Part shown: piece after piece, positions 1-64,000 of the stretch
Numbering within the stretch: the first letter of the stretch is position 1
Layout of the letters: each line of letters opens with the position of its first letter
Assembly (NCBI RefSeq): GCF_001610835.1
Contig: NZ_CP011270.1
Location: forward strand, 7,458,001-7,522,000
DNA length: 64,000 nucleotides
Direction of reading: 5' to 3'
DNA from: Planctomyces sp. SH-PL14
Lineage (GTDB): Bacteria > Planctomycetota > Planctomycetia > Planctomycetales > Planctomycetaceae
The notes under the pieces: model-generated
What the model saw: only the letters and a program-made list of their open reading frames with translations
The model's database searches: none
What the model was told of the DNA's origin: nothing
Made by a program: the position numbers and the translations under genes

Positions 1-160
1 GATGGAACACTGTTGTCCACGGTTCCCACGGTTCAGGGGCGTCGTAGATTCCGAACCCGCCCGCGAACTGCGGATCGTCCCCCGGCAGGGTCCGGCTCCA
101 CAGGTACCGCTTCAGGCCGCCGTTGTCGCTGACGGACGACCGGTAGAACGGCTCCGCGTT
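1..160 (-). pseudogene. C-terminal fragment of a DUF4185-like or glycosidase-like protein
   Basis: Read on the minus strand, this stretch gives protein-like sequence (EPFYRSSVSDNGGLKRYLWS, then GGFGIYDAPEPW and TTVF) that runs off the left edge of the window. The 'GIYDAPEPWxPWTTVF' pattern resembles DUF4185-type secreted planctomycete proteins; this is recall, not a search. Going upstream, the frame meets a stop at 161-163 and has no start codon. The dispersed repeat begins 75 bp further on. The gene is therefore either truncated at its 5' end or frameshifted here. The rest of the gene lies outside the window, so the pseudogene call is provisional. Confidence 0.4.
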
Positions 161-235
161 TCAAGTCTCGCGACGGACACCTCGGTGCCGGGCCGACGGG
201 TGTGCAATATGCCATCCCGTGTCGCTGGCCCACGA

Positions 236-553
236 GGGTCCAGGGGCACCCTGGTCAGGGGGTGCAGGGGGCAGAATGCCTCTTGCCCGCCGGAGGCCTG
301 GCCGTCGAGGGATGTCTGAAGGAGGGCGTGTCCAAGCGCGGACACCGTGCCGGATGCCCCATCACCTAACCCGCGGGGATTGCAAAGCCAGCGGTGTGGT
401 TTGAGGGAGTCGTCATAGCTGGTTCCACAAAGCGGACGTCCGTTGTGTCCCACGGTTCCTCAGGGAAGTGCCTCCGGCGGCAAGGGGGCATGGCCCCCTT
501 GACCCCGGCTGCCGTGGAACGTTGGGTTTGAGCTATGGACGCCGCGCCGGCAG
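236..553 (+). repeat. Dispersed structured repeat, copy 1 (full length)
   Basis: This is the first of eleven copies of an intergenic repeat. It starts with GGGTCCAGGGGCACCCTGG, a hairpin of CCAGGG and CCCTGG. It passes through the conserved boxes GCCCGCCGGAGGC and GATGTCTGAAGGAG, then a GTGTCC/GGACAC hairpin, and a GCCTCCGGCGGCAAGGGGG box followed by the GGGGGC-atg-GCCCCC hairpin. It ends in CGTTGGGTTTGAGCTATGG and GCCGGCAG. It has the 21-bp form of the central variable segment. The copy lies between the decayed minus-strand gene and the ECF sigma gene. Confidence 0.93.
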
Positions 554-761
554 GTGCGTCATCCATTGCCTCCAGCAAGCAACGTGACCACAAGAACGGA
601 TGTGCCGCTGCCTTTGTGAAACATGTGTTAATCAGCCCTCCGGATGCGACTCGGCGGCCCGAACCCCGATGCCCCGGTTGAGACGTTCTGGTAGCATCCG
701 ACCCGTGAGTGCCGGTTGCCGTTCCAGACAACGGACGCCTCACGAGGGTTCTGATGGAAGC

Positions 762-1322
762 ATGCAAACAACGTCGCTGACATTGCTGCATCGCTTGCGC
801 GCGTCCGACGAACCCGAGGCATGGAATCGGTTCGTGCGCCTCTATTCCATGGGCATCTACTCCTGGGTCCGCGGCCAGGGCCTCCGGCATGACGACGCGG
901 CGGACATCGTCCAGGACGTGTTCGTCACCCTCATGCAGAAGCTCCCCCAGTTCCATCATGAGGGAGCCCGCAGCTTCCGCGGGTGGCTCTGGGCCATCAC
1001 CCGCAACAAGTGCCGCGAATGGGCCCGCCGCCGCAAACCGGTCGTCGTCCCCGCGGACTCGCTCGAGCAGTTCGAAGGGCAGGACGACGAGCCGTTCTGG
1101 GAGAACGATTTCCGTCGGCACCTGATCGCCCAGATCGCTTCCATCATCGAGCCCGACTACCCCCCCGACGTCTGGCGGGCCTTCTGGAAGCACGCCGTCG
1201 AAGGCAAGCCCGCGTCGCAGGTCGCTGCCGAGCTGCGGATCAACCTGTGGTCCGTCTACACCGCCAAGGCCCGAATCGTCAGCCGCATCCAAGAGGAGTT
1301 CGGAGATCTTATCGCCGACTGA
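762..1322 (+). CDS. ECF-type RNA polymerase sigma factor
   Basis: This encodes a 186-residue sigma-70 family protein. Region 2 is visible as HDDAADIVQDVFVTLMQKL followed by SFRGWLWAITRNKCREWARR (about residues 40-90), which binds core polymerase and the -10 element. Region 4 is near the C-terminus (WRAFWKHAVEGKPASQVAAE, then a helix ending in SRIQEEFG) and would read the -35 element. The ATG at 762 is chosen because it starts the family-like MQTTSLTLLHRL segment; the upstream frame has no family resemblance. Its stop abuts the next gene, a Ser/Thr kinase, and such sigma-kinase pairs are common in planctomycetes. No separate anti-sigma gene is seen. I infer that the kinase neighbour controls it. 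The target promoters are unknown. Confidence 0.9.
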   Translation: MQTTSLTLLHRLRASDEPEAWNRFVRLYSMGIYSWVRGQGLRHDDAADIVQDVFVTLMQKLPQFHHEGARSFRGWLWAITRNKCREWARRRKPVVVPADSLEQFEGQDDEPFWENDFRRHLIAQIASIIEPDYPPDVWRAFWKHAVEGKPASQVAAELRINLWSVYTAKARIVSRIQEEFGDLIAD

Positions 1323-1419
1323 ACGACCGCCGGGGAACGCCTGCTTCCCGCCCGACCAGATCCGGGCCATTCTGCTGGGACGGGGGACGGCGGACGCCGC
1401 CGACCGTGTCGCCCGGCAT

Positions 1420-3453
1420 ATGGCTGTCTGTTCGAGCTGCGCGGCGGTCGCCGACGCGATCTCACTCGGCTCGAGCATCGCCTCCGGCTTCCGTCGGGAC
1501 GACCTCCCCTGCCCCCCCACGGACCGCGAGCTGGCGGACGTGGTCGCCCGTGTCGTCCGGATCGACCGCTCGTCACGGGCCGGAAGCCCGAGCCCGCCTC
1601 GCGCGAAGATCGAAGTCCCGGCGCGGCTCGGCCCCTATCGCCCCATCGAGCTGCTGGGTACGGGCGGGATGGGGGTCGTGTACCGGGCCGAAGACACGGC
1701 GCTCCACCGGTTCGTGGCGGTGAAAGTCATCCGGGACAGCGCCGACGCGGAAGCCCGAGCCCGGTTCCTGAGCGAAGCCCGGGCCCTGGCGGCGGTCCGG
1801 CACGACAACATCGTGACGATTTATTTCGTCGGCGAGGAGCCGACCGCCGCTGGCTCCATCTCCTATCTGGCGATGGAGCTTCTGCAGGGACAGAGCCTGC
1901 GGGACTGGATGGCGACTGCCCCCTGCCCGTCGGTCGAGTGGATCGTGCAGGCCGGTCGGCAGATCGCGGCGGGGCTCGCCTTCGTCCACGACGCGGGGAT
2001 GGTCCACCGGGACGTCAAGCCGGCCAACCTGTGGCTGGAGTCTCCGCAGGGAGCGTCGAACCGCTCCTCGGGAACCCACCCGTCGCCGCTCGTCTCTCCG
2101 CCTTCGTCTCCGTCCTCATCCCCATCTGCGATTCCTCTCGGCCGGGTGAAGCTCCTCGACTTCGGACTGGCTCACGAGTCCGGCCATCTGGTCGAAGCGG
2201 GGGCCGCCGGAACGCCCGCCTACGCGGCGCCGGAGCAGGCCCGCGGCGAGATCGTCGATGCCCGGGCGGATCTCTTTGCACTCGGCTGTGTGCTGTACGA
2301 GCTGTGCACCGGCAAGCTGCCGTTCCCCGGACGGAGCCGGCTGTGGACCGGCTGGGATCCGACGCCGACTCCCGTTCGCTCGCTGAACTCCGCTGTTCCG
2401 AAACGACTCGCGGCGCTGATCGACCGGCTGCTTGCCGCGAGCCCAGCCGATCGCCCGGAGTCGGCGCACGCCGTCGAGCTGGAACTCGCCGCCCTCGCTC
2501 CTCCTTCGCCCGGCGCCTCGGGCGTTGCAGCCCCGAACGGAGGGCTCCTCGCGATCCGCGAACACCGCCCGCAGCGATGGCTTGTCCCGGCGGCCGGTTT
2601 CCTCGTGGCCGCCGGTTTCCTTGCGATGTTCGTCTCTACGCGAGGCTCCGTCCCCTCCGCCGGTTCGGCTCCCGCGCCGGGCAAAGTCGGCAACGACGAA
2701 CCGCCGCCAACCGCTCCCGTTGCCCAAGCGACGGAACTCACCACAGCGGACCCGCCGAACGCCGTCGCCGCGATCGAGGTCATGGACGACGACTGGCGTC
2801 GCGCCGTTGCGGCACAGCCGCCGCAGCTTCAGCTCAACTCCGTTCTACGGATGCTGGGACGCCTGAACCCGAAGTTCGACTGGCTTCAGGGGAGCGGCTG
2901 GGTCGAGCAGTACGGAGTGATCCGCATCACGGTCGATGCGGAAACGGTCTCCGACCTCCGCCCGATCGGAGTTCTGAAGGACCTGACGGTCCTGCGATGT
3001 CGCGGCTCCGCTCCCGGTCTCGGGATTCTGACCGACCTCTCGCCGATTTCGGGGCTCACCCTGAAAGAGCTTCACTGCCGCAACAATCCCGGTCTCCGGG
3101 ACCTGTCTCCCGTCCGCCTCGACAGCCTGGAGTTCCTCGATGGGTCGTACACCAGCCTGGAAACACTTTCCGGGCTGACCGGGGCTCCGCTCCACACGCT
3201 CAAGATCATCGGAACGCCTGTTACGGACCTGGGGCCGGTCCGCAGGATGTCGAAGCTGAAGACGCTCGACTGCACGGACTGCCCCATTGCCGATTTCGAG
3301 CCTCTCGCGGCGACATCGGTTCGTGAACTTCGCGCAAATGTGCGGACCGAGCGCGATGCGGCGGCCCTCCGGAAGATCAAGTCGCTGGAGTATGTGAACC
3401 GCTTGCCAGCCAAAGAGTTCTGGAAGGGGTTTTCGGCGGGCAACGCTCCGTAG
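1420..3453 (+). CDS. Membrane Ser/Thr protein kinase with C-terminal leucine-rich repeats
   Basis: This is a Hanks-type kinase of at least 677 residues. The glycine loop (GTGGMG) is near residue 80, the lysine in VAVKVI near 100, HRDVKPAN near 197-204, DFG near 246-248 and the APE motif (AAPEQ) near 270. A hydrophobic segment (WLVPAAGFLVAAGFLAMF) near 386-405 anchors it. The C-terminal part, about 500-640, has LxxL repeats resembling leucine-rich repeats and would lie outside the membrane. 1420 is the first ATG, but the same frame reads protein-like sequence back to about 1321 (ACFPPDQIRAILLGR ... HMAVCSSC), an HxxxCxxC zinc-finger-like start typical of planctomycete kinases beside ECF sigmas. 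The true start is therefore probably an upstream non-standard codon close to the sigma stop. Confidence 0.88.
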   Translation: MAVCSSCAAVADAISLGSSIASGFRRDDLPCPPTDRELADVVARVVRIDRSSRAGSPSPPRAKIEVPARLGPYRPIELLGTGGMGVVYRAEDTALHRFVAVKVIRDSADAEARARFLSEARALAAVRHDNIVTIYFVGEEPTAAGSISYLAMELLQGQSLRDWMATAPCPSVEWIVQAGRQIAAGLAFVHDAGMVHRDVKPANLWLESPQGASNRSSGTHPSPLVSPPSSPSSSPSAIPLGRVKLLDFGLAHESGHLVEAGAAGTPAYAAPEQARGEIVDARADLFALGCVLYELCTGKLPFPGRSRLWTGWDPTPTPVRSLNSAVPKRLAALIDRLLAASPADRPESAHAVELELAALAPPSPGASGVAAPNGGLLAIREHRPQRWLVPAAGFLVAAGFLAMFVSTRGSVPSAGSAPAPGKVGNDEPPPTAPVAQATELTTADPPNAVAAIEVMDDDWRRAVAAQPPQLQLNSVLRMLGRLNPKFDWLQGSGWVEQYGVIRITVDAETVSDLRPIGVLKDLTVLRCRGSAPGLGILTDLSPISGLTLKELHCRNNPGLRDLSPVRLDSLEFLDGSYTSLETLSGLTGAPLHTLKIIGTPVTDLGPVRRMSKLKTLDCTDCPIADFEPLAATSVRELRANVRTERDAAALRKIKSLEYVNRLPAKEFWKGFSAGNAP

Positions 3454-3455
3454 TC

Positions 3456-3475
3456 CGCCCCCGCCGGCGGGGGCG
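3456..3475 (+). terminator. Perfect GC palindrome after the kinase gene
   Basis: The sequence CGCCCCCGCCGGCGGGGGCG is a perfect 20-bp palindrome starting 3 bases after the kinase stop. It is followed only by ATTGT, so the T-tract is weak. The likely role is a terminator or transcript-end stabiliser. Confidence 0.55.
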
Positions 3476-3694
3476 ATTGTGAAGTCTCTGTAAATCCCCG
3501 CCGCGCCGTCCCAAATCTCACCGGGGAGCGCATTCATTCGGGGTGCGATTCGCTGTTGAAGCGGTCGCGGGACGCAGGCCGGAGGGCCCTTCACCCGCGA
3601 AGCCGCGGCAGCGAATCCGGCGCGAGATCCTCGCGCCTCGGAAAGCGATCGAGATCGATCGCCTTCCTGTTCGTCCCCGCCCCCGGAGATTCTG
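3476..3694 (+). promoter_or_regulatory. Structured leader upstream of the DUF1559 gene
   Basis: This gene-free stretch holds two tight hairpins close to the next start: GGCGCGAG-atc-CTCGCGCC at 3619-3637 and GCGATCGA-ga-TCGATCGC at 3645-3662. Next comes CCCGGAGATTCTG, which contains the ribosome binding site of the following GTG-started gene. No known riboswitch class was recognised. The hairpins could be leader RNA structure or simple operators. Confidence 0.35.
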
Positions 3695-4651
3695 GTGAGA
3701 AGTCTACTGTCCCCTTGTGGTTCGCGGCCCGGCTCTCGGGGATTCACCCTTATTGAGCTGCTGGTCGTCATCGCCATCATTGCCGTACTGGTCGCGATCC
3801 TTCTTCCGGCCGTTCAGCAGGCCCGCGAGGCGGCGCGGCGCTCGCAGTGCAGCAACAACCTCAAGCAGATCGGCCTCGCCCTGCACAACTACGCGGAGGC
3901 CTTCGGCAGCTTTCCCCTCGGCGGAGCGGGAACGTCGACCGGTCCTATCACCACGCCGGGCGGGACCTGCGCCTGGACCGGGACCGATCCGATGCGGGCT
4001 CCCTGGACGGTGCTGATTCTTCCCCAGCTCGACGAATCGAACCGCTACAACAAGTTCGTGTTCGAGCAGAACTTCACCTGCTACAGCACCAACCGCCAGG
4101 GCTCCGCGGCGAACAACGCCCAGTGGCAGATCCCGCTCTCCAAGTACCGGTGTCCCTCGGACGACTTCTTTCCGCAGCAGCCGCTGACGAGCTACCGTGG
4201 CGTTGAGGGAGGGGGCGGCGTCCCCTGGTGCTCGTCGAGCTCCCGGCCGACCTCCCGCTTCTTCTTCAACAATGGCGTCCTCTACTACAACTCGGCCATC
4301 ACGTTCCGCGACATCGCGGACGGGGTCTCGAACGTCCTTCTCGTCGGGGAATCGCCCTACCAGAACTGGTCGGACTCCGATCCCCGCTACAACGAAGGCT
4401 GGGCCTCCTCTGCCTTCACGATCAACACCACCGGTTTCCCGTCGGTCTCGACCGGCGTCCGCTTCCCGATGAACACCGGCGTCAACGGCAATGACTCGTC
4501 GGGGTGTTTCGGGAGCAGTCACACGGGCGGTGCGTTCTTTGTCCTGTGCGATGGCTCGGTGCAGTTCCTGAGCGAGAACATGAGCCTGGAGATCAGCCAG
4601 CAGCTCGGCGCACGGAACGACAAGGCTCCGCTGGGAGGACTCTTCCAGTGA
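3695..4651 (+). CDS. DUF1559 (SBP_bac_10) prepilin-like secreted protein
   Basis: This 318-residue protein starts at a GTG with a GGAG Shine-Dalgarno sequence about 8 bases upstream. Residues 16-40 are a type IV prepilin leader and helix ([20 protein letters not shown]), followed by [20 protein letters not shown], the hallmark of the planctomycete DUF1559 family. The C-terminal end keeps the family's closing block ([20 protein letters not shown]). The glycine before FTLIE would be the peptidase cleavage site. Proteins of this family occur in tens to hundreds of copies per planctomycete genome, and their function is not established; a pseudopilin-like surface or secretion role is inferred. The next gene overlaps its stop by 4 bases, so the two are translated together. 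Confidence 0.93.
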
Positions 4652-5073
4652 GGATTTTCGTCCAGCGGCGATGGATGCCGAGGCTGGCCCTGTGCGGCGG
4701 CCTCGCGCTCGGTCTTTCCGGTTGCGGGTGGAGCGAGTCCGGGCCCCCCAGGCATGACATTCAAGGTCACGTGACCTATGCCGGGCAGCAGGTCCCGCGC
4801 GGGCTGATCCGGTTTACTCCGGACCACTCCAAGGGGAACAGCGGGCCGGGGGCCGTGGCAGACATCCACGACGGATTCTTCCGGACGAAGTCCGGCCGGG
4901 GGGTGATCGCCGGCCCGCATGTCGTCCTGATCTCCGGTTTCGACGGCGTAGCCCAGGCGGACTCCGCCCTTCCGGAAGGAGCCTCGCTGTTCAGTCCCTA
5001 CACGACGACCTGGAACTTTGAGGACAAGACGGCTGTGGTCGAGATCGGGGTCCCGGTGAAGAAGACCCGCTGA
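4648..5073 (+). CDS. Small lipoprotein following the DUF1559 gene
   Basis: This is a 141-residue protein. The GTG at 4648 overlaps the preceding stop (GTGA), giving translational coupling; an ATG at 4675 is an alternative start. A lipobox (LGLSGC, cysteine 26 from the GTG) follows a basic and hydrophobic leader, so the product should be lipid-anchored. The body resembles a small beta-sandwich of the carboxypeptidase-regulatory-like type: [19 protein letters not shown], then IRFTPDH, and a closing [18 protein letters not shown]1559 genes in planctomycetes are often followed by such lipoproteins. Binding partner and function are unknown. Confidence 0.85.
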
Positions 5074-5110
5074 CCTCTTTCGACCGTGATCCTGGCCGAG
5101 GCGGTGCGGC

Positions 5111-6277
5111 TCAGCCGTTCGTCACGCCGACACGATCCAAGGACCTCGCGGCGCGCGACCAGGGGACATCCGGAAACGACGCCGGGTGAAAAAAGACCCG
5201 TGCCGCGAGGCCTTGGCCGAGGGAGGTTCTCAGCGCCCAGCAGGCCGCTTCGGCGAGCCAGCGGGAGCTGATCCGTCGCAGTCCCGTCCTCAGCCACAGC
5301 CGTGAGCGGAACTTTCGGCGGAACATTTTCCCTGAGTAGGCCGCGAGGGGCGCCGAGCTTCCCGCGCGGAGAGCCTCGTCGAGGACCTCGGTGGCGAACC
5401 CGGAGAGCCGCAGACACGGATCGAGGCCCCCTGCCGTGAGAGGCGACACTGCCCCGGCGGCATCCCCGACGAGGAGTCCGCGGGTATTCGCGATCTGCGG
5501 AAGAACGCCGCCAACCGGGATCCGTCCACCGCGGCGCTCGACTCGCTCCTCGATCGCAATTCCAAGTTTGGTCCGGACGACCTCGGTCCACCGTGCGAGC
5601 GCCGCGGGGGGCGCGAACCGCTCGGCATACCCGCCGACGCCGACGTGGATCTCTTCTCCGTCGTGCACCGCCCAGGCGATATAGCCGGGGGCGAGCTCCG
5701 GATCGATCAGGCAATGCATCCGCGGCGGGCCGCCGTTGGACGTGTCGCGGTAAACGTCCTCCAGGCCGACGATCCACTCCGTGTTGCGGCTCAGCCCGAG
5801 ATGCTCCGCAACGCGGGAGACCGCCCCGTCCGCGCCGACGACGAAACGCGCCGTTGCCTCCCAGCTTTGCTTGCCCGTCCGTAGTCGAAGCGTGTTCGCT
5901 CCGCCCGCCTCGCAGATCGATTCGAGATGCGTCTCGAGGGCAATCTCCACCCCAGCGGCCCGGCACTCTTCGAGCCATGCCGTGTAGAGGCGTCCCATAC
6001 GGCCGACGCGGAACTCGGCGTGCGGGCTCTCCAGATCGAGCCGCCGGAGGCCAGGCGAATAGAGTGAAACGTGACGGATCGCCGGGCCCAGCGAATCGGC
6101 CGGGAACGAAAAGTCCTCGAGCGTCCGCCGCACGAAGATCCCGGTCGTGTGGATCCCCGCTTGGAGCGTCTCCTTCCTGTCGATCAGAAGGACGCGGCGT
6201 CCCTGCCGCCCGAGGGCCAGAGCCAGGTTCAGCCCGGCCAGTCCGGCTCCAACAACCGCGCAGTCGAACTCGGCCAT
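5111..6277 (-). CDS. FAD-dependent oxidoreductase, geranylgeranyl-reductase-like
   Basis: This is a 388-residue flavoprotein. The N-terminal dinucleotide-binding fold is clear (CAVVGAGLAGLNLALALG, then LLIDRKE). A second FAD motif is VVGADGAVSRVAEHLGL, and the FAD-ribityl-binding block is GLLVGDAAGAVSPLTAGGLD. The order matches the geranylgeranyl reductase / FAD monooxygenase superfamily. The ATG at 6277 is preferred over an upstream start because AAAGGAGC sits 8 bases before it. The substrate cannot be read from sequence; reduction of prenyl lipids or quinone precursors is possible. It stands alone, convergent with the lipoprotein gene and separated by 78 bases from the regulator gene upstream. 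Confidence 0.82.
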   Translation of the reverse strand: MAEFDCAVVGAGLAGLNLALALGRQGRRVLLIDRKETLQAGIHTTGIFVRRTLEDFSFPADSLGPAIRHVSLYSPGLRRLDLESPHAEFRVGRMGRLYTAWLEECRAAGVEIALETHLESICEAGGANTLRLRTGKQSWEATARFVVGADGAVSRVAEHLGLSRNTEWIVGLEDVYRDTSNGGPPRMHCLIDPELAPGYIAWAVHDGEEIHVGVGGYAERFAPPAALARWTEVVRTKLGIAIEERVERRGGRIPVGGVLPQIANTRGLLVGDAAGAVSPLTAGGLDPCLRLSGFATEVLDEALRAGSSAPLAAYSGKMFRRKFRSRLWLRTGLRRISSRWLAEAACWALRTSLGQGLAARVFFHPASFPDVPWSRAARSLDRVGVTNG

Positions 6278-6355
6278 AACTCGCTCCTTTCGCAAAGACT
6301 TTGTGGTGCAGAGTATTTTCCGACAGCGAAACGTTCGGCGGATCAACGGGTGCGG

Positions 6356-6754
6356 TCAGGCGGGCGAGAAGCCTTTTCGGCCGCGGGGGACGGCCGCCGA
6401 GAGGGCGGCGTCGCGGACGACCTGTTCGAGCACTTCCAGGTACTTGAGGAACTCGGCCCGGCCGGTCGCCGTCAGGCGGACGAGCGTCTGCTGGTTCCGG
6501 CCCGCGCCGCGCTTCCAGAGTTCGATCAGCCCCGCCTCTTCAAGCACCTTGAGATGCCGGCCCAGGTTGCCGTCGGTCAACCGGCACTGCTCTTTCAACT
6601 CGACGAACGTCACGCCGTCCGGCGACGCCGCCAGCGACGTCATCAGTCCCAGCCGGGCCCGTTCGTGGATCACCCGATCGAGGCCGTCGTAGGCATAACG
6701 TCCCCCGCTCGAACCGTCGTCGGGAGTCTCGGAAAGGTGTTTCTCAGACGGCAT
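6356..6754 (-). CDS. Winged-helix transcriptional regulator (HTH_34-like)
   Basis: This is a 132-residue DNA-binding protein. The segment after HERARLGLMTSLAAS contains a helix-turn-helix (VTFVELKEQCRLTDGNLGRH), a recognition helix (LKVLEEAGLIE) and a wing (QTLVRLTATGRAEF), the layout of the HTH_34 / ArsR-PadR-like winged-helix group. The ATG at 6754 overlaps the end of the preceding membrane-protein gene by 11 bases, so the two are co-translated. Such regulator-membrane protein pairs usually act together on their own promoter, but no operator is evident. No metal-binding cysteine pair is seen, which argues against an ArsR metal sensor. Confidence 0.83.
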   Translation of the reverse strand: MPSEKHLSETPDDGSSGGRYAYDGLDRVIHERARLGLMTSLAASPDGVTFVELKEQCRLTDGNLGRHLKVLEEAGLIELWKRGAGRNQQTLVRLTATGRAEFLKYLEVLEQVVRDAALSAAVPRGRKGFSPA

Positions 6755-7355
6755 GGCGGCGCTCCAGGGAGAAATAGAGCACGCCGGCCGCCAGCGACTG
6801 GCCGACGCCGAAGGTGATCGCCATCGTCCAGCCCGCCAGCGCCTGGCTGTCACGAGCCCACGTCAGGACGAAAAGTCCGGCGACGACATAGTACGCGCCG
6901 ATCCACCAGGTCCCGCGCGGCAGGAAGCTCGCGGAGGCAAAGATCCCCTGGGCAAACAGGAGAGCCCAGATCGCGGGGAGCGTCCACCCGACATCCGGGG
7001 CCTTCAGGGTGATGACCGCCGTCGCCAGTCCCCCGGTCAGGAGGGAGGGAGCCAGGGCCCGCAAGGCGGTCAGCGTCCTCGCCCCTTCGCGTCCGGTTGG
7101 ATCGCGGAGCCAGCGGGCCAGGAGGTCGACGGCGTTCGCAGCGACCGAGAGCCCGGCCACGGCGGACCAGAGGAGAACATAGGCGTGCAGGTGACGTGTC
7201 GGCTCCGCCAGCCCCCACGGCTGAAGTCCCGCCGCCAGAAACGCCAGGAGGGCGGAAAGGGCCGCGGCGTGGGCGCGGTATCCCCGGAAGACCTGTGTCG
7301 CGGCGACCCGTTCGCGGATCTCAGCGATCTCCAGAAGTGCGTGCTGCAACTGCAT
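6744..7355 (-). CDS. Polytopic membrane protein paired with the regulator
   Basis: This is a 203-residue protein with a short cytoplasmic start (MQLQHALLEIAEIRERVAAT) and about six hydrophobic segments. Examples are AAALSALLAFLAAGLQ, YVLLWSAVAGLSVAANAV, GLATAVITL, IWALLFAQGIFASASF, IGAYYVVAGLFVLTW and AGVLYF near the C-terminus. No enzyme motif is visible. The ATG at 7355 follows a GGGGG tract. Its stop overlaps the regulator start, so the two form an operon with the membrane protein first. A sensing or signal-relay role for the regulator is inferred from position only. Confidence 0.75.
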   Translation of the reverse strand: MQLQHALLEIAEIRERVAATQVFRGYRAHAAALSALLAFLAAGLQPWGLAEPTRHLHAYVLLWSAVAGLSVAANAVDLLARWLRDPTGREGARTLTALRALAPSLLTGGLATAVITLKAPDVGWTLPAIWALLFAQGIFASASFLPRGTWWIGAYYVVAGLFVLTWARDSQALAGWTMAITFGVGQSLAAGVLYFSLERRHAV

Positions 7356-7616
7356 GACGACCCCCAGCGATGAAGACTCTGCACGGCAAAGTAATCCAGC
7401 GTCCCCAAAGTCACAAGAGCGAACGAGAGCAAGAGCAGCCACAGCCGCGGATCCAGGGCAGCCAGCCCTTGCCGCCGGAGGCGCTTCCCTCGCGGAACCG
7501 TCCAATCCACAACGGACGTCCTTCCCCGCGCAGGCAACCTTGAAGCCGTCTCCCCCGGAAGTACACTCGGCCAAAGCTGTGGGGTCTTCAGTCACAAGGG
7601 CAAAGGGAGTCATTCC
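7356..7616. promoter_or_regulatory. Divergent intergenic region
   Basis: The region separates the minus-strand membrane-protein operon from the plus-strand secreted-protein gene and should carry both promoters. No convincing -35/-10 pair was found. On the minus strand, a frame from 7537 contains a hydrophobic run (LWLLLLSFALVTLGTLDYFA) before it passes out of register into the membrane-protein gene. This could be a small leader peptide or the trace of a frameshifted longer N-terminus. Confidence 0.35.
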
Positions 7617-8687
7617 ATGCTTCGAGTTGCGCGCTCGATCGCCCTGCTTCTCGCCATTCCGGTGGCGACTGCTCAGGCGGCCAATGTCACGGTGAACTTT
7701 GCGGGGACGGTCCGGGCGATCATCGACGCCAACGACGCGGAGGCGCCGCCGATCGACTTTCAGCCCGCCCCGGTTGGAAGCTCGTTCTCCGGGACGATCA
7801 CGTACGACGACGGTTCCGCGGTGACGGATGGCGGGACGGGCTACGCCCGTTATCTGAACCTGCTTTCGTCGAGCGGCTCCCTGACGATCAACGGTCACAC
7901 GATCGTGACGAATGGGCCGGTGACCGCGACCACGGTCTCGGGAGAGAGCGGCTTCGGTTTCTCCGGGATCAACCTCGGCAACCAGCCGGTGACGCTGCCG
8001 GCCGGCTGGAACGTCTCGGCCAGCCCGCTCCCGTATTTCACGCTTCAGCTCTGGGACGTGCCGCCGAGAACCAGGCCGCTGACCCTCCCCTCGTCCCAGA
8101 ACGATTTTGCCACGGACCACCTGAACCTGGTCCTGGACTTCCAGCAGAGCGTGACCGTGGCCGGCCAGGCCTACGGAGGCCGCGTCTTCCTCGAGGGAAC
8201 GATTACCTCCCTCTCGGTCATCGGTCCCCCTCCCCCGCCGCGGGAGGTGGCGATCGACGTCATTCCGACGAGTCAGAACAACGAGATCAACCTCAAGGAC
8301 AAGAAGCCGAAGCCGCTCGACGTGGCGGTTTTCGGATCGGCCGACTTTGACGTCACGGCGGTCCTGCCCGAGACGATCATCCTCGGTGATCCGGAGCTGA
8401 CCGACCCGGAAACGGGTCTGGGGCAGAAGGTCGCTCCCAGTGACATCTTCGAGGTTGACGTTAACCGCGACGGACGTCTCGACCTGCTGATCCGCTTCGA
8501 CCTGCGGGACCTGAAAGACTTCGGCGCGATCGGTTCGTCAACGACGTCGCTGGAGTTCCAGGCCCTTCTCGACAATCAGGGGCTGGTCTTCGGCAGCGAC
8601 GACGTGTCGATCTCCGGCGGCAAGGGAAAGGGGCGGAAGTCCAAGCACCGCCCCAGCCGACATGACTTCCAGCTTCGCGGGCGGTGA
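7617..8687 (+). CDS. Secreted hypothetical protein
   Basis: This is a 356-residue protein with a signal peptide (MLRVARSIALLLAIPVATAQ, cleavage expected after the alanine-rich stretch). The first half resembles PEP-CTERM-type exported beta proteins (VTVNFAGTV, GSSFSGTITYDDG). The second half contains a block common to planctomycete and marine secreted proteins: REVAIDVIPTSQNNEINLKD, then KPLDVAVFGSADFDVT and DVNRDGRLDLLIRFDL, a possible calcium-binding aspartate loop. There is no PEP-CTERM anchor; the C-terminus is strongly basic (KGKGRKSKHRPSRHD). I assign no function. A GGGAGT Shine-Dalgarno sequence lies just before the ATG. Confidence 0.75.
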   Translation: MLRVARSIALLLAIPVATAQAANVTVNFAGTVRAIIDANDAEAPPIDFQPAPVGSSFSGTITYDDGSAVTDGGTGYARYLNLLSSSGSLTINGHTIVTNGPVTATTVSGESGFGFSGINLGNQPVTLPAGWNVSASPLPYFTLQLWDVPPRTRPLTLPSSQNDFATDHLNLVLDFQQSVTVAGQAYGGRVFLEGTITSLSVIGPPPPPREVAIDVIPTSQNNEINLKDKKPKPLDVAVFGSADFDVTAVLPETIILGDPELTDPETGLGQKVAPSDIFEVDVNRDGRLDLLIRFDLRDLKDFGAIGSSTTSLEFQALLDNQGLVFGSDDVSISGGKGKGRKSKHRPSRHDFQLRGR

Positions 8688-8711
8688 CCGAGGTCGCATC
8701 CGCTGTGGTTT

Positions 8712-8775
8712 GGACGGTTCCTCGAGTGAAAATGCCTCCGGCGGCAAGGGCTGGCCGCCCTTGACCCGCGGCTCC
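8712..8775 (+). repeat. Solo remnant of the dispersed repeat
   Basis: Only the 3' hairpin module of the large repeat is present: GGTTCCTC, then TGCCTCCGGCGGCAAGGG, a loop, and CCCTTGACCC. The stem is CAAGGGC/GCCCTTG-like. It is followed at 8776-8805 by an unrelated hairpin (GGTCGAT and CGCT paired with AGCG and ATCGACC). Both lie in the 124-bp gap between two convergent genes. They are well placed to act as a bidirectional terminator. Confidence 0.7.
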
Positions 8776-8811
8776 GGTCGATTCGCTCTCGTGAGCGGAT
8801 CGACCTATGGG

Positions 8812-10008
8812 CTACTTCTTCGGCACGATGGCCGCGGCGGCCACCGTGCAGACGCGGCCGATCAGCGGATTGACGATGCCGTCGCCCGTCGGGTGAAGGC
8901 GGCTGCTCAGGAAGATCACGAACAGCTCCTGCTCCGGGTCGATCCAGATCCCCGTCCCCGTAAAGCCCCCATGCCCATAGGCTGCGGGGCTCAGGAGATC
9001 GCCGCGGTTGGCCGAGTAGCCCGAGCGGTTGTCCCACCCCGCCATCCGGAAATTGGAACCGGGAACCGCCGTCGGACGCGTCATCTCCTTGAGCGCCGCC
9101 TCCGGCAGGATCGTCTTCCCGTTCCACGTCCCGCCGCTGAGAAGCATCTGGGCGAAGACCGCGAGATCGTCTCCCGTCGAGAACAGTCCGGCATGCCCCG
9201 CCACCCCGCCGAGAGCCTGCGCCCGCGGGTCATGGACGAGACCCGTCAGCCACGTTTCCCCCTTCTTCTCCGTCGGGCAGATCCGCGGCAGGAGCGATTT
9301 GTCGGGAAGGTAGCCGGTGTCGGGCATCCCGAGCGGCTCGTAGAGCTCGGCCCGGACGTAGTCGTTCAGCTTCCGCCCGCTCACCTCTTCGACGATCCGC
9401 CCCAGCACCAGAAAATTCACGTCGGAATACATGAACTTCTCGTCGAGACCGGCGACCGGCTTGAGGGCCAGGATCTTCTGCCACGCCGTCTCGGGACCGA
9501 GGGCGTAGTCGCCGATCGCGTTGTCCGGAATCAGCCCGCTCGTGTGGAGCAGCAGGTGCCGGACGGTGATCTTGTCCTTGCCGTTCTCGGCAAAGGCCGG
9601 AAGGTACTTCGTTACCGGCGCGTCGAGGTCGACCTTCCCTTCCGAGACGAGCTTGTGAACGCTCGTTGCCGTCGAGATGGGCTTCGTCAGCGACGCCAGG
9701 TCGAAGACCGTGTCGAGCGTCATCTCTTCGCGGGTCGGCTCGGCGCGGCGCAGGCCGTACGCCTTCCGATGAACGATCTTCCCCTTGTGGCCGACCACGA
9801 TGACGCAGCCGGGCATCTTCTTGTCCCGAATTCCCTCGGCGGCAATCCGGTCGATCGCCTCCAGCCGTGACGCCTGCATCCCGACATCCGCCGGAGCGGC
9901 CAGCGGCAGCTTCGGCTCGGCCGCTCGGGCCGTCTCCGCCATCCCGAGTAAACAGATTAACAGGGCCGCAGCAGCGGCCGACGGGCGGAGACGCAGGGCG
10001 CGGGACAT
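8812..10008 (-). CDS. Secreted serine hydrolase (class C beta-lactamase/esterase family)
   Basis: This 398-residue protein has a signal peptide (LRPSAAAAALLICLLGMAE, cut near ARA-AEP). The catalytic SxxK is SLTK within FDLASLTKPISTATS, the tyrosine motif is YSDVN, and the third motif is HGGFTG in place of KTG. These fit the beta-lactamase (PF00144) fold found in esterases, D-aminopeptidases and class C enzymes. The GHAGLFSTGDDLAVFAQML block is typical of the family's planctomycete members. The ATG at 10008 is chosen because it starts the signal peptide. The HGG variant and the family's breadth make an esterase or peptidase role more likely than antibiotic resistance. Confidence 0.9.
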   Translation of the reverse strand: MSRALRLRPSAAAAALLICLLGMAETARAAEPKLPLAAPADVGMQASRLEAIDRIAAEGIRDKKMPGCVIVVGHKGKIVHRKAYGLRRAEPTREEMTLDTVFDLASLTKPISTATSVHKLVSEGKVDLDAPVTKYLPAFAENGKDKITVRHLLLHTSGLIPDNAIGDYALGPETAWQKILALKPVAGLDEKFMYSDVNFLVLGRIVEEVSGRKLNDYVRAELYEPLGMPDTGYLPDKSLLPRICPTEKKGETWLTGLVHDPRAQALGGVAGHAGLFSTGDDLAVFAQMLLSGGTWNGKTILPEAALKEMTRPTAVPGSNFRMAGWDNRSGYSANRGDLLSPAAYGHGGFTGTGIWIDPEQELFVIFLSSRLHPTGDGIVNPLIGRVCTVAAAAIVPKK

Positions 10009-10064
10009 GGCAACTCGCAAGGAGGACCGTTTGAAAACGGACGACTGACCACGGAGCGCTGCGA

Positions 10065-11297
10065 TCAGTTCGTCGAGCAGCCGCCGCCGGTTCCGCACGA
10101 TCCGGTGGCCAGCACCGGCAGTCCGGGGAGGGGGCGCGGCCGGGGAGCGGCGTTCGTGGGCGGGTACTCGTCGATGTATTCGTAGTACACGTTCCGCTGC
10201 CGGGGGATGTAGCCGGCGTCGCTGATGCAGCGGCGGATCGTGTCGAGCGAGAGATGGAACACCGTCCCCGCCTGGGCGACGACGTTCTCTTCGATCATGA
10301 GGCTCCCCATGTCGTTCGCGCCGAACATGAGCGCCATCTGGCCAACCTTTTCGCCTTGGGTGACCCAGGACGACTGGATGTTGGGGATGTTGTCGAGGTA
10401 CAGCCGGGCGACCGCCTGCGTCTTGAGGTATTCGAAGGCGCCGACTTCCGGAATCTGCGACATGTCGACGCCCCCCTTGCGGCCTTCCTCGGCGTCCTTG
10501 CCGAACCAGGGGGCGTGGCCGGGAGCCTGGTGCGTCCAGCAGATGAACGCGGTGAAGCCCTTGGTCTTATCCTGGAGCTGCCGCAGCCGGTCGAGGTGCT
10601 CGATCCGTTCTTCCAGCGTCTCGACGTGGCCGAACATCATCGTGCAGGTGCTGCGGCCGCCGAGTTCGTGCCAGGCCTCATTGACTTCGAGCCAGCCGTC
10701 GGTCAGGACCTTGCCTCGCGTGATGAGCTTGCGAACGCGGTCGACCAGGATCTCGCCGCCGCCGCCCGGGAGGCTGCCGAGGCCGGCTGCCTTGAGCCGT
10801 TCGAGGACGGTCTTGAGCGGGAGTTTGCTGATCTTGTGGAAGTGGTAGAGCTCGGGGGGGCTGAAGCCGTGGATGTTGACCTGCGGGAATTTCTCCTTCA
10901 TGGAGCGGAGGAGGTCTTCGTACCACTCCAGCGGCAGTTTGGGGTGGAGTCCCCCCTGGAGGAGGATCTGGTCGCCGCCGAGGTCGACCGTTTCCTGGAT
11001 CTTTTCGAACAGGACTTCCTTGGTCAGGACGTAGGCTTCGGGGTGTTCGACCGGGCGGTAAAAGGCGCAGAAGTCGCAGACGGCGGCGCAGACGTTGGAG
11101 TAGTTGATGTTCCGGTCGATGTTGTAGGTCCGGAACGGCTCGGGGTGGAGTCGGCGGGTGACGGCGTCGGCCGCGGCGCCGATGGCGGTGAGGTCGTGCG
11201 ACTGGAGGAGTTGCACGCCTTCTTCTGGGGTGAGCCGTTGTCCGTCGATCGCCTTTTGGAGGATGTGTTCGATGACGGGTGGCGTGACGCTGATCAT
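10065..11297 (-). CDS. mqnC: Cyclic dehypoxanthinyl futalosine synthase (MqnC)
   Basis: This 410-residue radical SAM enzyme has its 4Fe-4S cysteines at 70, 74 and 77 (CAAVCDFC). The following blocks match MqnC and the related MqnE/CofH group: QILLQGGLHPKLPLEWYE, NIHGFSPPELYH, LGSLPGGGGEILVDRVR and TTCTMMFGHVE-like. MqnC cyclises dehypoxanthine futalosine in the futalosine route to menaquinone, in the cytoplasm. MqnC is preferred over MqnE because it ends with the MIEENVVAQAG and YIPRQRNVYYEYIDEY blocks. The C-terminus carries an extra cysteine-rich tail (GSCGTGGGCS). No other menaquinone gene is in the window, so the pathway genes are scattered. Confidence 0.9.
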   Translation of the reverse strand: MISVTPPVIEHILQKAIDGQRLTPEEGVQLLQSHDLTAIGAAADAVTRRLHPEPFRTYNIDRNINYSNVCAAVCDFCAFYRPVEHPEAYVLTKEVLFEKIQETVDLGGDQILLQGGLHPKLPLEWYEDLLRSMKEKFPQVNIHGFSPPELYHFHKISKLPLKTVLERLKAAGLGSLPGGGGEILVDRVRKLITRGKVLTDGWLEVNEAWHELGGRSTCTMMFGHVETLEERIEHLDRLRQLQDKTKGFTAFICWTHQAPGHAPWFGKDAEEGRKGGVDMSQIPEVGAFEYLKTQAVARLYLDNIPNIQSSWVTQGEKVGQMALMFGANDMGSLMIEENVVAQAGTVFHLSLDTIRRCISDAGYIPRQRNVYYEYIDEYPPTNAAPRPRPLPGLPVLATGSCGTGGGCSTN

Positions 11298-11384
11298 GAA
11301 GGGAATTCCGAGTGCTGCGGGACTGGCGGATTGTACAGGTTCGCTCTGAGGCTCCAACCGACATGACGTTCCGCTCTTAACACC

Positions 11385-11695
11385 GGGTCCAGGGGCACCC
11401 TGGTGGGGGGATGCAAGGGGGGCAACGCCCCTTTGCCCGCCGGAGGCCCTCTCGTCGAGAGATGTCGGAAGGAGTGAGTATCCAATCGCGGACGCCGTGT
11501 CGTATGACCCCTCACCAACCCGCGGGGGATTCCAAAGCGAGCATTGAGTCCTCAACGCCGGCTCCACAAAGGGGACGTCCGTTGCTTACCACGGTTCCCC
11601 ATCGAAAATGCCTCCGGCGGCAAGGGGGTGAGACCCCCTTGACCCCAGGCTGCCGTGGCACGTTGGGTTTGAGCGAGCACAGCCGCGCCGGCAAG
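11385..11695 (+). repeat. Dispersed structured repeat, copy 3 (full length)
   Basis: This is a complete copy in the divergent gap between mqnC and the RNase R gene. It is the CTCTCGTCGAGAG variant of the first third (a perfect small palindrome). It carries the short 10-bp form of the variable segment. Its 3' hairpin is GGGGGT-gag-ACCCCC, in which the closing C-G pair of other copies is replaced by T-A. It ends GAGCGAGCACAGCCGCGCCGG. Confidence 0.93.
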
Positions 11696-11743
11696 TAAAG
11701 ATAGGCACTTGTCTTTCCGCAGGTCAGGTGCGACCCTTCTGTA

Positions 11744-13963
11744 ATGAACATTCTTTCACAACGGATTCTGACCTACATCGAAGGGCCTTCTTATCACCCA
11801 TCGGACCTCAAGGGACTCGGCAAAAAGCTCGGACTCAAGCGGGACCGCCTCTCCGCCCTGCAGGAGGCCGTCGACGAACTCGTCGCGGGCGGAGCCGCCC
11901 GAGTCTCGACAACCGGACTCATTCTCGGCCGGTCCACCGCCGGACTTCTCCTCGGCAAAGTGAGCCGCACATCGGCGGGCGACGGTTATCTCACACCAGC
12001 CCCACCCGTCCCTCGCGGAATCACCGGCGACGTCTTCATCGACCGCGGAGACATGAAGGATGCCCAGGACGGCGACGAAGTCCTCGTCAAACTGACCGCC
12101 CGGCGGCGTGCGGGAGGACAACGGTCCGGAGAAATCGTCGAGGTCGTGACCCGCGAGACAACGGTCTTCGTCGGCACGTATTTCGAGGAAGACGGCGCGG
12201 GCTGGGTCCAGATCGACGGCCGGAATTTCCCGCACCCGATCTCGGTTGGCGATCCGGGGGCCAAGGGAGCCCAGCCGGAGGACAAAGTCGTCATCGAGAT
12301 GCTGCACTTCCCGACCGATCGCGAATACGGCGAGGCCGTCCTGACGAAGGTCCTGGGACCGCGAGGCGAGCCGGGCGTCGACACGCAGCTCGTGATTCAC
12401 GAGTTCGCCCTCCCGGTCGACTTCTCCGAACCGGCCCAGGAGGAAGCCCGCCGCCAGGCGGACGAGTTCGACGAGAACGACCTCTCCGACCGCGAGGACT
12501 GGACCGACGAGCTGATCCTGACGATCGACCCGATCGACGCCCGCGACTTCGACGACGCCATCTCGCTCCAGCGGGACGACAAGGGGCACTGGCACCTCGG
12601 GATCCACATCGCCGACGTCTCCCACTTCGTCGAGGAGAACAGTCCCCTCGACGACGACGCCCGCCAGCGGGGGACGAGCGTCTACCTGCCGGCCACTGTC
12701 ATCCCGATGCTGCCGGAAGTGATCTCCAACGGTCTCGCGAGCCTGCAGGAAGGACGGGTTCGGTACGCCATGTCGGCGCTGCTGGAGCTCGACGAGGAAG
12801 GGAACGTCCGCAAACGCCGCTTCGCCCGGACGGCGATCAAGGTCCGCAAGCGGTTTGCGTACGAGCAGGTGATGCCGGTCATCCAGCATCCCGACCGGCA
12901 CCCGGAGATCCCCCAGGAGATCCGGCGGCAGCTGTGCGACATGCACGCCCTGGCGATGAAGCTCCGCCGCAAGCGGTTCCGCAATGGGGCGATCAATCTG
13001 GAATTGCCCGAAGTGAAGCTCGACTTCGACCGCGACCTCCGGGTCACGGGAGCCCACGAGGCGTTCCACGACGAGAGCCACCAGCTCATCGAGGAGTTCA
13101 TGCTCGCCGCCAACGTGGCGGTGGCGACCGAGTTGTCGGACCGCGGGATCGAGTTCCCCCGCCGGATCCACGACGAGCCGAACCTTCCCAAGCTCAAAGC
13201 GTTTGCGGAGTTTGCCGACTCTCTCGGCTTCCCGCTTCGCAAGCCGCAAAGCCGGAAGGACCTCCAGGGGCTGCTCGCCCGCGTCAAAGGGACGCCGCAG
13301 GAGCGGGCGATCAACTTCGCGATGCTCCGCAGCCTCAAGCAGGCGGAGTATTCGCCGAAGGAGGTCGGGCATTACGCCCTGGCCGAGCCGGAATATTGCC
13401 ACTTCACGAGCCCCATCCGGCGGTATCCCGACCTGATCGTGCATCGGCTCCTCGGCCAGATCATCGATGGTCACAAGCGGCCGAAGGGGTTTCGCGGGGA
13501 AGCCCTGGTCCACATCTCGACGCACTGTTCCATGACGGAGCGGCGGGCGGCGGATGCCGAGCGGACCCTGAGCCGCGTGAAGCTGCTCCTGTACGTGCAG
13601 GACAAGATCGGGATGCGGCTGCCGGCGACGATCACCGGCGTCGACCGCTTCGGCTTCTTCTGTCGCGGAACGGAGCTCCCGGTCGAGGGGTTGGTCCACG
13701 TTTCCACTCTGCCCGGTCCCGAGTCGTATGAGTACGACAAGGTCGCTCAGCGGCTCGTCGGCCGGCAGACCGGACGGGCCTATCAGCTCGGCGACCGGGT
13801 CGAGGTTGAGATCGACCGCGTCGATGTCGACCGTCGAGAGCTCGACCTGCTGCTCGTCCAGCACGCCAAAGCCAAGGCCCCGCCCCGGCGGAGCAAGGGA
13901 GCTGGTGGCGGCGGAAGCAAGACGGAGTCACCCCGGCGCCGCGGCCGAAGCCGACCTCGGTGA
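11744..13963 (+). CDS. rnr: Ribonuclease R (3'-5' exoribonuclease)
   Basis: This 739-residue protein has an N-terminal winged-helix-like start (ILTYIEGPSYHPSDLKGLGK), two OB-like cold-shock domains up to about residue 250, and the RNB catalytic domain. In that domain DPIDARDFDDAIS near residue 264 supplies the metal-binding aspartates. YCHFTSPIRRYPDLIVHRLL is the second conserved RNB block, near residue 550. An S1 RNA-binding domain follows at about 620-705, then a basic tail (KAKAPPRRSKGAGG) as in RNase R. It degrades structured RNA from the 3' end and acts in RNA quality control and rRNA turnover. No clear ribosome binding site precedes the ATG. A dispersed repeat ends 48 bp upstream. Confidence 0.94.
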   Translation: MNILSQRILTYIEGPSYHPSDLKGLGKKLGLKRDRLSALQEAVDELVAGGAARVSTTGLILGRSTAGLLLGKVSRTSAGDGYLTPAPPVPRGITGDVFIDRGDMKDAQDGDEVLVKLTARRRAGGQRSGEIVEVVTRETTVFVGTYFEEDGAGWVQIDGRNFPHPISVGDPGAKGAQPEDKVVIEMLHFPTDREYGEAVLTKVLGPRGEPGVDTQLVIHEFALPVDFSEPAQEEARRQADEFDENDLSDREDWTDELILTIDPIDARDFDDAISLQRDDKGHWHLGIHIADVSHFVEENSPLDDDARQRGTSVYLPATVIPMLPEVISNGLASLQEGRVRYAMSALLELDEEGNVRKRRFARTAIKVRKRFAYEQVMPVIQHPDRHPEIPQEIRRQLCDMHALAMKLRRKRFRNGAINLELPEVKLDFDRDLRVTGAHEAFHDESHQLIEEFMLAANVAVATELSDRGIEFPRRIHDEPNLPKLKAFAEFADSLGFPLRKPQSRKDLQGLLARVKGTPQERAINFAMLRSLKQAEYSPKEVGHYALAEPEYCHFTSPIRRYPDLIVHRLLGQIIDGHKRPKGFRGEALVHISTHCSMTERRAADAERTLSRVKLLLYVQDKIGMRLPATITGVDRFGFFCRGTELPVEGLVHVSTLPGPESYEYDKVAQRLVGRQTGRAYQLGDRVEVEIDRVDVDRRELDLLLVQHAKAKAPPRRSKGAGGGGSKTESPRRRGRSRPR

Positions 13964-13997
13964 GCACACTCCTCCCATCTCTGCCTGATCTGTGTGA

Positions 13998-14048
13998 ATC
14001 TGTGTTGATCCGTGGCTCAAGAAGAACTAGCCACGGATGAACACAGAT
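13998..14048. repeat. Short inverted repeat, ATCTGTG family, copy 1
   Basis: The left arm ATCTGTGTTGATCCGTGGCT and the right arm AGCCACGGATGAACACAGAT pair over 20 bases, with one mismatch, around an 11-base loop. A further GATCTGTGTGA half-unit precedes the left arm. It lies between the RNase R and HemW genes. A degenerate piece of the CAGTTTTCAGT family follows at about 14100-14128 (GAGAACTGACGACC, GACGACTGAAAACT). Confidence 0.85.
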
Positions 14049-14133
14049 AAGAGAGGCCTCGCCCGTGGCTCTCGTATCGGGAATCTCCACAGTCGCTGGC
14101 TGAGAACTGACGACCGACGACTGAAAACTCGAA

Positions 14134-15267
14134 ATGTCCGGATTCCCGCAGCCCCGCTCCGCCTACATCCATGTGCCGTTCTGCGCGCACAGGTGCGGGT
14201 ACTGCGACTTCACGCTCATCGCGCGGCGGGACGACCTGATGGGGGCGTACCTCGACGGTCTCGCGCGGCAGCTCGAATCGCTGGGGAATCCCGTTGAGGT
14301 CGACACCGTCTTCTTCGGTGGTGGGACCCCGACGCATCTCGATCCACCGTCCCTCGCGCGGTTGCTGGAGCTCACGAACCGCTGGTTCCGGCTTGTCCCC
14401 GGGGGGGAGTTCAGCGTCGAGGCGAATCCGTCCGGACTGACCGATGAGAAGCTCGATCTGCTGGCGGAGACTGGCGTGAACCGTGTCAGCCTAGGCGTGC
14501 AGTCGTTTGTCAACGACGAACTGCGGCTGCTCGAACGCGATCACGCCGTGACGGAGGCGGTCGAGACGGTCGGCCGCCTTCAGCGCCGTTTCCGGAACGT
14601 CTCGCTCGACCTGATCTTCGCGCTCCCCGGACAGACGCTGGAGACCTGGAAGGCGAACCTCGAGCGGGCTATCGAACTCCAGCCGCAGCATCTCTCAACG
14701 TACGGTCTTACCTTCGAGCGGGGAACGACCTTCTGGTCGAAGCAATCGCGTGGGACGATCGTCCCCGCCGAGCAGGAGCTCGAACGGCAGATGTACGAGC
14801 ACGCCATGGACAGGCTGGAGGAAGCGGGCTACGGGCACTACGAGGTCTCGAACTTCGCCCGACCGGGGTTCGAGTGCCGCCACAACCAGACCTACTGGCG
14901 GGCGGATTCGTTCTACGGCTTCGGTCCCGGTGCAGCCTCCTTTGTCGGCGGCGTGCGGCGGATGAATCACCGCAGCGTCACCACCTGGATCCGAAAGGTC
15001 CTGGCTGGAGAGTCGCCGATCGTTGAGGAAGAGGTCCTCACGCCGGAGGAACGGGCCCGGGAGGCGGTCATGGTCGGGTTGCGGCAGGCTGTTGGCCTGA
15101 ACGTCGCCGAGTTTCAGAGTCGGTATGGGTTTGAACTGCTTCCCCTCGGCGGAGAAGCCGCCCCGAGGTTTCTCCAGAAGGGCTGGCTGGAGATCGTTGA
15201 TGGTTCACTGCGGCTGACGCGCTCGGGCCGCCTCTTCACGGATACGGTCGTGATGGAGTTTCTGTGA
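14134..15267 (+). CDS. hemW: HemW-like radical SAM protein
   Basis: This 377-residue protein has cysteines at 17, 21 and 24 (CAHRCGYCDF), the CX3CX2CxF pattern of HemW. HVPFCAHRC, VFFGGGTPTHL, VEANPSGLT, RVSLGVQSF and LIFALPGQTLETW follow in the canonical order. HemW is a heme chaperone that resembles the oxygen-independent coproporphyrinogen oxidase HemN but is shorter and lacks the fourth cysteine, as here. The C-terminal region (REAVMVGLRQAVGLN and a winged-helix end) fits the HemW family. The ATG at 14134 is preceded by the degenerate inverted repeat. Confidence 0.9.
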   Translation: MSGFPQPRSAYIHVPFCAHRCGYCDFTLIARRDDLMGAYLDGLARQLESLGNPVEVDTVFFGGGTPTHLDPPSLARLLELTNRWFRLVPGGEFSVEANPSGLTDEKLDLLAETGVNRVSLGVQSFVNDELRLLERDHAVTEAVETVGRLQRRFRNVSLDLIFALPGQTLETWKANLERAIELQPQHLSTYGLTFERGTTFWSKQSRGTIVPAEQELERQMYEHAMDRLEEAGYGHYEVSNFARPGFECRHNQTYWRADSFYGFGPGAASFVGGVRRMNHRSVTTWIRKVLAGESPIVEEEVLTPEERAREAVMVGLRQAVGLNVAEFQSRYGFELLPLGGEAAPRFLQKGWLEIVDGSLRLTRSGRLFTDTVVMEFL

Positions 15268-15279
15268 ACCAGACGAGCG

Positions 15280-15295
15280 AGGGGCGTCAGCCCCT
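15280..15295 (+). terminator. Short hairpin after the HemW gene
   Basis: AGGGGC-gtca-GCCCCT pairs 6 bases, 12 bases after the stop codon. It is followed by TGATA and not by a T-run, so termination strength is uncertain. The nearby inverted repeat may also serve. Confidence 0.4.
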
Positions 15296-15346
15296 TGATA
15301 CGCGGTGCGAATTGTCCGCGCTGTCCCGGTTCCTCGCACCGGTCGG

Positions 15347-15398
15347 ATCTGTGTTCATCCGTGTGGCTGATTTTCTTGAGCCACAGATAAACACAGAT
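15347..15398. repeat. Short inverted repeat, ATCTGTG family, copy 2
   Basis: The left arm (ATCTGTGTTCATCCGTGTGG and CT) pairs with AGCCACAGATAAACACAGAT around a 10-base loop, with a few mismatches. It sits between the HemW gene and the convergent small membrane-protein gene. It is the same family as 13998-14048, but with independent base changes in the arms. Confidence 0.85.
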
Positions 15399-15447
15399 AG
15401 GAGGTCATAAGTGGGCTGACTCCCACCGCTCTCCTGAGGACGACCAA

Positions 15448-15594
15448 TTACCCGGCGTAGCTTGTCTGCGCCACCAGGATTGCGTTCAGCACCAGCACTG
15501 CCGCCACGCCGGCCACGAATCCCACCAGCCCGCCCAGAACAAACGCCCCGGCGACCCACCCGCCGTGGTAACGCCCTCCGCTGATCGTCGCCAT
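15448..15594 (-). CDS. Small single-span membrane protein
   Basis: This is a 48-residue protein: a short polar start (MATISGGRYHGGW), one long hydrophobic helix (AGAFVLGGLVGFVAGVAAVL) and a short tail. The ATG at 15594 is preceded directly by GGGGGGAAGG, a strong ribosome binding site. The same frame stays open upstream to 15912, but that part is arginine-rich and shows no family resemblance, so the short form is preferred. The function is unknown. Confidence 0.6.
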   Translation of the reverse strand: MATISGGRYHGGWVAGAFVLGGLVGFVAGVAAVLVLNAILVAQTSYAG

Positions 15595-15948
15595 CCTTCC
15601 CCCCTGCTCTTCTCGCCCGTTTCCGATCGCTCCGATCGTGCTGTCGCTCCAGGCGGCAAACCGCCCCGCTCCCGGGCCTTCTCCAGCATCCGCATCCGCC
15701 TCGCGCGATGCAAATTGAATCGTCTTCCGGTGATACGGAATCCGTCCCGCGACCGTTTCCCTCGCAATCTGGCGTCGAAAACTGCGGCGAGTCCTTTCCA
15801 CACGCCACCTCTCCAGCCACAATTCCGTCATGTGTCGGACGCGCCGGCCGGTTTTTGTCATTGGCGTCAGTGTTCTTAAACGTAGTTGTCCATCCCGGCG
15901 CATCGGGAGCACATTCGAACGTGATGCCAGCTCAGGGGAGTCTTCACC
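15595..15948. promoter_or_regulatory. Divergent gap before the GspE-like gene
   Basis: The region lies between the small membrane-protein gene and the GspE-like gene. It contains only the possible upstream extension of the former. The start region of the GspE-like gene has CAGGGGAG about 10 bases before its GTG. No repeat copy or hairpin was noticed here. Confidence 0.35.
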
Positions 15949-17253
15949 GTGATTTTCGGATGGGGCAAGAAGAAGGAAGAAGAAGAGGAAGAGGAAGAGA
16001 TCGAGCTGGTCACGTTTCAGGGGGCCCTGAACAAGGTGGAGCCCGACCTGAAGGAGAACGCGAAACTCGTCCAGGCGGGGCTCGTTAAAGCCAAGGAAAT
16101 CGTGACGGACGCCCTCATGAAGCGGGCGGAAATGATCCGCCTGGAGCCCAAGGGGCAGGCCGCCGTCGCCACCTTTTACATCGACGGCATTCCGACCCCC
16201 GGGGCGCGGATGCCCGCCCAGACCGGTCTCGCCGTGACGCAGATGCTCAAGCTGCTCTCCGGGCTCGACGTCAAGGTCCGGAACAAGCCGCAGTCAGGGG
16301 GGATCAAGGCCCAGTCCAACGAACTGCCGTGGGAAGTCCGCGTCGACAGCCAGCCCATGAAGGAAGGGGGCGAGCGGCTCGTCATCCGCATGCGGAACAC
16401 CAAGATTCCCTTCGAAACGCCCAATGAACTGGGCTATTCCGAGGTCATCAAGCAGAAGATCCGCGATCTCGCCGCCGGCAGCAACGGGATTATCCTCGCC
16501 GCCGGTCCGCCGATGTCGGGGGTCTCGACCCTAGTCCTGGGGATCGTCCGCGGGATCGACGCCTACATGACGACGATCTACTGCATGTTCGACCCGCAGC
16601 GGGACATCCCGCACGTGACGCAGTTCAAGGCGGAGCCCGGCGACGACCTGCGGCGGACGATCGTCCGCGCCAAGCGGGCGGAAGCGGAAGTCATGTACAT
16701 GGAGCCGGTCCGCTCCGTCGAGTTCGGCAAGGTGCTGCTCGAAGACTCCGAAGACGTGACGATGATCTCGGAATTCGCCGCCAAGGACGCGGCGGACGCG
16801 ATTACCCGGTTCTGCCAGCTCGCGGGGGATCCCAACATCGTCGCGGAGCGGCTTCGGGGGGTGTTCTCCCAGAAGCTGGTCCGCGTCCTGTGCGACAAGT
16901 GCCGTCAGGCGTTCCGTCCGAACCCCAAGCTCCTCGAGAAGGTCGGCCTGCCGGAAGAGACGAAGGTGCTCTACCGCAAGTTCGAAGCTCCGAAGGAAGA
17001 GGAGACCGAGGAGCTCGACGTCTGCGAGAAGTGCGGCGGAGCGGGCTTTTACGGCCGCACCGCGATGATCGAGGTGATCGAGAACACGGACGCGATCAAG
17101 GAGATCATCAAGGCCGGGGCCGATCCCGGCGCTCTTCGCGCGGCCGCCCGCAAGGAAAAGATGCCTTCGCTCCAGGCAGACGGCATCCGGCTCGTCGGCG
17201 AGGGAAAAACCTCGCTGGAAGAGCTCCAGCGGGTGTTCAAGGGCGAGCAGTAA
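15949..17253 (+). CDS. GspE/PilB-like secretion ATPase with degenerate Walker A
   Basis: This 434-residue protein belongs to the type II secretion / type IV pilus ATPase superfamily. The Walker A site reads GPPMSGVST (residues 186-194) where active enzymes have GPTGSGKST, so the phosphate-binding lysine is valine. The Walker B region reads EVMYMEPVRS in place of the usual GEIRD-containing motif, and the His box is SEFAAKDAADA instead of LHTND. Two CxxC pairs (CDKC near 315, CEKC near 359) keep the zinc site. An acidic KKKEEEEEEEE run opens the protein. The fold is probably kept but ATP hydrolysis is doubtful; a structural or regulatory partner of an active GspE/PilB is inferred. The start is GTG. 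Confidence 0.85.
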   Translation: MIFGWGKKKEEEEEEEEIELVTFQGALNKVEPDLKENAKLVQAGLVKAKEIVTDALMKRAEMIRLEPKGQAAVATFYIDGIPTPGARMPAQTGLAVTQMLKLLSGLDVKVRNKPQSGGIKAQSNELPWEVRVDSQPMKEGGERLVIRMRNTKIPFETPNELGYSEVIKQKIRDLAAGSNGIILAAGPPMSGVSTLVLGIVRGIDAYMTTIYCMFDPQRDIPHVTQFKAEPGDDLRRTIVRAKRAEAEVMYMEPVRSVEFGKVLLEDSEDVTMISEFAAKDAADAITRFCQLAGDPNIVAERLRGVFSQKLVRVLCDKCRQAFRPNPKLLEKVGLPEETKVLYRKFEAPKEEETEELDVCEKCGGAGFYGRTAMIEVIENTDAIKEIIKAGADPGALRAAARKEKMPSLQADGIRLVGEGKTSLEELQRVFKGEQ

Positions 17254-17275
17254 GTCCGCGTCTGACCGTCTTCAT

Positions 17276-17316
17276 GGAGCGGCATGTCCCGTGGGGCATG
17301 CCGCTCCGTTTCGTTT
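17276..17316 (+). terminator. Rho-independent terminator of the GspE-like gene
   Basis: GGAGCGGCATG and CATGCCGCTCC form a perfect 11-bp stem with a 10-base loop, followed by GTTTCGTTT. It starts 23 bases after the stop codon. Confidence 0.85.
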
Positions 17317-17386
17317 GGCGACAGGAAGAGGGAATGTTCGTTGTGGCTTGGGCGCTTCCTCGAGGGGGCCTCTGGCGTCGGGCTCG

Positions 17387-17715
17387 AACCGCATCCTTGC
17401 CGGCACGACGTGATAGCTGTGACCCAACGTGCCATGGCAGCCTGGGGTCAAGGGGGCCACGCCCCCTTGCCGCCGGAGGCACTTCCATGAGGAACCGTGG
17501 GACACAACGGACCTCCCCTTTGTGGTGCCAGCGTTGAGGACTTCCTCAAGACACACAGCTCGCTTTGCCATCCCCGCGGGTTGGTGAGGGGGGCATACGA
17601 CACGGTGTCCGCGTTTGGACACGTGCTCCTTCAGACATCTCTCGACGGCCAGGCCTCCGGCGGGCAAAGGGGCGTTGCCCCTCTGCACTCCCCACCAGGG
17701 TGCCCCTGGACCCGG
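17387..17715 (-). repeat. Dispersed structured repeat, copy 4 (full length, reversed)
   Basis: This is a complete copy on the minus strand, placed after the terminator and ending about 155 bp before the DUF1501 gene. It has the long 21-bp form of the variable segment and a run of six G in the GGTGAGGGGGG box. The tail includes the motif AACCGCATCCTTGCCGG, the reverse of the repeat's conserved end. Confidence 0.93.
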
Positions 17716-17869
17716 CTGGGCCCGTACTTGGTGGCGGCGCCCCTGTCCATGAAACTTCACGGACTTCCGGTCGCGACACGCATCAGCGTCGGTTAAACTA
17801 TTGCGCCATCGAGCTCGCTTCGCCCCTCCCGGCGCGGCGAACCCGAACGATCCCGAGCGCGAGGATTCC

Positions 17870-19246
17870 ATGCTGAAGTTTGAGGGCAAAGGCCAGGCGA
17901 CAACCTGCAACGGTGCAACGCGCCGGGATTTCCTGCAGGTCGGAGCGCTCGGGGCCGTCGGACTCTCGCTGCCCCAGTATCTGCAGGCCAAAGAATCGGG
18001 CGCGGTCGACAAGTCGAAAGACAACCGCGCCTGCATCATGATCTTCAACCTCGGCGCGCCGAGTCAGCTCGATACGTTCGACATGAAGCCGGAAGCCCCG
18101 GCCGAAGTCCGCGGGCCCTTCCAGGCGATCGACACCAACGTCAAAGGGATCCAGATCTCCGAGATCCTCCCGATGCACGCCAAGGTGGCGGACAAGTTTT
18201 CGTTCGTCCGCTCCTGCCACCACACCGGCGCCGCGGTCCACGACGCCGGCTGGCAGATGATGCAGACCGGCCGTCTCTTCTCCGGCGGCGTCAACACCCC
18301 CCACTGCGGCTCGGTCGTCAGCTACCTGAAAGGCCGCAAGTCCGACCTGCCCCCCTTCGTGATTCTCCCCGAGCCGATGGGCCGCGGCGGCGGAAACCTC
18401 CCCAATGGTCAGGCGGGCGGCTTTCTCGGCAAGGCCCAGGACCCGTTCGCCCTGATGGCGGACCCCTCGAAACCGAACTTCAAGGTTCCCGACCTTCTCC
18501 CGCCGAGCGACATGGGGACCGCCCGCCTCGACCGCCGCAAGCGGATGAGGGAAATCGTCGACGACGCCGTGAAGGAGTTCGAAGCGTCCGAAAGCGCCGC
18601 CCTGCTCGACAGCAACTTCCAGGCGGCGTTCCGGATGATGTCGAGTCCGCAGGCCCGCGAAGCCTTCGACCTCTCGAAGGAGCCGCAGAAGGTCCGCGAC
18701 CGCTACGGCATGAACCGATTCGGCCAGTGCTGTCTGCTCTCGCGGCGGCTCGTCGAGGCCGGCGTCCGCTTCGTCACGATCAACACGTTCCTGACGGTGT
18801 TCGACGAGATCACCTGGGACATCCACGGCTCGAAGCCCTTTACGTCGATCGCGGGGATGAAGGATATCGTCGCCCCGATGTACGACCGGGCCTACAGTGC
18901 CCTGATCGAAGACCTCTCTGATCGCGGCATGCTGGACAATACCCTTGTCTGCAACCTGGCCGAGTTCGGACGGACGCCGCGGGTCAATCCGGCGGGCGGC
19001 CGCGACCACTGGCCGCAGTGCTTCACGACTTATTTCGCCGGCGGCGGGGTGAAGGGGGGGCAGGTCGTCGGTGCCAGCGACCCGGTCGGCGGCGTCCCGG
19101 CGGACCGGCCGGTCGATCCTGGCCACATCGCCGCGACGATTTTCCACTCCCTTGGTCTCAACATTGAGTCCCACCTGCCGGGCCCGGCGGGACGCCCCTT
19201 CCCGCTTGTCGATTTCGGCAAGCGTGAGATTCACGAGTTGTTCTGA
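17870..19246 (+). CDS. DUF1501 domain protein, Tat-exported
   Basis: This is a 458-residue protein. The twin-arginine-type leader is ATRRDFLQVGALGAVGLSLP (residues 18-37). The DUF1501 signature follows (CIMIFNLGAPSQLDTFDMKP), then SCHHTGAAVHDAGWQMMQTG, LPPFVILPEPMG, and near the end NLAEFGRTPRVNPAGGRDHW. The family is related to sulfatase/alkaline phosphatase folds, and in planctomycetes it is usually paired with a DUF1553 partner. No DUF1553 gene is adjacent here, so the protein is an orphan of the common pair. GAGGATTCC precedes the ATG at 17870; the frame upstream of it is not family-like. Confidence 0.92.
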   Translation: MLKFEGKGQATTCNGATRRDFLQVGALGAVGLSLPQYLQAKESGAVDKSKDNRACIMIFNLGAPSQLDTFDMKPEAPAEVRGPFQAIDTNVKGIQISEILPMHAKVADKFSFVRSCHHTGAAVHDAGWQMMQTGRLFSGGVNTPHCGSVVSYLKGRKSDLPPFVILPEPMGRGGGNLPNGQAGGFLGKAQDPFALMADPSKPNFKVPDLLPPSDMGTARLDRRKRMREIVDDAVKEFEASESAALLDSNFQAAFRMMSSPQAREAFDLSKEPQKVRDRYGMNRFGQCCLLSRRLVEAGVRFVTINTFLTVFDEITWDIHGSKPFTSIAGMKDIVAPMYDRAYSALIEDLSDRGMLDNTLVCNLAEFGRTPRVNPAGGRDHWPQCFTTYFAGGGVKGGQVVGASDPVGGVPADRPVDPGHIAATIFHSLGLNIESHLPGPAGRPFPLVDFGKREIHELF

Positions 19247-19272
19247 ACGGCTTCGCGAGCCTTCGGTCCCAG

Positions 19273-19593
19273 ATGATTCTGCTTCAAGTCGTCGGCGACG
19301 CCGTCCTCCTCCCGGTCAAGGCGCAGCCGGGAGCTCGTCGTGACGCGATCGTTGGGGAGCACGGGGAGCGGCTGAAGATTGCGGTGACGCAAGTTGCGGA
19401 GAAGGGGAAAGCCAACTCCGCGCTGTGCGAGCTGGTGGCTGATTCCCTTGGTGTTGCGCGAAGCCGCGTTGCTGTCGTCACGGGGCTGACCTCGTCGCAG
19501 AAGGTGCTTCGGATCGACGGTTTGTCGTCGGATGTGGTCCTCGGGTGGCTCGCGGGATTGGGAGTTCCTGTTGGTTTTTCCGAGGGAACATAG
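19273..19593 (+). CDS. YggU/DUF167 family protein
   Basis: This is a 106-residue protein with the DUF167 core: LPVKAQPGARRDAI, ERLKIAVTQVAEKGKANSAL and VAVVTGLTSSQKVLRI. The family folds as a small alpha/beta domain of uncertain function. It is located 26 bases after the DUF1501 stop, so it may be co-transcribed. The last dozen residues beyond SSDVVLGWL are not conserved-looking. Confidence 0.85.
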   Translation: MILLQVVGDAVLLPVKAQPGARRDAIVGEHGERLKIAVTQVAEKGKANSALCELVADSLGVARSRVAVVTGLTSSQKVLRIDGLSSDVVLGWLAGLGVPVGFSEGT

Positions 19594-19669
19594 CGCGGCG
19601 AGCGGTCAATCGAGCGTGGTAACGACGAGTGTTCGAACACCGTGCCGGGTCAACGGGCGTTCAACAACC

Positions 19670-19992
19670 GGGTCCAGGGGCACCCTGGTGGGGGATACAA
19701 GGGGGCAACGCCCTCTTGCCCGCCGGAGGCCTGGCCGTCGAGAGATGTCTGAAGGAGCGCGTGTCCAGGTACGGACAACGTGCCGGATGCCTCCTCACCA
19801 ATCCGCGGGGATTGCAAAGCTAGCGTTGTGGTTGGAAGGAGTCCTCATAGCGGGTACCACAAAGGGGACATCCGTCGTGTCCCACGGTTCCTCATGGAAG
19901 CGCCTCCGGCGGCAAGGGGGTCGCCCCCTTGACCCCGGCAGCCGTGGCACGTTGGGTTTGAGCTATGGAGTCGTGCCGGCAAGGACGCGGTT
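19670..19992 (+). repeat. Dispersed structured repeat, copy 5 (full length)
   Basis: This is a complete copy ending 25 bp before the AlkD-like start. It has the long variable segment. The 3' hairpin here is shortened to GGGGG-tcg-CCCCC. It ends GCCGGCAAGGACGCGGTT, which defines the fullest 3' boundary of the family. Confidence 0.93.
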
Positions 19993-20017
19993 GGAGTTAG
20001 CAGGTAGAATCACCCAC

Positions 20018-20686
20018 ATGACCGTCGACGAAATTCTCACCCAGCTTGAGTCCCTCGGCGACGCTGCCCGCCGGGCCCACAACACCAAGACCGGCGCACC
20101 CGACAACCAGTTCGGCGTGAAACTCGGCGACCTCCGTGCCATCGCCAAGAAGCTCAAGACGAATCACGAACTCGCCCTCCAGCTCTGGGAGACCGGCAAC
20201 GTCGAAGCCCAGCTCCTCGCCACGCTCATCATCAAGTCCAAATCCCTCTCAGCAGACGAAGTCGACAAGCTGACCCGCTCGACCACCTGCGCCCAGGTCG
20301 CCGACTGGCTGAACTCCTACGTCGTCGCCGAGCATCCCGAGAAGGAAACGCTCCGCGAGAAGTGGATGAAGGCCAAGGACCGCTGGGCGGCCCGCGCGGG
20401 CTGGAACTTCACCGCCAGCCGCGTGAACAAAGGGACCGCGGACGGACTCGACCTCCCGGCGCTCCTCGACCGCATCGAGAAGGAGATGCCCAAGGCGAAG
20501 CCGGAGGTCCAGTGGACCATGAACAACACCCTGGCCGCCATCGGCATTCACCACCCCCCGCTCCGCAAGCGGGCCCTCGCCATCGGTGAGAAGATCGGCC
20601 TCTACCGCGACTGGCCGGTCTCCAAGGGCTGCATCATTCCCTTCGTACCGATCTGGGTGGAGGAGATGGTGAAGCGGCAGGGCTGA
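20018..20686 (+). CDS. AlkD-like DNA alkylation repair protein
   Basis: This 222-residue protein is built of HEAT-like helical repeats. Family blocks are GVKLGDLRAIAKKLKTNHEL, LALQLWETGNVEAQLLATLI, SKSLSADEVDKLTRST and KDRWAARAGWNFTA. This matches the DNA alkylation repair (PF08713) family, whose AlkD members remove alkylated bases by a HEAT-like fold. A tryptophan and aspartate pair typical of the cleft (DRWAARAGW) is visible. The ATG is at 20018. It stands alone between a repeat copy and a large membrane-protein gene. DNA glycosylase activity is inferred from the family. Confidence 0.85.
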   Translation: MTVDEILTQLESLGDAARRAHNTKTGAPDNQFGVKLGDLRAIAKKLKTNHELALQLWETGNVEAQLLATLIIKSKSLSADEVDKLTRSTTCAQVADWLNSYVVAEHPEKETLREKWMKAKDRWAARAGWNFTASRVNKGTADGLDLPALLDRIEKEMPKAKPEVQWTMNNTLAAIGIHHPPLRKRALAIGEKIGLYRDWPVSKGCIIPFVPIWVEEMVKRQG

Positions 20687-20837
20687 GACGAGACTCTGCC
20701 GTCTGCCGCAGAGGGAGAATCGGCGGAAGAGCCTGTTCGCGACGACGGGCTTGTTGGAAAGCCGTTTGACATCGCGTCCGTCGCCGGATGCAATTCAGTC
20801 CAATCTGCGCTTCTTCCGTTCCAACCTCCACCTGTTC

Positions 20838-23150
20838 ATGGGCAGGCCACACGTTGACTCCGCTTCCCCCGCCGCCGCCGGGACACCTCGCTTGCCACTG
20901 AGCGAGGGGACAGGTTCGAAGTCATTGGTGCCGCAGGCCGCCGTTTCTGAGAGCTCACGGCCCCGGACCCTGTGGTGCGACGCCGGAATCGCGGCCGCGC
21001 TGGTCCTGCTCGTCGCGATCGTGTTCGGCCAGTCGATCGGGTTCGACTTCGTCAACCTCGACGACTACGCCTACATCGTCCTGAACGATCCCGTGACCGA
21101 GGGGCTCACCCCGCGGAACGCCTGGTGGGCCCTCACGACGTTTCACTTCTGCAACTGGCATCCCGTCACGTACTGGTCGTGGCAGATCGACGCCTCGGTA
21201 GGGGGAGGACTGAATCCCGCCGGCTATCACCTGACGAGCGTCCTCCTGCACGCGGTCAACGCCGTCGTCGTCTTCCTGATGCTGCGGCGGCTGACCGGCC
21301 GCCGGCTGGACGCGTTCCTGGCGGCGGTCGTCTTCGCGATTCACCCCCTTCGCTGGGAATCGGTCGGCTGGATCTCGGAGCGGAAGGACCTGACGAGCAC
21401 GCTGTTCGCGATGCTGGCGGTCATGAGCTACGACGGGTACGCCCGGCGCCCGGGCTGGCGGCGGATGACGGCCGTCACGTTCTGGTTCGCGCTGAGCCTG
21501 ATGTCGAAGGGGATGGCGGTCACGCTCCCGTGCGTCCTGATCCTACTGGACTGGCGGCCCTACCGCCGATGGACCTCGATCCGCGATCTCCCCCGCCTCG
21601 TCATCGAGAAGTGGCCGTTGTGGATTCTGGCCGCGGCGAGCTGCGTGGTCACGGTCCTGGCGCAGCGCGAGGGGGACGCCATCCGGACCATGGCGGAGGT
21701 CAGCTTTCCCGACCGGTTGATCGGGGCGATCTGGGCCTACACGGTCTACGTCGGGCAGACGTTCTGGCCCGCCAAGCTGGCGGTCCTCTATCCGATCGTC
21801 CCCTCCCGTCCCGTCTGGCAGTGGCTGGCTTGCTTGGCGGTGCTCGGCGGCGTCACGGCAGCGGCCTGGCTCGTCCGGCGGCGATGGCCGGCGGTGCTGG
21901 TCGGGTGGCTGTGCTACCTCGGCATGCTGGTCCCGGTCATCGGCCTCGTGCAGGTGGGAGTCCAGGCCCACGCGGACCGCTACACCTACCTGCCGGGCAT
22001 TCCGCTCATCGTGGCGCTCGGGACGCTCCTGGTCGAGGCGGCGCGTCGGTGGTTCCCGCCTGCCTCCCGCTGGGCCGTGGCGGTGCTGGCGCTCGTCGCC
22101 CTGACCGTCGCCAGCGTCCGGCACGGCGGCGTCTGGAAGAGCCCCTTTGATCTCTGGAGTCAGGCGGTCTACGCCGCTCCCAGCGAGCGAAACTGGTGGG
22201 AGTATGGGAGCTCCGCCTTGCGGGCCTCGCGCTACGGGGAGGCGATTGCCGGCTTTCAGGAAGCGTGCCGGCTCGCTCCGGAGACCGCCGAGAATCACGT
22301 GGGACTCGCGACCGCCCTCGCCGGCGCCAAGCGCTGGGATGAAGCGGAGCCGGTCGCCCGCCGGGCCCTCGCGCTCTGCGAGGGGCAGACCGATGAGCCG
22401 GAGCTGGAGGCGGGGAGCCGCTACGTCCTGGCCAAGGTCGCGATGCGCCGCGGAGAGCAGGACGAGGCGGCCCGTCAGTTCCGCGACGCGCTGCGGCTCA
22501 CGGCCATGCCGAACGTCGCCAGCGAGAGCGCCGTGGCTCTTGTCCGTCTCGGCCACGCGGACGAGGCGATCCCGCACCTCCGAAAGGCGGTCGAGGAGAA
22601 GCCGGAGGACCGGGACCGGCACGGAAGCCTGGCGGACGCCTACCTTCACGCCGGCGACTGGGCTGCCGCGGCGGCGGAGTTCGAACAGGGAGTCAAACTG
22701 GCGCCGCAGGAGCCGCGGATGCGAAGCCGCCACGCGACTGCCCTCCTGGCGGCGGGAGAGACCGAGGCCGCGCGGGCGGAGGCGCGGCTCGTCCTGCAGC
22801 AGGACCCGGCTTGGCCCAACAAAGGGCTCCGGGCGGCGATGGGGATGGTCCTCGGACCGGCGACGAAAGGCTCATCGATCGCCGAGGGCTACTGGCTCGC
22901 GGCGACCATCGCGCTCGTGTTCGATCCCGCCCCCGCGCCGGCCGAAGTGCTGGATGTCATGGCGATGGGAGCCGCCGGCCTGGGCCGCTTTGACGAAGCG
23001 GAGCGGCTCGCCGGCGAGGCGATTCGGGCCGCCCGCGCCGCCGGCCGGGAGGACCTGGCGACCGCCATCGCGGGGCGGCAGGAGCTGTATCGCAAAGGGG
23101 AGCGTCCGAAGGCACCGGAGCCCGCGGCTCGTCCGTCCGGCGAGAAGTGA
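20838..23150 (+). CDS. Multi-pass membrane protein with C-terminal TPRs (TMTC-like)
   Basis: This is a 770-residue protein, counted from the ATG at 20838; a TTG at 20751 is an alternative start. The first half has about ten membrane segments with a luminal motif GFDFVNLDDYAYIVLNDPV after the first helix, then FHFCNWHPVTYWSWQID, GYHLTSVLLHAVNA and HPLRWESVGWISERKDL. These blocks recur in GT-C-type membrane proteins and in TMTC O-mannosyltransferases. The second half (from about residue 460) contains TPR helices (GFQEACRLAPETAENHVGLA, AIPHLRKAVEEKPEDRD). Glycosyl transfer to extracellular targets is inferred only. The DD pair in the first loop would be the catalytic candidate. Confidence 0.75.
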   Translation: MGRPHVDSASPAAAGTPRLPLSEGTGSKSLVPQAAVSESSRPRTLWCDAGIAAALVLLVAIVFGQSIGFDFVNLDDYAYIVLNDPVTEGLTPRNAWWALTTFHFCNWHPVTYWSWQIDASVGGGLNPAGYHLTSVLLHAVNAVVVFLMLRRLTGRRLDAFLAAVVFAIHPLRWESVGWISERKDLTSTLFAMLAVMSYDGYARRPGWRRMTAVTFWFALSLMSKGMAVTLPCVLILLDWRPYRRWTSIRDLPRLVIEKWPLWILAAASCVVTVLAQREGDAIRTMAEVSFPDRLIGAIWAYTVYVGQTFWPAKLAVLYPIVPSRPVWQWLACLAVLGGVTAAAWLVRRRWPAVLVGWLCYLGMLVPVIGLVQVGVQAHADRYTYLPGIPLIVALGTLLVEAARRWFPPASRWAVAVLALVALTVASVRHGGVWKSPFDLWSQAVYAAPSERNWWEYGSSALRASRYGEAIAGFQEACRLAPETAENHVGLATALAGAKRWDEAEPVARRALALCEGQTDEPELEAGSRYVLAKVAMRRGEQDEAARQFRDALRLTAMPNVASESAVALVRLGHADEAIPHLRKAVEEKPEDRDRHGSLADAYLHAGDWAAAAAEFEQGVKLAPQEPRMRSRHATALLAAGETEAARAEARLVLQQDPAWPNKGLRAAMGMVLGPATKGSSIAEGYWLAATIALVFDPAPAPAEVLDVMAMGAAGLGRFDEAERLAGEAIRAARAAGREDLATAIAGRQELYRKGERPKAPEPAARPSGEK

Positions 23151-23466
23151 GCCGGGATCCGCGGTCCCTTCCGTACGGTCGCGTCGAGCGGTCGTGAAAG
23201 TCCTCTTCAACACTCCTCAGTGGATGATCAGCACCGCGACCGGCTGCCCGCCCCCGACCCGGTGCCCGGGCGGCTGTTTCTGGCGATTGCACTCCGTGTC
23301 CCTGACCCCGTGACGCTTTTCCTGCACGCTACCCGACCGGCGTGCCCCAACTGTGACGGGCGGCGGGCGGGTTGCGGCAGTGAGGGCGTTTTGCCGCCCG
23401 CTGCGGTAGAATTCCGGTCGGGTTGTGAACCGTCTCGTCGTCGCGCTCGCCCTGTTCGAGGGACCC
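23151..23466 (+). other. Intergenic region, no gene recognised
   Basis: There is no coding signal, repeat copy or clear terminator. A GC-rich stretch with small dyads occurs around 23356-23400. The only site of note is GAGGGACCC, the ribosome binding site of the next gene. Confidence 0.4.
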
Positions 23467-23985
23467 ATGCCAACATCCCGTCGCAAGTGGCTGTTGCGAT
23501 CCACCCTGCTGCCGGTGCTGCTCGCCTCTCCCTTCCTTCTGGCCGCCGACAAGGCGATCGATCCGCACGGGCGGCCCGAGGGCTTCGATCAGGGAAAGCG
23601 GCGGATGTACGGCGTGTGGCTCGAAGAGGGAGTGTGGCATCTCCGTGTGACGTCGAAGAACGCCGCCAAGGGAGCCAAGCGCCGGATCTTCAACGGCAAG
23701 GTCGAGGTCACCGGAGATCGGCTGATCGGTGAGTTCCAGGGGCTCGAGAAGGCGGAGAAGGCCAAGAACGCGGACTACATCCAGGTCGACCGCGACGGGA
23801 TGGGCTTCGAGTTCCAGTTCGCGACGTTCGGGAAATCGGACGGCGTCACCTTCAAGGTCGGAAAGAAGGCTGAGACGATTACGTTCCACCTCCTCTCCGA
23901 CGGTGACGACGAGCCCGACATCATCCTGATCGGGGCCAAGGGGGCGCATCCCGCCAGCGCCAAGTTCACGTTGCCGGCCCAATAG
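23467..23985 (+). CDS. Secreted hypothetical protein, 172 residues
   Basis: The leader (TSRRKWLLRSTLLPVLLASP) has an RR pair before a hydrophobic stretch and could be a Sec or Tat signal, with cleavage near LLAA-DKA. The mature part is lysine-rich and beta-like: WLEEGVWHLRVTSKNAAKGA, then IFNGKVEVTGDRL and KVGKKAETITFHLLSDGDDE. No domain is recognised. The ATG at 23467 follows GAGGGACCC. The gene stands alone, ahead of the chaperonin genes, with a dyad between. Confidence 0.7.
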   Translation: MPTSRRKWLLRSTLLPVLLASPFLLAADKAIDPHGRPEGFDQGKRRMYGVWLEEGVWHLRVTSKNAAKGAKRRIFNGKVEVTGDRLIGEFQGLEKAEKAKNADYIQVDRDGMGFEFQFATFGKSDGVTFKVGKKAETITFHLLSDGDDEPDIILIGAKGAHPASAKFTLPAQ

Positions 23986-24061
23986 GACCGCCTTCCGGCC
24001 GGCCGAGCCGGACTTCCCCGCTGCCGCTGCACCGAGAAGCCGCTGGTCCGCGACGCCGGAA

Positions 24062-24082
24062 CCGCTGTCAAATTGACAGCGG
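24062..24082. promoter_or_regulatory. Perfect dyad upstream of groES
   Basis: CCGCTGTCAA-a-TTGACAGCGG is a perfect 10-bp inverted repeat with one central base. It lies 77 bases after the preceding stop and about 250 bases before the groES ATG. The tight centre fits a protein operator better than a hairpin. The CIRCE sequence (TTAGCACTC-N9-GAGTGCTAA) was looked for in this gap and is absent. The rest of the 343-base gap shows no gene. Confidence 0.5.
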
Positions 24083-24328
24083 GCGGAGGCCGCAATTTCT
24101 CGTGGCGCGGTGTGTTTGTTTGTAAGTCATTTCGAGCATGTGTCTTGTGGCGTGTTGCCTGTTGTTGGCACCGTTTTCGCTGACGCCACCTTAAACACCC
24201 GGGTGCGGAGACTGCGCCGATTCCCTTGGCCGGCACCGGCGGCGATCCCCAAGGACGCCTCCCAGCACATTCCACCCGCCCGAAATCAATCGAATTCAAT
24301 CAGCGTCGTCCTGAGGAGCAGCGGAGTT

Positions 24329-24643
24329 ATGGCAAAGAAGGGCAAGTCCGAAGGTGGAATCAAGATCGTTCCGCTCGGCGACAAGGTCGTTCTGAAGCGT
24401 CAGGAAGCGGAAGGCAAGACCGCCGGCGGCATCGTTCTGCCGGACAGCGCCAAGGACAAGCCGCAGCGCGGTGAAGTCGTCGCCGTCGGCGACGGGCACG
24501 TCAAGAAGGACGGCAGCCGCGTTCCGCTGACCGTCAAGGAAGGCGATCGCGTGATCTTCTCCTCCTACGCCGGCGATGAAATCAAGATCGGCGACGAAGA
24601 GCTCCTGCTCCTCCGCGAAAGCGACATCCTCGCGGTGTATTGA
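24329..24643 (+). CDS. groS: Co-chaperonin GroES
   Basis: This 104-residue protein has the GroES fold: [20 protein letters not shown], the mobile loop [29 protein letters not shown], and the C-terminal [20 protein letters not shown] with [10 protein letters not shown]. It caps the GroEL ring and closes the folding chamber, using the mobile-loop hydrophobic residues (IVL). It has a short [10 protein letters not shown] extension at the N-terminus. A GAGGAG site lies upstream of the ATG. It is separated from groEL by 142 bases holding an inverted repeat; the shared order is the classic groESL operon. Confidence 0.97.
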
Positions 24644-24647
24644 GCGA

Positions 24648-24743
24648 GTTCTCAGTCGTCAGTTTTCAGTTCTCAGTCAGAAAACGCTCTGGCACCGAAC
24701 TGTTCCCTCTGGCTGACGACTGAAAACTGACAACTGAAAACCC
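24648..24743. repeat. Inverted repeat between groES and groEL, CAGTTTTCAGT family
   Basis: The left arm (TCTCAGTCGTCAGTTTTCAG, then TTCTCAGTCAG) and the right arm (GCTGACGACTGAAAACTGAC, then AACTGAAAACC) are near-complementary, with a spacer of about 30 bases. Each arm is itself made of short CAGT-type direct repeats. The structure could separate or attenuate groEL expression from groES. A sister copy lies at 51631-51724. Confidence 0.8.
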
Positions 24744-24785
24744 TCCTAAACCAAACACAAAAGCACATACGGAGCTCTCCACACC

Positions 24786-26405
<1,620 letters not shown>

Positions 26406-26454
26406 GCGTTCGCCCGCCGGCAGGCGGATGCGGATTGCGGTCTTTGTGAAAGCG

Positions 26455-26496
26455 ACACTCCGTTGCTCCTTGCGGGCAGCGGAGTGTTTTTCTTTT
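26455..26496 (+). terminator. Rho-independent terminator of groEL
   Basis: ACACTCCG and CGGAGTGT, extended by TTGC/GCAG pairing, form a stem of about 12 bases closed by a short loop. It is followed by TTTTCTTTT. It lies 49 bases after the groEL stop. Confidence 0.9.
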
Positions 26497-26531
26497 GCGG
26501 ACAAGAACTGAGGATTGCGCCAGCTAAACCG

Positions 26532-26858
26532 GGGTCCAGGGGCACCCTGGTGGGGAGTGCAGAGGGGCAACGCCCCTTTGCCCGCCGGAGGCCTGGCCGT
26601 CGGGAGATGTCTGAAGGAGTCCGCATCCAAACGCGGACAGCGTGTCGTATGCCCCCCTCACCAACCCTCGGGGATTGCAAAGCCAGTGGTGTGGTTTGAG
26701 GGAGTCCTTAACGCGGGTCCCACAAAAGGGACGCCCGTTGTTTACCACGGTTCCTCATGAAAGCGCCTCCGGCGGCAAGGGGGCGTGGCCCCCTTGACCC
26801 CAGGATGCCGTCGCACGTTGGGTTTGAGCTGTCGAGTCGCGCCGGCAAGGACGCGGTT
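26532..26858 (+). repeat. Dispersed structured repeat, copy 6 (full length)
   Basis: This is a complete copy between the groEL terminator and the TPR lipoprotein gene. It has the long variable segment and the full hairpin GGGGGC-gtg-GCCCCC. It ends GCCGGCAAGGACGCGGTT. Confidence 0.93.
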
Positions 26859-26984
26859 CGACCCAGTGAAACAACCACCGAACTCTCCGATCGGCATTGA
26901 CTGCCGGAGAGCGTCGGGGGTAAGACTCCCGGCCGTTAGACGCGGGGGGGAGTACGGACACTCAGAACCCCGCCAGTTCCAGGG

Positions 26985-28436
26985 ATGGACGCGATGCGCA
27001 GGACGCTGATTCTCTTCTCGCTCGGAACCCTCGTCGGCTGCGGCTCCGGAGCCTCGACTCCCGACCCCGCCGCGTCCGGGACCCCTTCCGCAACCGCCGC
27101 CGCGCCCGGCCAGACCGCGGCTCCCGCGGCCGGCACTCCGGCGACCGCTCCTGCGGCGGCTGCAAACGGGCAGGCCGCGACTCAGGGCCCGCGGCCGCTG
27201 ACCCCTGAACAGGGACTCGCCGTCGCCCGCGAACTGATCGTCAAGAAGGACTACCAGAACGCCCTGCAGGTCCTGACCAAGGTCATCCAGGCCAAGCCGG
27301 ACTACGCCGAAGCCTACATCCAGCGGGCGAACCTGCTCTCCGCCGCCAATCGTCCCACGCTCGCCATCGAGGACCTTACCGCCGCCCTCAAGGTCCAGGA
27401 CGACAACGCCAAGCTCTGGAACAGCCGCGGCTACCTCTACCTCCTCCAGCAGCAGTATCCGGCGGCCCTCGCCGACTTCGAGCGGGCGACGAGCCTCGAC
27501 ACGAGCTTCGCACAGCCGATCAACAACCGCGGACTGGTCCGCGTCGCCCAGGGCGATTTCGAGACCGCCCTGAAGGACTTCGACTACGCCCTCCAGCTCG
27601 ATCCCAAGTACTTCGACGCCCTCAACAACAAGGGATTCGCCTACCTCAAGCTGAGCAAGCTCGAGCCGGCGATCGACGCCTTCACCCAGGCGGTCACGAT
27701 CAACCCCAACTACATCAACGGATGGGTCAACCGGGCCCAGGCCTACGCGGAGTCGAAGAAGTTCGACCTCGCCGTCGCGGACTACTCCAAGCTGATCACG
27801 CTCCAGCCGGGCGCGCTCCAGTTCTACCAGATGCGGGCGGAGGCCTATCGCCAGCTCGGACAGACCGCCGAGGCCGAGAAGGACCTGTCCCACGTCTCCT
27901 GGACGCAGCGGCTCGTGGAGCTGACGCGCGAGCTCGCCAAGAACCCCAAGGATCCGGCTGCCTGGGTCGCGCGGGGTCAGCACCTCCTGCGGCAGGACAA
28001 GCTCCCCGAGGCCCTCGCCGATTTCTCGCGGGCGATCACGGAGAACCCGGACTGCGTTCCCGCCCACCTGGGTCAGGCGGCGGTCTGGCATCGCCAGGGA
28101 AAAACGGCCGACGCCCTCGCGATCTGTGTCGGCCTGATCGAGAAGTCGGGCGCCATGGAGGCGTACTCGCTCCGCGGAGACATCTATCTCGCGCAGAAGA
28201 AGTACCAGGCCGCGATCGCCGATTTCGAGCTCGCCCAGCGCTTCGACGGCCAGGTGGCTCAGGCCTACCTCGGGCGTGCCGAAGAATACAAAGCTCAGGG
28301 AAAGATCGACCTGGCGAGCGCCGACGTCGAGCAGGCCCGCTCGATGGACCCGAAGCTCCGTCCGGCGAACTACGAAGTCCCGGCCAAAGAAGGCCCGCAG
28401 GCGGCCCGCCCGCTCCCCAGCCGCTCCGAACGATAG
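26985..28436 (+). CDS. TPR-repeat lipoprotein
   Basis: This is a 483-residue protein. The lipobox is LVGC with cysteine 19, followed by an alanine/proline/threonine-rich linker (residues 20-70) that would span the periplasmic gap. From about residue 75 it is a run of TPR helices: YQNALQVLTKVIQAKPDYAE, AYIQRANLLSAANRPTLAIE, RGLVRVAQGDFETALKDFDY and GFAYLKLSKLEPAIDAFTQA, with a second block from about residue 315. Such proteins act as scaffolds. The next gene, a MreC-like protein, starts 33 bases later, so both are probably in one operon and may act together in envelope shape or assembly. Confidence 0.88.
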   Translation: MDAMRRTLILFSLGTLVGCGSGASTPDPAASGTPSATAAAPGQTAAPAAGTPATAPAAAANGQAATQGPRPLTPEQGLAVARELIVKKDYQNALQVLTKVIQAKPDYAEAYIQRANLLSAANRPTLAIEDLTAALKVQDDNAKLWNSRGYLYLLQQQYPAALADFERATSLDTSFAQPINNRGLVRVAQGDFETALKDFDYALQLDPKYFDALNNKGFAYLKLSKLEPAIDAFTQAVTINPNYINGWVNRAQAYAESKKFDLAVADYSKLITLQPGALQFYQMRAEAYRQLGQTAEAEKDLSHVSWTQRLVELTRELAKNPKDPAAWVARGQHLLRQDKLPEALADFSRAITENPDCVPAHLGQAAVWHRQGKTADALAICVGLIEKSGAMEAYSLRGDIYLAQKKYQAAIADFELAQRFDGQVAQAYLGRAEEYKAQGKIDLASADVEQARSMDPKLRPANYEVPAKEGPQAARPLPSRSER

Positions 28437-28469
28437 GCGGCAACAGCGAACGGGAGAGGGGGAACGACG

Positions 28470-29399
28470 ATGCCCCGATGGGGATGGCTGGGCGGAGCGA
28501 CGCTGGCGACCGCGCTGAGTGCCGCCCTGCTCTCCCTGCCGACCGCGTTTTCCGAACGCTGCCGAGCCGTTGTCTGCGATCTCACCTTCCCTGCCCTCCG
28601 CCGGCTTCTGCCGGACGTCTCAGCGGAGACTCGGCCGGAGCCCGTCTCCAGCGAATCGACCGCGGCCCTCGAACGCCAACTGACCGACGCGACCCGTCAG
28701 GCTCTCTACTGGCAGGCTGTCTCCGCCCGGTTGCAGACCGAACGCGATGAGGCGGTCCAGCAGGCCGGACTCCCGGTCGCGTCCCGCGGCGCGAACCCTC
28801 TCCTCGACGCCGACTGGATCGCGGCCCGCCTCCTCTCCCGCGGCACTCCCCTCCCCGGCTGGGAGCTGCCGGTCATCAATCGGGGCACGGATCAGACGAT
28901 CGCCGCCGGGGACCTTGTCGCTGCCGACGGACACCCGCTGCTGGATGTCGGCACGCGGGACTCGGTCGCTATCGACAGCCGGGTCGTCGCAGGTCGGGCG
29001 GTCCTGGGACGGATCGCCACGGCCGGGCAATGGACCAGCACGGTCCAGCTGGTCTCCGACGCGGGCTACCGCGGCGCGGCTCAGCTCGTCCGCCAGTCCG
29101 GAGGCGCTGCCGTCGAAGGCCCGGAAGGGGTCCTGGTCGGACTCGGCACCGGCCGCTGCTCCCTGCAGTACGTTGCGGCCACGGAGCCGGTCCGCGTCGG
29201 AGACCTCGTCGTCACGCCCCTTCGCCAGCCCTGGGGCAATAGCCCGCTCCTCTACGGCACCGTCACCCGCGCCGATGCGGCGGTCGGGGCGACCCACTGG
29301 TCGATCGATGTCGAACCGCTGGCTGACCTTCGCAAAGCGGCGGAGGTGCTGATTCTCACGGTCCAGCCCAACCCGCGGCGCCTCGAACGCGGCCGCTGA
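28470..29399 (+). CDS. mreC: MreC-like cell-shape protein
   Basis: This 309-residue protein has an N-terminal helix (GGATLATALSAALLSLPTAF) as membrane anchor or signal. It has a short coiled-coil-like stretch (LERQLTDATRQALYWQAVSA) and a C-terminal double beta-barrel domain: VAGRAVLGRIATAGQWTSTV, QLVSDAGYRGAAQLVR, LQYVAATEPVRVGDLVVTPL and THWSIDVEPLADLRKAAEVL. These are recognisable MreC blocks. MreC organises the elongasome beneath the wall. The coiled coil is short compared with typical MreC. No mreB or mreD gene lies in the window. It follows the TPR lipoprotein gene with a 33-base gap. Confidence 0.78.
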   Translation: MPRWGWLGGATLATALSAALLSLPTAFSERCRAVVCDLTFPALRRLLPDVSAETRPEPVSSESTAALERQLTDATRQALYWQAVSARLQTERDEAVQQAGLPVASRGANPLLDADWIAARLLSRGTPLPGWELPVINRGTDQTIAAGDLVAADGHPLLDVGTRDSVAIDSRVVAGRAVLGRIATAGQWTSTVQLVSDAGYRGAAQLVRQSGGAAVEGPEGVLVGLGTGRCSLQYVAATEPVRVGDLVVTPLRQPWGNSPLLYGTVTRADAAVGATHWSIDVEPLADLRKAAEVLILTVQPNPRRLERGR

Positions 29400-29420
29400 G
29401 CCGATCGGCATGAGCCCACG

Positions 29421-29457
29421 AAAAAAGCCGGTTGACTCCACAACGGAGTCAACCGGC
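29421..29457 (-). terminator. Terminator of the Tyr-rich protein gene (minus strand)
   Basis: The stem GCCGGTTGACTCC pairs perfectly with GGAGTCAACCGGC around ACAAC, giving 13 bp. Read on the minus strand, it is followed by a run of T (AAAAAA on the plus strand at 29421-29426). It also sits after the MreC-like gene on the plus strand, where it has no T-tract, so it mainly serves the minus-strand gene. Confidence 0.88.
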
Positions 29458-29488
29458 CGAGGTTCAACAGGACGACGCGCGTCAGCAA

Positions 29489-29887
29489 TCAGAACGCCAC
29501 GCCACGAACGCGGTAGTGAGCGAAGTGCGGCCCGACACGGTACGACGTCCGGTAGGCACCGAAAGCCGGCCCATAGCCGACACCGTAGTACGAGCTGACG
29601 ATCGGAGCCGGATAGTACACCGGGGCGACCACGGGAGCCGGGGCGACCGCGATCGGGGCGCCGTAGACCACCGTCGGAGCGTAGTACGAGTAGCTCACCG
29701 GAGCCGCGTACACGACCGGCCGCGGAGCGACGTAGAACGTCGGGCTGTACAGGAACGGCCGCGGGGCGTCGAAGTAGCCCGGTCCGTAGTACGAATAACC
29801 GTGGTAGCCGTGCCACCAGCCAGCTTCCGCCGAACCGGCAGAAGCGAGAGCCGCAACCGCGGCGACAACGCAACAGAGGATACGCAT
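29489..29887 (-). CDS. Small secreted tyrosine/alanine/proline-rich protein
   Basis: This is a 132-residue protein. The signal peptide (MRILCCVVAAVAALASAGSA) is followed by WWHGYHGYSYYGPG, a repeated YAPxVV-type stretch (VVYAAPVSYSYYAPTVVYGA) and a basic, aromatic end (YRVGPHFAHYRVRGVAF). Such tyrosine-rich proteins are common in planctomycetes and probably belong to the surface or matrix, but no function is known. The terminator directly follows. Confidence 0.75.
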   Translation of the reverse strand: MRILCCVVAAVAALASAGSAEAGWWHGYHGYSYYGPGYFDAPRPFLYSPTFYVAPRPVVYAAPVSYSYYAPTVVYGAPIAVAPAPVVAPVYYPAPIVSSYYGVGYGPAFGAYRTSYRVGPHFAHYRVRGVAF

Positions 29888-30033
29888 GATGGACGTCTCG
29901 ATGGGGGAACCGCGGGCCGTCCAACGGGCGAAGCACTCGAGACGGCAGCTTCACTCTGGCGAAGCTGGGTGAAGTCTAGCTTCTGGGAAAAGCGAAGTCA
30001 CGAAAGTTCGCGGGCGGGACGGAACAGGCATCG

Positions 30034-30235
30034 CCTTTGTGGAATCCGGATTGAGGACTCCTTCACCTTACACCGCTCCCCTTGGAATCCCCGCGGGTTG
30101 GTGAGGGGGCATACGACACGGTGTCCGCGGTTGGACACTCACTCCTTCAGACATCCCTCAACGGCCAGGCCTCCGGCGGGCAAAGGGGCGTTGCCCCTCT
30201 GCACTCCCTACCAGGGGCGAGCCCCTGGACCCCGG
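30034..30235 (-). repeat. Dispersed structured repeat, copy 7 (3'-truncated)
   Basis: Only the first two thirds of the family are present; the GCCTCCGGCGGCAAGG hairpin and the tail are missing. The first hairpin is enlarged to CCAGGGG-ctcg-CCCCTGG, so the stem gained a pair on both sides. It sits between two minus-strand genes. Confidence 0.9.
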
Positions 30236-30293
30236 CTCACCTGGCGCAATGGATGATCCGCCCGCCGGACCACCGGCCATCGAACACGCCCCG

Positions 30294-31472
30294 TCAGCGC
30301 AGCGGAATCAGTTCTTCCGGTTGTGTCGGCTCGGCCGGAGGTGCCGAAGAAACCGGATCGAGCATCGCCGTCGTATTGCCGTCGGCAAAGTAGACGTACG
30401 GCACAATCGATGTCGCAATCCGCGGACAGCTGTAGTAGCCCGGCCACAAATGGTTCTGCCCCACCAGCTGCGTCACGTCGAGATTCGACAGGCGGCACGC
30501 AGTCGCACCGAGTTGCCGATAGTCCCGGTCCGTCAGCCCGATCCGCGCCAGCGCCCGCTGCGCCCCCGGCCGATGCAGCGGATAGACGAAGATCGCCATG
30601 TCGTCCCGGTTGATGAGATTCAGCATCCCCTCGCAACGGGACAGGGCCCGGTCATACCGCTGTCCGGGATTGAGCCAGTTGTGATCGACCGCCGCCGCCG
30701 CCAGCACCGCCCGATACCGTCGCGACGCCCCCAGGCTGTAGCGATAACAGAGGTTCTGAATCTCTCCCCCGCCGGCGATGTGCAGCGTCGAAAGGATCAC
30801 CCGGCAGCCGTGGCTGTGGCCGATCAGACTCACAGGACACGACTCCGGCAGTCCCGAGATCAACTGGGCAAGATGAAACCCGTTGAACTCCGCCCGCTCG
30901 CCATTGATGGCGACGTCGATCGGCGTGATCCGGGTGTACGGCCCTTCGCTCGGCCAGCTGAAGAAGATGACCTGGATCGGCAGGTGTGGAGCCGCCCGGC
31001 GGATCCACTGGTACGCCTCGGCCGACTCTTTGAAGTTGCTGTTCCAGTCGACAAAGCTGCCGTGGATGCAGATCAGGACCGGAACCCCCGGCGCCATCTG
31101 CCCGGAGAGGTCCGCCATGCTGGTCCGGACGGTCTGGCCACCGACGTGCCGATGGAAGACGTCGAGCGTCCAGTCCTCGCGCCGCTTCAGGCGATGCTGG
31201 ACCGCCTCCCGACTGCTCACGATCCAGTAGTCCGGCGTGTCGCAGGAGCCAAACCCCGGCGTCAGCGTCGGCAGCGGCGGACGGGCGGCGGGATCGACGG
31301 GAATGGAAGCCGGGACGGGGAGCGGCGGCAGCGCCGGCGGAACGCCCGGTTCCAGCGCCGGAACGGGCGAGAAGTCCTGGCCCCGGATTTCAGTCGGGAA
31401 CAGGACGAGGTTCGCCAGCACCGTCCAGACGGTGAGCGTCCAGATCACGATCCAGAAGTTCGTGCGGGACAT
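30294..31472 (-). CDS. Membrane-anchored alpha/beta hydrolase (DUF900/lipase-like)
   Basis: This is a 392-residue protein. An N-terminal membrane helix (FWIVIWTLTVWTVLANLVLF) is followed by a proline-rich linker (ALPPLPVPASIPVDPAARPP). The hydrolase fold starts at VPVLICIHGSFVDWNSNFKE, with the oxyanion HG. The nucleophile elbow is SLIGHSHGCRVI. These resemble DUF900-type alpha/beta hydrolases. An acid (AAVDHNWL or NLINRDDMAIF) and a histidine (GQNHLW) follow but are less certain. The substrate is unknown. The ATG at 31472 is chosen over an upstream TTG. It is divergent from the asparagine synthetase gene. Confidence 0.72.
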   Translation of the reverse strand: MSRTNFWIVIWTLTVWTVLANLVLFPTEIRGQDFSPVPALEPGVPPALPPLPVPASIPVDPAARPPLPTLTPGFGSCDTPDYWIVSSREAVQHRLKRREDWTLDVFHRHVGGQTVRTSMADLSGQMAPGVPVLICIHGSFVDWNSNFKESAEAYQWIRRAAPHLPIQVIFFSWPSEGPYTRITPIDVAINGERAEFNGFHLAQLISGLPESCPVSLIGHSHGCRVILSTLHIAGGGEIQNLCYRYSLGASRRYRAVLAAAAVDHNWLNPGQRYDRALSRCEGMLNLINRDDMAIFVYPLHRPGAQRALARIGLTDRDYRQLGATACRLSNLDVTQLVGQNHLWPGYYSCPRIATSIVPYVYFADGNTTAMLDPVSSAPPAEPTQPEELIPLR

Positions 31473-31950
31473 GGAGGAGGAGTCGTGCAACTCGAACGTC
31501 AAAGGTGTCGAATCCGCACGATCCCTGTGCGATGTCCGGTCTCAAGGAGAAACGCTGAGGCTGCGGTTTCTCCGCTCGACCGAGGCGCCCGTTCGCGGGA
31601 GCCGTCGGCCCCGGCGAGCGACGTACTTATCGGCTGAAATTGCCTGTCGCGTGGCCGAAACCGTTCGAGGAACGAGAGAAGCACACGAGATGCCGCTCTC
31701 CATTGGGACGGCCGACGGCTGGGGCGCGAATACCGAATGGACCGAACGTCCCGAAAGAATCTCAGGAGGCCCCCCGCGAATCGACAGGGCAAACTGCGCC
31801 GCCTCCGCCGACGAAACCGGCGGGGGAGACCATGCCGTCCGCGTAGAATCGGGGCGGGCGGCCGACTACCGTTACGACCCACGCGGCGGGATCGTTAAGG
31901 CGGACGTCGGCCGCCGTTGGAAACTGTGGACCGATCAAGAGATCGATCGA
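31473..31950. promoter_or_regulatory. Long divergent intergenic region
   Basis: These 478 bases lie between the hydrolase and the asparagine synthetase genes. No gene, repeat copy or strong hairpin was seen. The frame before the asparagine synthetase stays open a long way upstream but has no family resemblance, so it is read as GC-driven. Both promoters must lie here. Confidence 0.4.
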
Positions 31951-33903
31951 ATGTGCGGAATCGCGGGTGGCAGCTGGACGGGACGTGGCGAGCGGTTGTC
32001 GAACGAGACAGTCCGCCGGATGACCGACTGCATCCAGCACCGGGGCCCCGATGACGAGGGAGCCTACTTCGACACCCTTCCCGACGGCGCCGGCTGTGCC
32101 CTCGGGTTCCGGCGGCTGTCGATCATCGACCTCTCCACCGGACACCAGCCGCTCGCCAACGAGGACGAGTCGGTTTGGATCGTCTTCAATGGTGAAATTT
32201 ACAATTACCGGGAGCTCCGGCCCGACCTCGAAGCGAAGGGGCACCGCTTCTCGACGTCGACGGACACGGAAGTCATTGTCCACCTGTACGAAGAGTACGG
32301 ACTCGACTGCCTCCAGAAGCTGCGGGGGATGTTCGCCTTCGCGATCTGGGACCGGGCGAAGGAGCGGCTGTTTCTGGCCCGGGACCGGGCCGGAAAGAAG
32401 CCCCTCTTCTACCGCCACGAACCGGACCGCCTGACCTTCGGGAGCGAGCTCAAGACGCTCCTCCAGATTCCGGGAGCCCCCCGCGAGGTCGATCCGGAGG
32501 CGGTCGATCTGTTCCTGACGTACCAGTACGTCCCGCATCCGCGGACGATCCTCAAGGGCTACAGCAAGCTCCCGCCAGGGCACTTGGCGCTCTATGAACG
32601 GGGAACGCTCTCGGTCCGGCGATACTGGTTCCCTCCCTACTCCGACGCCCCGCCCGAGCAACCCCTGGCGGATCCGGAGCTGGCGAACGCGGCTTGCTGG
32701 AGCGACGACGACTGGCGGAACCGCCTGCGGTCGACGCTGACCGAGGCGGTCCGGCTGCGGATGCGGTCCGACGTGCCGATCGGAGCCTTCCTCTCGGGGG
32801 GCGTTGACTCGACAATCATCTCCGGGCTGATGCAGAGCCTCTCGGACCGCCCGATCCACACGTTCTCGATCGGCTTCCCGGTCAAGCAGTTCGATGAGCG
32901 CGAGTACGCCCGGACGGCGGCGAAGCACCTCGGCACGAACCATCACGAGTATCTCGTCGAGCCGAAGGCTCTCGAGATGCTGCCCAAACTCGTCTGGCAC
33001 TACGACGAGCCGTTCGGCGACAGCAGCGCCATCCCGACGATGTACCTCTCGGAGGTGACGCGGCGGGAAGTGACGGTCGCCCTCAGCGGTGACGGCGGCG
33101 ATGAGCTCTTCGCCGGGTACGAACGCTATCAGGCGGTCGCCCTCGCCGGCCGGCTCGACGTTCTGCCGCAGTGGGCCCGCGGCCTCTTCGGCGCGAAGCT
33201 CTGGCAGCAGATCCCGTCGTTCGGCAACCAGCGGTCGATCGTCCGCCGCGGCAAGCGGTTCCTCCAGGCGCTCGGCCAGTCGCCGCAGCGGCGGTATCTC
33301 CGCTGGATCGGGATCTTTGACGACGAGTTGCGACGCGACCTCTACACGCCCGACTTCCGCCGGCGACTGGGCGGCTTCGATTCCGGCACGTTCCTCCTCG
33401 ATGCCTACACCGCCTGTCCCGACCGGGACTTCATCACTCAGACGACCTGCACGGACGTCCTGAGCTACCTCCCCTGCGACATCCTGACGAAGGTCGACAT
33501 CGCCAGCATGGCGTTCAGCCTGGAGGGCCGCAGCCCCTTCCTCGATCACCACGTCATGGAGCTGGCGGCCCGGATGCCGATCCATCTCAAGTTCGCTCCC
33601 GGACGCGGCAAGATCATCCTCCAGGAGACCTTCCGCGACCTGCTCCCGCCGGCAATCCAGACCCGCAAGAAGATGGGCTTCGGCGTTCCGCTCTCGGTCT
33701 GGTTCCGGGACGAGCTCCGCTCGCTCCTCCGCGACACGATCCTCTCGTCCCAGGCGGCCGCCCGCGGCTACTTCGACATGCGCTCAGTGGAGCGACTCGT
33801 CGAAGAGCACGAGTCCGAACGCTGGGACCACTCCTACCGACTCTGGAACCTGCTCGTCTTCGAAGAGTGGCACCGGCAGTACATCGATGGCTCGGCGGGT
33901 TAA
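31951..33903 (+). CDS. asnB: Asparagine synthetase (glutamine-hydrolysing)
   Basis: This 650-residue enzyme starts MCGIAG, so cysteine 2 becomes the N-terminal nucleophile after methionine removal. The glutaminase domain has RRLSIIDLSTGHQPL, FNGEIYNYRELRP and GMFAFAIWDRAKERLFLARD. The synthetase domain has the PP-loop SGGVDST, then FSIGFPVKQFDEREYAR and VALSGDGGDELFAGYERY. It transfers glutamine nitrogen to aspartate, or to a related acceptor; planctomycetes often use such paralogues in surface-sugar modification. No sugar-biosynthesis gene adjoins, so the acceptor is left open. Confidence 0.93.
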   Translation: MCGIAGGSWTGRGERLSNETVRRMTDCIQHRGPDDEGAYFDTLPDGAGCALGFRRLSIIDLSTGHQPLANEDESVWIVFNGEIYNYRELRPDLEAKGHRFSTSTDTEVIVHLYEEYGLDCLQKLRGMFAFAIWDRAKERLFLARDRAGKKPLFYRHEPDRLTFGSELKTLLQIPGAPREVDPEAVDLFLTYQYVPHPRTILKGYSKLPPGHLALYERGTLSVRRYWFPPYSDAPPEQPLADPELANAACWSDDDWRNRLRSTLTEAVRLRMRSDVPIGAFLSGGVDSTIISGLMQSLSDRPIHTFSIGFPVKQFDEREYARTAAKHLGTNHHEYLVEPKALEMLPKLVWHYDEPFGDSSAIPTMYLSEVTRREVTVALSGDGGDELFAGYERYQAVALAGRLDVLPQWARGLFGAKLWQQIPSFGNQRSIVRRGKRFLQALGQSPQRRYLRWIGIFDDELRRDLYTPDFRRRLGGFDSGTFLLDAYTACPDRDFITQTTCTDVLSYLPCDILTKVDIASMAFSLEGRSPFLDHHVMELAARMPIHLKFAPGRGKIILQETFRDLLPPAIQTRKKMGFGVPLSVWFRDELRSLLRDTILSSQAAARGYFDMRSVERLVEEHESERWDHSYRLWNLLVFEEWHRQYIDGSAG

Positions 33904-34019
33904 ACACCAAGACACCAAGATTGCACCAAGGACACCAAGGGGGGAGATCGCTGCGGCCACGATTCTGTCCTCTTCTTCTCTTGGTGCTCTTTGTGCCTCC
34001 TTGGTGTCTTGGTGTTTAA
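33900..34019. repeat. Inverted repeat of ACACCAAG units between convergent genes
   Basis: The left arm (TTAAACACCAAGACACCAAG and CACCAAGGACACCAAG) mirrors the right arm (CTTGGTGCTCTTTGTGCCTC, then CTTGGTGTCTTGGTGTTTAA). The spacer between them is about 40 bases. Each arm is made of repeated ACACCAAG units. The asparagine synthetase stop codon lies inside the left arm. The position between convergent genes suggests a two-way transcription stop. Confidence 0.85.
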
Positions 34020-34029
34020 CCTCCGGGCG

Positions 34030-35868
34030 TTATCGGCTCCCCAGCGCCCGATCCAGGTTGAACGCCGCGCTGATGTGCGCCAGGTGCGTGAAGGCCTGCG
34101 GGAAATTCCCGAGGGCTTCGCCGCTGAGGCCGGTCTGTTCGGCGTAGAGGCCGAGGTGGTTGGCGTAGCCGGTGATCCGCTCGAAGAGGAGGCGGGCTTC
34201 GTCGAGATAGCGCGGGTTCGTCTGGCCGGCGCGGGTCAGGGCCTCGACGAGCCAGAAGGAGCACATGTTGAAGGTCCCCTCCTCTTCCGTCATACCGTCA
34301 TCCGCCTCGTCGACGCGGTACCGATAGACGAGACCGTCGGCGGCGAGCCCTCCTTTGTGGAGCGGCTGCCGGATGGCGTCGATCGTCTTCAGCATCCGCG
34401 GGTCGTTTGCCGCCGTGAAGAAGGTCAGCGGCATCAGGAGAGCGGACGCGTCGAGGGCATCGGAACCGTAGGCCTGTGTGAACGCCTGCCGCGTCTTGCT
34501 CCAGCCGTGCCGCATCACGTCTTCGTAGATCTCGTCGCGGACCTTGAGCCAGCGGATGTGGTCCGCAGGGAACGAACGCTTCTGCGCGAGCCGCAGGCCG
34601 CGGTCCATCGCCACCCAGCACATGAACTTGGAAAAGACGAACTGCCGCGGTTCTCCCCGGACTTCCCACACACCTTGATCGATGCGTTGCCAGTTGTCCG
34701 CCACCCAGTCCACGAGCTTGCGGAGTGAAACCCAGGCGTCAAATCCCAGTGGTGCGGCGTACTTGTTGAAGAGGTACGCCGAGTCCATCAGCTCGCCGTA
34801 GATGTCGAGCTGGAGCTGGTCCGCCGCCCCGTTCCCGATCCGCACCGGTTTGGACCCCGCGTAGCCGTCGAGGTGGGACAGGACCTCCTCGTGCAGGTCG
34901 ATGCTGCCGTCGACCCGATAGAGGATGTGGAGCGGTCCGTTGCCGTCCCCCGGCTCGCGGTATCGATCGCGGAGCCAGTCCATGAACCGGACCGCCTCCT
35001 CCGTGAAGCCGATCCGCAGGAGGCCGTAGACCGTGAACGCGGCGTCCCGGATCCAGGTGTAGCGGTAGTCCCAGTTCCGCGTTCCCCCGACCCCTTCCGG
35101 AAGGCTCGTCGTCGGCGCGGCGACGATCGCCCCCGTCGGCTCGTAGGTCATGAGTTTGAGCGCCAGGGCCGAGCGCTGGACCGACTCGCGCCAGCGGCCG
35201 CGGTAGGTGCACTTGGAGATCCACTTCTGCCAGTAGTGGACCGTCTCCAGGAATCGCTCGTGGGCCTCGCCTGTCCTGGGGCATGGGCACGGCGCACACC
35301 CGGACTCGAGGATGCGGAGGACGAAGACCGCCTCGTCCCCTTCGTGAACATCGAACTCGGCGGTGACGCCGCCATCGCATCGCTTCAGCGGAACCGAGGA
35401 GGAGAGCCCGATCGTCAGCCCGGCTCCTTCAAAGCAGGCGCCGTGGTCGGTGAGGTGGATCGTCGCTGCGGCGCGGGCGTAGTCGAACGCCGGGGTGCAC
35501 TCCATCCGCAACGTCATGTGGCCGCGGACGGCTCGCACACGGCGGATCAGTTGGTCCGCCTGGCCGGAACTTTGCGGGTCGCCGCCGACCGGCATGTAGT
35601 CCTCCAGCTCCGCGATCCCGTCCGGATGAAGGAACCGCGTGACGAGGACGTTGGTGTCCGGCCAGTAGAACTGTTTGTGCCTGAGCTGCTCCAGCGTGGG
35701 AGCGATTCGGAATCTCCCCCCTTTCGCGTCATCGAGGATGGCGCCGAAGACGCTGGGCGAATCGAACCGCGGCAGACAGAGCCAGTCGATCGACCCGTTC
35801 ATCCCGACCAGGGCCGCGGTGCGGAGATTCCCGATGACGCCGTACTTCTCGATCGGTAGGTAGGGCAT
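34030..35868 (-). CDS. Glycoside hydrolase family 15 enzyme (trehalase/glucoamylase type)
   Basis: This is a 612-residue protein. The N-terminal domain starts [20 protein letters not shown] and contains [20 protein letters not shown], the pattern of bacterial GH15 trehalases. The catalytic (alpha/alpha)6 barrel contains [20 protein letters not shown], where W-D-Y-R is the family signature, and [20 protein letters not shown], holding the general acid/base glutamates. It hydrolyses alpha-glucosidic bonds, possibly trehalose. No signal peptide is seen, so it acts in the cytoplasm. The gene stands alone with a repeat copy upstream. Confidence 0.92.
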
Positions 35869-35962
35869 ACCGCGATTCTTCCGCCCCGAGCGCAGAATTC
35901 CAAGAGGAATCCTGGTGAGAACCGTGGGCGCGACTCGCGGTCTATTCCGGGGAATGCGGAAT

Positions 35963-36278
35963 GCGTGTCCTTGCCGGCGCAGCTCCCATAGCTCAAACCC
36001 AACGTGCGACGGCAGCCGGGGTCAAGGGGGTCTCACCCCCTTGCCGCCGGAGGCACTTTCGATGAGGAACCGTGGTACACAACGGATGTCCCCTTTGTGG
36101 TCCCAGCGTTGAGGACTCCACGCTCGCTTTGCAATCCGCGCGGCTTGGTGAGGGGGCATACGACACGGTGTCCGCGCTTGGACACGTGCTCCTTCAGACA
36201 TCTCTCAGCGGCCAGGCCTCCGGCGGGCAAAGGGGCGTTGCCCCTCTGCACTCCCCACCAGGGTGCCCCTGGACCCGG
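35963..36278 (-). repeat. Dispersed structured repeat, copy 8 (full length, reversed)
   Basis: This is a complete copy in the gap between the GH15 start and the DUF1080 end. It has the short variable segment. The 3' hairpin is GGGGGT-gag-ACCCCC, sharing the T-A closing pair with copy 3. The first third is the CTGGCCGCTGAGAG variant. Confidence 0.93.
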
Positions 36279-36332
36279 TGGGTGTTGCGCAACAGTTGCG
36301 CACGCTGCGCCAGCATCTGTCGTTCGCGTAAT

Positions 36333-37079
36333 TCACTTCGCCGCCGACAACTCCTTGAGAAACACATTCTTCCAGCGGATCTCGCCGCCATGCGTCTGCA
36401 ACTGGATCGGACCCGCCGCCGGGACCGGCTTCTCCTTGGCGAAGTAGTTGTGCATCTTCGCGTTGTCGACGACGAGCTTGTCGTTGAGATGAACCGTCAC
36501 GTTCTCGCCGACCATCTGGATCTTGAACGTGTTCCACTGACCGAACGGCCGGTCCGCCAGGACGAGCGGAAGCTGACCCGGCTCCCCCTTGGGATTGTTG
36601 AAGAGCCCTCCGGAACCCTTGTCGGCGTTCCGGTCCCACTTTCCCCCCTCCTTGGTGTAGTCCCAGATCTGGACCTGGGGCATGCCGCGGAGATAGATCC
36701 CCGAATCCGCCTTGGCGACCGTCTTATACTCCAGCAGGAGCTCGAAGTCCCCGTAGTCCTTGTCGGTCGTCAGGTAGAGCCCATTGCCGTCGTTGACGAG
36801 TTCGCCGTTCTCGACCGTCCAGTGCTTATGGATGTCCTCGACCGAAGCCTTGTCCTTCTTGGCCCGTTCCTCTTCCGACAGATCGCGACGCTTCTGCGGA
36901 TCTTCCGTCGTCCCTCCCCGCCACCCGGCGAGGTCCTTGCCGTTGAACAGCGCGACATAGCCGGCCGGCGGCACATTGAGCGGCGCCTCCTCCGCGTGCG
37001 ACGACGCAGCGATCGAACCGACGACGAAGGCGAGACAAAGCGAGAGGGAGGATCGGAGCACGGGGAGGGACCTGAACAA
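36333..37079 (-). CDS. DUF1080 (3-keto-disaccharide hydrolase) secreted protein
   Basis: This is a 248-residue protein. A signal peptide (LSLCLAFVVGSIAASSHAEE) precedes the DUF1080 domain: GYVALFNGKDLAGWRG, then WTVENGELVNDGNGLYLTTD, DFELLLEYKTVAKADSGIYL, RGMPQVQIWDY and QLQTHGGEIRWKNVFLKEL. The fold is a concanavalin-like beta sandwich. Family members in planctomycetes act on 3-keto sugars or related carbohydrates outside the cytoplasm. The start is taken at the TTG of 37079; a GTG at 37061 is possible and no clear ribosome binding site decides. Confidence 0.9.
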   Translation of the reverse strand: MFRSLPVLRSSLSLCLAFVVGSIAASSHAEEAPLNVPPAGYVALFNGKDLAGWRGGTTEDPQKRRDLSEEERAKKDKASVEDIHKHWTVENGELVNDGNGLYLTTDKDYGDFELLLEYKTVAKADSGIYLRGMPQVQIWDYTKEGGKWDRNADKGSGGLFNNPKGEPGQLPLVLADRPFGQWNTFKIQMVGENVTVHLNDKLVVDNAKMHNYFAKEKPVPAAGPIQLQTHGGEIRWKNVFLKELSAAK

Positions 37080-37290
37080 GGTGGCGGGGCGGCGAGCGGC
37101 TCCATTTCAGGCAGTCGACAGCGGGCCGTCAAGAATCGATGAGTGTCACGTCAAATCCACGGTGCGAGCTGGTCGCTGACTTGAATGGAGCCCGCACCTC
37201 GCCGAGACTTTCCTGAGGCCTGCGACGCGGGCCTGTTCTGGGGCCGTGGGGCTTTCCCACAGATATCTCTTAAATCAGGAAAGGGCCGTC

Positions 37291-37707
37291 GTGACAGATC
37301 TTGAAGGAAAGTGGCAGTATCAGAGCTTTCGACCGGAGCCGATCGCGCTCTCCGTTGGCGTCGCCAAGCCGCCGTTCGAAGCCTGGTCGAGCGTGGGTGA
37401 CGTGACGATTGATGCCGGGAGCAAGAGTGGAACGTTGACGTTCTCGCCTCCTCCAATCGCCATCACTCTAGCTCTCACCTTGACGGTCACCGACGGCGAC
37501 CCGGAGAGCGTTTCGATCTCGGCTGTGGGAGCGTTGCCGAACGGCGCTCCCTTCACCAACACGCTCCACGGTTGGCTAGTTCCGTTGGATCCATCCAAAC
37601 CGATCGCGACCGACAATCCCGCGGTCATCCGTGGATCGATCGTTCAGACAAGTGCAGCAGCCACTCCCAAGTTCACGACCGGCTTCTTCGTTATCAAGCG
37701 GGTGTGA
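37291..37707 (+). CDS. Hypothetical 138-residue beta-rich protein
   Basis: The sequence begins VTDLEGKWQYQSFRPEPI and continues with alternating polar and hydrophobic residues (ITLALTLTVTDGDPESVSIS) to FTTGFFVIKRV, consistent with a small beta-barrel or sandwich. The opening LEGKWQYQSFRP resembles the start of planctomycete lipocalin-like proteins, by recall only. There is no signal peptide with the GTG start at 37291, which has GGAAAGGG about 6 bases upstream. I assign no function. Confidence 0.6.
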   Translation: MTDLEGKWQYQSFRPEPIALSVGVAKPPFEAWSSVGDVTIDAGSKSGTLTFSPPPIAITLALTLTVTDGDPESVSISAVGALPNGAPFTNTLHGWLVPLDPSKPIATDNPAVIRGSIVQTSAAATPKFTTGFFVIKRV

Positions 37708-37783
37708 CGTCGACTGCGCGGATCATTCTTGTTGCGTCGGTCGTCTCGCGCGGAAGAGCGTGCAGTCGAGCGTAGCAAAAACA

Positions 37784-37838
37784 GCGAAACGGATGTTCGC
37801 GCCGACTGTTGTCAGTCGGCGCTCGCATCCGTTTTCGC
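37784..37838 (+). terminator. Long nested hairpin after the hypothetical gene
   Basis: The outer stem (GCGAAACGGATG with CATCCGTTTTCGC) encloses a second stem (CGCCGACTG with CAGTCGGCG) around TTGT. It forms a long rod with small internal bulges, ending 131 bases after the stop. No strong T-run follows. A terminator or RNA-stability structure is likely. Confidence 0.55.
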
Positions 37839-38163
37839 GTTATATCGACCGGGCCAGGGAGCGGCTTGGAGACTGCGGACCGTCCGAAGGGGGGACGGCC
37901 TGTGTGTCCAAGGGGGGACCGCACTCGGCTCGGGGGACTCCGGAGTCGTCCGGGTGACCGAATACATCGGACGTCCCTCCCGGCAACTTTGTTCGTGTCC
38001 GCAGGATTCCAGCCGTCGCAGCCGGCTCCGGCGTGCGGGACGCGAGCTGTAGCGATCGATCCGGAACCGTCTCGTCGATCCCCTCGGCTTCCCGCCTCCG
38101 CGGTCGAATTGGCTCAAGACCGACCGCGGTCGCGGAACGGCTCTCCCCGGCGTCCGGAGGTGT
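37839..38163 (+). other. Intergenic region, no gene recognised
   Basis: No family-like coding sequence, repeat copy or strong hairpin was seen. The frames that remain open here are arginine/serine-rich and read as GC-driven. Confidence 0.4.
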
Positions 38164-38991
38164 TCAGCCGCCGATCGTCCGGAGTGTCTGCTGGAGATGC
38201 TCGATGCTCTCCTGCGCGATCCGCTGCGCTCCCGGCTTGTAGTCGAAGACTTCGACCGAGACCCAGCCGTCGTAGCCTGAGTTCTTGAGGGCGGTGAGGA
38301 TCGGGACGTAGTCGGTCTCCCCCATCCCGGGGCCGAGCAGGTTTGAGTCGTTGACGTGGAAGTGCTTCGTCACGTCCTTGTAGCGATCGATCAGCGCCGG
38401 GATCGGCGTCGTCTCGCCGCCGAGCATCGCCTTGACGTCCTGGTGGAGCTGGAAGTTCGGATGGTCGACCGCCCAGATCATCGCGGTCGCTTCGCCGCAG
38501 GTGTTGATGAAGTCGGTCTCTTTGGGGGTCAGCGGCTCCATGCAGATCGTGACGCCGAGGTCGCCGATGGCGGGCATCGCCTGCCGGAAGACCTCGACGG
38601 CGTTGCCGAACGCCCGCTGCCAGGTCGCCCCTTTCTCCAGGCTCCGCTGACCGGGAGAACCGAACACCATGACCGAGCCGCCAAAGTCCGCGCAGAGCTG
38701 CGCGAGCTCGACGAGATACCGCGCCGTAGCGGCCCGAACCGCCGCGTCGGCGGTCGTCAGATGGAAGCCGGTCGTCTTCGCCAGGAGCCAGTGGAGGCCC
38801 ATGAGCTGAAGTCCGTGCTTCTCCGCGGTTTCCCGGATTTCCTTTCGCTCACCGGCAGAAACTGCCGCAGGCGGACGGCCGAGAGTGAACGGCGCGAACT
38901 CGATTCCGCGGTATCCAAGCCGCGCAATCTCTCGACACTGATCCTCCCAGGACCAGTTCTCGAACAGCTCGTGGCAGATGGCAAATTTCAT
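38164..38991 (-). CDS. Sugar phosphate isomerase/epimerase-like TIM barrel protein
   Basis: This 275-residue protein belongs to the AP-endonuclease-2/xylose-isomerase-like superfamily (PF01261). The start is FAICHELFENWSWEDQCREI. Metal and active-site blocks include YRGIEFAPFTL, LQLMGLHWLL, GVTICMEPLTPKETDFINT, HPNFQLHQDVKAM, KHFHVNDSNLLGPGMGETDY and VSVEVFDY. Glu, Asp and His ligands are visible at MEP, QDV, HVND and SVE. It would isomerise or epimerise a sugar or polyol in the cytoplasm; the substrate is unknown. The ATG at 38991 begins the barrel. It is divergent from the YTV gene. Confidence 0.9.
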   Translation of the reverse strand: MKFAICHELFENWSWEDQCREIARLGYRGIEFAPFTLGRPPAAVSAGERKEIRETAEKHGLQLMGLHWLLAKTTGFHLTTADAAVRAATARYLVELAQLCADFGGSVMVFGSPGQRSLEKGATWQRAFGNAVEVFRQAMPAIGDLGVTICMEPLTPKETDFINTCGEATAMIWAVDHPNFQLHQDVKAMLGGETTPIPALIDRYKDVTKHFHVNDSNLLGPGMGETDYVPILTALKNSGYDGWVSVEVFDYKPGAQRIAQESIEHLQQTLRTIGG

Positions 38992-39372
38992 TGAAGTCGT
39001 CGCGTCTGGAAGTTGGGCAAGAAAGCGAAGAGTTGCGGAATGCCAGCATTTCTCCGTGCGAAGCAACATTATCAGCCCCCGCCGGCTCAGGCGAGCCTCC
39101 CCGGAACGCCCGTTCGGATCGACATGGAGCGAGCCCTTCGCGGGGGTCGATCACGAGACTGAGCGGAGTGACGCCGCTCCGTCCCGAGAGTGAGTCGTCC
39201 GGTCGTGACGATCATGCGGGATGGGCCGACCCCGGGAACTGGGGCGGGGAGAAACAACGGCAAAGGCTGCCTGTCGTTCGAGTTTTTCGGAAGGAAAAGC
39301 CGAAGCAAATGGGCAGAGCGTGTAGCGTTGTGCTCCCGCCACTGACGGGGTGTTCTGAGAGGACTAGAAACC
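38992..39372. promoter_or_regulatory. Divergent region before the YTV wall-protein gene
   Basis: These 381 bases hold both promoters. No gene or repeat copy was found. The last 40 bases lead to GAGAGGACTAGAAACC before the ATG, with GAGAGGA as the ribosome binding site. No confident -35/-10 pair was recognised. Confidence 0.35.
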
Positions 39373-40734
39373 ATGAAACTGAGAGCGTGGGTTCCCGTCC
39401 TGGCGACGTTGCTCCTGGTCGCCGGGGGGACGCAAGCCGATGCCGGCTTGTTCTGCGGGATGGGACGGTACAAATGCTGTCCCCCACCTGCGTGCCAGGT
39501 TTGTGAAGACTACGGCAACGCCCGCGTCATGAGCGGGTCGTGCTACAAGACCGTCCGCGAAACGATCTACTGCACCGAGCAGTACACCGAGCAGCAGACT
39601 GTCTACACGACGTGCGTCGAGAAGATTCCGGTGCAGAAGACCCGCACGGTCTATGACACCTGCTATCGCGACGAGTGCTACAACGTCTGCCGGCCGGTCT
39701 ACAACACCTGCTACCGCGACGTCTGCTGCACCGTGAAGCGGCCCTGCTACAACACCTGCTACCGCACGGTGTGCTGCACGGTCCGCCGTCCGATCTACAA
39801 CACCTGCTACAAGAACGTCTGCTACACCGTCCGTCGCCCGTGCTACAACACGTGCTACCGCGACGTGTGCCACACGGTTCGCCGGCCGGTCTACAACACT
39901 TGCTACCGTACCGTCTGCTGTACCGCCTACCGCACCGAATCGCAGACCTGCTACCGCGACGTCTGCTACACCGTCTGCCGTCCGGTCACGGAAACGAAGT
40001 GCGTTCAGGAATGCTGCGGTGAATGGCAGATCGTCAAGGAATGCATCCCCGGGACGGTCGTTGCCGATCCGGGCTGTGCGGCTCCCTGCGACGTTGCCTA
40101 CGGCACCGCCGCCGATCACTGCTGCCCCGGCCCGGTCGCCTGCCCGCCGCGGATCGTCTGCAAGCGGGTCTGGGTTCCGAAGGTTGTGACCCGTCACATC
40201 ACCTGCACCCGGATGGTTCCGGAAGTCCGTCACTGCAAGGTTCCGTACACGACCTGCACGCGGATTCCCTACACGATCACGAAGCAGGTTCCCTACACGA
40301 CGTGCAGCTGGGTTTGCGAAACGAAGCACTGCCGGGTTCCTTACACGACCTGCCGCTACGTCTGCGAAACCCGCACGAAGCAGGTTCCTTACACGACCTG
40401 CAGCTGGACCTGCCAGACGATCACCAAGAAGATCCCCTACACGACCTGCACCTGGACCTGCCAGACGATCACCAAGAAGGTTCCTTACACGACCTGCAGC
40501 TACGTGAACGAGACCCGCACCCGCCGCGTCCCGTTCTGTGTGCCGCGGACGGTCTGCGAGACCTCTTACGTCTGCAAGACCCGCTGCGTCCCGCACACGG
40601 TCTGCGTCACGAAGACCCGTTGCGTGCCGAAGGTTGTCTGCCGTCAGGTTCCGGTCGATCCGTGCTGCCCGGTTGATCCCGGCTGTGCGGCTCCGATGAC
40701 CGCCTGCGACAATGCTGGGACCTGCACTCAGTGA
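39373..40734 (+). CDS. Cysteine-rich YTV-motif cell-surface protein
   Basis: This 453-residue protein has a signal peptide (MKLRAWVPVLATLLLVAG, cut near ADA) and a mature part built of two repeat types. The first (residues about 80-220) repeats PVYNTCYRDVC, TVRRPCYNTC and similar. The second (about 285-400) repeats KKVPYTTCSWTCQTI and relatives. Cysteine, tyrosine, threonine and valine dominate, as in the YTV-motif proteins of planctomycete cell walls, known from Rhodopirellula work. The dense, evenly spaced cysteines suggest a disulfide-linked wall layer. The repeats are near-identical at DNA level, so unequal recombination is likely. A strong terminator follows. Confidence 0.9.
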   Translation: MKLRAWVPVLATLLLVAGGTQADAGLFCGMGRYKCCPPPACQVCEDYGNARVMSGSCYKTVRETIYCTEQYTEQQTVYTTCVEKIPVQKTRTVYDTCYRDECYNVCRPVYNTCYRDVCCTVKRPCYNTCYRTVCCTVRRPIYNTCYKNVCYTVRRPCYNTCYRDVCHTVRRPVYNTCYRTVCCTAYRTESQTCYRDVCYTVCRPVTETKCVQECCGEWQIVKECIPGTVVADPGCAAPCDVAYGTAADHCCPGPVACPPRIVCKRVWVPKVVTRHITCTRMVPEVRHCKVPYTTCTRIPYTITKQVPYTTCSWVCETKHCRVPYTTCRYVCETRTKQVPYTTCSWTCQTITKKIPYTTCTWTCQTITKKVPYTTCSYVNETRTRRVPFCVPRTVCETSYVCKTRCVPHTVCVTKTRCVPKVVCRQVPVDPCCPVDPGCAAPMTACDNAGTCTQ

Positions 40735-40762
40735 TTGTTTGAAAGACTCTCAGAACGTCGAG

Positions 40763-40798
40763 ACGGCCGGCTTCCTGTGAAGCCGGCCGTTTTCGTTA
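40763..40798 (+). terminator. Rho-independent terminator of the YTV gene
   Basis: ACGGCCGGCTTC and GAAGCCGGCCGT form a perfect 12-bp stem with a 4-base loop. It is followed by TTTCGTTATT. It lies 28 bases after the stop and just before repeat copy 9. Confidence 0.9.
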
Positions 40799-40804
40799 TT
40801 TACT

Positions 40805-41115
40805 GGGTCCAGGGGGACCCTGGTGGGGGATGCAAGGGGGCAACGCCCCTTTGCCCGCCGGAGGCTTGGCCGTCGAGAGATGTCTGAAGGAGATCGTGTC
40901 CAAGCGCGGACAGCGTGCCGGATGCCCCCCCACCTGACCGCGGGAGTTCAGTGCGAGTGGTGAGTCTTCAACGCTGGTCCCCCAAAGGGGACGTCCGTTG
41001 TGTCCCACGGTTCCTCATGGAAGTGCCTCCGGCGGCAAGGGGGCGTGGCCCCCTTGACCCCAGGCTGCCGTCGCACGTTGGGTTTGAGCGAGCAGAGCCG
41101 TGCCGGCAACGGCGC
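40805..41115 (+). repeat. Dispersed structured repeat, copy 9 (full length)
   Basis: This is a complete copy between the YTV terminator and the oxidoreductase gene. The first hairpin is CCAGGG-gga-CCCTGG. It has the short variable segment and the tail type GAGCGAGCAGAGCCGTGCCGG, as in copy 3. Confidence 0.93.
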
Positions 41116-41248
41116 GATTCGTGCCTCCACCCCCCGCTCCGATCGCGCTGGAATTCGGAACGGCGCCGATCTATCGTCGAAGTTCACGGATCGACTCGGC
41201 CGACACCAGGGATCCGGACTCGCGTCTTCCCACCGGAGATCACCGATC

Positions 41249-42697
41249 ATGCCTCAGCTCTCAAGGCGCCACTTCCTCCTCGCCTCCGCGGCCGCGTCCA
41301 TCGCCGTCGCCCCCGCCCGCAAAACCTTCGCGCTCGCCAACGACTCGATCAACCTCGGCTTCATCAGCTGCGGCGGCCGGGCCAACGAGCACATGCAGCA
41401 GTTCAGCAAGCTCTCCGGCGTCAACATCGCCGGACTCTGCGATCCCGACGAATCCCGCCTCGACGACGCGAAGAAGAAGTTCCCCAAAGCTCAGACCTGG
41501 ACCGACCTTCGCGCCCTCATCGACGACCCGACGATCGACGCCGTCGTGGTCGCCACCACCAACCACTGGCACTGCCTCGCCGCCATCTGGGCCATGCAGG
41601 CCGGAAAGCACGTCTACGTCGAAAAGCCCCTCTCGCACAGCCAGTGGGAAGGCCGCCAGACCGTCGAGGCCGCCAGGAAGTACAAGAAGGTCTGCGCCAT
41701 CGGAACCCAGCAGCGGTCCGACCCCATGCAGGCGGAGATCAAGGACTTCCTCCACAAGGAGAAGGCCCTCGGCGAGATCCAGTCGGCCCGCGTCAACCGC
41801 TACGGCATCCGGGCCTCGATCGGCAAACGCGCCACCCCTCTTCCGATTCCGTCCTCCGTCCAGTACGACCTGTGGCTCGGTCCCGCGCAGGACAAGCCGA
41901 TCTACCGCGAGAAGCTCCAGTACGACTGGCACTGGGACTGGAACACCGGCTCGGGCGAAATGGGGAACTGGGGCGTCCACGTCCTGGACGATCTCCGCAA
42001 CAATGTCTTCCAGGACACGGTGACCCTGCCGAAGCGGATCTTCGGCGGCGGCGGACGGGTGGTCTGGGACGATGCCGGCGAAACGCCGAACGTCCACTTC
42101 GTCTACTTCGATACCGGCTCGATCCCGGTCGTGATCGGCCTCAGCAACCTCCCGGCCGCCCCGATGTCGAAGGAGATTCCGGCTCACCCGGGGCCCGGCA
42201 GCGGCTACATCGCCTACTGCGAAGGGGGCCGATTCGAAGGCCAGCGCGGCTCCGGCGCGGCGTTCGACAAGGAAGGAAAGCTCATCAAGAAGTTCAAGGG
42301 GAACGGCGGCAACGGCGTCCACCACCAGAACTTCCTCGATGCCGTCCGGGTGGGCGATCCGTCGCTCCTCAACGCCAGCGTCGCCGTCGGCCACGACTCG
42401 ACCGGCTGGTGCAACCTGGCGAACATCGCCTTCCGCGCCGGCCGCCCCTACACCGCCGACGCGGCGAAGGGCTTTGATGACCCGAAGGGGATCTGGGCGA
42501 GCCTCCTGAAGGAGACCGAGGAGCACCTTGCGGCCTACTCGATCCCGATGGCGAGCAAGCCGATCGTCCTCAGTCCGACCCTGACGGTCGACCCGGAGAA
42601 GGAAGTCTTCGTCGGCGAGAACGCCGAGATCGCCAATGCGTTCCTGAAGCGCGAGTACCGGGCTCCGTACGTCGTCCCGGAGATCGCCAAGGCCTGA
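41249..42697 (+). CDS. Gfo/Idh/MocA family oxidoreductase, Tat-exported
   Basis: This is a 482-residue protein. The twin-arginine leader SRRHFLLASAAASIAVAPA (residues 5-23) directs a folded enzyme across the membrane. The NAD-binding fold shows INLGFISCGGRANEHMQQFS, then NIAGLCDPDESRLD and DAVVVATTNHWHCLAAI. The family signature VYVEKPLSHSQWEGRQ follows (EKP motif), then a beta-sheet domain with LWLGPAQDKPIYREKLQYDW. Planctomycete genomes carry dozens of such secreted oxidoreductases, whose substrates are probably sugars or cyclitols. CCGGAGATC precedes the ATG at 41249. It follows repeat copy 9. Confidence 0.92.
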   Translation: MPQLSRRHFLLASAAASIAVAPARKTFALANDSINLGFISCGGRANEHMQQFSKLSGVNIAGLCDPDESRLDDAKKKFPKAQTWTDLRALIDDPTIDAVVVATTNHWHCLAAIWAMQAGKHVYVEKPLSHSQWEGRQTVEAARKYKKVCAIGTQQRSDPMQAEIKDFLHKEKALGEIQSARVNRYGIRASIGKRATPLPIPSSVQYDLWLGPAQDKPIYREKLQYDWHWDWNTGSGEMGNWGVHVLDDLRNNVFQDTVTLPKRIFGGGGRVVWDDAGETPNVHFVYFDTGSIPVVIGLSNLPAAPMSKEIPAHPGPGSGYIAYCEGGRFEGQRGSGAAFDKEGKLIKKFKGNGGNGVHHQNFLDAVRVGDPSLLNASVAVGHDSTGWCNLANIAFRAGRPYTADAAKGFDDPKGIWASLLKETEEHLAAYSIPMASKPIVLSPTLTVDPEKEVFVGENAEIANAFLKREYRAPYVVPEIAKA

Positions 42698-42730
42698 ACA
42701 GGGGGCTGCACGAAAAGAGGCACCGTTTGT

Positions 42731-42763
42731 GCTCATCCGTCGTTCACGGAACGACGGATGAGC
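42731..42763. terminator. Perfect 15-bp hairpin between the oxidoreductase and DUF3309 genes
   Basis: GCTCATCCGTCGTTC-acg-GAACGACGGATGAGC pairs without mismatch. No T-run follows on either strand, so it may mark a transcript end or be an operator-like dyad. It starts 33 bases after the oxidoreductase stop. Confidence 0.55.
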
Positions 42764-42886
42764 AGGACGGGTGTCCACAGCCTAGGAGGCGGCTGAGAGA
42801 TCGGCCTTGGCGATCACGGTGATCGGCCGGCCCGCAGGACACACCCGCAGCTTGTCGTCGTCCGTGCAACGCCGGGAGACGACATC

Positions 42887-43042
42887 ATGCTGGGAACCGT
42901 TCTGCTGATTGTGTTGATTCTGCTTCTGCTCGGCGCCGTGCCGACTTGGCCGCACAGCCGGAACTGGGGCTACGGTCCCAGCGGCGGGCTGGGACTGGTT
43001 CTGGTCATCCTGCTGATCCTGGTCCTGCTGGGACGGATCTGA
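42887..43042 (+). CDS. DUF3309 microprotein
   Basis: This 51-residue protein is easily missed because of its length. The sequence is MLGTVLLIVLILLLLGAVP, then TWPHSRNWGYGPSGG, then LGLVLVILLILVLLGRI. That is the DUF3309 pattern: two short hydrophobic helices joined by a W/Y/G-rich loop (TWPxSRxWGYxPSGG). CCGGGAGACGACATC precedes the ATG, giving a good ribosome binding site. The protein is likely a small membrane protein; its function is unknown. It ends 63 bases before the end of the convergent Xer recombinase gene. Confidence 0.85.
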   Translation: MLGTVLLIVLILLLLGAVPTWPHSRNWGYGPSGGLGLVLVILLILVLLGRI

Positions 43043-43104
43043 CACGCAGGCGAGCATCGAGGGGATCCGTTGGCGCGTCAGCGGCGATCGGGAGAGCCGC
43101 CTCG

Positions 43105-44049
43105 TTACCCGCGCGGGTGGCACTTCGTGTGGATGTTCTTCAGCCGGCTGTGCTCGACCTGCGTGTAGATCTGGGTCGTGCGGATGCTGGCATGGCCGAG
43201 CATCTCCTGCAGGGCCCGGATCTCCGCCCCGCCGGCGAGCATGTGCGTCGCGAAGCTGTGACGGAGCGTGTGCGGGCTGACATCCGCCGCGCATCCGATG
43301 CGGCCGGCATAGCGCTTCACGAGATGCCACACCATGATCCGTGAGAAGGCCCGGCCCCCGCGGGTCACGAACAGCCAGTCGACCGATCGGCCTTTGGCCA
43401 GCGCCGGCCGCTCCTTCGTGAGGTAGGCCTCGAGTGCCGCCCGGGCGACCGGGTTCAGGTTGACGATCCGCTCCTTGTTCCCCTTCCCCAGGCACCGGCA
43501 GAAGTTCTCCGAGAGCTTGAGGTCCTGGATCTTGAGGTTCGAGACCTCCGAGGCCCGGCAGCCGGTCGCATAGAGCGTCGTCAGGACCGCCCGGTCCCGC
43601 AGAGGAAACCGGTCGTCGCCCGACGGAGCACTCAGCAGCTGATCGACGACCTCCGGACTGAGGACCGTCGGGAGGTATTGCCACAGCTTCGGCGAGGTGA
43701 GCAGATCGACCGTACTTTCGGTGAGGACCTGCTCCAGGACGAGGAATCGGAAGAACTCCTTGATGGCGACCAGCCGGCGGGCGATCGTCGAGGCGGCGAA
43801 CTTCTGCTCGTGAAGGAACGCCAGGAAGTCGCCGAGGAGAGCCAGGTCGATCTGATGAAGCGAGGCGACCTTCCGCGACGAGACCCAAGTGAGGAACTGG
43901 TTCAGGTCGTTCCGGTAGGCGGCGACCGTGTTCCGCGACATCCCGCGCTCGGCGGTCAGGTACTGCAGGAACGGCTCGAAATGGGTTGCCGGATGGGCGG
44001 TCGCCATGGCGGCGGGGCCGGCGGAGACCGGTTTGCGACGCGGCGGCAT
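43105..44049 (-). CDS. Tyrosine recombinase of the XerC/XerD family
   Basis: This 314-residue protein has an N-terminal SAM-like DNA-binding domain (FEPFLQYLTAERGMSRNTVA) and a C-terminal catalytic domain. Catalytic residues are R in ATGCRASEVSNLKI, the H-x-x-R box in HTLRHSFATHML, H in LGHASIRTTQIYTQV, and the tyrosine of that last block. Length and motifs fit XerC/XerD chromosome-dimer resolvases; which of the two cannot be told. AAGGAGGAGGGTC before the ATG is a strong ribosome binding site. No dif-like site was found nearby. It is divergent from the dCTP deaminase gene. Confidence 0.92.
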   Translation of the reverse strand: MPPRRKPVSAGPAAMATAHPATHFEPFLQYLTAERGMSRNTVAAYRNDLNQFLTWVSSRKVASLHQIDLALLGDFLAFLHEQKFAASTIARRLVAIKEFFRFLVLEQVLTESTVDLLTSPKLWQYLPTVLSPEVVDQLLSAPSGDDRFPLRDRAVLTTLYATGCRASEVSNLKIQDLKLSENFCRCLGKGNKERIVNLNPVARAALEAYLTKERPALAKGRSVDWLFVTRGGRAFSRIMVWHLVKRYAGRIGCAADVSPHTLRHSFATHMLAGGAEIRALQEMLGHASIRTTQIYTQVEHSRLKNIHTKCHPRG

Positions 44050-44360
44050 GACCCTCCTCCTTCGGAAACTCCGTCAATCACCCGGGCGGGACCGGCTCCG
44101 GCGTCGGAGACGCCTCGCCGCGGCCGACCATCGAGTGAGCATCGTCCTGAATCGCGGGCCGGTTGAACCTCTCCCCGTCCGGCGGAATCGTCGTTACAGC
44201 CTATCCCGCCTGCCGCGTTCGCTCCAGAGGAAGCGGATCGGCGGGCCCGCCCTGATCCCCCGCCGGTCCTTCAGCCGAACCCCTCCCCGATTGACCCGTC
44301 TCCCAGTCCCCGGCACACTCCGGGAACAACTCGGGTCCGGCAGCTTCAGCGATCGATCTC
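44050..44360. promoter_or_regulatory. Divergent intergenic region
   Basis: These 311 bases lie between the recombinase and dCTP deaminase genes. No repeat, gene or strong hairpin was recognised. Promoters for both genes are expected here. Confidence 0.35.
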
Positions 44361-44918
44361 ATGATTATCAGCGGTGCGGAGATTCAGGCCCGGATGGGGA
44401 AGGAGATCGTGATCGATCCCTTCGACCCCGCGCAGCTCAACCCGAACAGCTACAACCTCCGGCTGCACAACGAGCTTCTGGTGTACGAGGAGATCGTCCT
44501 CGACATGCGGCGGCCGAACCGCTTCCGCCGCTACGAGATCCCCGCCGAGGGCTTCGTTCTGAACCCCGGTCAGGTCTACCTGGGCCGGACCGTGGAGCGG
44601 ACGGAAACCCACAATCTCGTCCCGATGCTGGAGGGGCGGTCCTCCGTCGGCCGGCTGGGGCTGTTCGTCCACGTCACCGCGGGGTTCGGCGACGTCGGCT
44701 TCTGCGGGTTCTGGACGCTCGAGATGTATGCCATCCAGCCGATCCGGATTTACGCCGGCGTGGAGATCGCCCAGATCTTCTACCACACCCTCGAAGGGGC
44801 GATCGAGGAGTACCGCAGCGACAAGTACCAGCACAACCGCGACATCCAGCCGAGCCTGCTCCACCGGGAGTTCGACCAGGCGGACCGTCAGAAGAAGCTC
44901 TTCGAGAACACCCCGTAG
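44361..44918 (+). CDS. dcd: dCTP deaminase
   Basis: This 185-residue enzyme starts MIISGAEIQARMGKEIVIDP and contains NPNSYNLRLHNELLVYEE, the catalytic and trimer block GRSSVGRLGLFVHVTAGFGD, and GFCGFWTLEM with the glutamate of the active site. The LNPxSYxLRL and AGFGDxGFxGxWTLE motifs are diagnostic. It converts dCTP to dUTP, supplying dTMP synthesis. Whether it also has dUTPase activity (DCD-DUT type) cannot be judged. The gene is convergent with the cytochrome gene across a strong hairpin. Confidence 0.93.
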   Translation: MIISGAEIQARMGKEIVIDPFDPAQLNPNSYNLRLHNELLVYEEIVLDMRRPNRFRRYEIPAEGFVLNPGQVYLGRTVERTETHNLVPMLEGRSSVGRLGLFVHVTAGFGDVGFCGFWTLEMYAIQPIRIYAGVEIAQIFYHTLEGAIEEYRSDKYQHNRDIQPSLLHREFDQADRQKKLFENTP

Positions 44919-44949
44919 GCGCGGATCGACGGGCTGCGTCGATCGCGCC
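44918..44949. terminator. Bidirectional hairpin between dcd and the cytochrome gene
   Basis: GGCGCGGATCGACG pairs with CGTCGATCGCGCC around a 5-base loop, with one bulged G. It begins at the dcd stop codon and ends 20 bases before the end of the convergent gene. The T-tract is weak on both sides. Confidence 0.6.
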
Positions 44950-44969
44950 GACCGGGTTTCCTGACAGGA

Positions 44970-47900
44970 CTACTTCCCGTGGGCGGGCACGCCGGGCAGC
45001 CGCTTTGCCGCCGGATCGGTCGGCGGCTTGTCGAGGCCGATGAAGGAGAACAGGTCGGCCAGCTCCTGCGGGGTGAGCTGCTTTTCGAGCTGCTCGGGCA
45101 TCATCGAGACTTCGCTCGCCCGGAACTCGTCGATCTGGTCGCGGGGGATCGTCTCCGTCTTTCCTCCCTGGACCTTGAGGATTACCCGCTCCGGGCTGTC
45201 CTCGACCGGCAGACCGGTCAGGACGCGGCCGTCGGCCGTGATCAGGATCCTGGCCTGGTAGCCGTTGCCGATGACGAGCGATGGATCGAGGACGTTCGAG
45301 AGCATCTGCTCGAAGCTGGCCCGGCCGTTCGACGTGATGTCCGGCCCAACCTCCACCCCTTCGCCGTAGATCTTGTGGCACTGGGCGCAGACCTTCTTGA
45401 AGACTGCCTGTCCCCGCATGGGGTCTCCCGGCGTGCCGTTGAGGAAGTCGCGGGTTTGATTGATGACCTGCTCGCGGTTAGGGTTCCGTCCCTCGCGGAG
45501 GACGCCGTAGAGGGCCTTGAAGCGGTTCTGGACGCTCTCGTCCTTGAACGTCCCGACGCGGCGGAGCTGGTTGAGGTTGAGCGCTTCCTTGGCGATCTGC
45601 TTCTGTTCGACGGCGGCGAGCAGCTCACCGGCCCACGGTCCACGCTGGGTGAGGAGCTCGATCGCTTTCGGCTGCACCTGCGGGCCGAGGGCCGAATACT
45701 TCCGCACGACCGCCTGCCCGACCTCCGGACGGTCCATCCGGCTCATCAGGAACAGGACCTGTTCCTGGAGCGCCGGGCGGTCCAGAAGCTGACGCGACCA
45801 TTCGAGAGCCGCGACGTCGCCGCTCGCGATGAGGGCCTTGAGGAGCTCGATCTGTCGATTGTCGTCTGGCTTCGCTTCGAGGGCCGCCTTGATCGCGCTG
45901 ACCCCTTGCGGATCGCCCCAGCTGCCGCTGAGAAGGAGAGCCGGCCAGTGATGGCCTGTATCCGGCCCCTTCGCCAGGATCGCGGCCAGCTTAGGAGTGA
46001 ACGCCTGCTTGAGGGCTGCTCGCCGTTCGCCGTGAATGGCTCCCGATTGAACATCGTTCACGAGCGAAACGAGAAGGCTCCCCGCCGCCTCCCGGCCGAC
46101 TTTGGCCCCTTCGGAAAGACGCTCATAGATTCGAACGGTCTGTGCCGGCGTCAGATCGGGACGACTCTGAATCCGCGCCAGCGCTCGGGGCATCAGAGCC
46201 TCGAGTCCCTGAACGTCATCGCCCTGCGCCAGGTCGAGCAGCGTGTCGACTGCGGCCTCCTGAGCGAGCAGGGGATGCAGGTTCTGCCAGACGATCGAGG
46301 GAATCAGCGGGTCCTTGTGTCCGACGTTCAGCAGCGCGCCGAGGAAGGCCACCTTCGTCGACGCGAGTGTCGAGGCCTCTCCGTCCCGGAGCTTGGAAAA
46401 GGCGATGATGGACTGGAGCGCGACGCTCAAGTCGTCGCCGGCCACAGACCCCTTAAGGGCGAATCCGGCGACATACGCTCCCCACAGCTCGCGGAACTCT
46501 CCGCCCCGATCGGCCAGGAGCCGAAGTGACCAGGCGGTCACGACGTCGCGCGTTTCCATTGCCAGGGTGAGATCGTCCGCCGCCAGGAGCTTTTCGCCCG
46601 AGGCCAGTGTCCACAGGGCCCGCAACCGCTTCGCCTGGGGAGCCTTCGGATTGGCGACGGTCGCGTGGAGGAGATCGAGCGCCGGCTTCGATCCCGCGTC
46701 CTTCGCCGAGAGCTTCTCCGCCAGGATCTGCCGGGCGGTCTCGCGGACATACTCGTTGCCGCCATTGAGGGCGGCATCGGCGAGCTTCGTGGGCTCCAGC
46801 GTGGCCAGATCGCGGACCGCCGGCTTCTTGCGCTCGCCGTAGACGAGGCGATACAGCCGTCCGTTCCCGCGGTCGATCCCGTCCGGGTCCGCATTCGCGT
46901 CCTGATAGCAGTGATACCGGTCGTACCAGTCGAGGATGTACAGGCAACCGTCCGGACCAGTCTTCTGAACGACCGGCATGAACCACGGATCGTTCGCGGT
47001 CAGGAGGTCGGCGAGCTTGGGGCTCTTCTCATCGCCCGTTTTGGCGATGGTGTTGTCCGGCAGGTCGAAGGCCCCGGTCTTCGCCGGGAAGCCGGGATGC
47101 GGTTTGCCGGCGTAGGTCGAGCCGTTCCGTGCGAGAATGTCGGCGTTGATGCAGCCGCCGTGGATGTTCCCCATGTAGAGGACGTTGCGGTACGGCTCGG
47201 GATAGCAGTCGCTGTCGAACCAGGTGATCCCGCAGTAGGCCGCCTTCTGATGCTTGTGCTTGACGATCGAGCCGATCGGCCACGTGTGCGGCGGATACGG
47301 GCCCCCCTGGCGGATGTAGTAACCGGTCTCCGTCATGTGCCAGAGGTGGTCGATGACGCAGGCGGAGAGGAACATCTCGCCGTCATCGTTGAAGGCGATC
47401 CCCCACGGATTGCTCGTCCCTTCCGCCCAGATCTGGAATTCTTTGGTTCTTGGGTGGATCCGCCACACTGCGCAGGTGAACTTCCAGCCGGGATGATCCG
47501 CTTTGAAGTTCGGATTCTTCGGGCCGTAGTGAACGTCGCAGTAGTTGAAGACGCCGTTGAGTCCATACAGCCAGCCGTCCGGGCCCCAGGTCAGCGAGTT
47601 CGGCAGCTCGTGCGTGTCCGTCCGGCCGAAGCCGCTGACGAGGACTTCCGTTTTGTCCGCCTTGAGGTCGCCGTCTGTGTCCTGCAGGAACAGGAGGTCC
47701 GGAGCGTTGGCGACCCACACGCCGCCGTAGCCGACGGCGATCCCGCTCGGGATGTTGAGTCCCTCGGCGAAGATCGTGACCTTGTCGACCTTGCCGTCGT
47801 CGTCGGTGTCTTCGAGGACCTTGATCCGGTCCCGTCCCGGTCCGGGCTCGCGGCGCGGGTACTCAAAGCTCTCGGTAACCCAGAACCGCCCCTTCTCGTC

Positions 47901-48122
47901 GATGAACATCGCGACCGGGTTCACGACGTCGGGCTCGGACGCCACGATCTCGACGTGAAACCCTTCGGGAACGGTCATCCTCTGGACCGCCTGCTCCGGC
48001 GTCAGCGCGGGGCCGGGGGGCCGGTCATGGCGGCGGGGAACGGCGATCTTCTGACCGAAGGCCGGGACCTGTGCCAACAGCAGCAGGGCGAGAAGACTCG
48101 ACGAAAGACGCGCCGGCGACAT
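44970..48122 (-). CDS. PVC-type heme-binding CxxCH cytochrome with HEAT-like region
   Basis: This is a 1050-residue secreted protein. A signal peptide (SSSLLALLLLAQVPAFGQ) is followed by an NHL/beta-propeller-like domain (residues about 35-440): FHVEIVASEPDVVNPVAMFI, ESFEYPRREPGPGRDRIKVL, EDTDDDGKVDKVTIFAEGLN and LPNSLTWGPDGWLYGLNG. A helical HEAT-like region follows (about 450-880), and a single-heme c-type domain near the C-terminus has VCAQCHK (about residue 915) in GQAVFKKVCAQCHKIYGEGV. This is the planctomycete 'PVC-type heme-binding CxxCH protein' layout. Electron transfer linked to oxidation of an organic substrate is inferred. CGGAGTGTCTTG precedes the ATG at 48122. Confidence 0.93.
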   Translation of the reverse strand: MSPARLSSSLLALLLLAQVPAFGQKIAVPRRHDRPPGPALTPEQAVQRMTVPEGFHVEIVASEPDVVNPVAMFIDEKGRFWVTESFEYPRREPGPGRDRIKVLEDTDDDGKVDKVTIFAEGLNIPSGIAVGYGGVWVANAPDLLFLQDTDGDLKADKTEVLVSGFGRTDTHELPNSLTWGPDGWLYGLNGVFNYCDVHYGPKNPNFKADHPGWKFTCAVWRIHPRTKEFQIWAEGTSNPWGIAFNDDGEMFLSACVIDHLWHMTETGYYIRQGGPYPPHTWPIGSIVKHKHQKAAYCGITWFDSDCYPEPYRNVLYMGNIHGGCINADILARNGSTYAGKPHPGFPAKTGAFDLPDNTIAKTGDEKSPKLADLLTANDPWFMPVVQKTGPDGCLYILDWYDRYHCYQDANADPDGIDRGNGRLYRLVYGERKKPAVRDLATLEPTKLADAALNGGNEYVRETARQILAEKLSAKDAGSKPALDLLHATVANPKAPQAKRLRALWTLASGEKLLAADDLTLAMETRDVVTAWSLRLLADRGGEFRELWGAYVAGFALKGSVAGDDLSVALQSIIAFSKLRDGEASTLASTKVAFLGALLNVGHKDPLIPSIVWQNLHPLLAQEAAVDTLLDLAQGDDVQGLEALMPRALARIQSRPDLTPAQTVRIYERLSEGAKVGREAAGSLLVSLVNDVQSGAIHGERRAALKQAFTPKLAAILAKGPDTGHHWPALLLSGSWGDPQGVSAIKAALEAKPDDNRQIELLKALIASGDVAALEWSRQLLDRPALQEQVLFLMSRMDRPEVGQAVVRKYSALGPQVQPKAIELLTQRGPWAGELLAAVEQKQIAKEALNLNQLRRVGTFKDESVQNRFKALYGVLREGRNPNREQVINQTRDFLNGTPGDPMRGQAVFKKVCAQCHKIYGEGVEVGPDITSNGRASFEQMLSNVLDPSLVIGNGYQARILITADGRVLTGLPVEDSPERVILKVQGGKTETIPRDQIDEFRASEVSMMPEQLEKQLTPQELADLFSFIGLDKPPTDPAAKRLPGVPAHGK

Positions 48123-48429
48123 CAAGACACTCCGTGAGCGGGGAGCGAAGGAAGTTTCATCAGGATCGAGCGGCAGCCACGCGGACGTCGTCCCCTGGCC
48201 GATCGCCGATCCTATTGAAGTCGCGCCCAAGTCGCGAGCAATCAGCGCCCGTTGATGACACGCGCGCTCCGGCCCGAGACTCTGCGCGGGACGGGCTGTA
48301 AAGAATGTCGAAAGAAAGTTGGAATTGCGCCCTCACCCGGGCCGGCGCTCCCCGGCTCATACCGCTGGCCACCGAAGTCCGCTAAAGTTCCTGCAATCTG
48401 GATGTCATGAAGCGCGGTAGAGGTCGTGC
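48123..48429. promoter_or_regulatory. Divergent region before the MoxR gene
   Basis: These 307 bases lie between the cytochrome start and the MoxR GTG. Nothing coding was recognised and no repeat copy is present. The last bases (AGCGCGGTAGAGGTC) offer a weak GAGG ribosome binding site. Confidence 0.35.
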
Positions 48430-49368
48430 GTGAGCGAGCATCATGAGTGGTTGCGGGCCGTTGAGAAGAACATCTCGCAGGCGATTCTGGGAAAGTCAGA
48501 TGTCATTCGCCTGGCTCTCGTCGCCCTGCTGGCGGAAGGGCACCTGCTGATTGAAGACGCCCCCGGCGTGGGGAAGACGTCGCTTGCCAAGGCGATCGCG
48601 CACACGCTGGGCTGCAAGTTCACCCGTCTTCAGTGCACGCCCGACATGCTCCCGGGGGACATCCTCGGGACGAGCGTGTTCCTCCCCAACAAGGGGGAGT
48701 TCGAGTTCCGCCCGGGGCCGCTGTTCACGAACCTGCTCCTGACCGACGAAATCAACCGCACCACGCCGCGAACCCAGAGCGCGCTGCTGGAAGCGATGAT
48801 GGAGCGGCAGATCTCGATCGACGGGCAGACCTACAAGCTCCCCCGCCCTTTCATGGTGCTGGCGACGCAGAACCCGCTCGAGTTCGAGGGGACCTACCCG
48901 CTGCCGGAGAACCAGCTCGACCGGTTCATGCTCTGCCTGGAGGTCGGGTATCCGGACCGTGAGGCGGAGAAGAACGCCCTTATCAACCACCGGCACGGCG
49001 AACCGTCCGACGAGCTGCACGCGATCCTGACTCCCGAGCGGCTGATCGAGCTGCAGACCCTGACGCATCACGTCCGGGTGGACGACGCGATCAACGACTA
49101 CATCCTCGACATCGTCGCCGCGACGCGGAAGCACAGCGAGCTCACGCTTGGCGTCAGCACCCGCGGAGCGATCACGTTCTCGAAGGCGGTCCAGGGGCTG
49201 GCGCTGGTCGAAGGGCGGGACTATGTGATTCCCGACGACGTGAAGCGGATGGCGATCCCGGTGCTGGCCCACCGCGTGATCGGCCGCGGCGTGATCCGCG
49301 AGGGGCAGCGGGACCGGACGCGGGCGGTCGTCCGTCAGATTCTCGATTCGGTCCCGGTTCCGAAGTAG
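48430..49368 (+). CDS. MoxR-type AAA+ ATPase
   Basis: This 312-residue AAA+ protein has Walker A (DAPGVGKTSLAKA), Walker B (LLLTDEINRTTPRTQSALLE), sensor 1 (VLATQNPLEFEGTYPLPENQ) and the LDRFMLCLEVGYPD block with its arginine finger; the C-terminal lid ends in VLAHRVIGRGV. MoxR ATPases act as chaperones, usually with von Willebrand-A domain proteins encoded next door. Here no DUF58 or vWA gene follows: a repeat copy and then the convergent aminotransferase gene do. The start is GTG. Partner proteins must lie elsewhere. Confidence 0.93.
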   Translation: MSEHHEWLRAVEKNISQAILGKSDVIRLALVALLAEGHLLIEDAPGVGKTSLAKAIAHTLGCKFTRLQCTPDMLPGDILGTSVFLPNKGEFEFRPGPLFTNLLLTDEINRTTPRTQSALLEAMMERQISIDGQTYKLPRPFMVLATQNPLEFEGTYPLPENQLDRFMLCLEVGYPDREAEKNALINHRHGEPSDELHAILTPERLIELQTLTHHVRVDDAINDYILDIVAATRKHSELTLGVSTRGAITFSKAVQGLALVEGRDYVIPDDVKRMAIPVLAHRVIGRGVIREGQRDRTRAVVRQILDSVPVPK

Positions 49369-49455
49369 CAATCTGGCTCCGCGAGGTGGGCCAGCAACTG
49401 TGTTCTGCGCGGGAGGCGCAGCTCAGGGGGCGAATGGGCTCGCACTGGTGTCTCA

Positions 49456-49776
49456 AACCGCGTCCTTGCCGGCGCAGCTCCGATAGCTCAAACCCAACGT
49501 GCTACGGCAGCCTGGGGTCAAGGGGGCCACGCCCCCTTGCCGCCGGAGGCACTCCTGTGAGGAACCGTGGTAAGCAACGGATGTTCGCGTTGTGGTACCC
49601 GCGTTGAGGACTCACCGCTCACTTTGGAATCCCTGCGGGTTGGTGAGGGGGCATCCAGCACGTTGTCCGCGCCTGGACACTCACTTCTTCAGACATCTCT
49701 CGACGAGAGGGCCTCCGGCGGGCAAAGGGGCGTTGCCCCTCTGCACTCCCCACCAGGGGTACCCCCTGGACCCCGG
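49456..49776 (-). repeat. Dispersed structured repeat, copy 10 (full length, reversed)
   Basis: This is a complete copy between two convergent genes. It has the short variable segment and the CTCTCGTCGAGAG variant. Its first hairpin is lengthened to CCAGGGG-gta-CCCCTGG, adding one pair on both arms as in copy 7. It ends in the conserved AACCGCGTCCTTGCCGG. Confidence 0.93.
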
Positions 49777-49848
49777 TTTTGGGGCCGGTAAGGCTGGTGG
49801 ACGCCGATGCCTTCAGCTCAGTTGCGAACTGGCGGCGGCCCCGAACCC

Positions 49849-50712
49849 TCACTTCTCGCCGCGGGCGAACTTCTTGAACCGCTGCCGCAGGTCCTGCGTG
49901 ATCGGCCCCGGCGTTCCCGCCCCGATCACGCGACCGTCGATCTTCACGACCGGGATGACTTCCGCCGCGGTTCCCGTCAGGAACAGCTCGTCAGCGACAT
50001 AGACGTCATGCCGGATCAACGTGCACTCCTGAACGGTGATCCCCGCCTCGCGGGCGAGCTGCATGACGGCGTTGCGGGTGATCCCCTCCAGGATCCCGGC
50101 GTCGGGACCGGGGGTCTTGAGGACACCGTTCTTCACGAGGAAAATGTTGTCCCCCGTGCACTCGGCGACTTCCCCCTTGTGGTTCAGCATCAGGGCTTCG
50201 GCACAGCCCGCGTCGGTCCCTTCGATCTTCGCCAGGATGTTGTTGAGGTAGTTCAGCGACTTGATCCGGGCGCTCAGCGCGCCGGGATGGTTCCGGATCG
50301 TGCTGGCGGTGATGATCGCCATTCCCTTTTCGTACAGCTCATCCGGGTAGAGCGTGATCGTGTCGGCAATGACGATGACCTGCGGGTCGCTCGTCTTGCG
50401 GATGTCGAGCCCCAGGGCCCCTGCCCCGCGGGTGACGACCAGCCGGACGTAGCCGTCGACGATGCCGTTGGCCGCCACCGTCTCCTGGACCGCCTTCGTC
50501 ATTGCCTCGGGCGTCATCGGGATTTCGAGTCGGATCGCCTTGGCGCTCTCGTAGAGCCGTTCGACGTGCTCCTTCAGCAGGAACACGTTCTTGCTGTAGA
50601 CCCGGATCCCTTCGAACACTCCGTCGCCGTAAAGCAGCCCGTGGTCGTAGACGTTGACGACGGCCTGTTCCTTCGGAAGCAGCTTGCCGTTGATGAAGAC
50701 TTTGACGGACAT
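49849..50712 (-). CDS. ilvE: Branched-chain amino acid aminotransferase
   Basis: This 287-residue class IV (fold type IV) PLP enzyme starts VKVFINGKLLPKEQAVVNVY and contains GLLYGDGVFEGIRVY. The PLP-binding lysine is in ALSARIKSLNYLNNILAK, and the GEVAECTGDNIFLVKNG block and ELFLTGTAAEVIPVVKIDGR close the site. These place it with IlvE rather than D-amino acid aminotransferase or DABA lyase, although the class is hard to split by eye. It would transaminate leucine, isoleucine and valine. It lies downstream of the transporter ATPase gene on the same strand after 169 bases and may share the transcript. Confidence 0.9.
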   Translation of the reverse strand: MSVKVFINGKLLPKEQAVVNVYDHGLLYGDGVFEGIRVYSKNVFLLKEHVERLYESAKAIRLEIPMTPEAMTKAVQETVAANGIVDGYVRLVVTRGAGALGLDIRKTSDPQVIVIADTITLYPDELYEKGMAIITASTIRNHPGALSARIKSLNYLNNILAKIEGTDAGCAEALMLNHKGEVAECTGDNIFLVKNGVLKTPGPDAGILEGITRNAVMQLAREAGITVQECTLIRHDVYVADELFLTGTAAEVIPVVKIDGRVIGAGTPGPITQDLRQRFKKFARGEK

Positions 50713-50881
50713 GGAATCTCGACGGGAGGCGGGGGGTGAAGCGGAGCAGGTCGACAGAGAGGCCCGAAGCCGACGTGACCTGCCGGGGCGGAGCGATCAC
50801 CGCCTGCGGGATCAACGGCCGACAAATGGGCCGCATAAGACAGCTCGGACCCACCGCGACGCCGCCGGAAACGGCACGATT

Positions 50882-51625
50882 TCAGGCAGCCTCTTCCAGC
50901 CCCTGAATCCGCCCCTCGGCCAGCCGGACAATCCGCTGCGCCTTGTGGGCTATGGCGTTATCGTGAGTGACCATGATGATAGTCAGCTTCTCGTCGGCGT
51001 TCAAACGGGTCAGAACGTCCATGATCTCCTGCCCTGTATGGACATCGAGATTCCCGGTGGGTTCGTCCGCAAGCAGAATTTGAGGGCGGCCGATCAGGGC
51101 CCGGGCGATCGCGGCCCGCTGCATTTCCCCCCCGGAGAGCTCCGACGGCCGATGGCTCATCCGGTGCCCCAGACCGACCCGCTGCAGGATCTCCTTGGCC
51201 GAGTCCCGGAATTCCCGCCGCCGCTTCAGGTAGGTCCAGACGGGATACCGGATCATCAGTGGCGAGAGGACGTTCTCGAGAAGCGTCAGTTCCGGCAGCA
51301 GGTGGTAGAACTGGAACACGAAGCCGAAGACCCGGTTCCGCAGTTCGTCGCGGGTCGTCAGCGGCAGGTCGTCGATGCGGTGGCCGTCGAGACGGACCTC
51401 GCCGTTCTCCGGGGTGTCGAGCAGCCCCATGACGTGCAGGAGCGTGCTCTTGCCAGAGCCCGACTGGCCGATGATCGTGACGAATTCCCCCCGTCCGACG
51501 CTGACATCCACTCCCCGCAGGACGGGAACGGTCCCCGCTCCCTTGCGGTAGGCTTTGCTGAGGGCCACCGCACGGATGTGGGACTCACGGGGCTTCGAGG
51601 CCGGCAGAGGGAGGATGGCGGACAT
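50882..51625 (-). CDS. lolD: ABC transporter ATPase of the LolD/MacB type
   Basis: This 247-residue ATPase has Walker A (IGQSGSGKSTLLHVMG), a Q-loop (VFQFYHLLPELTLLENVL), the signature LSGGEMQRAAIARALIGRPQ and Walker B (ILLADEPTGNLD). The sequence around ALSKAYRKGAGTVPVLRGVD matches LolD, the ATPase of the lipoprotein-releasing LolCDE exporter and its MacB cousins. It follows the permease gene (order permease, ATPase), with a 106-base gap holding an inverted repeat. Function: driving lipoprotein or substrate release from the inner membrane. Confidence 0.9.
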   Translation of the reverse strand: MSAILPLPASKPRESHIRAVALSKAYRKGAGTVPVLRGVDVSVGRGEFVTIIGQSGSGKSTLLHVMGLLDTPENGEVRLDGHRIDDLPLTTRDELRNRVFGFVFQFYHLLPELTLLENVLSPLMIRYPVWTYLKRRREFRDSAKEILQRVGLGHRMSHRPSELSGGEMQRAAIARALIGRPQILLADEPTGNLDVHTGQEIMDVLTRLNADEKLTIIMVTHDNAIAHKAQRIVRLAEGRIQGLEEAA

Positions 51626-51630
51626 GGGAG

Positions 51631-51724
51631 AGTTGTCAGTGGTCGGTTTTCAGTTGTCAGTCAGAGCAGGTTCCGCGGTCTCGGCGTCAGCGATCAGCGG
51701 TCTGGCTGAAAACTGACAACTGAG
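51631..51724. repeat. Inverted repeat between permease and ATPase genes, CAGTTTTCAGT family
   Basis: The left arm contains AGTTGTCAGTGG and GTTTTCAGTTGTCAGTCAG. The right arm is GGCTGAAAACTGACAACTGA. Arms pair with offset because they are built of short direct repeats. This is the second copy of the family seen between groES and groEL. Both copies sit inside operons, not at their ends. Confidence 0.8.
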
Positions 51725-51731
51725 GACTTCC

Positions 51732-53315
51732 TTACTCGTATCGCAACGCCTGGACCGGGTGCAGCCGCGAGGCGTAGCGGGCCGGGAGGACGCTGGCGAG
51801 GATCGCGATCACGATCGCGCCGAACGCGACCCAGAAGACCATCGTGGGGGTCACCTTGGTCGGGATCTCGTGGAAGTAGTAGATGTTCTCGTCGAACACC
51901 TTATGTCCCATGAACCACGAGACGACCATCTCGACCTCGTTGATGTAATGCACGATCCCGAGGCCCAGCAGCACCCCCACGCCGCTCCCGACGATCCCCA
52001 GCGAAAGGCCGTAGGAGAGGAAGATCGACATGACCCCGTGCGAGGTCGCTCCGAGGGCCTTGAGGATTCCGATGTCCTTCGTCTTCTCGACGACGATCAT
52101 GTAGAAGATCGCCAGGATGCCGAACCCGGCCACGGCGATGATCAGGAACAGCAGCACGTTCAGGATCGCCGCTTCGATTTCGACCGCCTGCAGCAGCGGT
52201 CCCTGCTCCTGTTCCCAGGTCCGGACGTTGAGCAGCCCGAGGTCGAGGGACCGGCGGAGCTTTTCGACGACCATCGGCGCGTTGGCGTAGTCCTTGAGTT
52301 TGATCTGGATGTTCGTGACGGAGCCCTGCCGCCAGTCGCCGTGGTTGGTCCCCTGCCCCGGCATGGGGAGGAGCATCCCGCGGACCCGCTGGAGCTCTTC
52401 GAGGTTGCAGAAGACGAGGCTCGAGTCGTACTCGCTCATCCCGCAGCGGAAGATGTCGACGACCGTGGCCGACATGCTTCCCGGCTGGGGCGTCCCCGCT
52501 TTATAGGTCGTCAGGTTCACGTCCGTGCCGGGCTCGACCATCATGGTGGTGGTCTGCTTGCCGGTCTCTTTGTCCGGGTTGTGGAAGCTGACGAGTCCCT
52601 CGGCGACGAAGATCCGTGCCGGCTGCGCGGCATAGGGGTCGGCCGGGGCTGCCGACTCGGGAGGCGCCCCAAAGGGATTTCCGCCCGCATCGGGAGTGTC
52701 TGTGAATGGATTCTCACCGACCGCCGAGGCAGCCTCGACGGCGGGGCCGACCGGCACATCCTCACTCTGGGACTGTGCCTGGAACTGCTGCCGCATCCGG
52801 GTCGAATCGAGCCACTTCTTGCGGTTGTGGAGGGCCTGCTCCGAGAGGTCCCAGGAGAGAGGTGCGTTGGGATCCTTAAGCACCGTTGCCGGACCCGCCT
52901 CGGCGCCCGGGGCGCGGCGGCTGGCCAGGAAGGGGCGAAGGGGGCTGACGAGTTCCTTGGTCTCGGGGACGATGCCGACGATCGTGACCGGTCGTGGACA
53001 GTCGCGCCCGTACCAGTTGAACGACATCATGCCGTAGACTTCGACCGAGGGGGTCATGGCGGCGATGTGCTGGCCAGCCGCCTCTTCGATTTCTTTCATG
53101 AGACCGACGGGGTCTTCGATACCGTCGGTCGACATGGTCTGGACGCAGATGTCGGAGCGGATGCCGCGGATGCGGTCTTTCATCTGCGTGCTGAAGCCGG
53201 TCATCACGCTGTTGACGACGATCATCGTCGCCACGCCGAGCATCACGCTGATGATGCTGGCCAGTGCGATGAAGCGGGTGCGGAGATAGCGTAATGCCAG
53301 AAGCAGTTTGTACAT
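51732..53315 (-). CDS. LolC/LolE-like ABC transporter permease
   Basis: This 527-residue membrane protein has an N-terminal helix (FIALASIISVMLGVATMIVV) with the signature VVNSVMTGFSTQMKDRI, a large periplasmic domain, and three C-terminal helices (NVLLFLIIAVAGFGILAIFY, then IVEKTKDIGILKALGATSHG between helices, and IVIAILASVLPARYASRLHP). This is the FtsX/LolCE layout. A low-complexity insert rich in proline, alanine and glutamate (about residues 215-270, such as DTPDAGGNPFGAPPESAAPA) interrupts the periplasmic domain. The ATG at 53315 is preceded by AAGGGATTGCCCGC. It forms an exporter with the ATPase encoded downstream. Confidence 0.9.
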   Translation of the reverse strand: MYKLLLALRYLRTRFIALASIISVMLGVATMIVVNSVMTGFSTQMKDRIRGIRSDICVQTMSTDGIEDPVGLMKEIEEAAGQHIAAMTPSVEVYGMMSFNWYGRDCPRPVTIVGIVPETKELVSPLRPFLASRRAPGAEAGPATVLKDPNAPLSWDLSEQALHNRKKWLDSTRMRQQFQAQSQSEDVPVGPAVEAASAVGENPFTDTPDAGGNPFGAPPESAAPADPYAAQPARIFVAEGLVSFHNPDKETGKQTTTMMVEPGTDVNLTTYKAGTPQPGSMSATVVDIFRCGMSEYDSSLVFCNLEELQRVRGMLLPMPGQGTNHGDWRQGSVTNIQIKLKDYANAPMVVEKLRRSLDLGLLNVRTWEQEQGPLLQAVEIEAAILNVLLFLIIAVAGFGILAIFYMIVVEKTKDIGILKALGATSHGVMSIFLSYGLSLGIVGSGVGVLLGLGIVHYINEVEMVVSWFMGHKVFDENIYYFHEIPTKVTPTMVFWVAFGAIVIAILASVLPARYASRLHPVQALRYE

Positions 53316-53504
53316 GCGGGCAATCCCTTGCCTTGGTTCGTGGCCGTCCGGGCCGCGCTCTCCGGCCGATTCCGCCGGTCGGGCGAGTCTACGAGCTTGC
53401 GGAGGTTGAGTCGAGAGGGAAAGTCGATGCCCGGACCGCGTCCTTGCCGGCGCGACTCCCATAGCTCAAACCCAACGTACTACGGCAGCCTGGGGTCAAG
53501 GGGG

Positions 53505-54981
53505 CAGCCCTTTGAAGGTGGCTATCCCGTGTTGGATCGCCGCTGCTTGAGAAGCCTGTCGGTCGAGATGTGCTGAGCCCTCGCGGCTGGACGTTTGGTG
53601 CGTGTCTTTGGACCACGAATCGATTTGCGATATCGCATGACATCGACGCTCTGGGCCCAGACGTGGAGCTGCCGGCTGAGAGCTTCGGTGGGAAGAGTTC
53701 CATACTGTTCCCATTGATCCGCCGGAATCGCGATCATCATCCCGACGTAGGTGCGGCTGAGCTCATCCGACATCCGCCAGTGCGAGAACTGCTCGTCAAC
53801 GAACTCCTGGCCATGAGCAGAAGCCAGAGCGGCCTGCACGACCGCCAGGACGTTGTAGCACGCAACCGCCGTGCAGAAGCCGAAGAGGGCCGCAGGCGGA
53901 TAGCCAAGGGTGTTGAGTTCACACCTCAGGTGTGTCGTCAGTTCCTGGAAGGCTGTCTCGATCGTCCATCGCTCCCGATACAGCTCAGCGACCTGTGCTG
54001 CGGTGACCTCACTGGCGGGCAGGTTCGTCAGCAAGTGGAGCGTGGAGTCGTGATCCCGGGTTGGTTCGTCCAACTCGATGGTGATTCTGCGGACCGGCAG
54101 GACCTCACCGGTTGTGGGATCCGTCAGGCGGACAGGCTCTTCCGTCAGGCGGCCGGAATCGCCCCGGCCGAGCGATTTGGCTTTCCCGGTAACCTCCCAT
54201 CGCAGCCGGCCCCGATGCTGCCGGGTGATGAAGAACGCGGCGTGTCGGGCCAGACAGAACAGGAGTTCGCTCGTACAGAAGTTCCGATCGTCGATCACCA
54301 CATCCTTGGGGTCGATCCCCTCCAACAGAGGCAGGCAGAGACGACACTCCTGGGTGTAGGCATCCAGACCAGGAATCACGTCCAGGATCATCCGCAGCTG
54401 GGGATCGAGCAGGACGACACACTGGCCCGGCAAGGCTCCGCCTCCTTGAGTTCGCAGCGGCTTGAGCCGATGCTCTGTTCCCTCCAGGTGGTTGCCGTCG
54501 AGAATCTTGACCCGGTATCCGGGAAGGAGGGGAGCCGCCATCGCCGGCAGCGTCCGGATCAGCTCGGCCATCTCAGAGGCGGTCTGCCGCACCAGTTCTC
54601 GGGACGTGGCCGGTTCGATATGCCCCAGTTTGTCGTAGAGAGCCCGGATGGAGACGGGAATCTGGGCCTTCTTCTGCTGATAGGCCCGATGAACGGACGG
54701 CGTGACACGACAGACGACCAGGCTCATGAGATCGACGACGGTCGAGAACAGAAGCTCCCGTTCGTACTGTCGGACAGCCGTCCGTTGAAACAGGGCATCC
54801 AATCTCTGCGGGGCGAAGACTTTCTCCAGCGTCGCCCGGGCCATAACACAAAGCGGAGCCTGCTGAATGAAGCGGTCGAGGACCGATTGACCAACCATGG
54901 TCGCCTCCTCCCTGGAAATCCTGTGCATGTCTCGACATGACACCGGTTTACCATGAAGGAGGATGCACCTTCAAAGGGCTG
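53505..54981 (-). mobile_element. IS4-family insertion sequence (1477 bp)
   Basis: The ends are perfect 16-bp inverted repeats: CAGCCCTTTGAAGGTG at the left and CACCTTCAAAGGGCTG at the right. The flanks carry an exact 11-bp target-site duplication, GGTCAAGGGGG (53494-53504 and 54982-54992). A single transposase gene fills the interior. IS4-family elements duplicate 10 to 13 bp, in agreement. Because inverted repeats and duplication are intact, the insertion looks recent. The target is the GC-rich stem of a dispersed repeat. Confidence 0.95.
53522..54898 (-). CDS. IS4-family DDE transposase
   Basis: This is a 458-residue transposase. The first catalytic aspartate lies in KILDGNHLEGTEHRLK (about residue 131). 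The second lies in VVIDDRNFCTSELLFC (about 202), and the glutamate in YRERWTIETAFQEL (about 309), the IS4 Y-R-E signature. The ATG at 54898 has GGGAGGAGGCGACC just upstream; a longer frame to 54943 lacks a comparable site. No internal stop or frameshift is seen, so the enzyme is probably active. Confidence 0.93.
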   Translation of the reverse strand: MVGQSVLDRFIQQAPLCVMARATLEKVFAPQRLDALFQRTAVRQYERELLFSTVVDLMSLVVCRVTPSVHRAYQQKKAQIPVSIRALYDKLGHIEPATSRELVRQTASEMAELIRTLPAMAAPLLPGYRVKILDGNHLEGTEHRLKPLRTQGGGALPGQCVVLLDPQLRMILDVIPGLDAYTQECRLCLPLLEGIDPKDVVIDDRNFCTSELLFCLARHAAFFITRQHRGRLRWEVTGKAKSLGRGDSGRLTEEPVRLTDPTTGEVLPVRRITIELDEPTRDHDSTLHLLTNLPASEVTAAQVAELYRERWTIETAFQELTTHLRCELNTLGYPPAALFGFCTAVACYNVLAVVQAALASAHGQEFVDEQFSHWRMSDELSRTYVGMMIAIPADQWEQYGTLPTEALSRQLHVWAQSVDVMRYRKSIRGPKTRTKRPAARAQHISTDRLLKQRRSNTG

Positions 54982-55368
54982 GGTCAAGGGGGCCACGCCC
55001 CCTTGCCGCCGGAGGCACTCCTATGAGGAACCGTGGCAAGAAACGGGCGTCCGATTTGTGGAACCGGCGTTGAGAACTCGCCGCTCGCGTTGGAATCCCC
55101 GCGGGTTGGTGAGGGGGCATCCGGCACGTCGTCCGCGTCTGGATACGTGCTCCTTCAGACATCTCTCGACGAGAGGGCCTCCGGCGGGCAAAGGGGCGTT
55201 GCCCCTCTGCACTCCCCACCAGGGTGCCCCTGGACCCGGTTGATAGGGCGCAATCACCCGTGCAGCTCGACCTTATGAAATGGGATTGTTTCCACGACTT
55301 CGTTGCCGTAGATTCATCAAGGTTTATACGGTTGGACCGTGTGCAGACCGCCGCAGGGAGGCAGCAGA

Positions 55369-56643
55369 ATGAGTGCAGGAGCACTCCCCCCAACAAGCTC
55401 TGGGGCTCAGGCCGCGACAACGGTCCGAGGAAACCGGGGAACCCGCACAACCGCGGGAACACTTTCCGGAATTCATTCATCCGGATTCGCACTGGATCGC
55501 CCGCTCGACGGCGTTCCCGATCTCCCTCCGCGACTTCGCGACCTCCTCATCGACGCCCGCTTCCGCGCCGCGGAACGCGTCTTCGGCACCGCGATCTCCC
55601 ACGGCGCGGAACTGATCCTCCTCGCGGGCGACATCCTCTCCAGCGACAGCGGTCCGGGCTCCCGAGGCCCCTGGTTCCTGCGGGAGCAGTTCCGCCGTCT
55701 CGAGACGCACGGCATTCACGTCGTCTGGGCCGAGCCGACCGCCGGCCTCCATCGCTGGATCGAGACCCACGTCGGACTCCCCGGCAACGTCACGCTCCTC
55801 TCCGAGGAGGCGTCGGCCGACCTCGTCCTCTTCAATACGAACGTCCGGGTCCATTGCCGCACGTCCTCGTCCTCCCTGGCCGTTCCTAAGGGGGGAGCCG
55901 ACTGGAACCTGATCGTCGTTCCCGGTCTGGCGGTCGATCCCGGACTGATCCGCTGGGCCGACTATGTCGCCCTCGGCGGACCGATGCGGGACTCGCTCCA
56001 CGCCAACGTCTTCGCCGCCGGCGCACCGCAGGGATCCGGCTTTGAAGAGGCGGGGATCCACGGCTGCCTCGGATTCTCCCTCGCCGTCGGCCGTCCGCCT
56101 CAGACGGAGTTTATCGCCTCCGACGTCGTCCGCTGGGTCGAAGAGGAACACGCCGTCCTGCCGGGAACCACCGCCGATTGCCTCCGCAGCCAGCTGACGC
56201 ACCGCCTCGAAGAGTTTTCGTCGGCCCACTCCTGCGACGCCTGGATCGCCCGCTGGACGCTCGATCCCCAGTCGCCGGATACGCTGGCGCACTGTGCCGC
56301 GGATCGTCTGCGGAGCCTTCAGCAGGACCTCCAGCGCGTCGCCGCAGCAACCGAGATTCCGTTCTGGCCCGCCAGCCTCTCGGCCCGGTTCGATTCAACG
56401 GCGAGCCGGTTTCAGGCGTCTCTCCCCGAGACGCTGGCCACCATTCTGGACGGCTGCCGCGATTGGTCCGCTGAACAATCTTCGGTACACGACCTCGTCG
56501 CCCTGACCGCCGCCGACGGCATTTCCGTTCCGGACGCGCTGCGGTTCGTCACGCCGTCCCAGGTCCATCGTTCACTTCAGTCACGTCTCAGCGCCGAAGC
56601 GGTCCGCGTTCTTGCGGTTCACGGCTTCACGGCGCTTCGTTAG
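55369..56643 (+). CDS. SbcD/YhaO-like metallophosphoesterase
   Basis: This is a 424-residue protein. The segment LLIDARFRAAERVFGTAISH, then ELILLAGDILSSDSGPGSRG, matches the start of SbcD/Mre11/YhaO nucleases, where GDIL supplies the metal-binding aspartate. The usual opening D-x-H block is poor (HSSGFALDRPLDG), and a GNHE/GNHD motif is not evident, so activity is uncertain. A distinct N-terminal extension of about 45 residues is low complexity. The next gene, 51 bases on, is an SbcC-like ATPase, making the pair a probable SbcCD/YhaON-type complex acting on DNA ends. CAGGGAGGCAGCAGA precedes the ATG at 55369. Confidence 0.72.
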   Translation: MSAGALPPTSSGAQAATTVRGNRGTRTTAGTLSGIHSSGFALDRPLDGVPDLPPRLRDLLIDARFRAAERVFGTAISHGAELILLAGDILSSDSGPGSRGPWFLREQFRRLETHGIHVVWAEPTAGLHRWIETHVGLPGNVTLLSEEASADLVLFNTNVRVHCRTSSSSLAVPKGGADWNLIVVPGLAVDPGLIRWADYVALGGPMRDSLHANVFAAGAPQGSGFEEAGIHGCLGFSLAVGRPPQTEFIASDVVRWVEEEHAVLPGTTADCLRSQLTHRLEEFSSAHSCDAWIARWTLDPQSPDTLAHCAADRLRSLQQDLQRVAAATEIPFWPASLSARFDSTASRFQASLPETLATILDGCRDWSAEQSSVHDLVALTAADGISVPDALRFVTPSQVHRSLQSRLSAEAVRVLAVHGFTALR

Positions 56644-56694
56644 TGCGGTCGCACGTCACGTCGGGGCGTTCTGTCCCATGCCGGGGGGTCTCTC

Positions 56695-59600
56695 ATGAAA
56701 ATTCGTGATCTTCGCATCGAAGGGTTTGGCGTCCTGTCCGCCCTTCCATTGCACGACCTGAACGAAGGACTGACGGTCCTTCACGGTCCGAATGGATCAG
56801 GCAAGAGCACGCTGCTGCAGTTCATCCGCGGCCTGTTCCTCGGCTACTCCGAGGCCCGCCGCCTCCGCCTCCTGCCGCCGCTTCGCGGTGGAACCCCCGG
56901 CGGCTCGATGGTCCTCACCGATCCGGTCCGCTTCACGCTCACCCGGCACGCCCGCAACGATCTTTCCGACACGCTCGCGATCAACGTCAGCCACGGCTCG
57001 CCGGAGGATGCCCGCCGGCTGCGGGGAACGATCGAGGGACTGCGGCCGGACCTGTTCCGGACGCTCTACGCTGTCGGCAGCCTGGAAGCCCACAGCCTGG
57101 GACAACTCGTCGACATTGCGGACCGGGACGGCATCGACCTGCGGACCCGCCGCTCGGATGCCACCTGGCTGCGGAGCCAGATGGAGACTCTTCAGGGGGA
57201 ACAGTCGGGCCTCCTCTCCCCTTCCCCGCAACAGGGCCGGATCCAGGAGCTCGAGACGGAACGGGACCGGCTCCGCGCCCGGATCGACGTCTGTCGGGGC
57301 GAACAGCAGACCCGCCACGAGGACCACTCCGCCACGCTGCGCCGCCTCCAGGAGCAAGGGGCCCGCCTGCAGCGCGAGATCGACTGGCTCGACCAGCAGC
57401 TCCAGACGGTCCAGTGCGATCTCAATGCCTGCCACGACCGCCTGTGGGGCCGCACCTCCCGCACGATTCGGACGGTCCGCCGTGTCGAGGTCGAGCAGCC
57501 CGTCGCCGCGCCGCTCGTCACGACGGCGCTCCCGGAGATCGAAGAACTGGACCGGCAGATCGAACATTGCCGGCAGGTCCTCCGCGACCTCGCGTCGTCC
57601 CGGCGGAAGCTGACGGTCGAGTCCGCCAGCCTCGCCGGAGCCGAGACCCCGGATGATCCGACGACATTCGCTCGGGACCGCGCTGCCCTGCGGCTGCTGG
57701 AAGGGAATCTCCACAGGCTGGACGGGCTCGTCGAGCAGGTTCTCGACGCTCAGAAGATCGGCCGCTGCCTGTGCGACGCCACGCAGGCGGCGCTCGCCGG
57801 CAGTTCGGACAGCATGCGGGAGCAGGTTTACCTCCTGTGCCAGTCGCTCAATCGGCGAGAGAAGGAGTCGCAGCGGCGGATGCTCCTCGCGCAGCGCGAC
57901 GGTGTCGACCGGATGGAGCTCGATCTGGAAGCCCGGATCCGCGACCTGCGGTCCCGCCGCGACGCGATCCTCACCGCGCAGGCGGACACCGATCGGGAGC
58001 GGATCCGCTATCGCAGCGACCTCGAACGCGTCGGCTGCGAGTGCGATGCCCATGGCCGCTGGGAGGCGTTGGCCGCCGCGCCGGTTCCCACGGCTGTCGA
58101 GCGGTCGATCGTCGAGATCCCCGAAGAGCAGATCGTTGAAGACTCGACGGCCCGTCCCGGCGATGCCGCACTGGCTCGCGAACTCGCCGACCTCAAAGAC
58201 CAGCTCTGGCTCCAGCTCCAGGGAGTCCGGGGGCGGCAGGCGGCGCTGATTCGGGATCTCGCTCGAATCGAAGGCCGCGGCGGCGAGTTCGCCGACGACC
58301 GCGCGCTGCAGAGCATGCAGTACGAATACTCGGTCCTTGAGCAGAAGCTGGCGGACTCCCGCTCGCAGTGGCAGTCGCTGGCCCTCCTCCAGGCGACCCT
58401 CAACCTCGCGCGGCGGAAGCTGGAGAACGAAATCCAGCCGCCGGTCATTGCCGACGCCTCCGCCACGTTCCGCCGTCTGACCGAGGAGCGCTACAGCGGC
58501 TTCCGGTACGCACCCGAGACCCGCGAGCTCTACGCCGTCCTGTCGAGCGGCCAGCAGCACGGGCTTTCCTCGCTCAGCCGGGGGACGCTCGATCAGGCTG
58601 CGCTGTCGCTGCGGCTCGCCCTCGCCGACGAGTACGCCCGCCGGGGGCTGCGGTTGCCGTTCATTTTCGACGATGTCCTTGTCGACACGGACGAAGGACG
58701 GCTCCGCATCGCCGTGACCGTCCTCAAGGAGGCGGCCGCCCGCGGGCATCAGATCCTCTTCCTCACCTGCCAGGACCACCTCGCGGGGCTGTTCCACGAG
58801 ATGGGGATTGCCGTCCGCGGTCTGCATCGGGAGTGGCAGCCGGTTGTCCGCGGCACCGCCGCGGAACCCCGTCCTGTCCGCGCAGCGGAGGTTCCGGCCT
58901 CCATCGAGCGAAGATTGACCGCGCCCGTCATGCTCGCACCGAGTGCGATCCCGGCCGCCGCTTCGGCTCCCGAGGCCGTCTCGGCCATGGACGAGATCGA
59001 TGAGCCGGGCGACACCATCTCTCTCCGGAGTCAGCCCGACAGCCCGTTCTGGCTCCAGGTCGATTCCCCCGTCAGCTTGATTCCGTCTCTCGGCGCCCAG
59101 ATGGGCCGCCGGCTCGGCGCGATTGGCATCGCCACCGTGGCCGATCTGATCGACGTCGATCCCGAGTCGGTCGACATGCCTCTCAGCAGCCTCCAGGTTT
59201 CGGCGGCGCAGCTTCGCACGTGGCAGGCGGAAGGCCGCCTTCTCTGCTGCGTCCCGGGACTGACGGGGCGTGATGTCCAGCTGATCGTCGCCTGCGGTAT
59301 CGTCAACCCCGCCGAGCTCGCCGAGATCGACGCGGACGTTCTTCTGGCGCGGGCCCTCCGGCTGCAGGATGGGATGTCGCCTGGCTCGTTTGAATGGCTG
59401 GCGCCCGGACAGACGTTCCCGTCGCGGGAATCGGCCCGTCAGTGGATTGGCGCTGCCCATCGCTCCCGCACTCTGGCTGACGCCCTCGATGCCGCCGGAT
59501 GGGGAGAGGATGACGACGGCTCGGACGGCGAAGGGGACGGGGGAAACGGCTTTGGCGGTGATGATCCCGGTCCCTTCGGGGATGACTCCGGGCGCGGTCC

Positions 59601-60171
59601 ACGGACGTTGCGGCGGGCTCGCCGGACGCGCGCCGGACGAAAGAACCGTGTCACCCTGAGGAACTCCGCTTCGCGGATGCGGCTTCGTGCCGAGTCGCCC
59701 GGCGAAGCGGGGGGCAAGGCGGAGCCCTCGGAATGGCGGTACTTCCTGCAGACCGACAGTCCCGTCGTCGACGCGCCTTCGATTGGTCCCAAGATGGCGG
59801 AGCGGCTGAAGGAACTTGGGATTCTGACGGTGTCGGACCTGATCGGGCGTCGGGCGGAGTCGATTTCGGCGGGACTCACGGAGGCCAAGGTGACCGCGCG
59901 GCAGGCTCAGGACTGGCAGCGGCAGGCGGTGCTGATGTGCCGGGTCCCCGAGCTGCGGGGGCACGATGTGCAGATCCTGGTCGCGTGCGGCGTCGATACG
60001 GCGGAGCAACTGGCGGGGATCGCTCCTGCGACGTTGTGGAAGCAGGTCGAGGCCTTCCTGGAGACTCGTGACGCCGCGCGAGTGCTGCGTTCGTCGACGC
60101 CGCCGGATCTGGACGAGGTGACAGACTGGATCCGTTTCGCGGGGCATTCACGGGCATTGCGGGCTGCGTGA
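56695..60171 (+). CDS. SbcC/YhaN-like SMC-type ATPase fused to two DUF4332 domains
   Basis: This is a 1158-residue protein. The head has Walker A (GPNGSGKST, residues 31-39) and, far downstream, the ABC signature-like SSLSRGTLDQAALSLRLALA (about 625-645) and Walker B (LPFIFDDVLVDTD, about 654-666). The part between is coiled coil (LERERDRL-type heptads such as ELETERDRLRARIDVCRGEQ). After the head come two domains of the same type: FWLQVDSPVSLIPSLGAQMG (about 785-890) and YFLQTDSPVVDAPSIGPKMA (about 1015-1130). These are DUF4332 helix-hairpin-helix-like modules, joined by a D/G-rich acidic linker (about 935-985) followed by an R-rich patch. DUF4332 is predicted to bind nucleic acid. A role in DNA-end processing with the upstream phosphoesterase is inferred. 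Confidence 0.85.
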   Translation: MKIRDLRIEGFGVLSALPLHDLNEGLTVLHGPNGSGKSTLLQFIRGLFLGYSEARRLRLLPPLRGGTPGGSMVLTDPVRFTLTRHARNDLSDTLAINVSHGSPEDARRLRGTIEGLRPDLFRTLYAVGSLEAHSLGQLVDIADRDGIDLRTRRSDATWLRSQMETLQGEQSGLLSPSPQQGRIQELETERDRLRARIDVCRGEQQTRHEDHSATLRRLQEQGARLQREIDWLDQQLQTVQCDLNACHDRLWGRTSRTIRTVRRVEVEQPVAAPLVTTALPEIEELDRQIEHCRQVLRDLASSRRKLTVESASLAGAETPDDPTTFARDRAALRLLEGNLHRLDGLVEQVLDAQKIGRCLCDATQAALAGSSDSMREQVYLLCQSLNRREKESQRRMLLAQRDGVDRMELDLEARIRDLRSRRDAILTAQADTDRERIRYRSDLERVGCECDAHGRWEALAAAPVPTAVERSIVEIPEEQIVEDSTARPGDAALARELADLKDQLWLQLQGVRGRQAALIRDLARIEGRGGEFADDRALQSMQYEYSVLEQKLADSRSQWQSLALLQATLNLARRKLENEIQPPVIADASATFRRLTEERYSGFRYAPETRELYAVLSSGQQHGLSSLSRGTLDQAALSLRLALADEYARRGLRLPFIFDDVLVDTDEGRLRIAVTVLKEAAARGHQILFLTCQDHLAGLFHEMGIAVRGLHREWQPVVRGTAAEPRPVRAAEVPASIERRLTAPVMLAPSAIPAAASAPEAVSAMDEIDEPGDTISLRSQPDSPFWLQVDSPVSLIPSLGAQMGRRLGAIGIATVADLIDVDPESVDMPLSSLQVSAAQLRTWQAEGRLLCCVPGLTGRDVQLIVACGIVNPAELAEIDADVLLARALRLQDGMSPGSFEWLAPGQTFPSRESARQWIGAAHRSRTLADALDAAGWGEDDDGSDGEGDGGNGFGGDDPGPFGDDSGRGPRTLRRARRTRAGRKNRVTLRNSASRMRLRAESPGEAGGKAEPSEWRYFLQTDSPVVDAPSIGPKMAERLKELGILTVSDLIGRRAESISAGLTEAKVTARQAQDWQRQAVLMCRVPELRGHDVQILVACGVDTAEQLAGIAPATLWKQVEAFLETRDAARVLRSSTPPDLDEVTDWIRFAGHSRALRAA

Positions 60172-60180
60172 AGCGACGGT

Positions 60181-60487
60181 CATGCCGGACGGGCTTCCAT
60201 AGCTCAAACCCAACGTGCCACGGCAGCCTGGGGTCAAGGGGGCAACCCCTTGCCGCCGGAGGCGCTTCCATGAGGAACCGTGGTACGCAACGGACGTCCG
60301 CTTTGTGGTACCGGCGTCGAGGACTCACCGCTCGTTTTACAATCCCCGCGGGTTGGTGAGAGGGCATACGGTACGGTGTCCGCGCTTGGACACGCGCTCC
60401 TTCAGACATCTCTCCACGGCCAGGCCTCCGGCGGGCAAAGGGGCGTGGCCCCCTTGCATCCCCCCACCAGGGTGCCCCTGGACCCGG
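60181..60487 (-). repeat. Dispersed structured repeat, copy 12 (full length, reversed)
   Basis: This is a complete copy between the ATPase and the small protein gene. Its 3' hairpin is shortened to GGGG-ttg-CCCCC. The 5' hairpin loop has changed from the usual CAAC form to the GTGG form and is followed by CCCCCTTGCATCC, so it resembles the 3' module of the same element. This suggests exchange between the two inverted arms. Confidence 0.92.
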
Positions 60488-60565
60488 TACTTGGGGCATC
60501 TTCCGGATAGAATGCCGGACACGATCTTCGTTTCCGACCTTCGCTCTCCCGCCCACGAGACCACC

Positions 60566-60790
60566 ATGCACCCAGGCAACATCTCCGGCGCTGCAGGACG
60601 AATCCACGAAGCCATGGACGAACTCCAGATCGCCTGGCAGACCGCCAGCAACCACTGGAAAGACAGCAGCAGCGAAAACGTCCTCGAAAACCACCTCAAA
60701 CCTATGGAACACGAGGTCCGGCTCGCCATCCCGGCCATCTCCCACTTCCTCCAGGTCGTCTCCCAGGCCCAGCGCGAACTGCAGGAGTAA
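60566..60790 (+). CDS. Small hypothetical helical protein
   Basis: This is a 74-residue protein from the ATG at 60566 (MHPGNISGAAGRIHEAMDEL); an ATG at 60512 would add 18 residues. It is mostly helical, with WQTASNHWKDSSSENVLENH and LAIPAISHFLQVVSQAQREL. The W-x-x-A-x-x-x-W spacing recalls short planctomycete proteins of unknown function and, loosely, WXG-like helical hairpins. I claim no family. It begins 79 bases after repeat copy 12. Confidence 0.6.
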   Translation: MHPGNISGAAGRIHEAMDELQIAWQTASNHWKDSSSENVLENHLKPMEHEVRLAIPAISHFLQVVSQAQRELQE

Positions 60791-60952
60791 AGGTTTCCCG
60801 CGGAACGCCCGCGCCGACAGCGCTCAGGCACCCCCTCCCGGCCTATCCGCGCTGGACGGACCAAATCCCGCCCCATACCTTTCGCACTGCTGTCCGCTCC
60901 GGCCCGTCGCCGGACGGTTTTTCCCAGGCGTGCTGGATTGACGAGGGTGTCC

Positions 60953-61333
60953 GTGTCCCAGGCTGAAGTGCTCGAAGCGAATCGCAAGCTGCTGACGACG
61001 ATCGACAAAGGAGACTGGGCGGCCTACGCCGAACTGTGCGCAGACTCGATCACCTGCTTCGAGCCCGAAGCGAACGGCCACCTCGTCGAAGGTCTCCCCT
61101 TCCACAAGTTCTACTTCGACCTCCCCGGCGGCGGCTCGCCCCGCCAGTCCTCGATGGCCTCCCCGTTCGTCCGGATGCTCGGCGAATCGGCCGCCGTCCT
61201 GACCTACGTCCGCCTCGTCCAGAAGACCGGCGCCGACGGCGCTCCGGTCACTGTCGCATCCAACGAAACCCGCGTCTGGCAGAAGACCTCCGGCGGCTGG
61301 AAGCACGTCCACTTCCACCGCACCCCCTGCTGA
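60953..61333 (+). CDS. CaMKII-association-domain-like (SnoaL-type) protein
   Basis: This 126-residue protein resembles the association domain of calcium/calmodulin-dependent kinase II, a SnoaL/NTF2-like cone fold. Recognised blocks are EVLEANRKLLTTIDKGDWAA, YAELCADSITCFEPEANGHL, VEGLPFHKFYFDLPGGG, VRMLGESAAVLTYVRLVQKT and ETRVWQKTSGGWKHVHFHRT. In eukaryotes this domain oligomerises the kinase; bacterial members are free-standing and their ligand is unknown. The GTG at 60953 has GAGGGTGTCC upstream and is preferred over a TTG at 60938. Confidence 0.82.
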   Translation: MSQAEVLEANRKLLTTIDKGDWAAYAELCADSITCFEPEANGHLVEGLPFHKFYFDLPGGGSPRQSSMASPFVRMLGESAAVLTYVRLVQKTGADGAPVTVASNETRVWQKTSGGWKHVHFHRTPC

Positions 61334-61449
61334 ATCGGTTTCAGGGAGATCGGCGCGCGCCCGACAGGCGGCGCCGGTCCATCCCGTCCATGGCCAGCGC
61401 GGTTTCGGCCGGCTGCCAGAGCCTTAGCGGCAGCCCAGGGGACGCGGAG

Positions 61450-62829
61450 ATGTCCGTCGACTATCAAGAGCGATCCGCGGCCCGGCTCATCTGGGAGGCG
61501 GGGGTGGCCTCGGTCTTTTCCCGGCCGCTCGTTCAAGACTCTCTTGAGGCCCTGGAGGGCCGGCTCGTCGTTCATGGTCAGGCCTATCCGCTCTCGGACA
61601 AGTCGCGCGTGCTGGTTGTCGGAGCGGGCAAGGCGGGCGCCGGGATGGCGGAAGGGGTTGAAGATGTCCTCTCATCGAAGTGGTTCCGCGACCGCCTGAG
61701 CGGCTGGGTGAACGTTCCGGCCGACTGCATCCGCCCGCTCGCGAAAATCCATCTCCACGCGGCGCGGCCGGCCGGCGTCAACGAGCCGACGCCGGAGGGA
61801 GTCGAAGGCTCGCAGCAGATCCTCGAACAGGTCTCTCAACTGGGACCGGACGACCTCTGTCTGGTGCTGATCTCGGGAGGCGGCAGCGCCCTTCTCCCCG
61901 CGCCGGTGGATGGACTGAGTCTGGCGGACAAGGTGACGCTGACGCGGCTCCTGTCGCGGGCAGGAGCCACGATCCAGCAGCTCAACTGCGTCCGCAAGCA
62001 GCTCTCGAAGATCAAAGGGGGCGGGCTCGCTCGGGCGTGCCGGGCGCCGCTCGTCAGCCTCATCATTTCCGATGTCGCCGGAGATCCGCTCGACGTCATC
62101 TCGTCGGGACCGACGGTTCCCGATTCGGGGACCGCCGCGGAAGCGATCCAGATCCTGACTGAACTCATACCGGATCGTCGCCAGGTTCCCGACGCGGTCT
62201 GGGCGATCCTCGAAGCAAAATCCCGCCAGTCCGCCGCCGAATCGGCCTCGTTCTCACACGTCCGCAACTTCGTGATCGGCAACAATCGAATTGCGGTCGA
62301 AGCCGCTGCCGCCGCGGCTGCCAAAGTCACCCGAATCCGACACGGAGACGTCCGCATCCTCGGCTGGGACCAGGGGGGTGTGGCCCGCGAGGTCGGAACA
62401 GCTCTCGCGTCCGAAGCCGTCCGGGTTCAGAAGGAAATGCCGGCGGGCATGGGCCCTGTCTGTCTCATCAGCGGCGGGGAACCAGTCGTCCGGGTCGCCA
62501 GCACGGGCCGTCCGCAGAAGGGAGGCCGCAATCAGGAACTGGCGCTCGCCGCGCTCGCTTACCTGCGGCAGGAGAACGTTCGCGGCATCACGGTGCTTTC
62601 CGGAGGAACCGACGGCGAAGACGGACCGACGGACGCCGCCGGAGCGGTGGTCGATGACGATGTCCTGGCCCGGACGCGAGAGCTCGGCCTCGATCCCCGG
62701 GCCTTTCTCGACGACAACAATTCCTATCCGTTCTTCGAGCAGACCGGCGGCCTGCTCAAGACCGGTCCGACGCACACGAACGTCATGGACCTGCGGGTCG
62801 TTTACATCATGCCGCCCGGTGTGGGCTGA
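61450..62829 (+). CDS. Glycerate kinase (DUF4147/MOFRL family)
   Basis: This is a 459-residue protein. N-terminal blocks are SRVLVVGAGKAGAGMAEGVE, then CLVLISGGGSALLPAPVDGL, LNCVRKQLSKIKGGGLARAC and LIISDVAGDPLDVISSGPTV. The C-terminal MOFRL-type block has GRNQELALAALAYL, ITVLSGGTDGEDGPTDAAGA and LLKTGPTHTNVMDLRVVYI. This is the class II glycerate 2-kinase (GckA/TtuD) layout. It phosphorylates glycerate in serine, glyoxylate or tartrate-type metabolism. It is convergent with the ArfB gene. Confidence 0.92.
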   Translation: MSVDYQERSAARLIWEAGVASVFSRPLVQDSLEALEGRLVVHGQAYPLSDKSRVLVVGAGKAGAGMAEGVEDVLSSKWFRDRLSGWVNVPADCIRPLAKIHLHAARPAGVNEPTPEGVEGSQQILEQVSQLGPDDLCLVLISGGGSALLPAPVDGLSLADKVTLTRLLSRAGATIQQLNCVRKQLSKIKGGGLARACRAPLVSLIISDVAGDPLDVISSGPTVPDSGTAAEAIQILTELIPDRRQVPDAVWAILEAKSRQSAAESASFSHVRNFVIGNNRIAVEAAAAAAAKVTRIRHGDVRILGWDQGGVAREVGTALASEAVRVQKEMPAGMGPVCLISGGEPVVRVASTGRPQKGGRNQELALAALAYLRQENVRGITVLSGGTDGEDGPTDAAGAVVDDDVLARTRELGLDPRAFLDDNNSYPFFEQTGGLLKTGPTHTNVMDLRVVYIMPPGVG

Positions 62830-62867
62830 CGGTCAAAGCGGCTGCAGCCTGCCGATCCGGGAACCCG

Positions 62868-63326
62868 TCAGTCCCCGTGGTCGACTCGGCGGGCGGCTCG
62901 CCGTTCGGCCCCCTGTCGCTTTTCCTTGAGCCGCCGCTCCTTTGACCCCCGCGTCGGTTTCGACTTCTTGCGGGCGCGGGGAGCGACGAGCGCGGCCCGC
63001 ACGAGTTCCTGAAGTCGAACGAGGCACTCCACGCGGTTACGAAGCTGGTCGCGATAGAGCTGACTGACGAGGAGCAGGTCGCCGTCTTTCGTGATCCGGT
63101 TGCGGTTCACGGCAACCAGACGGGCCCGGACCTCGTCGGGGAGTTCGGCGGAGACGACGGGCCACCGCATCTGGACCCGCGAGCTGACCTTGTTGACGTT
63201 TTGTCCCCCCGGCCCGCCGCTCCGAGAGTATTGAAACTCCAGCGCCGCCAGCGGAATGCGGATCCTCTCCGAAACGATCAGGTGATCGTCCTGGACCAGC
63301 TCCGGTGGAAAGAGATCGGCCGACAT
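62868..63326 (-). CDS. arfB: ArfB-like ribosome rescue factor
   Basis: This is a 152-residue protein. It starts SADLFPPELVQDDHLIVSER and holds the GGQ motif (residues 40-42) in FQYSRSGGPGGQNVNKVSSR, followed by the basic C-terminal tail (ARKKSKPTRGSKERRLKEKR) that threads the empty mRNA channel. It is the ArfB/YaeJ length and layout, shorter than release factor 1 or 2 and lacking codon-recognition domains. It hydrolyses peptidyl-tRNA on stalled ribosomes without a stop codon. It lies 131 bases downstream of the TPR gene on the same strand. Confidence 0.93.
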   Translation of the reverse strand: MSADLFPPELVQDDHLIVSERIRIPLAALEFQYSRSGGPGGQNVNKVSSRVQMRWPVVSAELPDEVRARLVAVNRNRITKDGDLLLVSQLYRDQLRNRVECLVRLQELVRAALVAPRARKKSKPTRGSKERRLKEKRQGAERRAARRVDHGD

Positions 63327-63457
63327 TGGGTGATCGGGAACTTGAGGAGAGCGGGCTCGCGGCTTGTCTTCATCGGTAGACCGGATGGAAACGAGATCCA
63401 TCCGACACTGGGCGCGAGGAACGGGTTCGCGCGATTCCCCGCCCCGTCCCGGGATCC

Positions 63458-64000
63458 TCACATGGGAGCATCCTTTTCCTTCTCGCCCCCCGCCTCGCTC
63501 TCGCCGGCGATCTTCGTCTTGTATTCCGGAAGGGCCCGCAGTGTGGCGATGTCCGGGTCGACTTTCATGAGGGAGAACTCCTCGAAGCCGGCGTCGATCG
63601 CCTTGCGGAGATGTGAGAGTCCTTCGTCCTGGTACTTCTTGAGCTTGGCATCGCGCTCGGGGGACGCCGGCTCCTTCTCGACCTGCTCGACGGCCCGGCC
63701 GTAGGCGCAGGCCGCGTTGTAGAGATAGAGGTGATTCTGCCGGTACTCGTCGCGGACGCGGTCCAGCACCTTGAGTCCCTCGTCGACCTTTCCTCGACGG
63801 ACCTGCACGATCGCGACACCCGTCAGGGCGTTGGCGCTCTCGCCGTCGAGCTCGACCGACCGTCCGAAGTCCCGCTCCGCTTCGTCGAGTTTGTTCAACC
63901 ACAGGAAGGCGTTCCCGCGGCTGGCCCAGGCGTACGGCAGCAGCGGATCCATTTCCAGGGCGATCGTGGCGACTTCCACCATCCGCTCATGATCCTGCTT
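63458..64000 (-). CDS. TPR-repeat protein, partial at window end
   Basis: The frame is open to the right edge of the window, so the N-terminus is missing. TPR helices are visible: ATIALEMDPLLPYAWASRGN, AFLWLNKLDEAERDFGRSVE, ALTGVAIVQVRRGKVDEGLK and VLDRVRDEYRQNHLYLYNAA. The C-terminal block (RKAIDAGFEEFSLMKVDPDI, ATLRALPEY) is a common planctomycete TPR-protein end. The function is unknown; TPR arrays act in protein-protein contacts. Confidence 0.8.
   Translation of the reverse strand, partial: KQDHERMVEVATIALEMDPLLPYAWASRGNAFLWLNKLDEAERDFGRSVELDGESANALTGVAIVQVRRGKVDEGLKVLDRVRDEYRQNHLYLYNAACAYGRAVEQVEKEPASPERDAKLKKYQDEGLSHLRKAIDAGFEEFSLMKVDPDIATLRALPEYKTKIAGESEAGGEKEKDAPM

Follow-up and report, generated by a model that had tools for sequence, protein, structure and literature searches.

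Mre11-Rad50 complexes both cut and tether DNA, and the two roles are hard to separate. The metal-binding motifs of the SbcD/Mre11 phosphoesterases are DxH, GD, GNHD, H, and GHxH. A similar phosphoesterase-ATPase pair is YhaO/YhaN, whose members are COG0420 and COG4717. DUF4332 (PF14229), a domain joined to an ATPase of this kind in the locus described here, is mentioned in one open-licence paper, where the legend to a figure of a heliorhodopsin operon names it (PMC9769723). Among the matches listed from the open-licence literature, no title or abstract opening gave an account of an ATPase-DUF4332 fusion, and a description elsewhere is possible.

Here, we analyzed a stretch of 64,000 nucleotides from the genome of Planctomyces sp. 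SH-PL14 (the window, in whose numbering all positions are given), in which a phosphoesterase gene is followed by the gene for an ATPase ending in two DUF4332 domains.

Results

The gene pair and its surroundings

The genome is a single contig of 8.44 Mb. Within the window, an IS4-type transposase is found upstream of the pair, and an Rfam scan of the window at gathering scores returned zero matches.

The first gene, at 55369..56643, encodes a pseudo-SbcD/YhaO protein, assigned by its predicted model, PDB matches, and ligand count to the Mre11 fold with the metal site lost. Its ATG start at 55369 has GGGAGG in front, and an in-frame GTG is present at 55339. The second gene, at 56695..60171, encodes a Rad50/YhaN-type ATPase of 1158 amino acids, recognized by Pfam, by its motifs, and by its model. 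Both genes, and all features described below, are on the forward strand. A repeat flanks the pair at 54.95-55.24 kb and 60.2-60.5 kb; a mobile unit with direct-repeat borders was nonetheless ruled out, as copies of the repeat are dispersed throughout the genome.

The phosphoesterase has a predicted SbcD fold lacking the nuclease metal site

The pseudo-SbcD protein, when searched against Pfam, NCBIfam, and PADLOC, revealed nothing at E <= 1. A structural model built with ten relatives had a mean pLDDT of 71.9 and a pTM of 0.67, and matched 21 PDB chains at E <= 0.001, every one of them Mre11 or SbcD. The best match was 6x1y_A (E 3.1e-8, query TM 0.45), the query TM-scores being low overall at 0.33-0.45. 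A profile of the partner proteins made without the active members led to the same families: its 13 PDB matches at E <= 1 were exclusively Mre11 or SbcD, the best having an E of 0.0014. The SbcD core that the preliminary description had expected from fold prediction was thus recovered.

The eight metal ligands were then scored against L063, an active homologue from the same genome. All eight were present in each of the 12 active homologues; three of these ligands had served to class the homologues as active, leaving the other five as the independent check. The window protein keeps one of the eight, the Asp of motif II (55630..55632), and the former motif I (55483..55491) reads G-F-A in the alignments versus D-x-H in active relatives. 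The partners of the tailed ATPases (n=28, three of them from genus g58) keep zero to two of the eight, and since the alignment is uncertain at the lost positions, lone ligands kept in diverged rows carry little weight. By these sequence comparisons and the predicted fold, the phosphoesterase of the pair is a pseudo-nuclease. The preliminary description had placed it in the SbcD/YhaO group with weak metal motifs; the grouping stands, but "weak" does not, as the ligands are missing except for the motif II Asp.

The persistence of that Asp could be taken to mean that the partner retains nuclease activity through an unusual site. We give this very little credence, because the residues replacing the eight ligands vary among the 28 partners and show no shared set. 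With the metal ligands nearly absent, nucleolytic end processing by the pair is unsupported, and the DNA-end processing complex proposed earlier is not upheld where partners have at most two of the eight ligands.

The ATPase motifs are intact and the middle part carries CxC and CxCxxH

A motif scan of the ATPase located Walker A (GPNGSGKS, residue 31; 56785..56808), the ABC signature SRGT (58576..58587; within LSRGT, residue 627), and Walker B PFIFDDV (58657..58677; IFDDV at residue 657). Pfam returned AAA_27 (PF13514) and AAA_23 above their cut-offs and SMC_N below its cut-off. The model of the ATPase had a mean pLDDT of 77.4 and a pTM of 0.39, with long helices. In a fold search with residues 1-721, whose list of matches was taken up by the head, the head proved to be of Rad50 type (match to 3qf7_A with Z 26.4 and an rmsd of 3.1 Å over 274 residues). 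The motifs and this match together bear out an SMC-type ATPase with Walker A, signature, and Walker B intact, as first described.

A CxxC zinc hook was sought in the ATPase ahead of the tail and none was found. In its place are a CxC in the middle part, between its helical stretches (57766..57774), and a CxCxxH (58036..58053), possibly an altered zinc hook, whose first Cys is invariant across a seven-row alignment. In one relative, L071, a CPTC is present.

The tail comprises two DUF4332 domains that resemble helix-hairpin-helix domains in sequence

Both C-terminal domains pass the curated DUF4332 cut-off of 23.2 bits, the first (59086..59460), which is the less conserved copy, at 45.7 bits and the second (59776..60141), which is strongly conserved, at 77.5 bits. 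No other gene in the same genome matches DUF4332. The two are joined by a linker (59506..59727), predicted to be disordered from pLDDT values below 50 at residues 938-1011, in which charge counts distinguish an acidic Gly/Asp stretch and then an arginine-rich patch. Two domains and both linker segments are as the preliminary description had them. The net charge of the linker is positive in 77 of the 93 two-copy proteins and zero in the window protein.

The tail domains were modeled with high confidence as mostly helical. HHH_5 matched the whole ATPase at 30.5 bits (cut-off 27) and the last DUF4332 copy alone at 23.5 bits, below the cut-off. Each of the 11 sequences in the tail alignment matched HHH_5 with E <= 0.01. 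A tail profile searched against the PDB gave 50 matches at E <= 1: 44 Y-family polymerases, three to BRR2, two to XPF, and one to RAD51L3, the stretches matched being helix-hairpin-helix in these proteins. These sequence matches are weak (best E 0.0018) and extend over no more than the first hairpin. Several columns of the last copy are conserved at 0.97-1.00. The hairpin Gly is among the invariant positions there (G 1.00), while the corresponding position of the first copy has no conserved residue, the commonest being D at 0.31. The HHH_5 and PDB matches support a tail of helix-hairpin-helix type, in keeping with the earlier proposal. By analogy with the family, the tail would bind DNA, although helix-hairpin-helix domains can bind protein too.

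The fusion proteins end in Ala-Ala

The window ATPase terminates in Ala-Ala (60163..60168), as do 88 of the 92 complete fusions; the count excludes one of 93 proteins, L172, which runs off its contig. The four exceptions end in KAG, AAS, KVA, and QVA. The last DUF4332 copy closes with Ala at frequencies of 0.96 and 0.97; at the corresponding positions of the internal copy, which has no Ala-Ala, the most frequent residues are E (0.17) and A (0.34). The same ending is found in 17 of 22 stand-alone DUF4332 proteins, compared with 25 among 948 ORFs taken as background, which have a minimum length of 300 amino acids and some of which are not genes. The 22 are what is left of 29 after removal of a split fusion tail (L006) and of six DUF4332 proteins of 134-261 amino acids, which end in EY, EH, QY, or KY.

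ClpX C-motif 1 has a terminal Ala-Ala as its core, and the tmRNA (ssrA) tag of this genome, ANKQFALAA, ends in the same two residues. The DUF4332 tail might then be a handle for protein-protein contact or proteolysis, with a ClpXP-like reading of the Ala-Ala setting the amount of the protein or delivering it to a partner. The confinement of Ala-Ala to the end of the fusions and its frequency in the stand-alone proteins would fit, as would the tmRNA tag. On the other hand, the residue before Ala-Ala is mostly R, K, Q, or E, unlike the Leu of ssrA, the six DUF4332 proteins set aside above have other ends, and the helix-hairpin-helix similarity points to nucleic acid. We regard such a handle as a rather unlikely account of the tail.

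Distribution of the fusion

We gathered 104 ATPase-DUF4332 ORFs from planctomycetes, of which 94 are distinct; the same fusion thus occurs in many other planctomycetes. The 80 named loci with relatives are likewise labeled as planctomycete, except for one labeled only "bacterium". These loci were found by patterns inside the last DUF4332 domain, to which tail-less loci are invisible; the patterns took in neither the head motifs, the partner, nor the terminal Ala-Ala. The tail being the search bait, its retention is biased and is not evidence that it is always kept. DUF4332 occurs in 109 of the 170 genomes of the organism's own family. Across a phylum-wide sample of 294 genomes, 20 had the tail type at E <= 1e-10. 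Eighteen of them belong to the same family or class; the hits in the remaining two, from other families, are short frames of 146 and 160 amino acids. Mutual exclusion of the fusion and stand-alone DUF4332 proteins was considered and ruled out, as at least about a dozen of the 170 genomes have both.

A pattern scan of viral contigs matched 600 stretches, none of which codes for a relative. Plasmids gave partial matches only, covering 11-16% of the query, with no ATPase-DUF4332 fusion; nine of ten plasmid relatives carry the annotation "YhaN family protein". At the 27 loci where a partner gene is adjacent, no neighbor besides pseudo-SbcD is shared by more than five, and a defense-island setting, proposed at the outset as a context to search, is unsupported.

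The pair could still be an SMC-like anti-phage or anti-plasmid defense system akin to Lamassu, Gabija, or PARIS, since PADLOC matched the ATPase to LmuB (E 2e-10), mad3 (7e-10), AriA, and others. The best LmuB stretch, however, comprises residues 20-53 only, around the Walker A site, and the pseudo-SbcD has no PADLOC match. Together with the lack of recurrent neighbors and of viral or full-length plasmid relatives, this makes a defense function quite improbable.

Loss of the adjacent partner accompanies degradation of the ATPase motifs

Partner and motifs could be assessed in 80 of the 94 distinct fusions, the other 14 having a cut 5' end or less than 1.2 kb upstream. A pseudo-SbcD gene lies directly upstream in 27 of the 80 and not in 53. 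The full set of three ATPase motifs is preserved in 24 of the 27 with an adjacent partner versus 4 of the 53 without, and the counts change to 21 of 24 versus 4 of 53 when three g58 loci are left out. The association (Fisher p 3e-13) ignores phylogeny, and the counts are not independent, as the sequences are related. Taken singly, the signature is intact in 24/27 versus 5/53, Walker A in 27/27 versus 23/53, and Walker B in 26/27 versus 27/53. The exceptions are three fusions that have a partner but no signature, the Walker B Asp being lost as well in one, and a further four that are motif-intact with no adjacent partner (L066, L068, L121, and L205).

The partner profile, when searched against 265 ORFs of at least 300 amino acids within 4 kb of the 53 partner-less loci, produced no match (best E 0.43); absence was judged near the locus only, and partners elsewhere in those genomes are possible. 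Six upstream ORFs at such loci were one glycosyltransferase, two GGDEF proteins, one AIR carboxylase, and two without a match.

The loss of enzyme motifs in many relatives, and the split of the gene into two ORFs in L067, might suggest a functionless, decaying relic. Such decay is hardly probable given that the 94 distinct ORFs have stayed open over a great length and that the last DUF4332 is strongly conserved, even though the search favored conserved tails.

Paralogous pairs and trees

The genome has three phosphoesterase-ATPase pairs, the focal one included. The L063 pair combines a phosphoesterase whose metal site is complete with an ATPase that has no hydrophobic stretch, and similar pairs are L225-L228. 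Because this pair is present in the genome, the focal pair need not supply a nuclease. In the L064 pair, which also has similar pairs in relatives, a degenerate phosphoesterase accompanies an ATPase with a hydrophobic stretch in the coiled coil. Among 24 other phosphoesterases, not all confirmed to be of this membrane-hairpin type, between zero and four of the eight ligands are present.

A tree built from 94 heads puts the focal protein together with 17 other fusions in a starred set of 18 rows. Genus g58, in which one or two DUF4332 domains are joined to a membrane-hairpin-type ATPase, nests among the membrane-hairpin ATPases (a 17-row set, 100/99). The ATPase and DUF4332 are thus joined in two different branches. 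In a domain tree, which has too few columns for a decision on the origin of the g58 tail, two g58 first copies are placed beside focal-type first copies at 96/75, which is not strong support. By these trees, the g58 tail may have been gained separately or transferred from the focal type. A role for the tail as a substitute for the membrane hairpin was also considered and ruled out, as g58 has DUF4332 plus a hydrophobic hairpin.

Discussion

The model-based fold of the partner, the loss of its metal ligands, the intact ATPase motifs, and a tail that is helix-hairpin-helix by its sequence point to a YhaO/YhaN-type pair that has become an ATP-gated clamp or bridge on DNA, one that does not cut and has a DNA-binding tail of its own; we assign this reading a probability of roughly 55%. 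The linker, basic in most of the fusions, would favor it. Against it stand the low query TM-scores of the partner, the weak PDB matches of the tail, the lack of a conserved hairpin Gly in the first copy, and the zero net charge of the window protein's linker. In this mechanism, pseudo-SbcD and the ATPase would associate as a complex, and ATP binding would shut the ATPase heads on DNA. The dead SbcD may act as dimer scaffold and DNA guide, the tail may grip DNA independently, and the complex would recognize, bridge, or protect DNA instead of cutting it.

Since many relatives have no adjacent SbcD and have degraded ATPase motifs while a DNA-binding-type tail is present, the data suggest, without proving, that the system serves above all in tethering or architecture. 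More tentatively, one could imagine a Mre11-Rad50-type machine stripped stepwise within one bacterial class, losing the nuclease site and then the nuclease subunit and the ATPase motifs. The remnant coiled coil would tether DNA via two helix-hairpin-helix domains, its amount being set by an Ala-Ala C-degron. We consider this fuller scenario possible, and doubtful as a whole.

Planctomycetes provide one lineage that has naturally lost the cutting site and kept the ATPase motifs, along with others in which the motifs too are degraded and the DNA-binding-type tail is left. The tethering role could be studied alone in the planctomycete pair, and DUF4332 would be offered its first testable role. 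Speculatively, the system may bear on the compact nucleoid organization of planctomycetes.

The focal pair was compared with several known systems. With Lamassu it has in common an SMC-like ATPase with a short PADLOC match to LmuB, but the focal loci have no recurrent neighbor fit for LmuA or LmuC. The Zn_dep_PLPC-DUF4332 proteins of planctomycetes carry the same type of DUF4332 at a mostly AA-ended C-terminus. Unlike the ATPase, their N-terminus matches PF00882 (phospholipase C/P1-nuclease superfamily), as judged from five scanned stand-alone proteins (at or above the cut-off in four and below it in one). The membrane-hairpin paralogue pairs, such as L064, resemble the focal pair in a phosphoesterase with few ligands and, in most, in ATPase motifs detected by pattern; they differ in having hydrophobic stretches inside the coiled coil and in being tail-less except in g58. 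With SbcD-SbcC and Mre11-Rad50 the focal pair shares the Mre11 fold, the Rad50-type head, and long helices, but it has no nuclease site, carries CxC and CxCxxH in place of CxxC, and ends in a helix-hairpin-helix-type tail absent from those complexes. It is like the YhaO/YhaN pair in its phosphoesterase-then-ATPase gene order and AAA_27 head, and is set apart from it by a phosphoesterase without a metal site and an ATPase with a DUF4332 tail.

A transposase gene and repeats in the window

Directly upstream of the pseudo-SbcD/ATPase pair lies a gene on the minus strand (53522-54943) encoding an IS4-type transposase, which matches PF01609 and also NF033592, the latter with a score of 112.2 bits that falls slightly below the cut-off of 115. 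A dispersed repeat of approximately 250-330 nt, found on both strands, is present in 11 copies within the 64-kb window, at 0.2-0.5, 11.4-11.7, 17.4-17.7, 19.7-20.0, 26.5-26.8, 30.0-30.2, 36.0-36.3, 40.8-41.1, 49.5-49.8, 54.95-55.24, and 60.2-60.5 kb. No match to this repeat was found in Rfam. Genome-wide scoring, which took in 40 of the 1143 first-look candidates, revealed the repeat at 40 places with 87-100% identity and at two further short ones; if this density holds, the genome total would exceed a thousand copies. A separate tandem repeat with a spacing of 48 nt occupies positions 39595-39987 and 40237-40514.

Related pairs and DUF4332 proteins

The same genome encodes a second phosphoesterase/ATPase pair (L064, G000:C1:1264000-1280000), in which the phosphoesterase is degenerate and the coiled coil of the ATPase contains a hydrophobic stretch. 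Pairs resembling it were present at loci L212-L224 and L229-L231. Among the stand-alone DUF4332 proteins, the majority of which have a C-terminal AA, those of L075, L076, L077, L079, and L080 carry a domain of the Zn-dependent phospholipase C type, PF00882, followed by a single C-terminal DUF4332, the PF00882 match in L080 being under the cut-off. At one locus (L067, in one genome), the ATPase-DUF4332 fusion was broken into two overlapping ORFs, head (8529-10823) and tail (10804-11988). Three loci of the planctomycete genus g58 (L209, L197, and L198) encode a membrane-hairpin-type ATPase, as in the L064 pair, joined to one or two DUF4332 domains, and this arrangement possibly represents an intermediate form.
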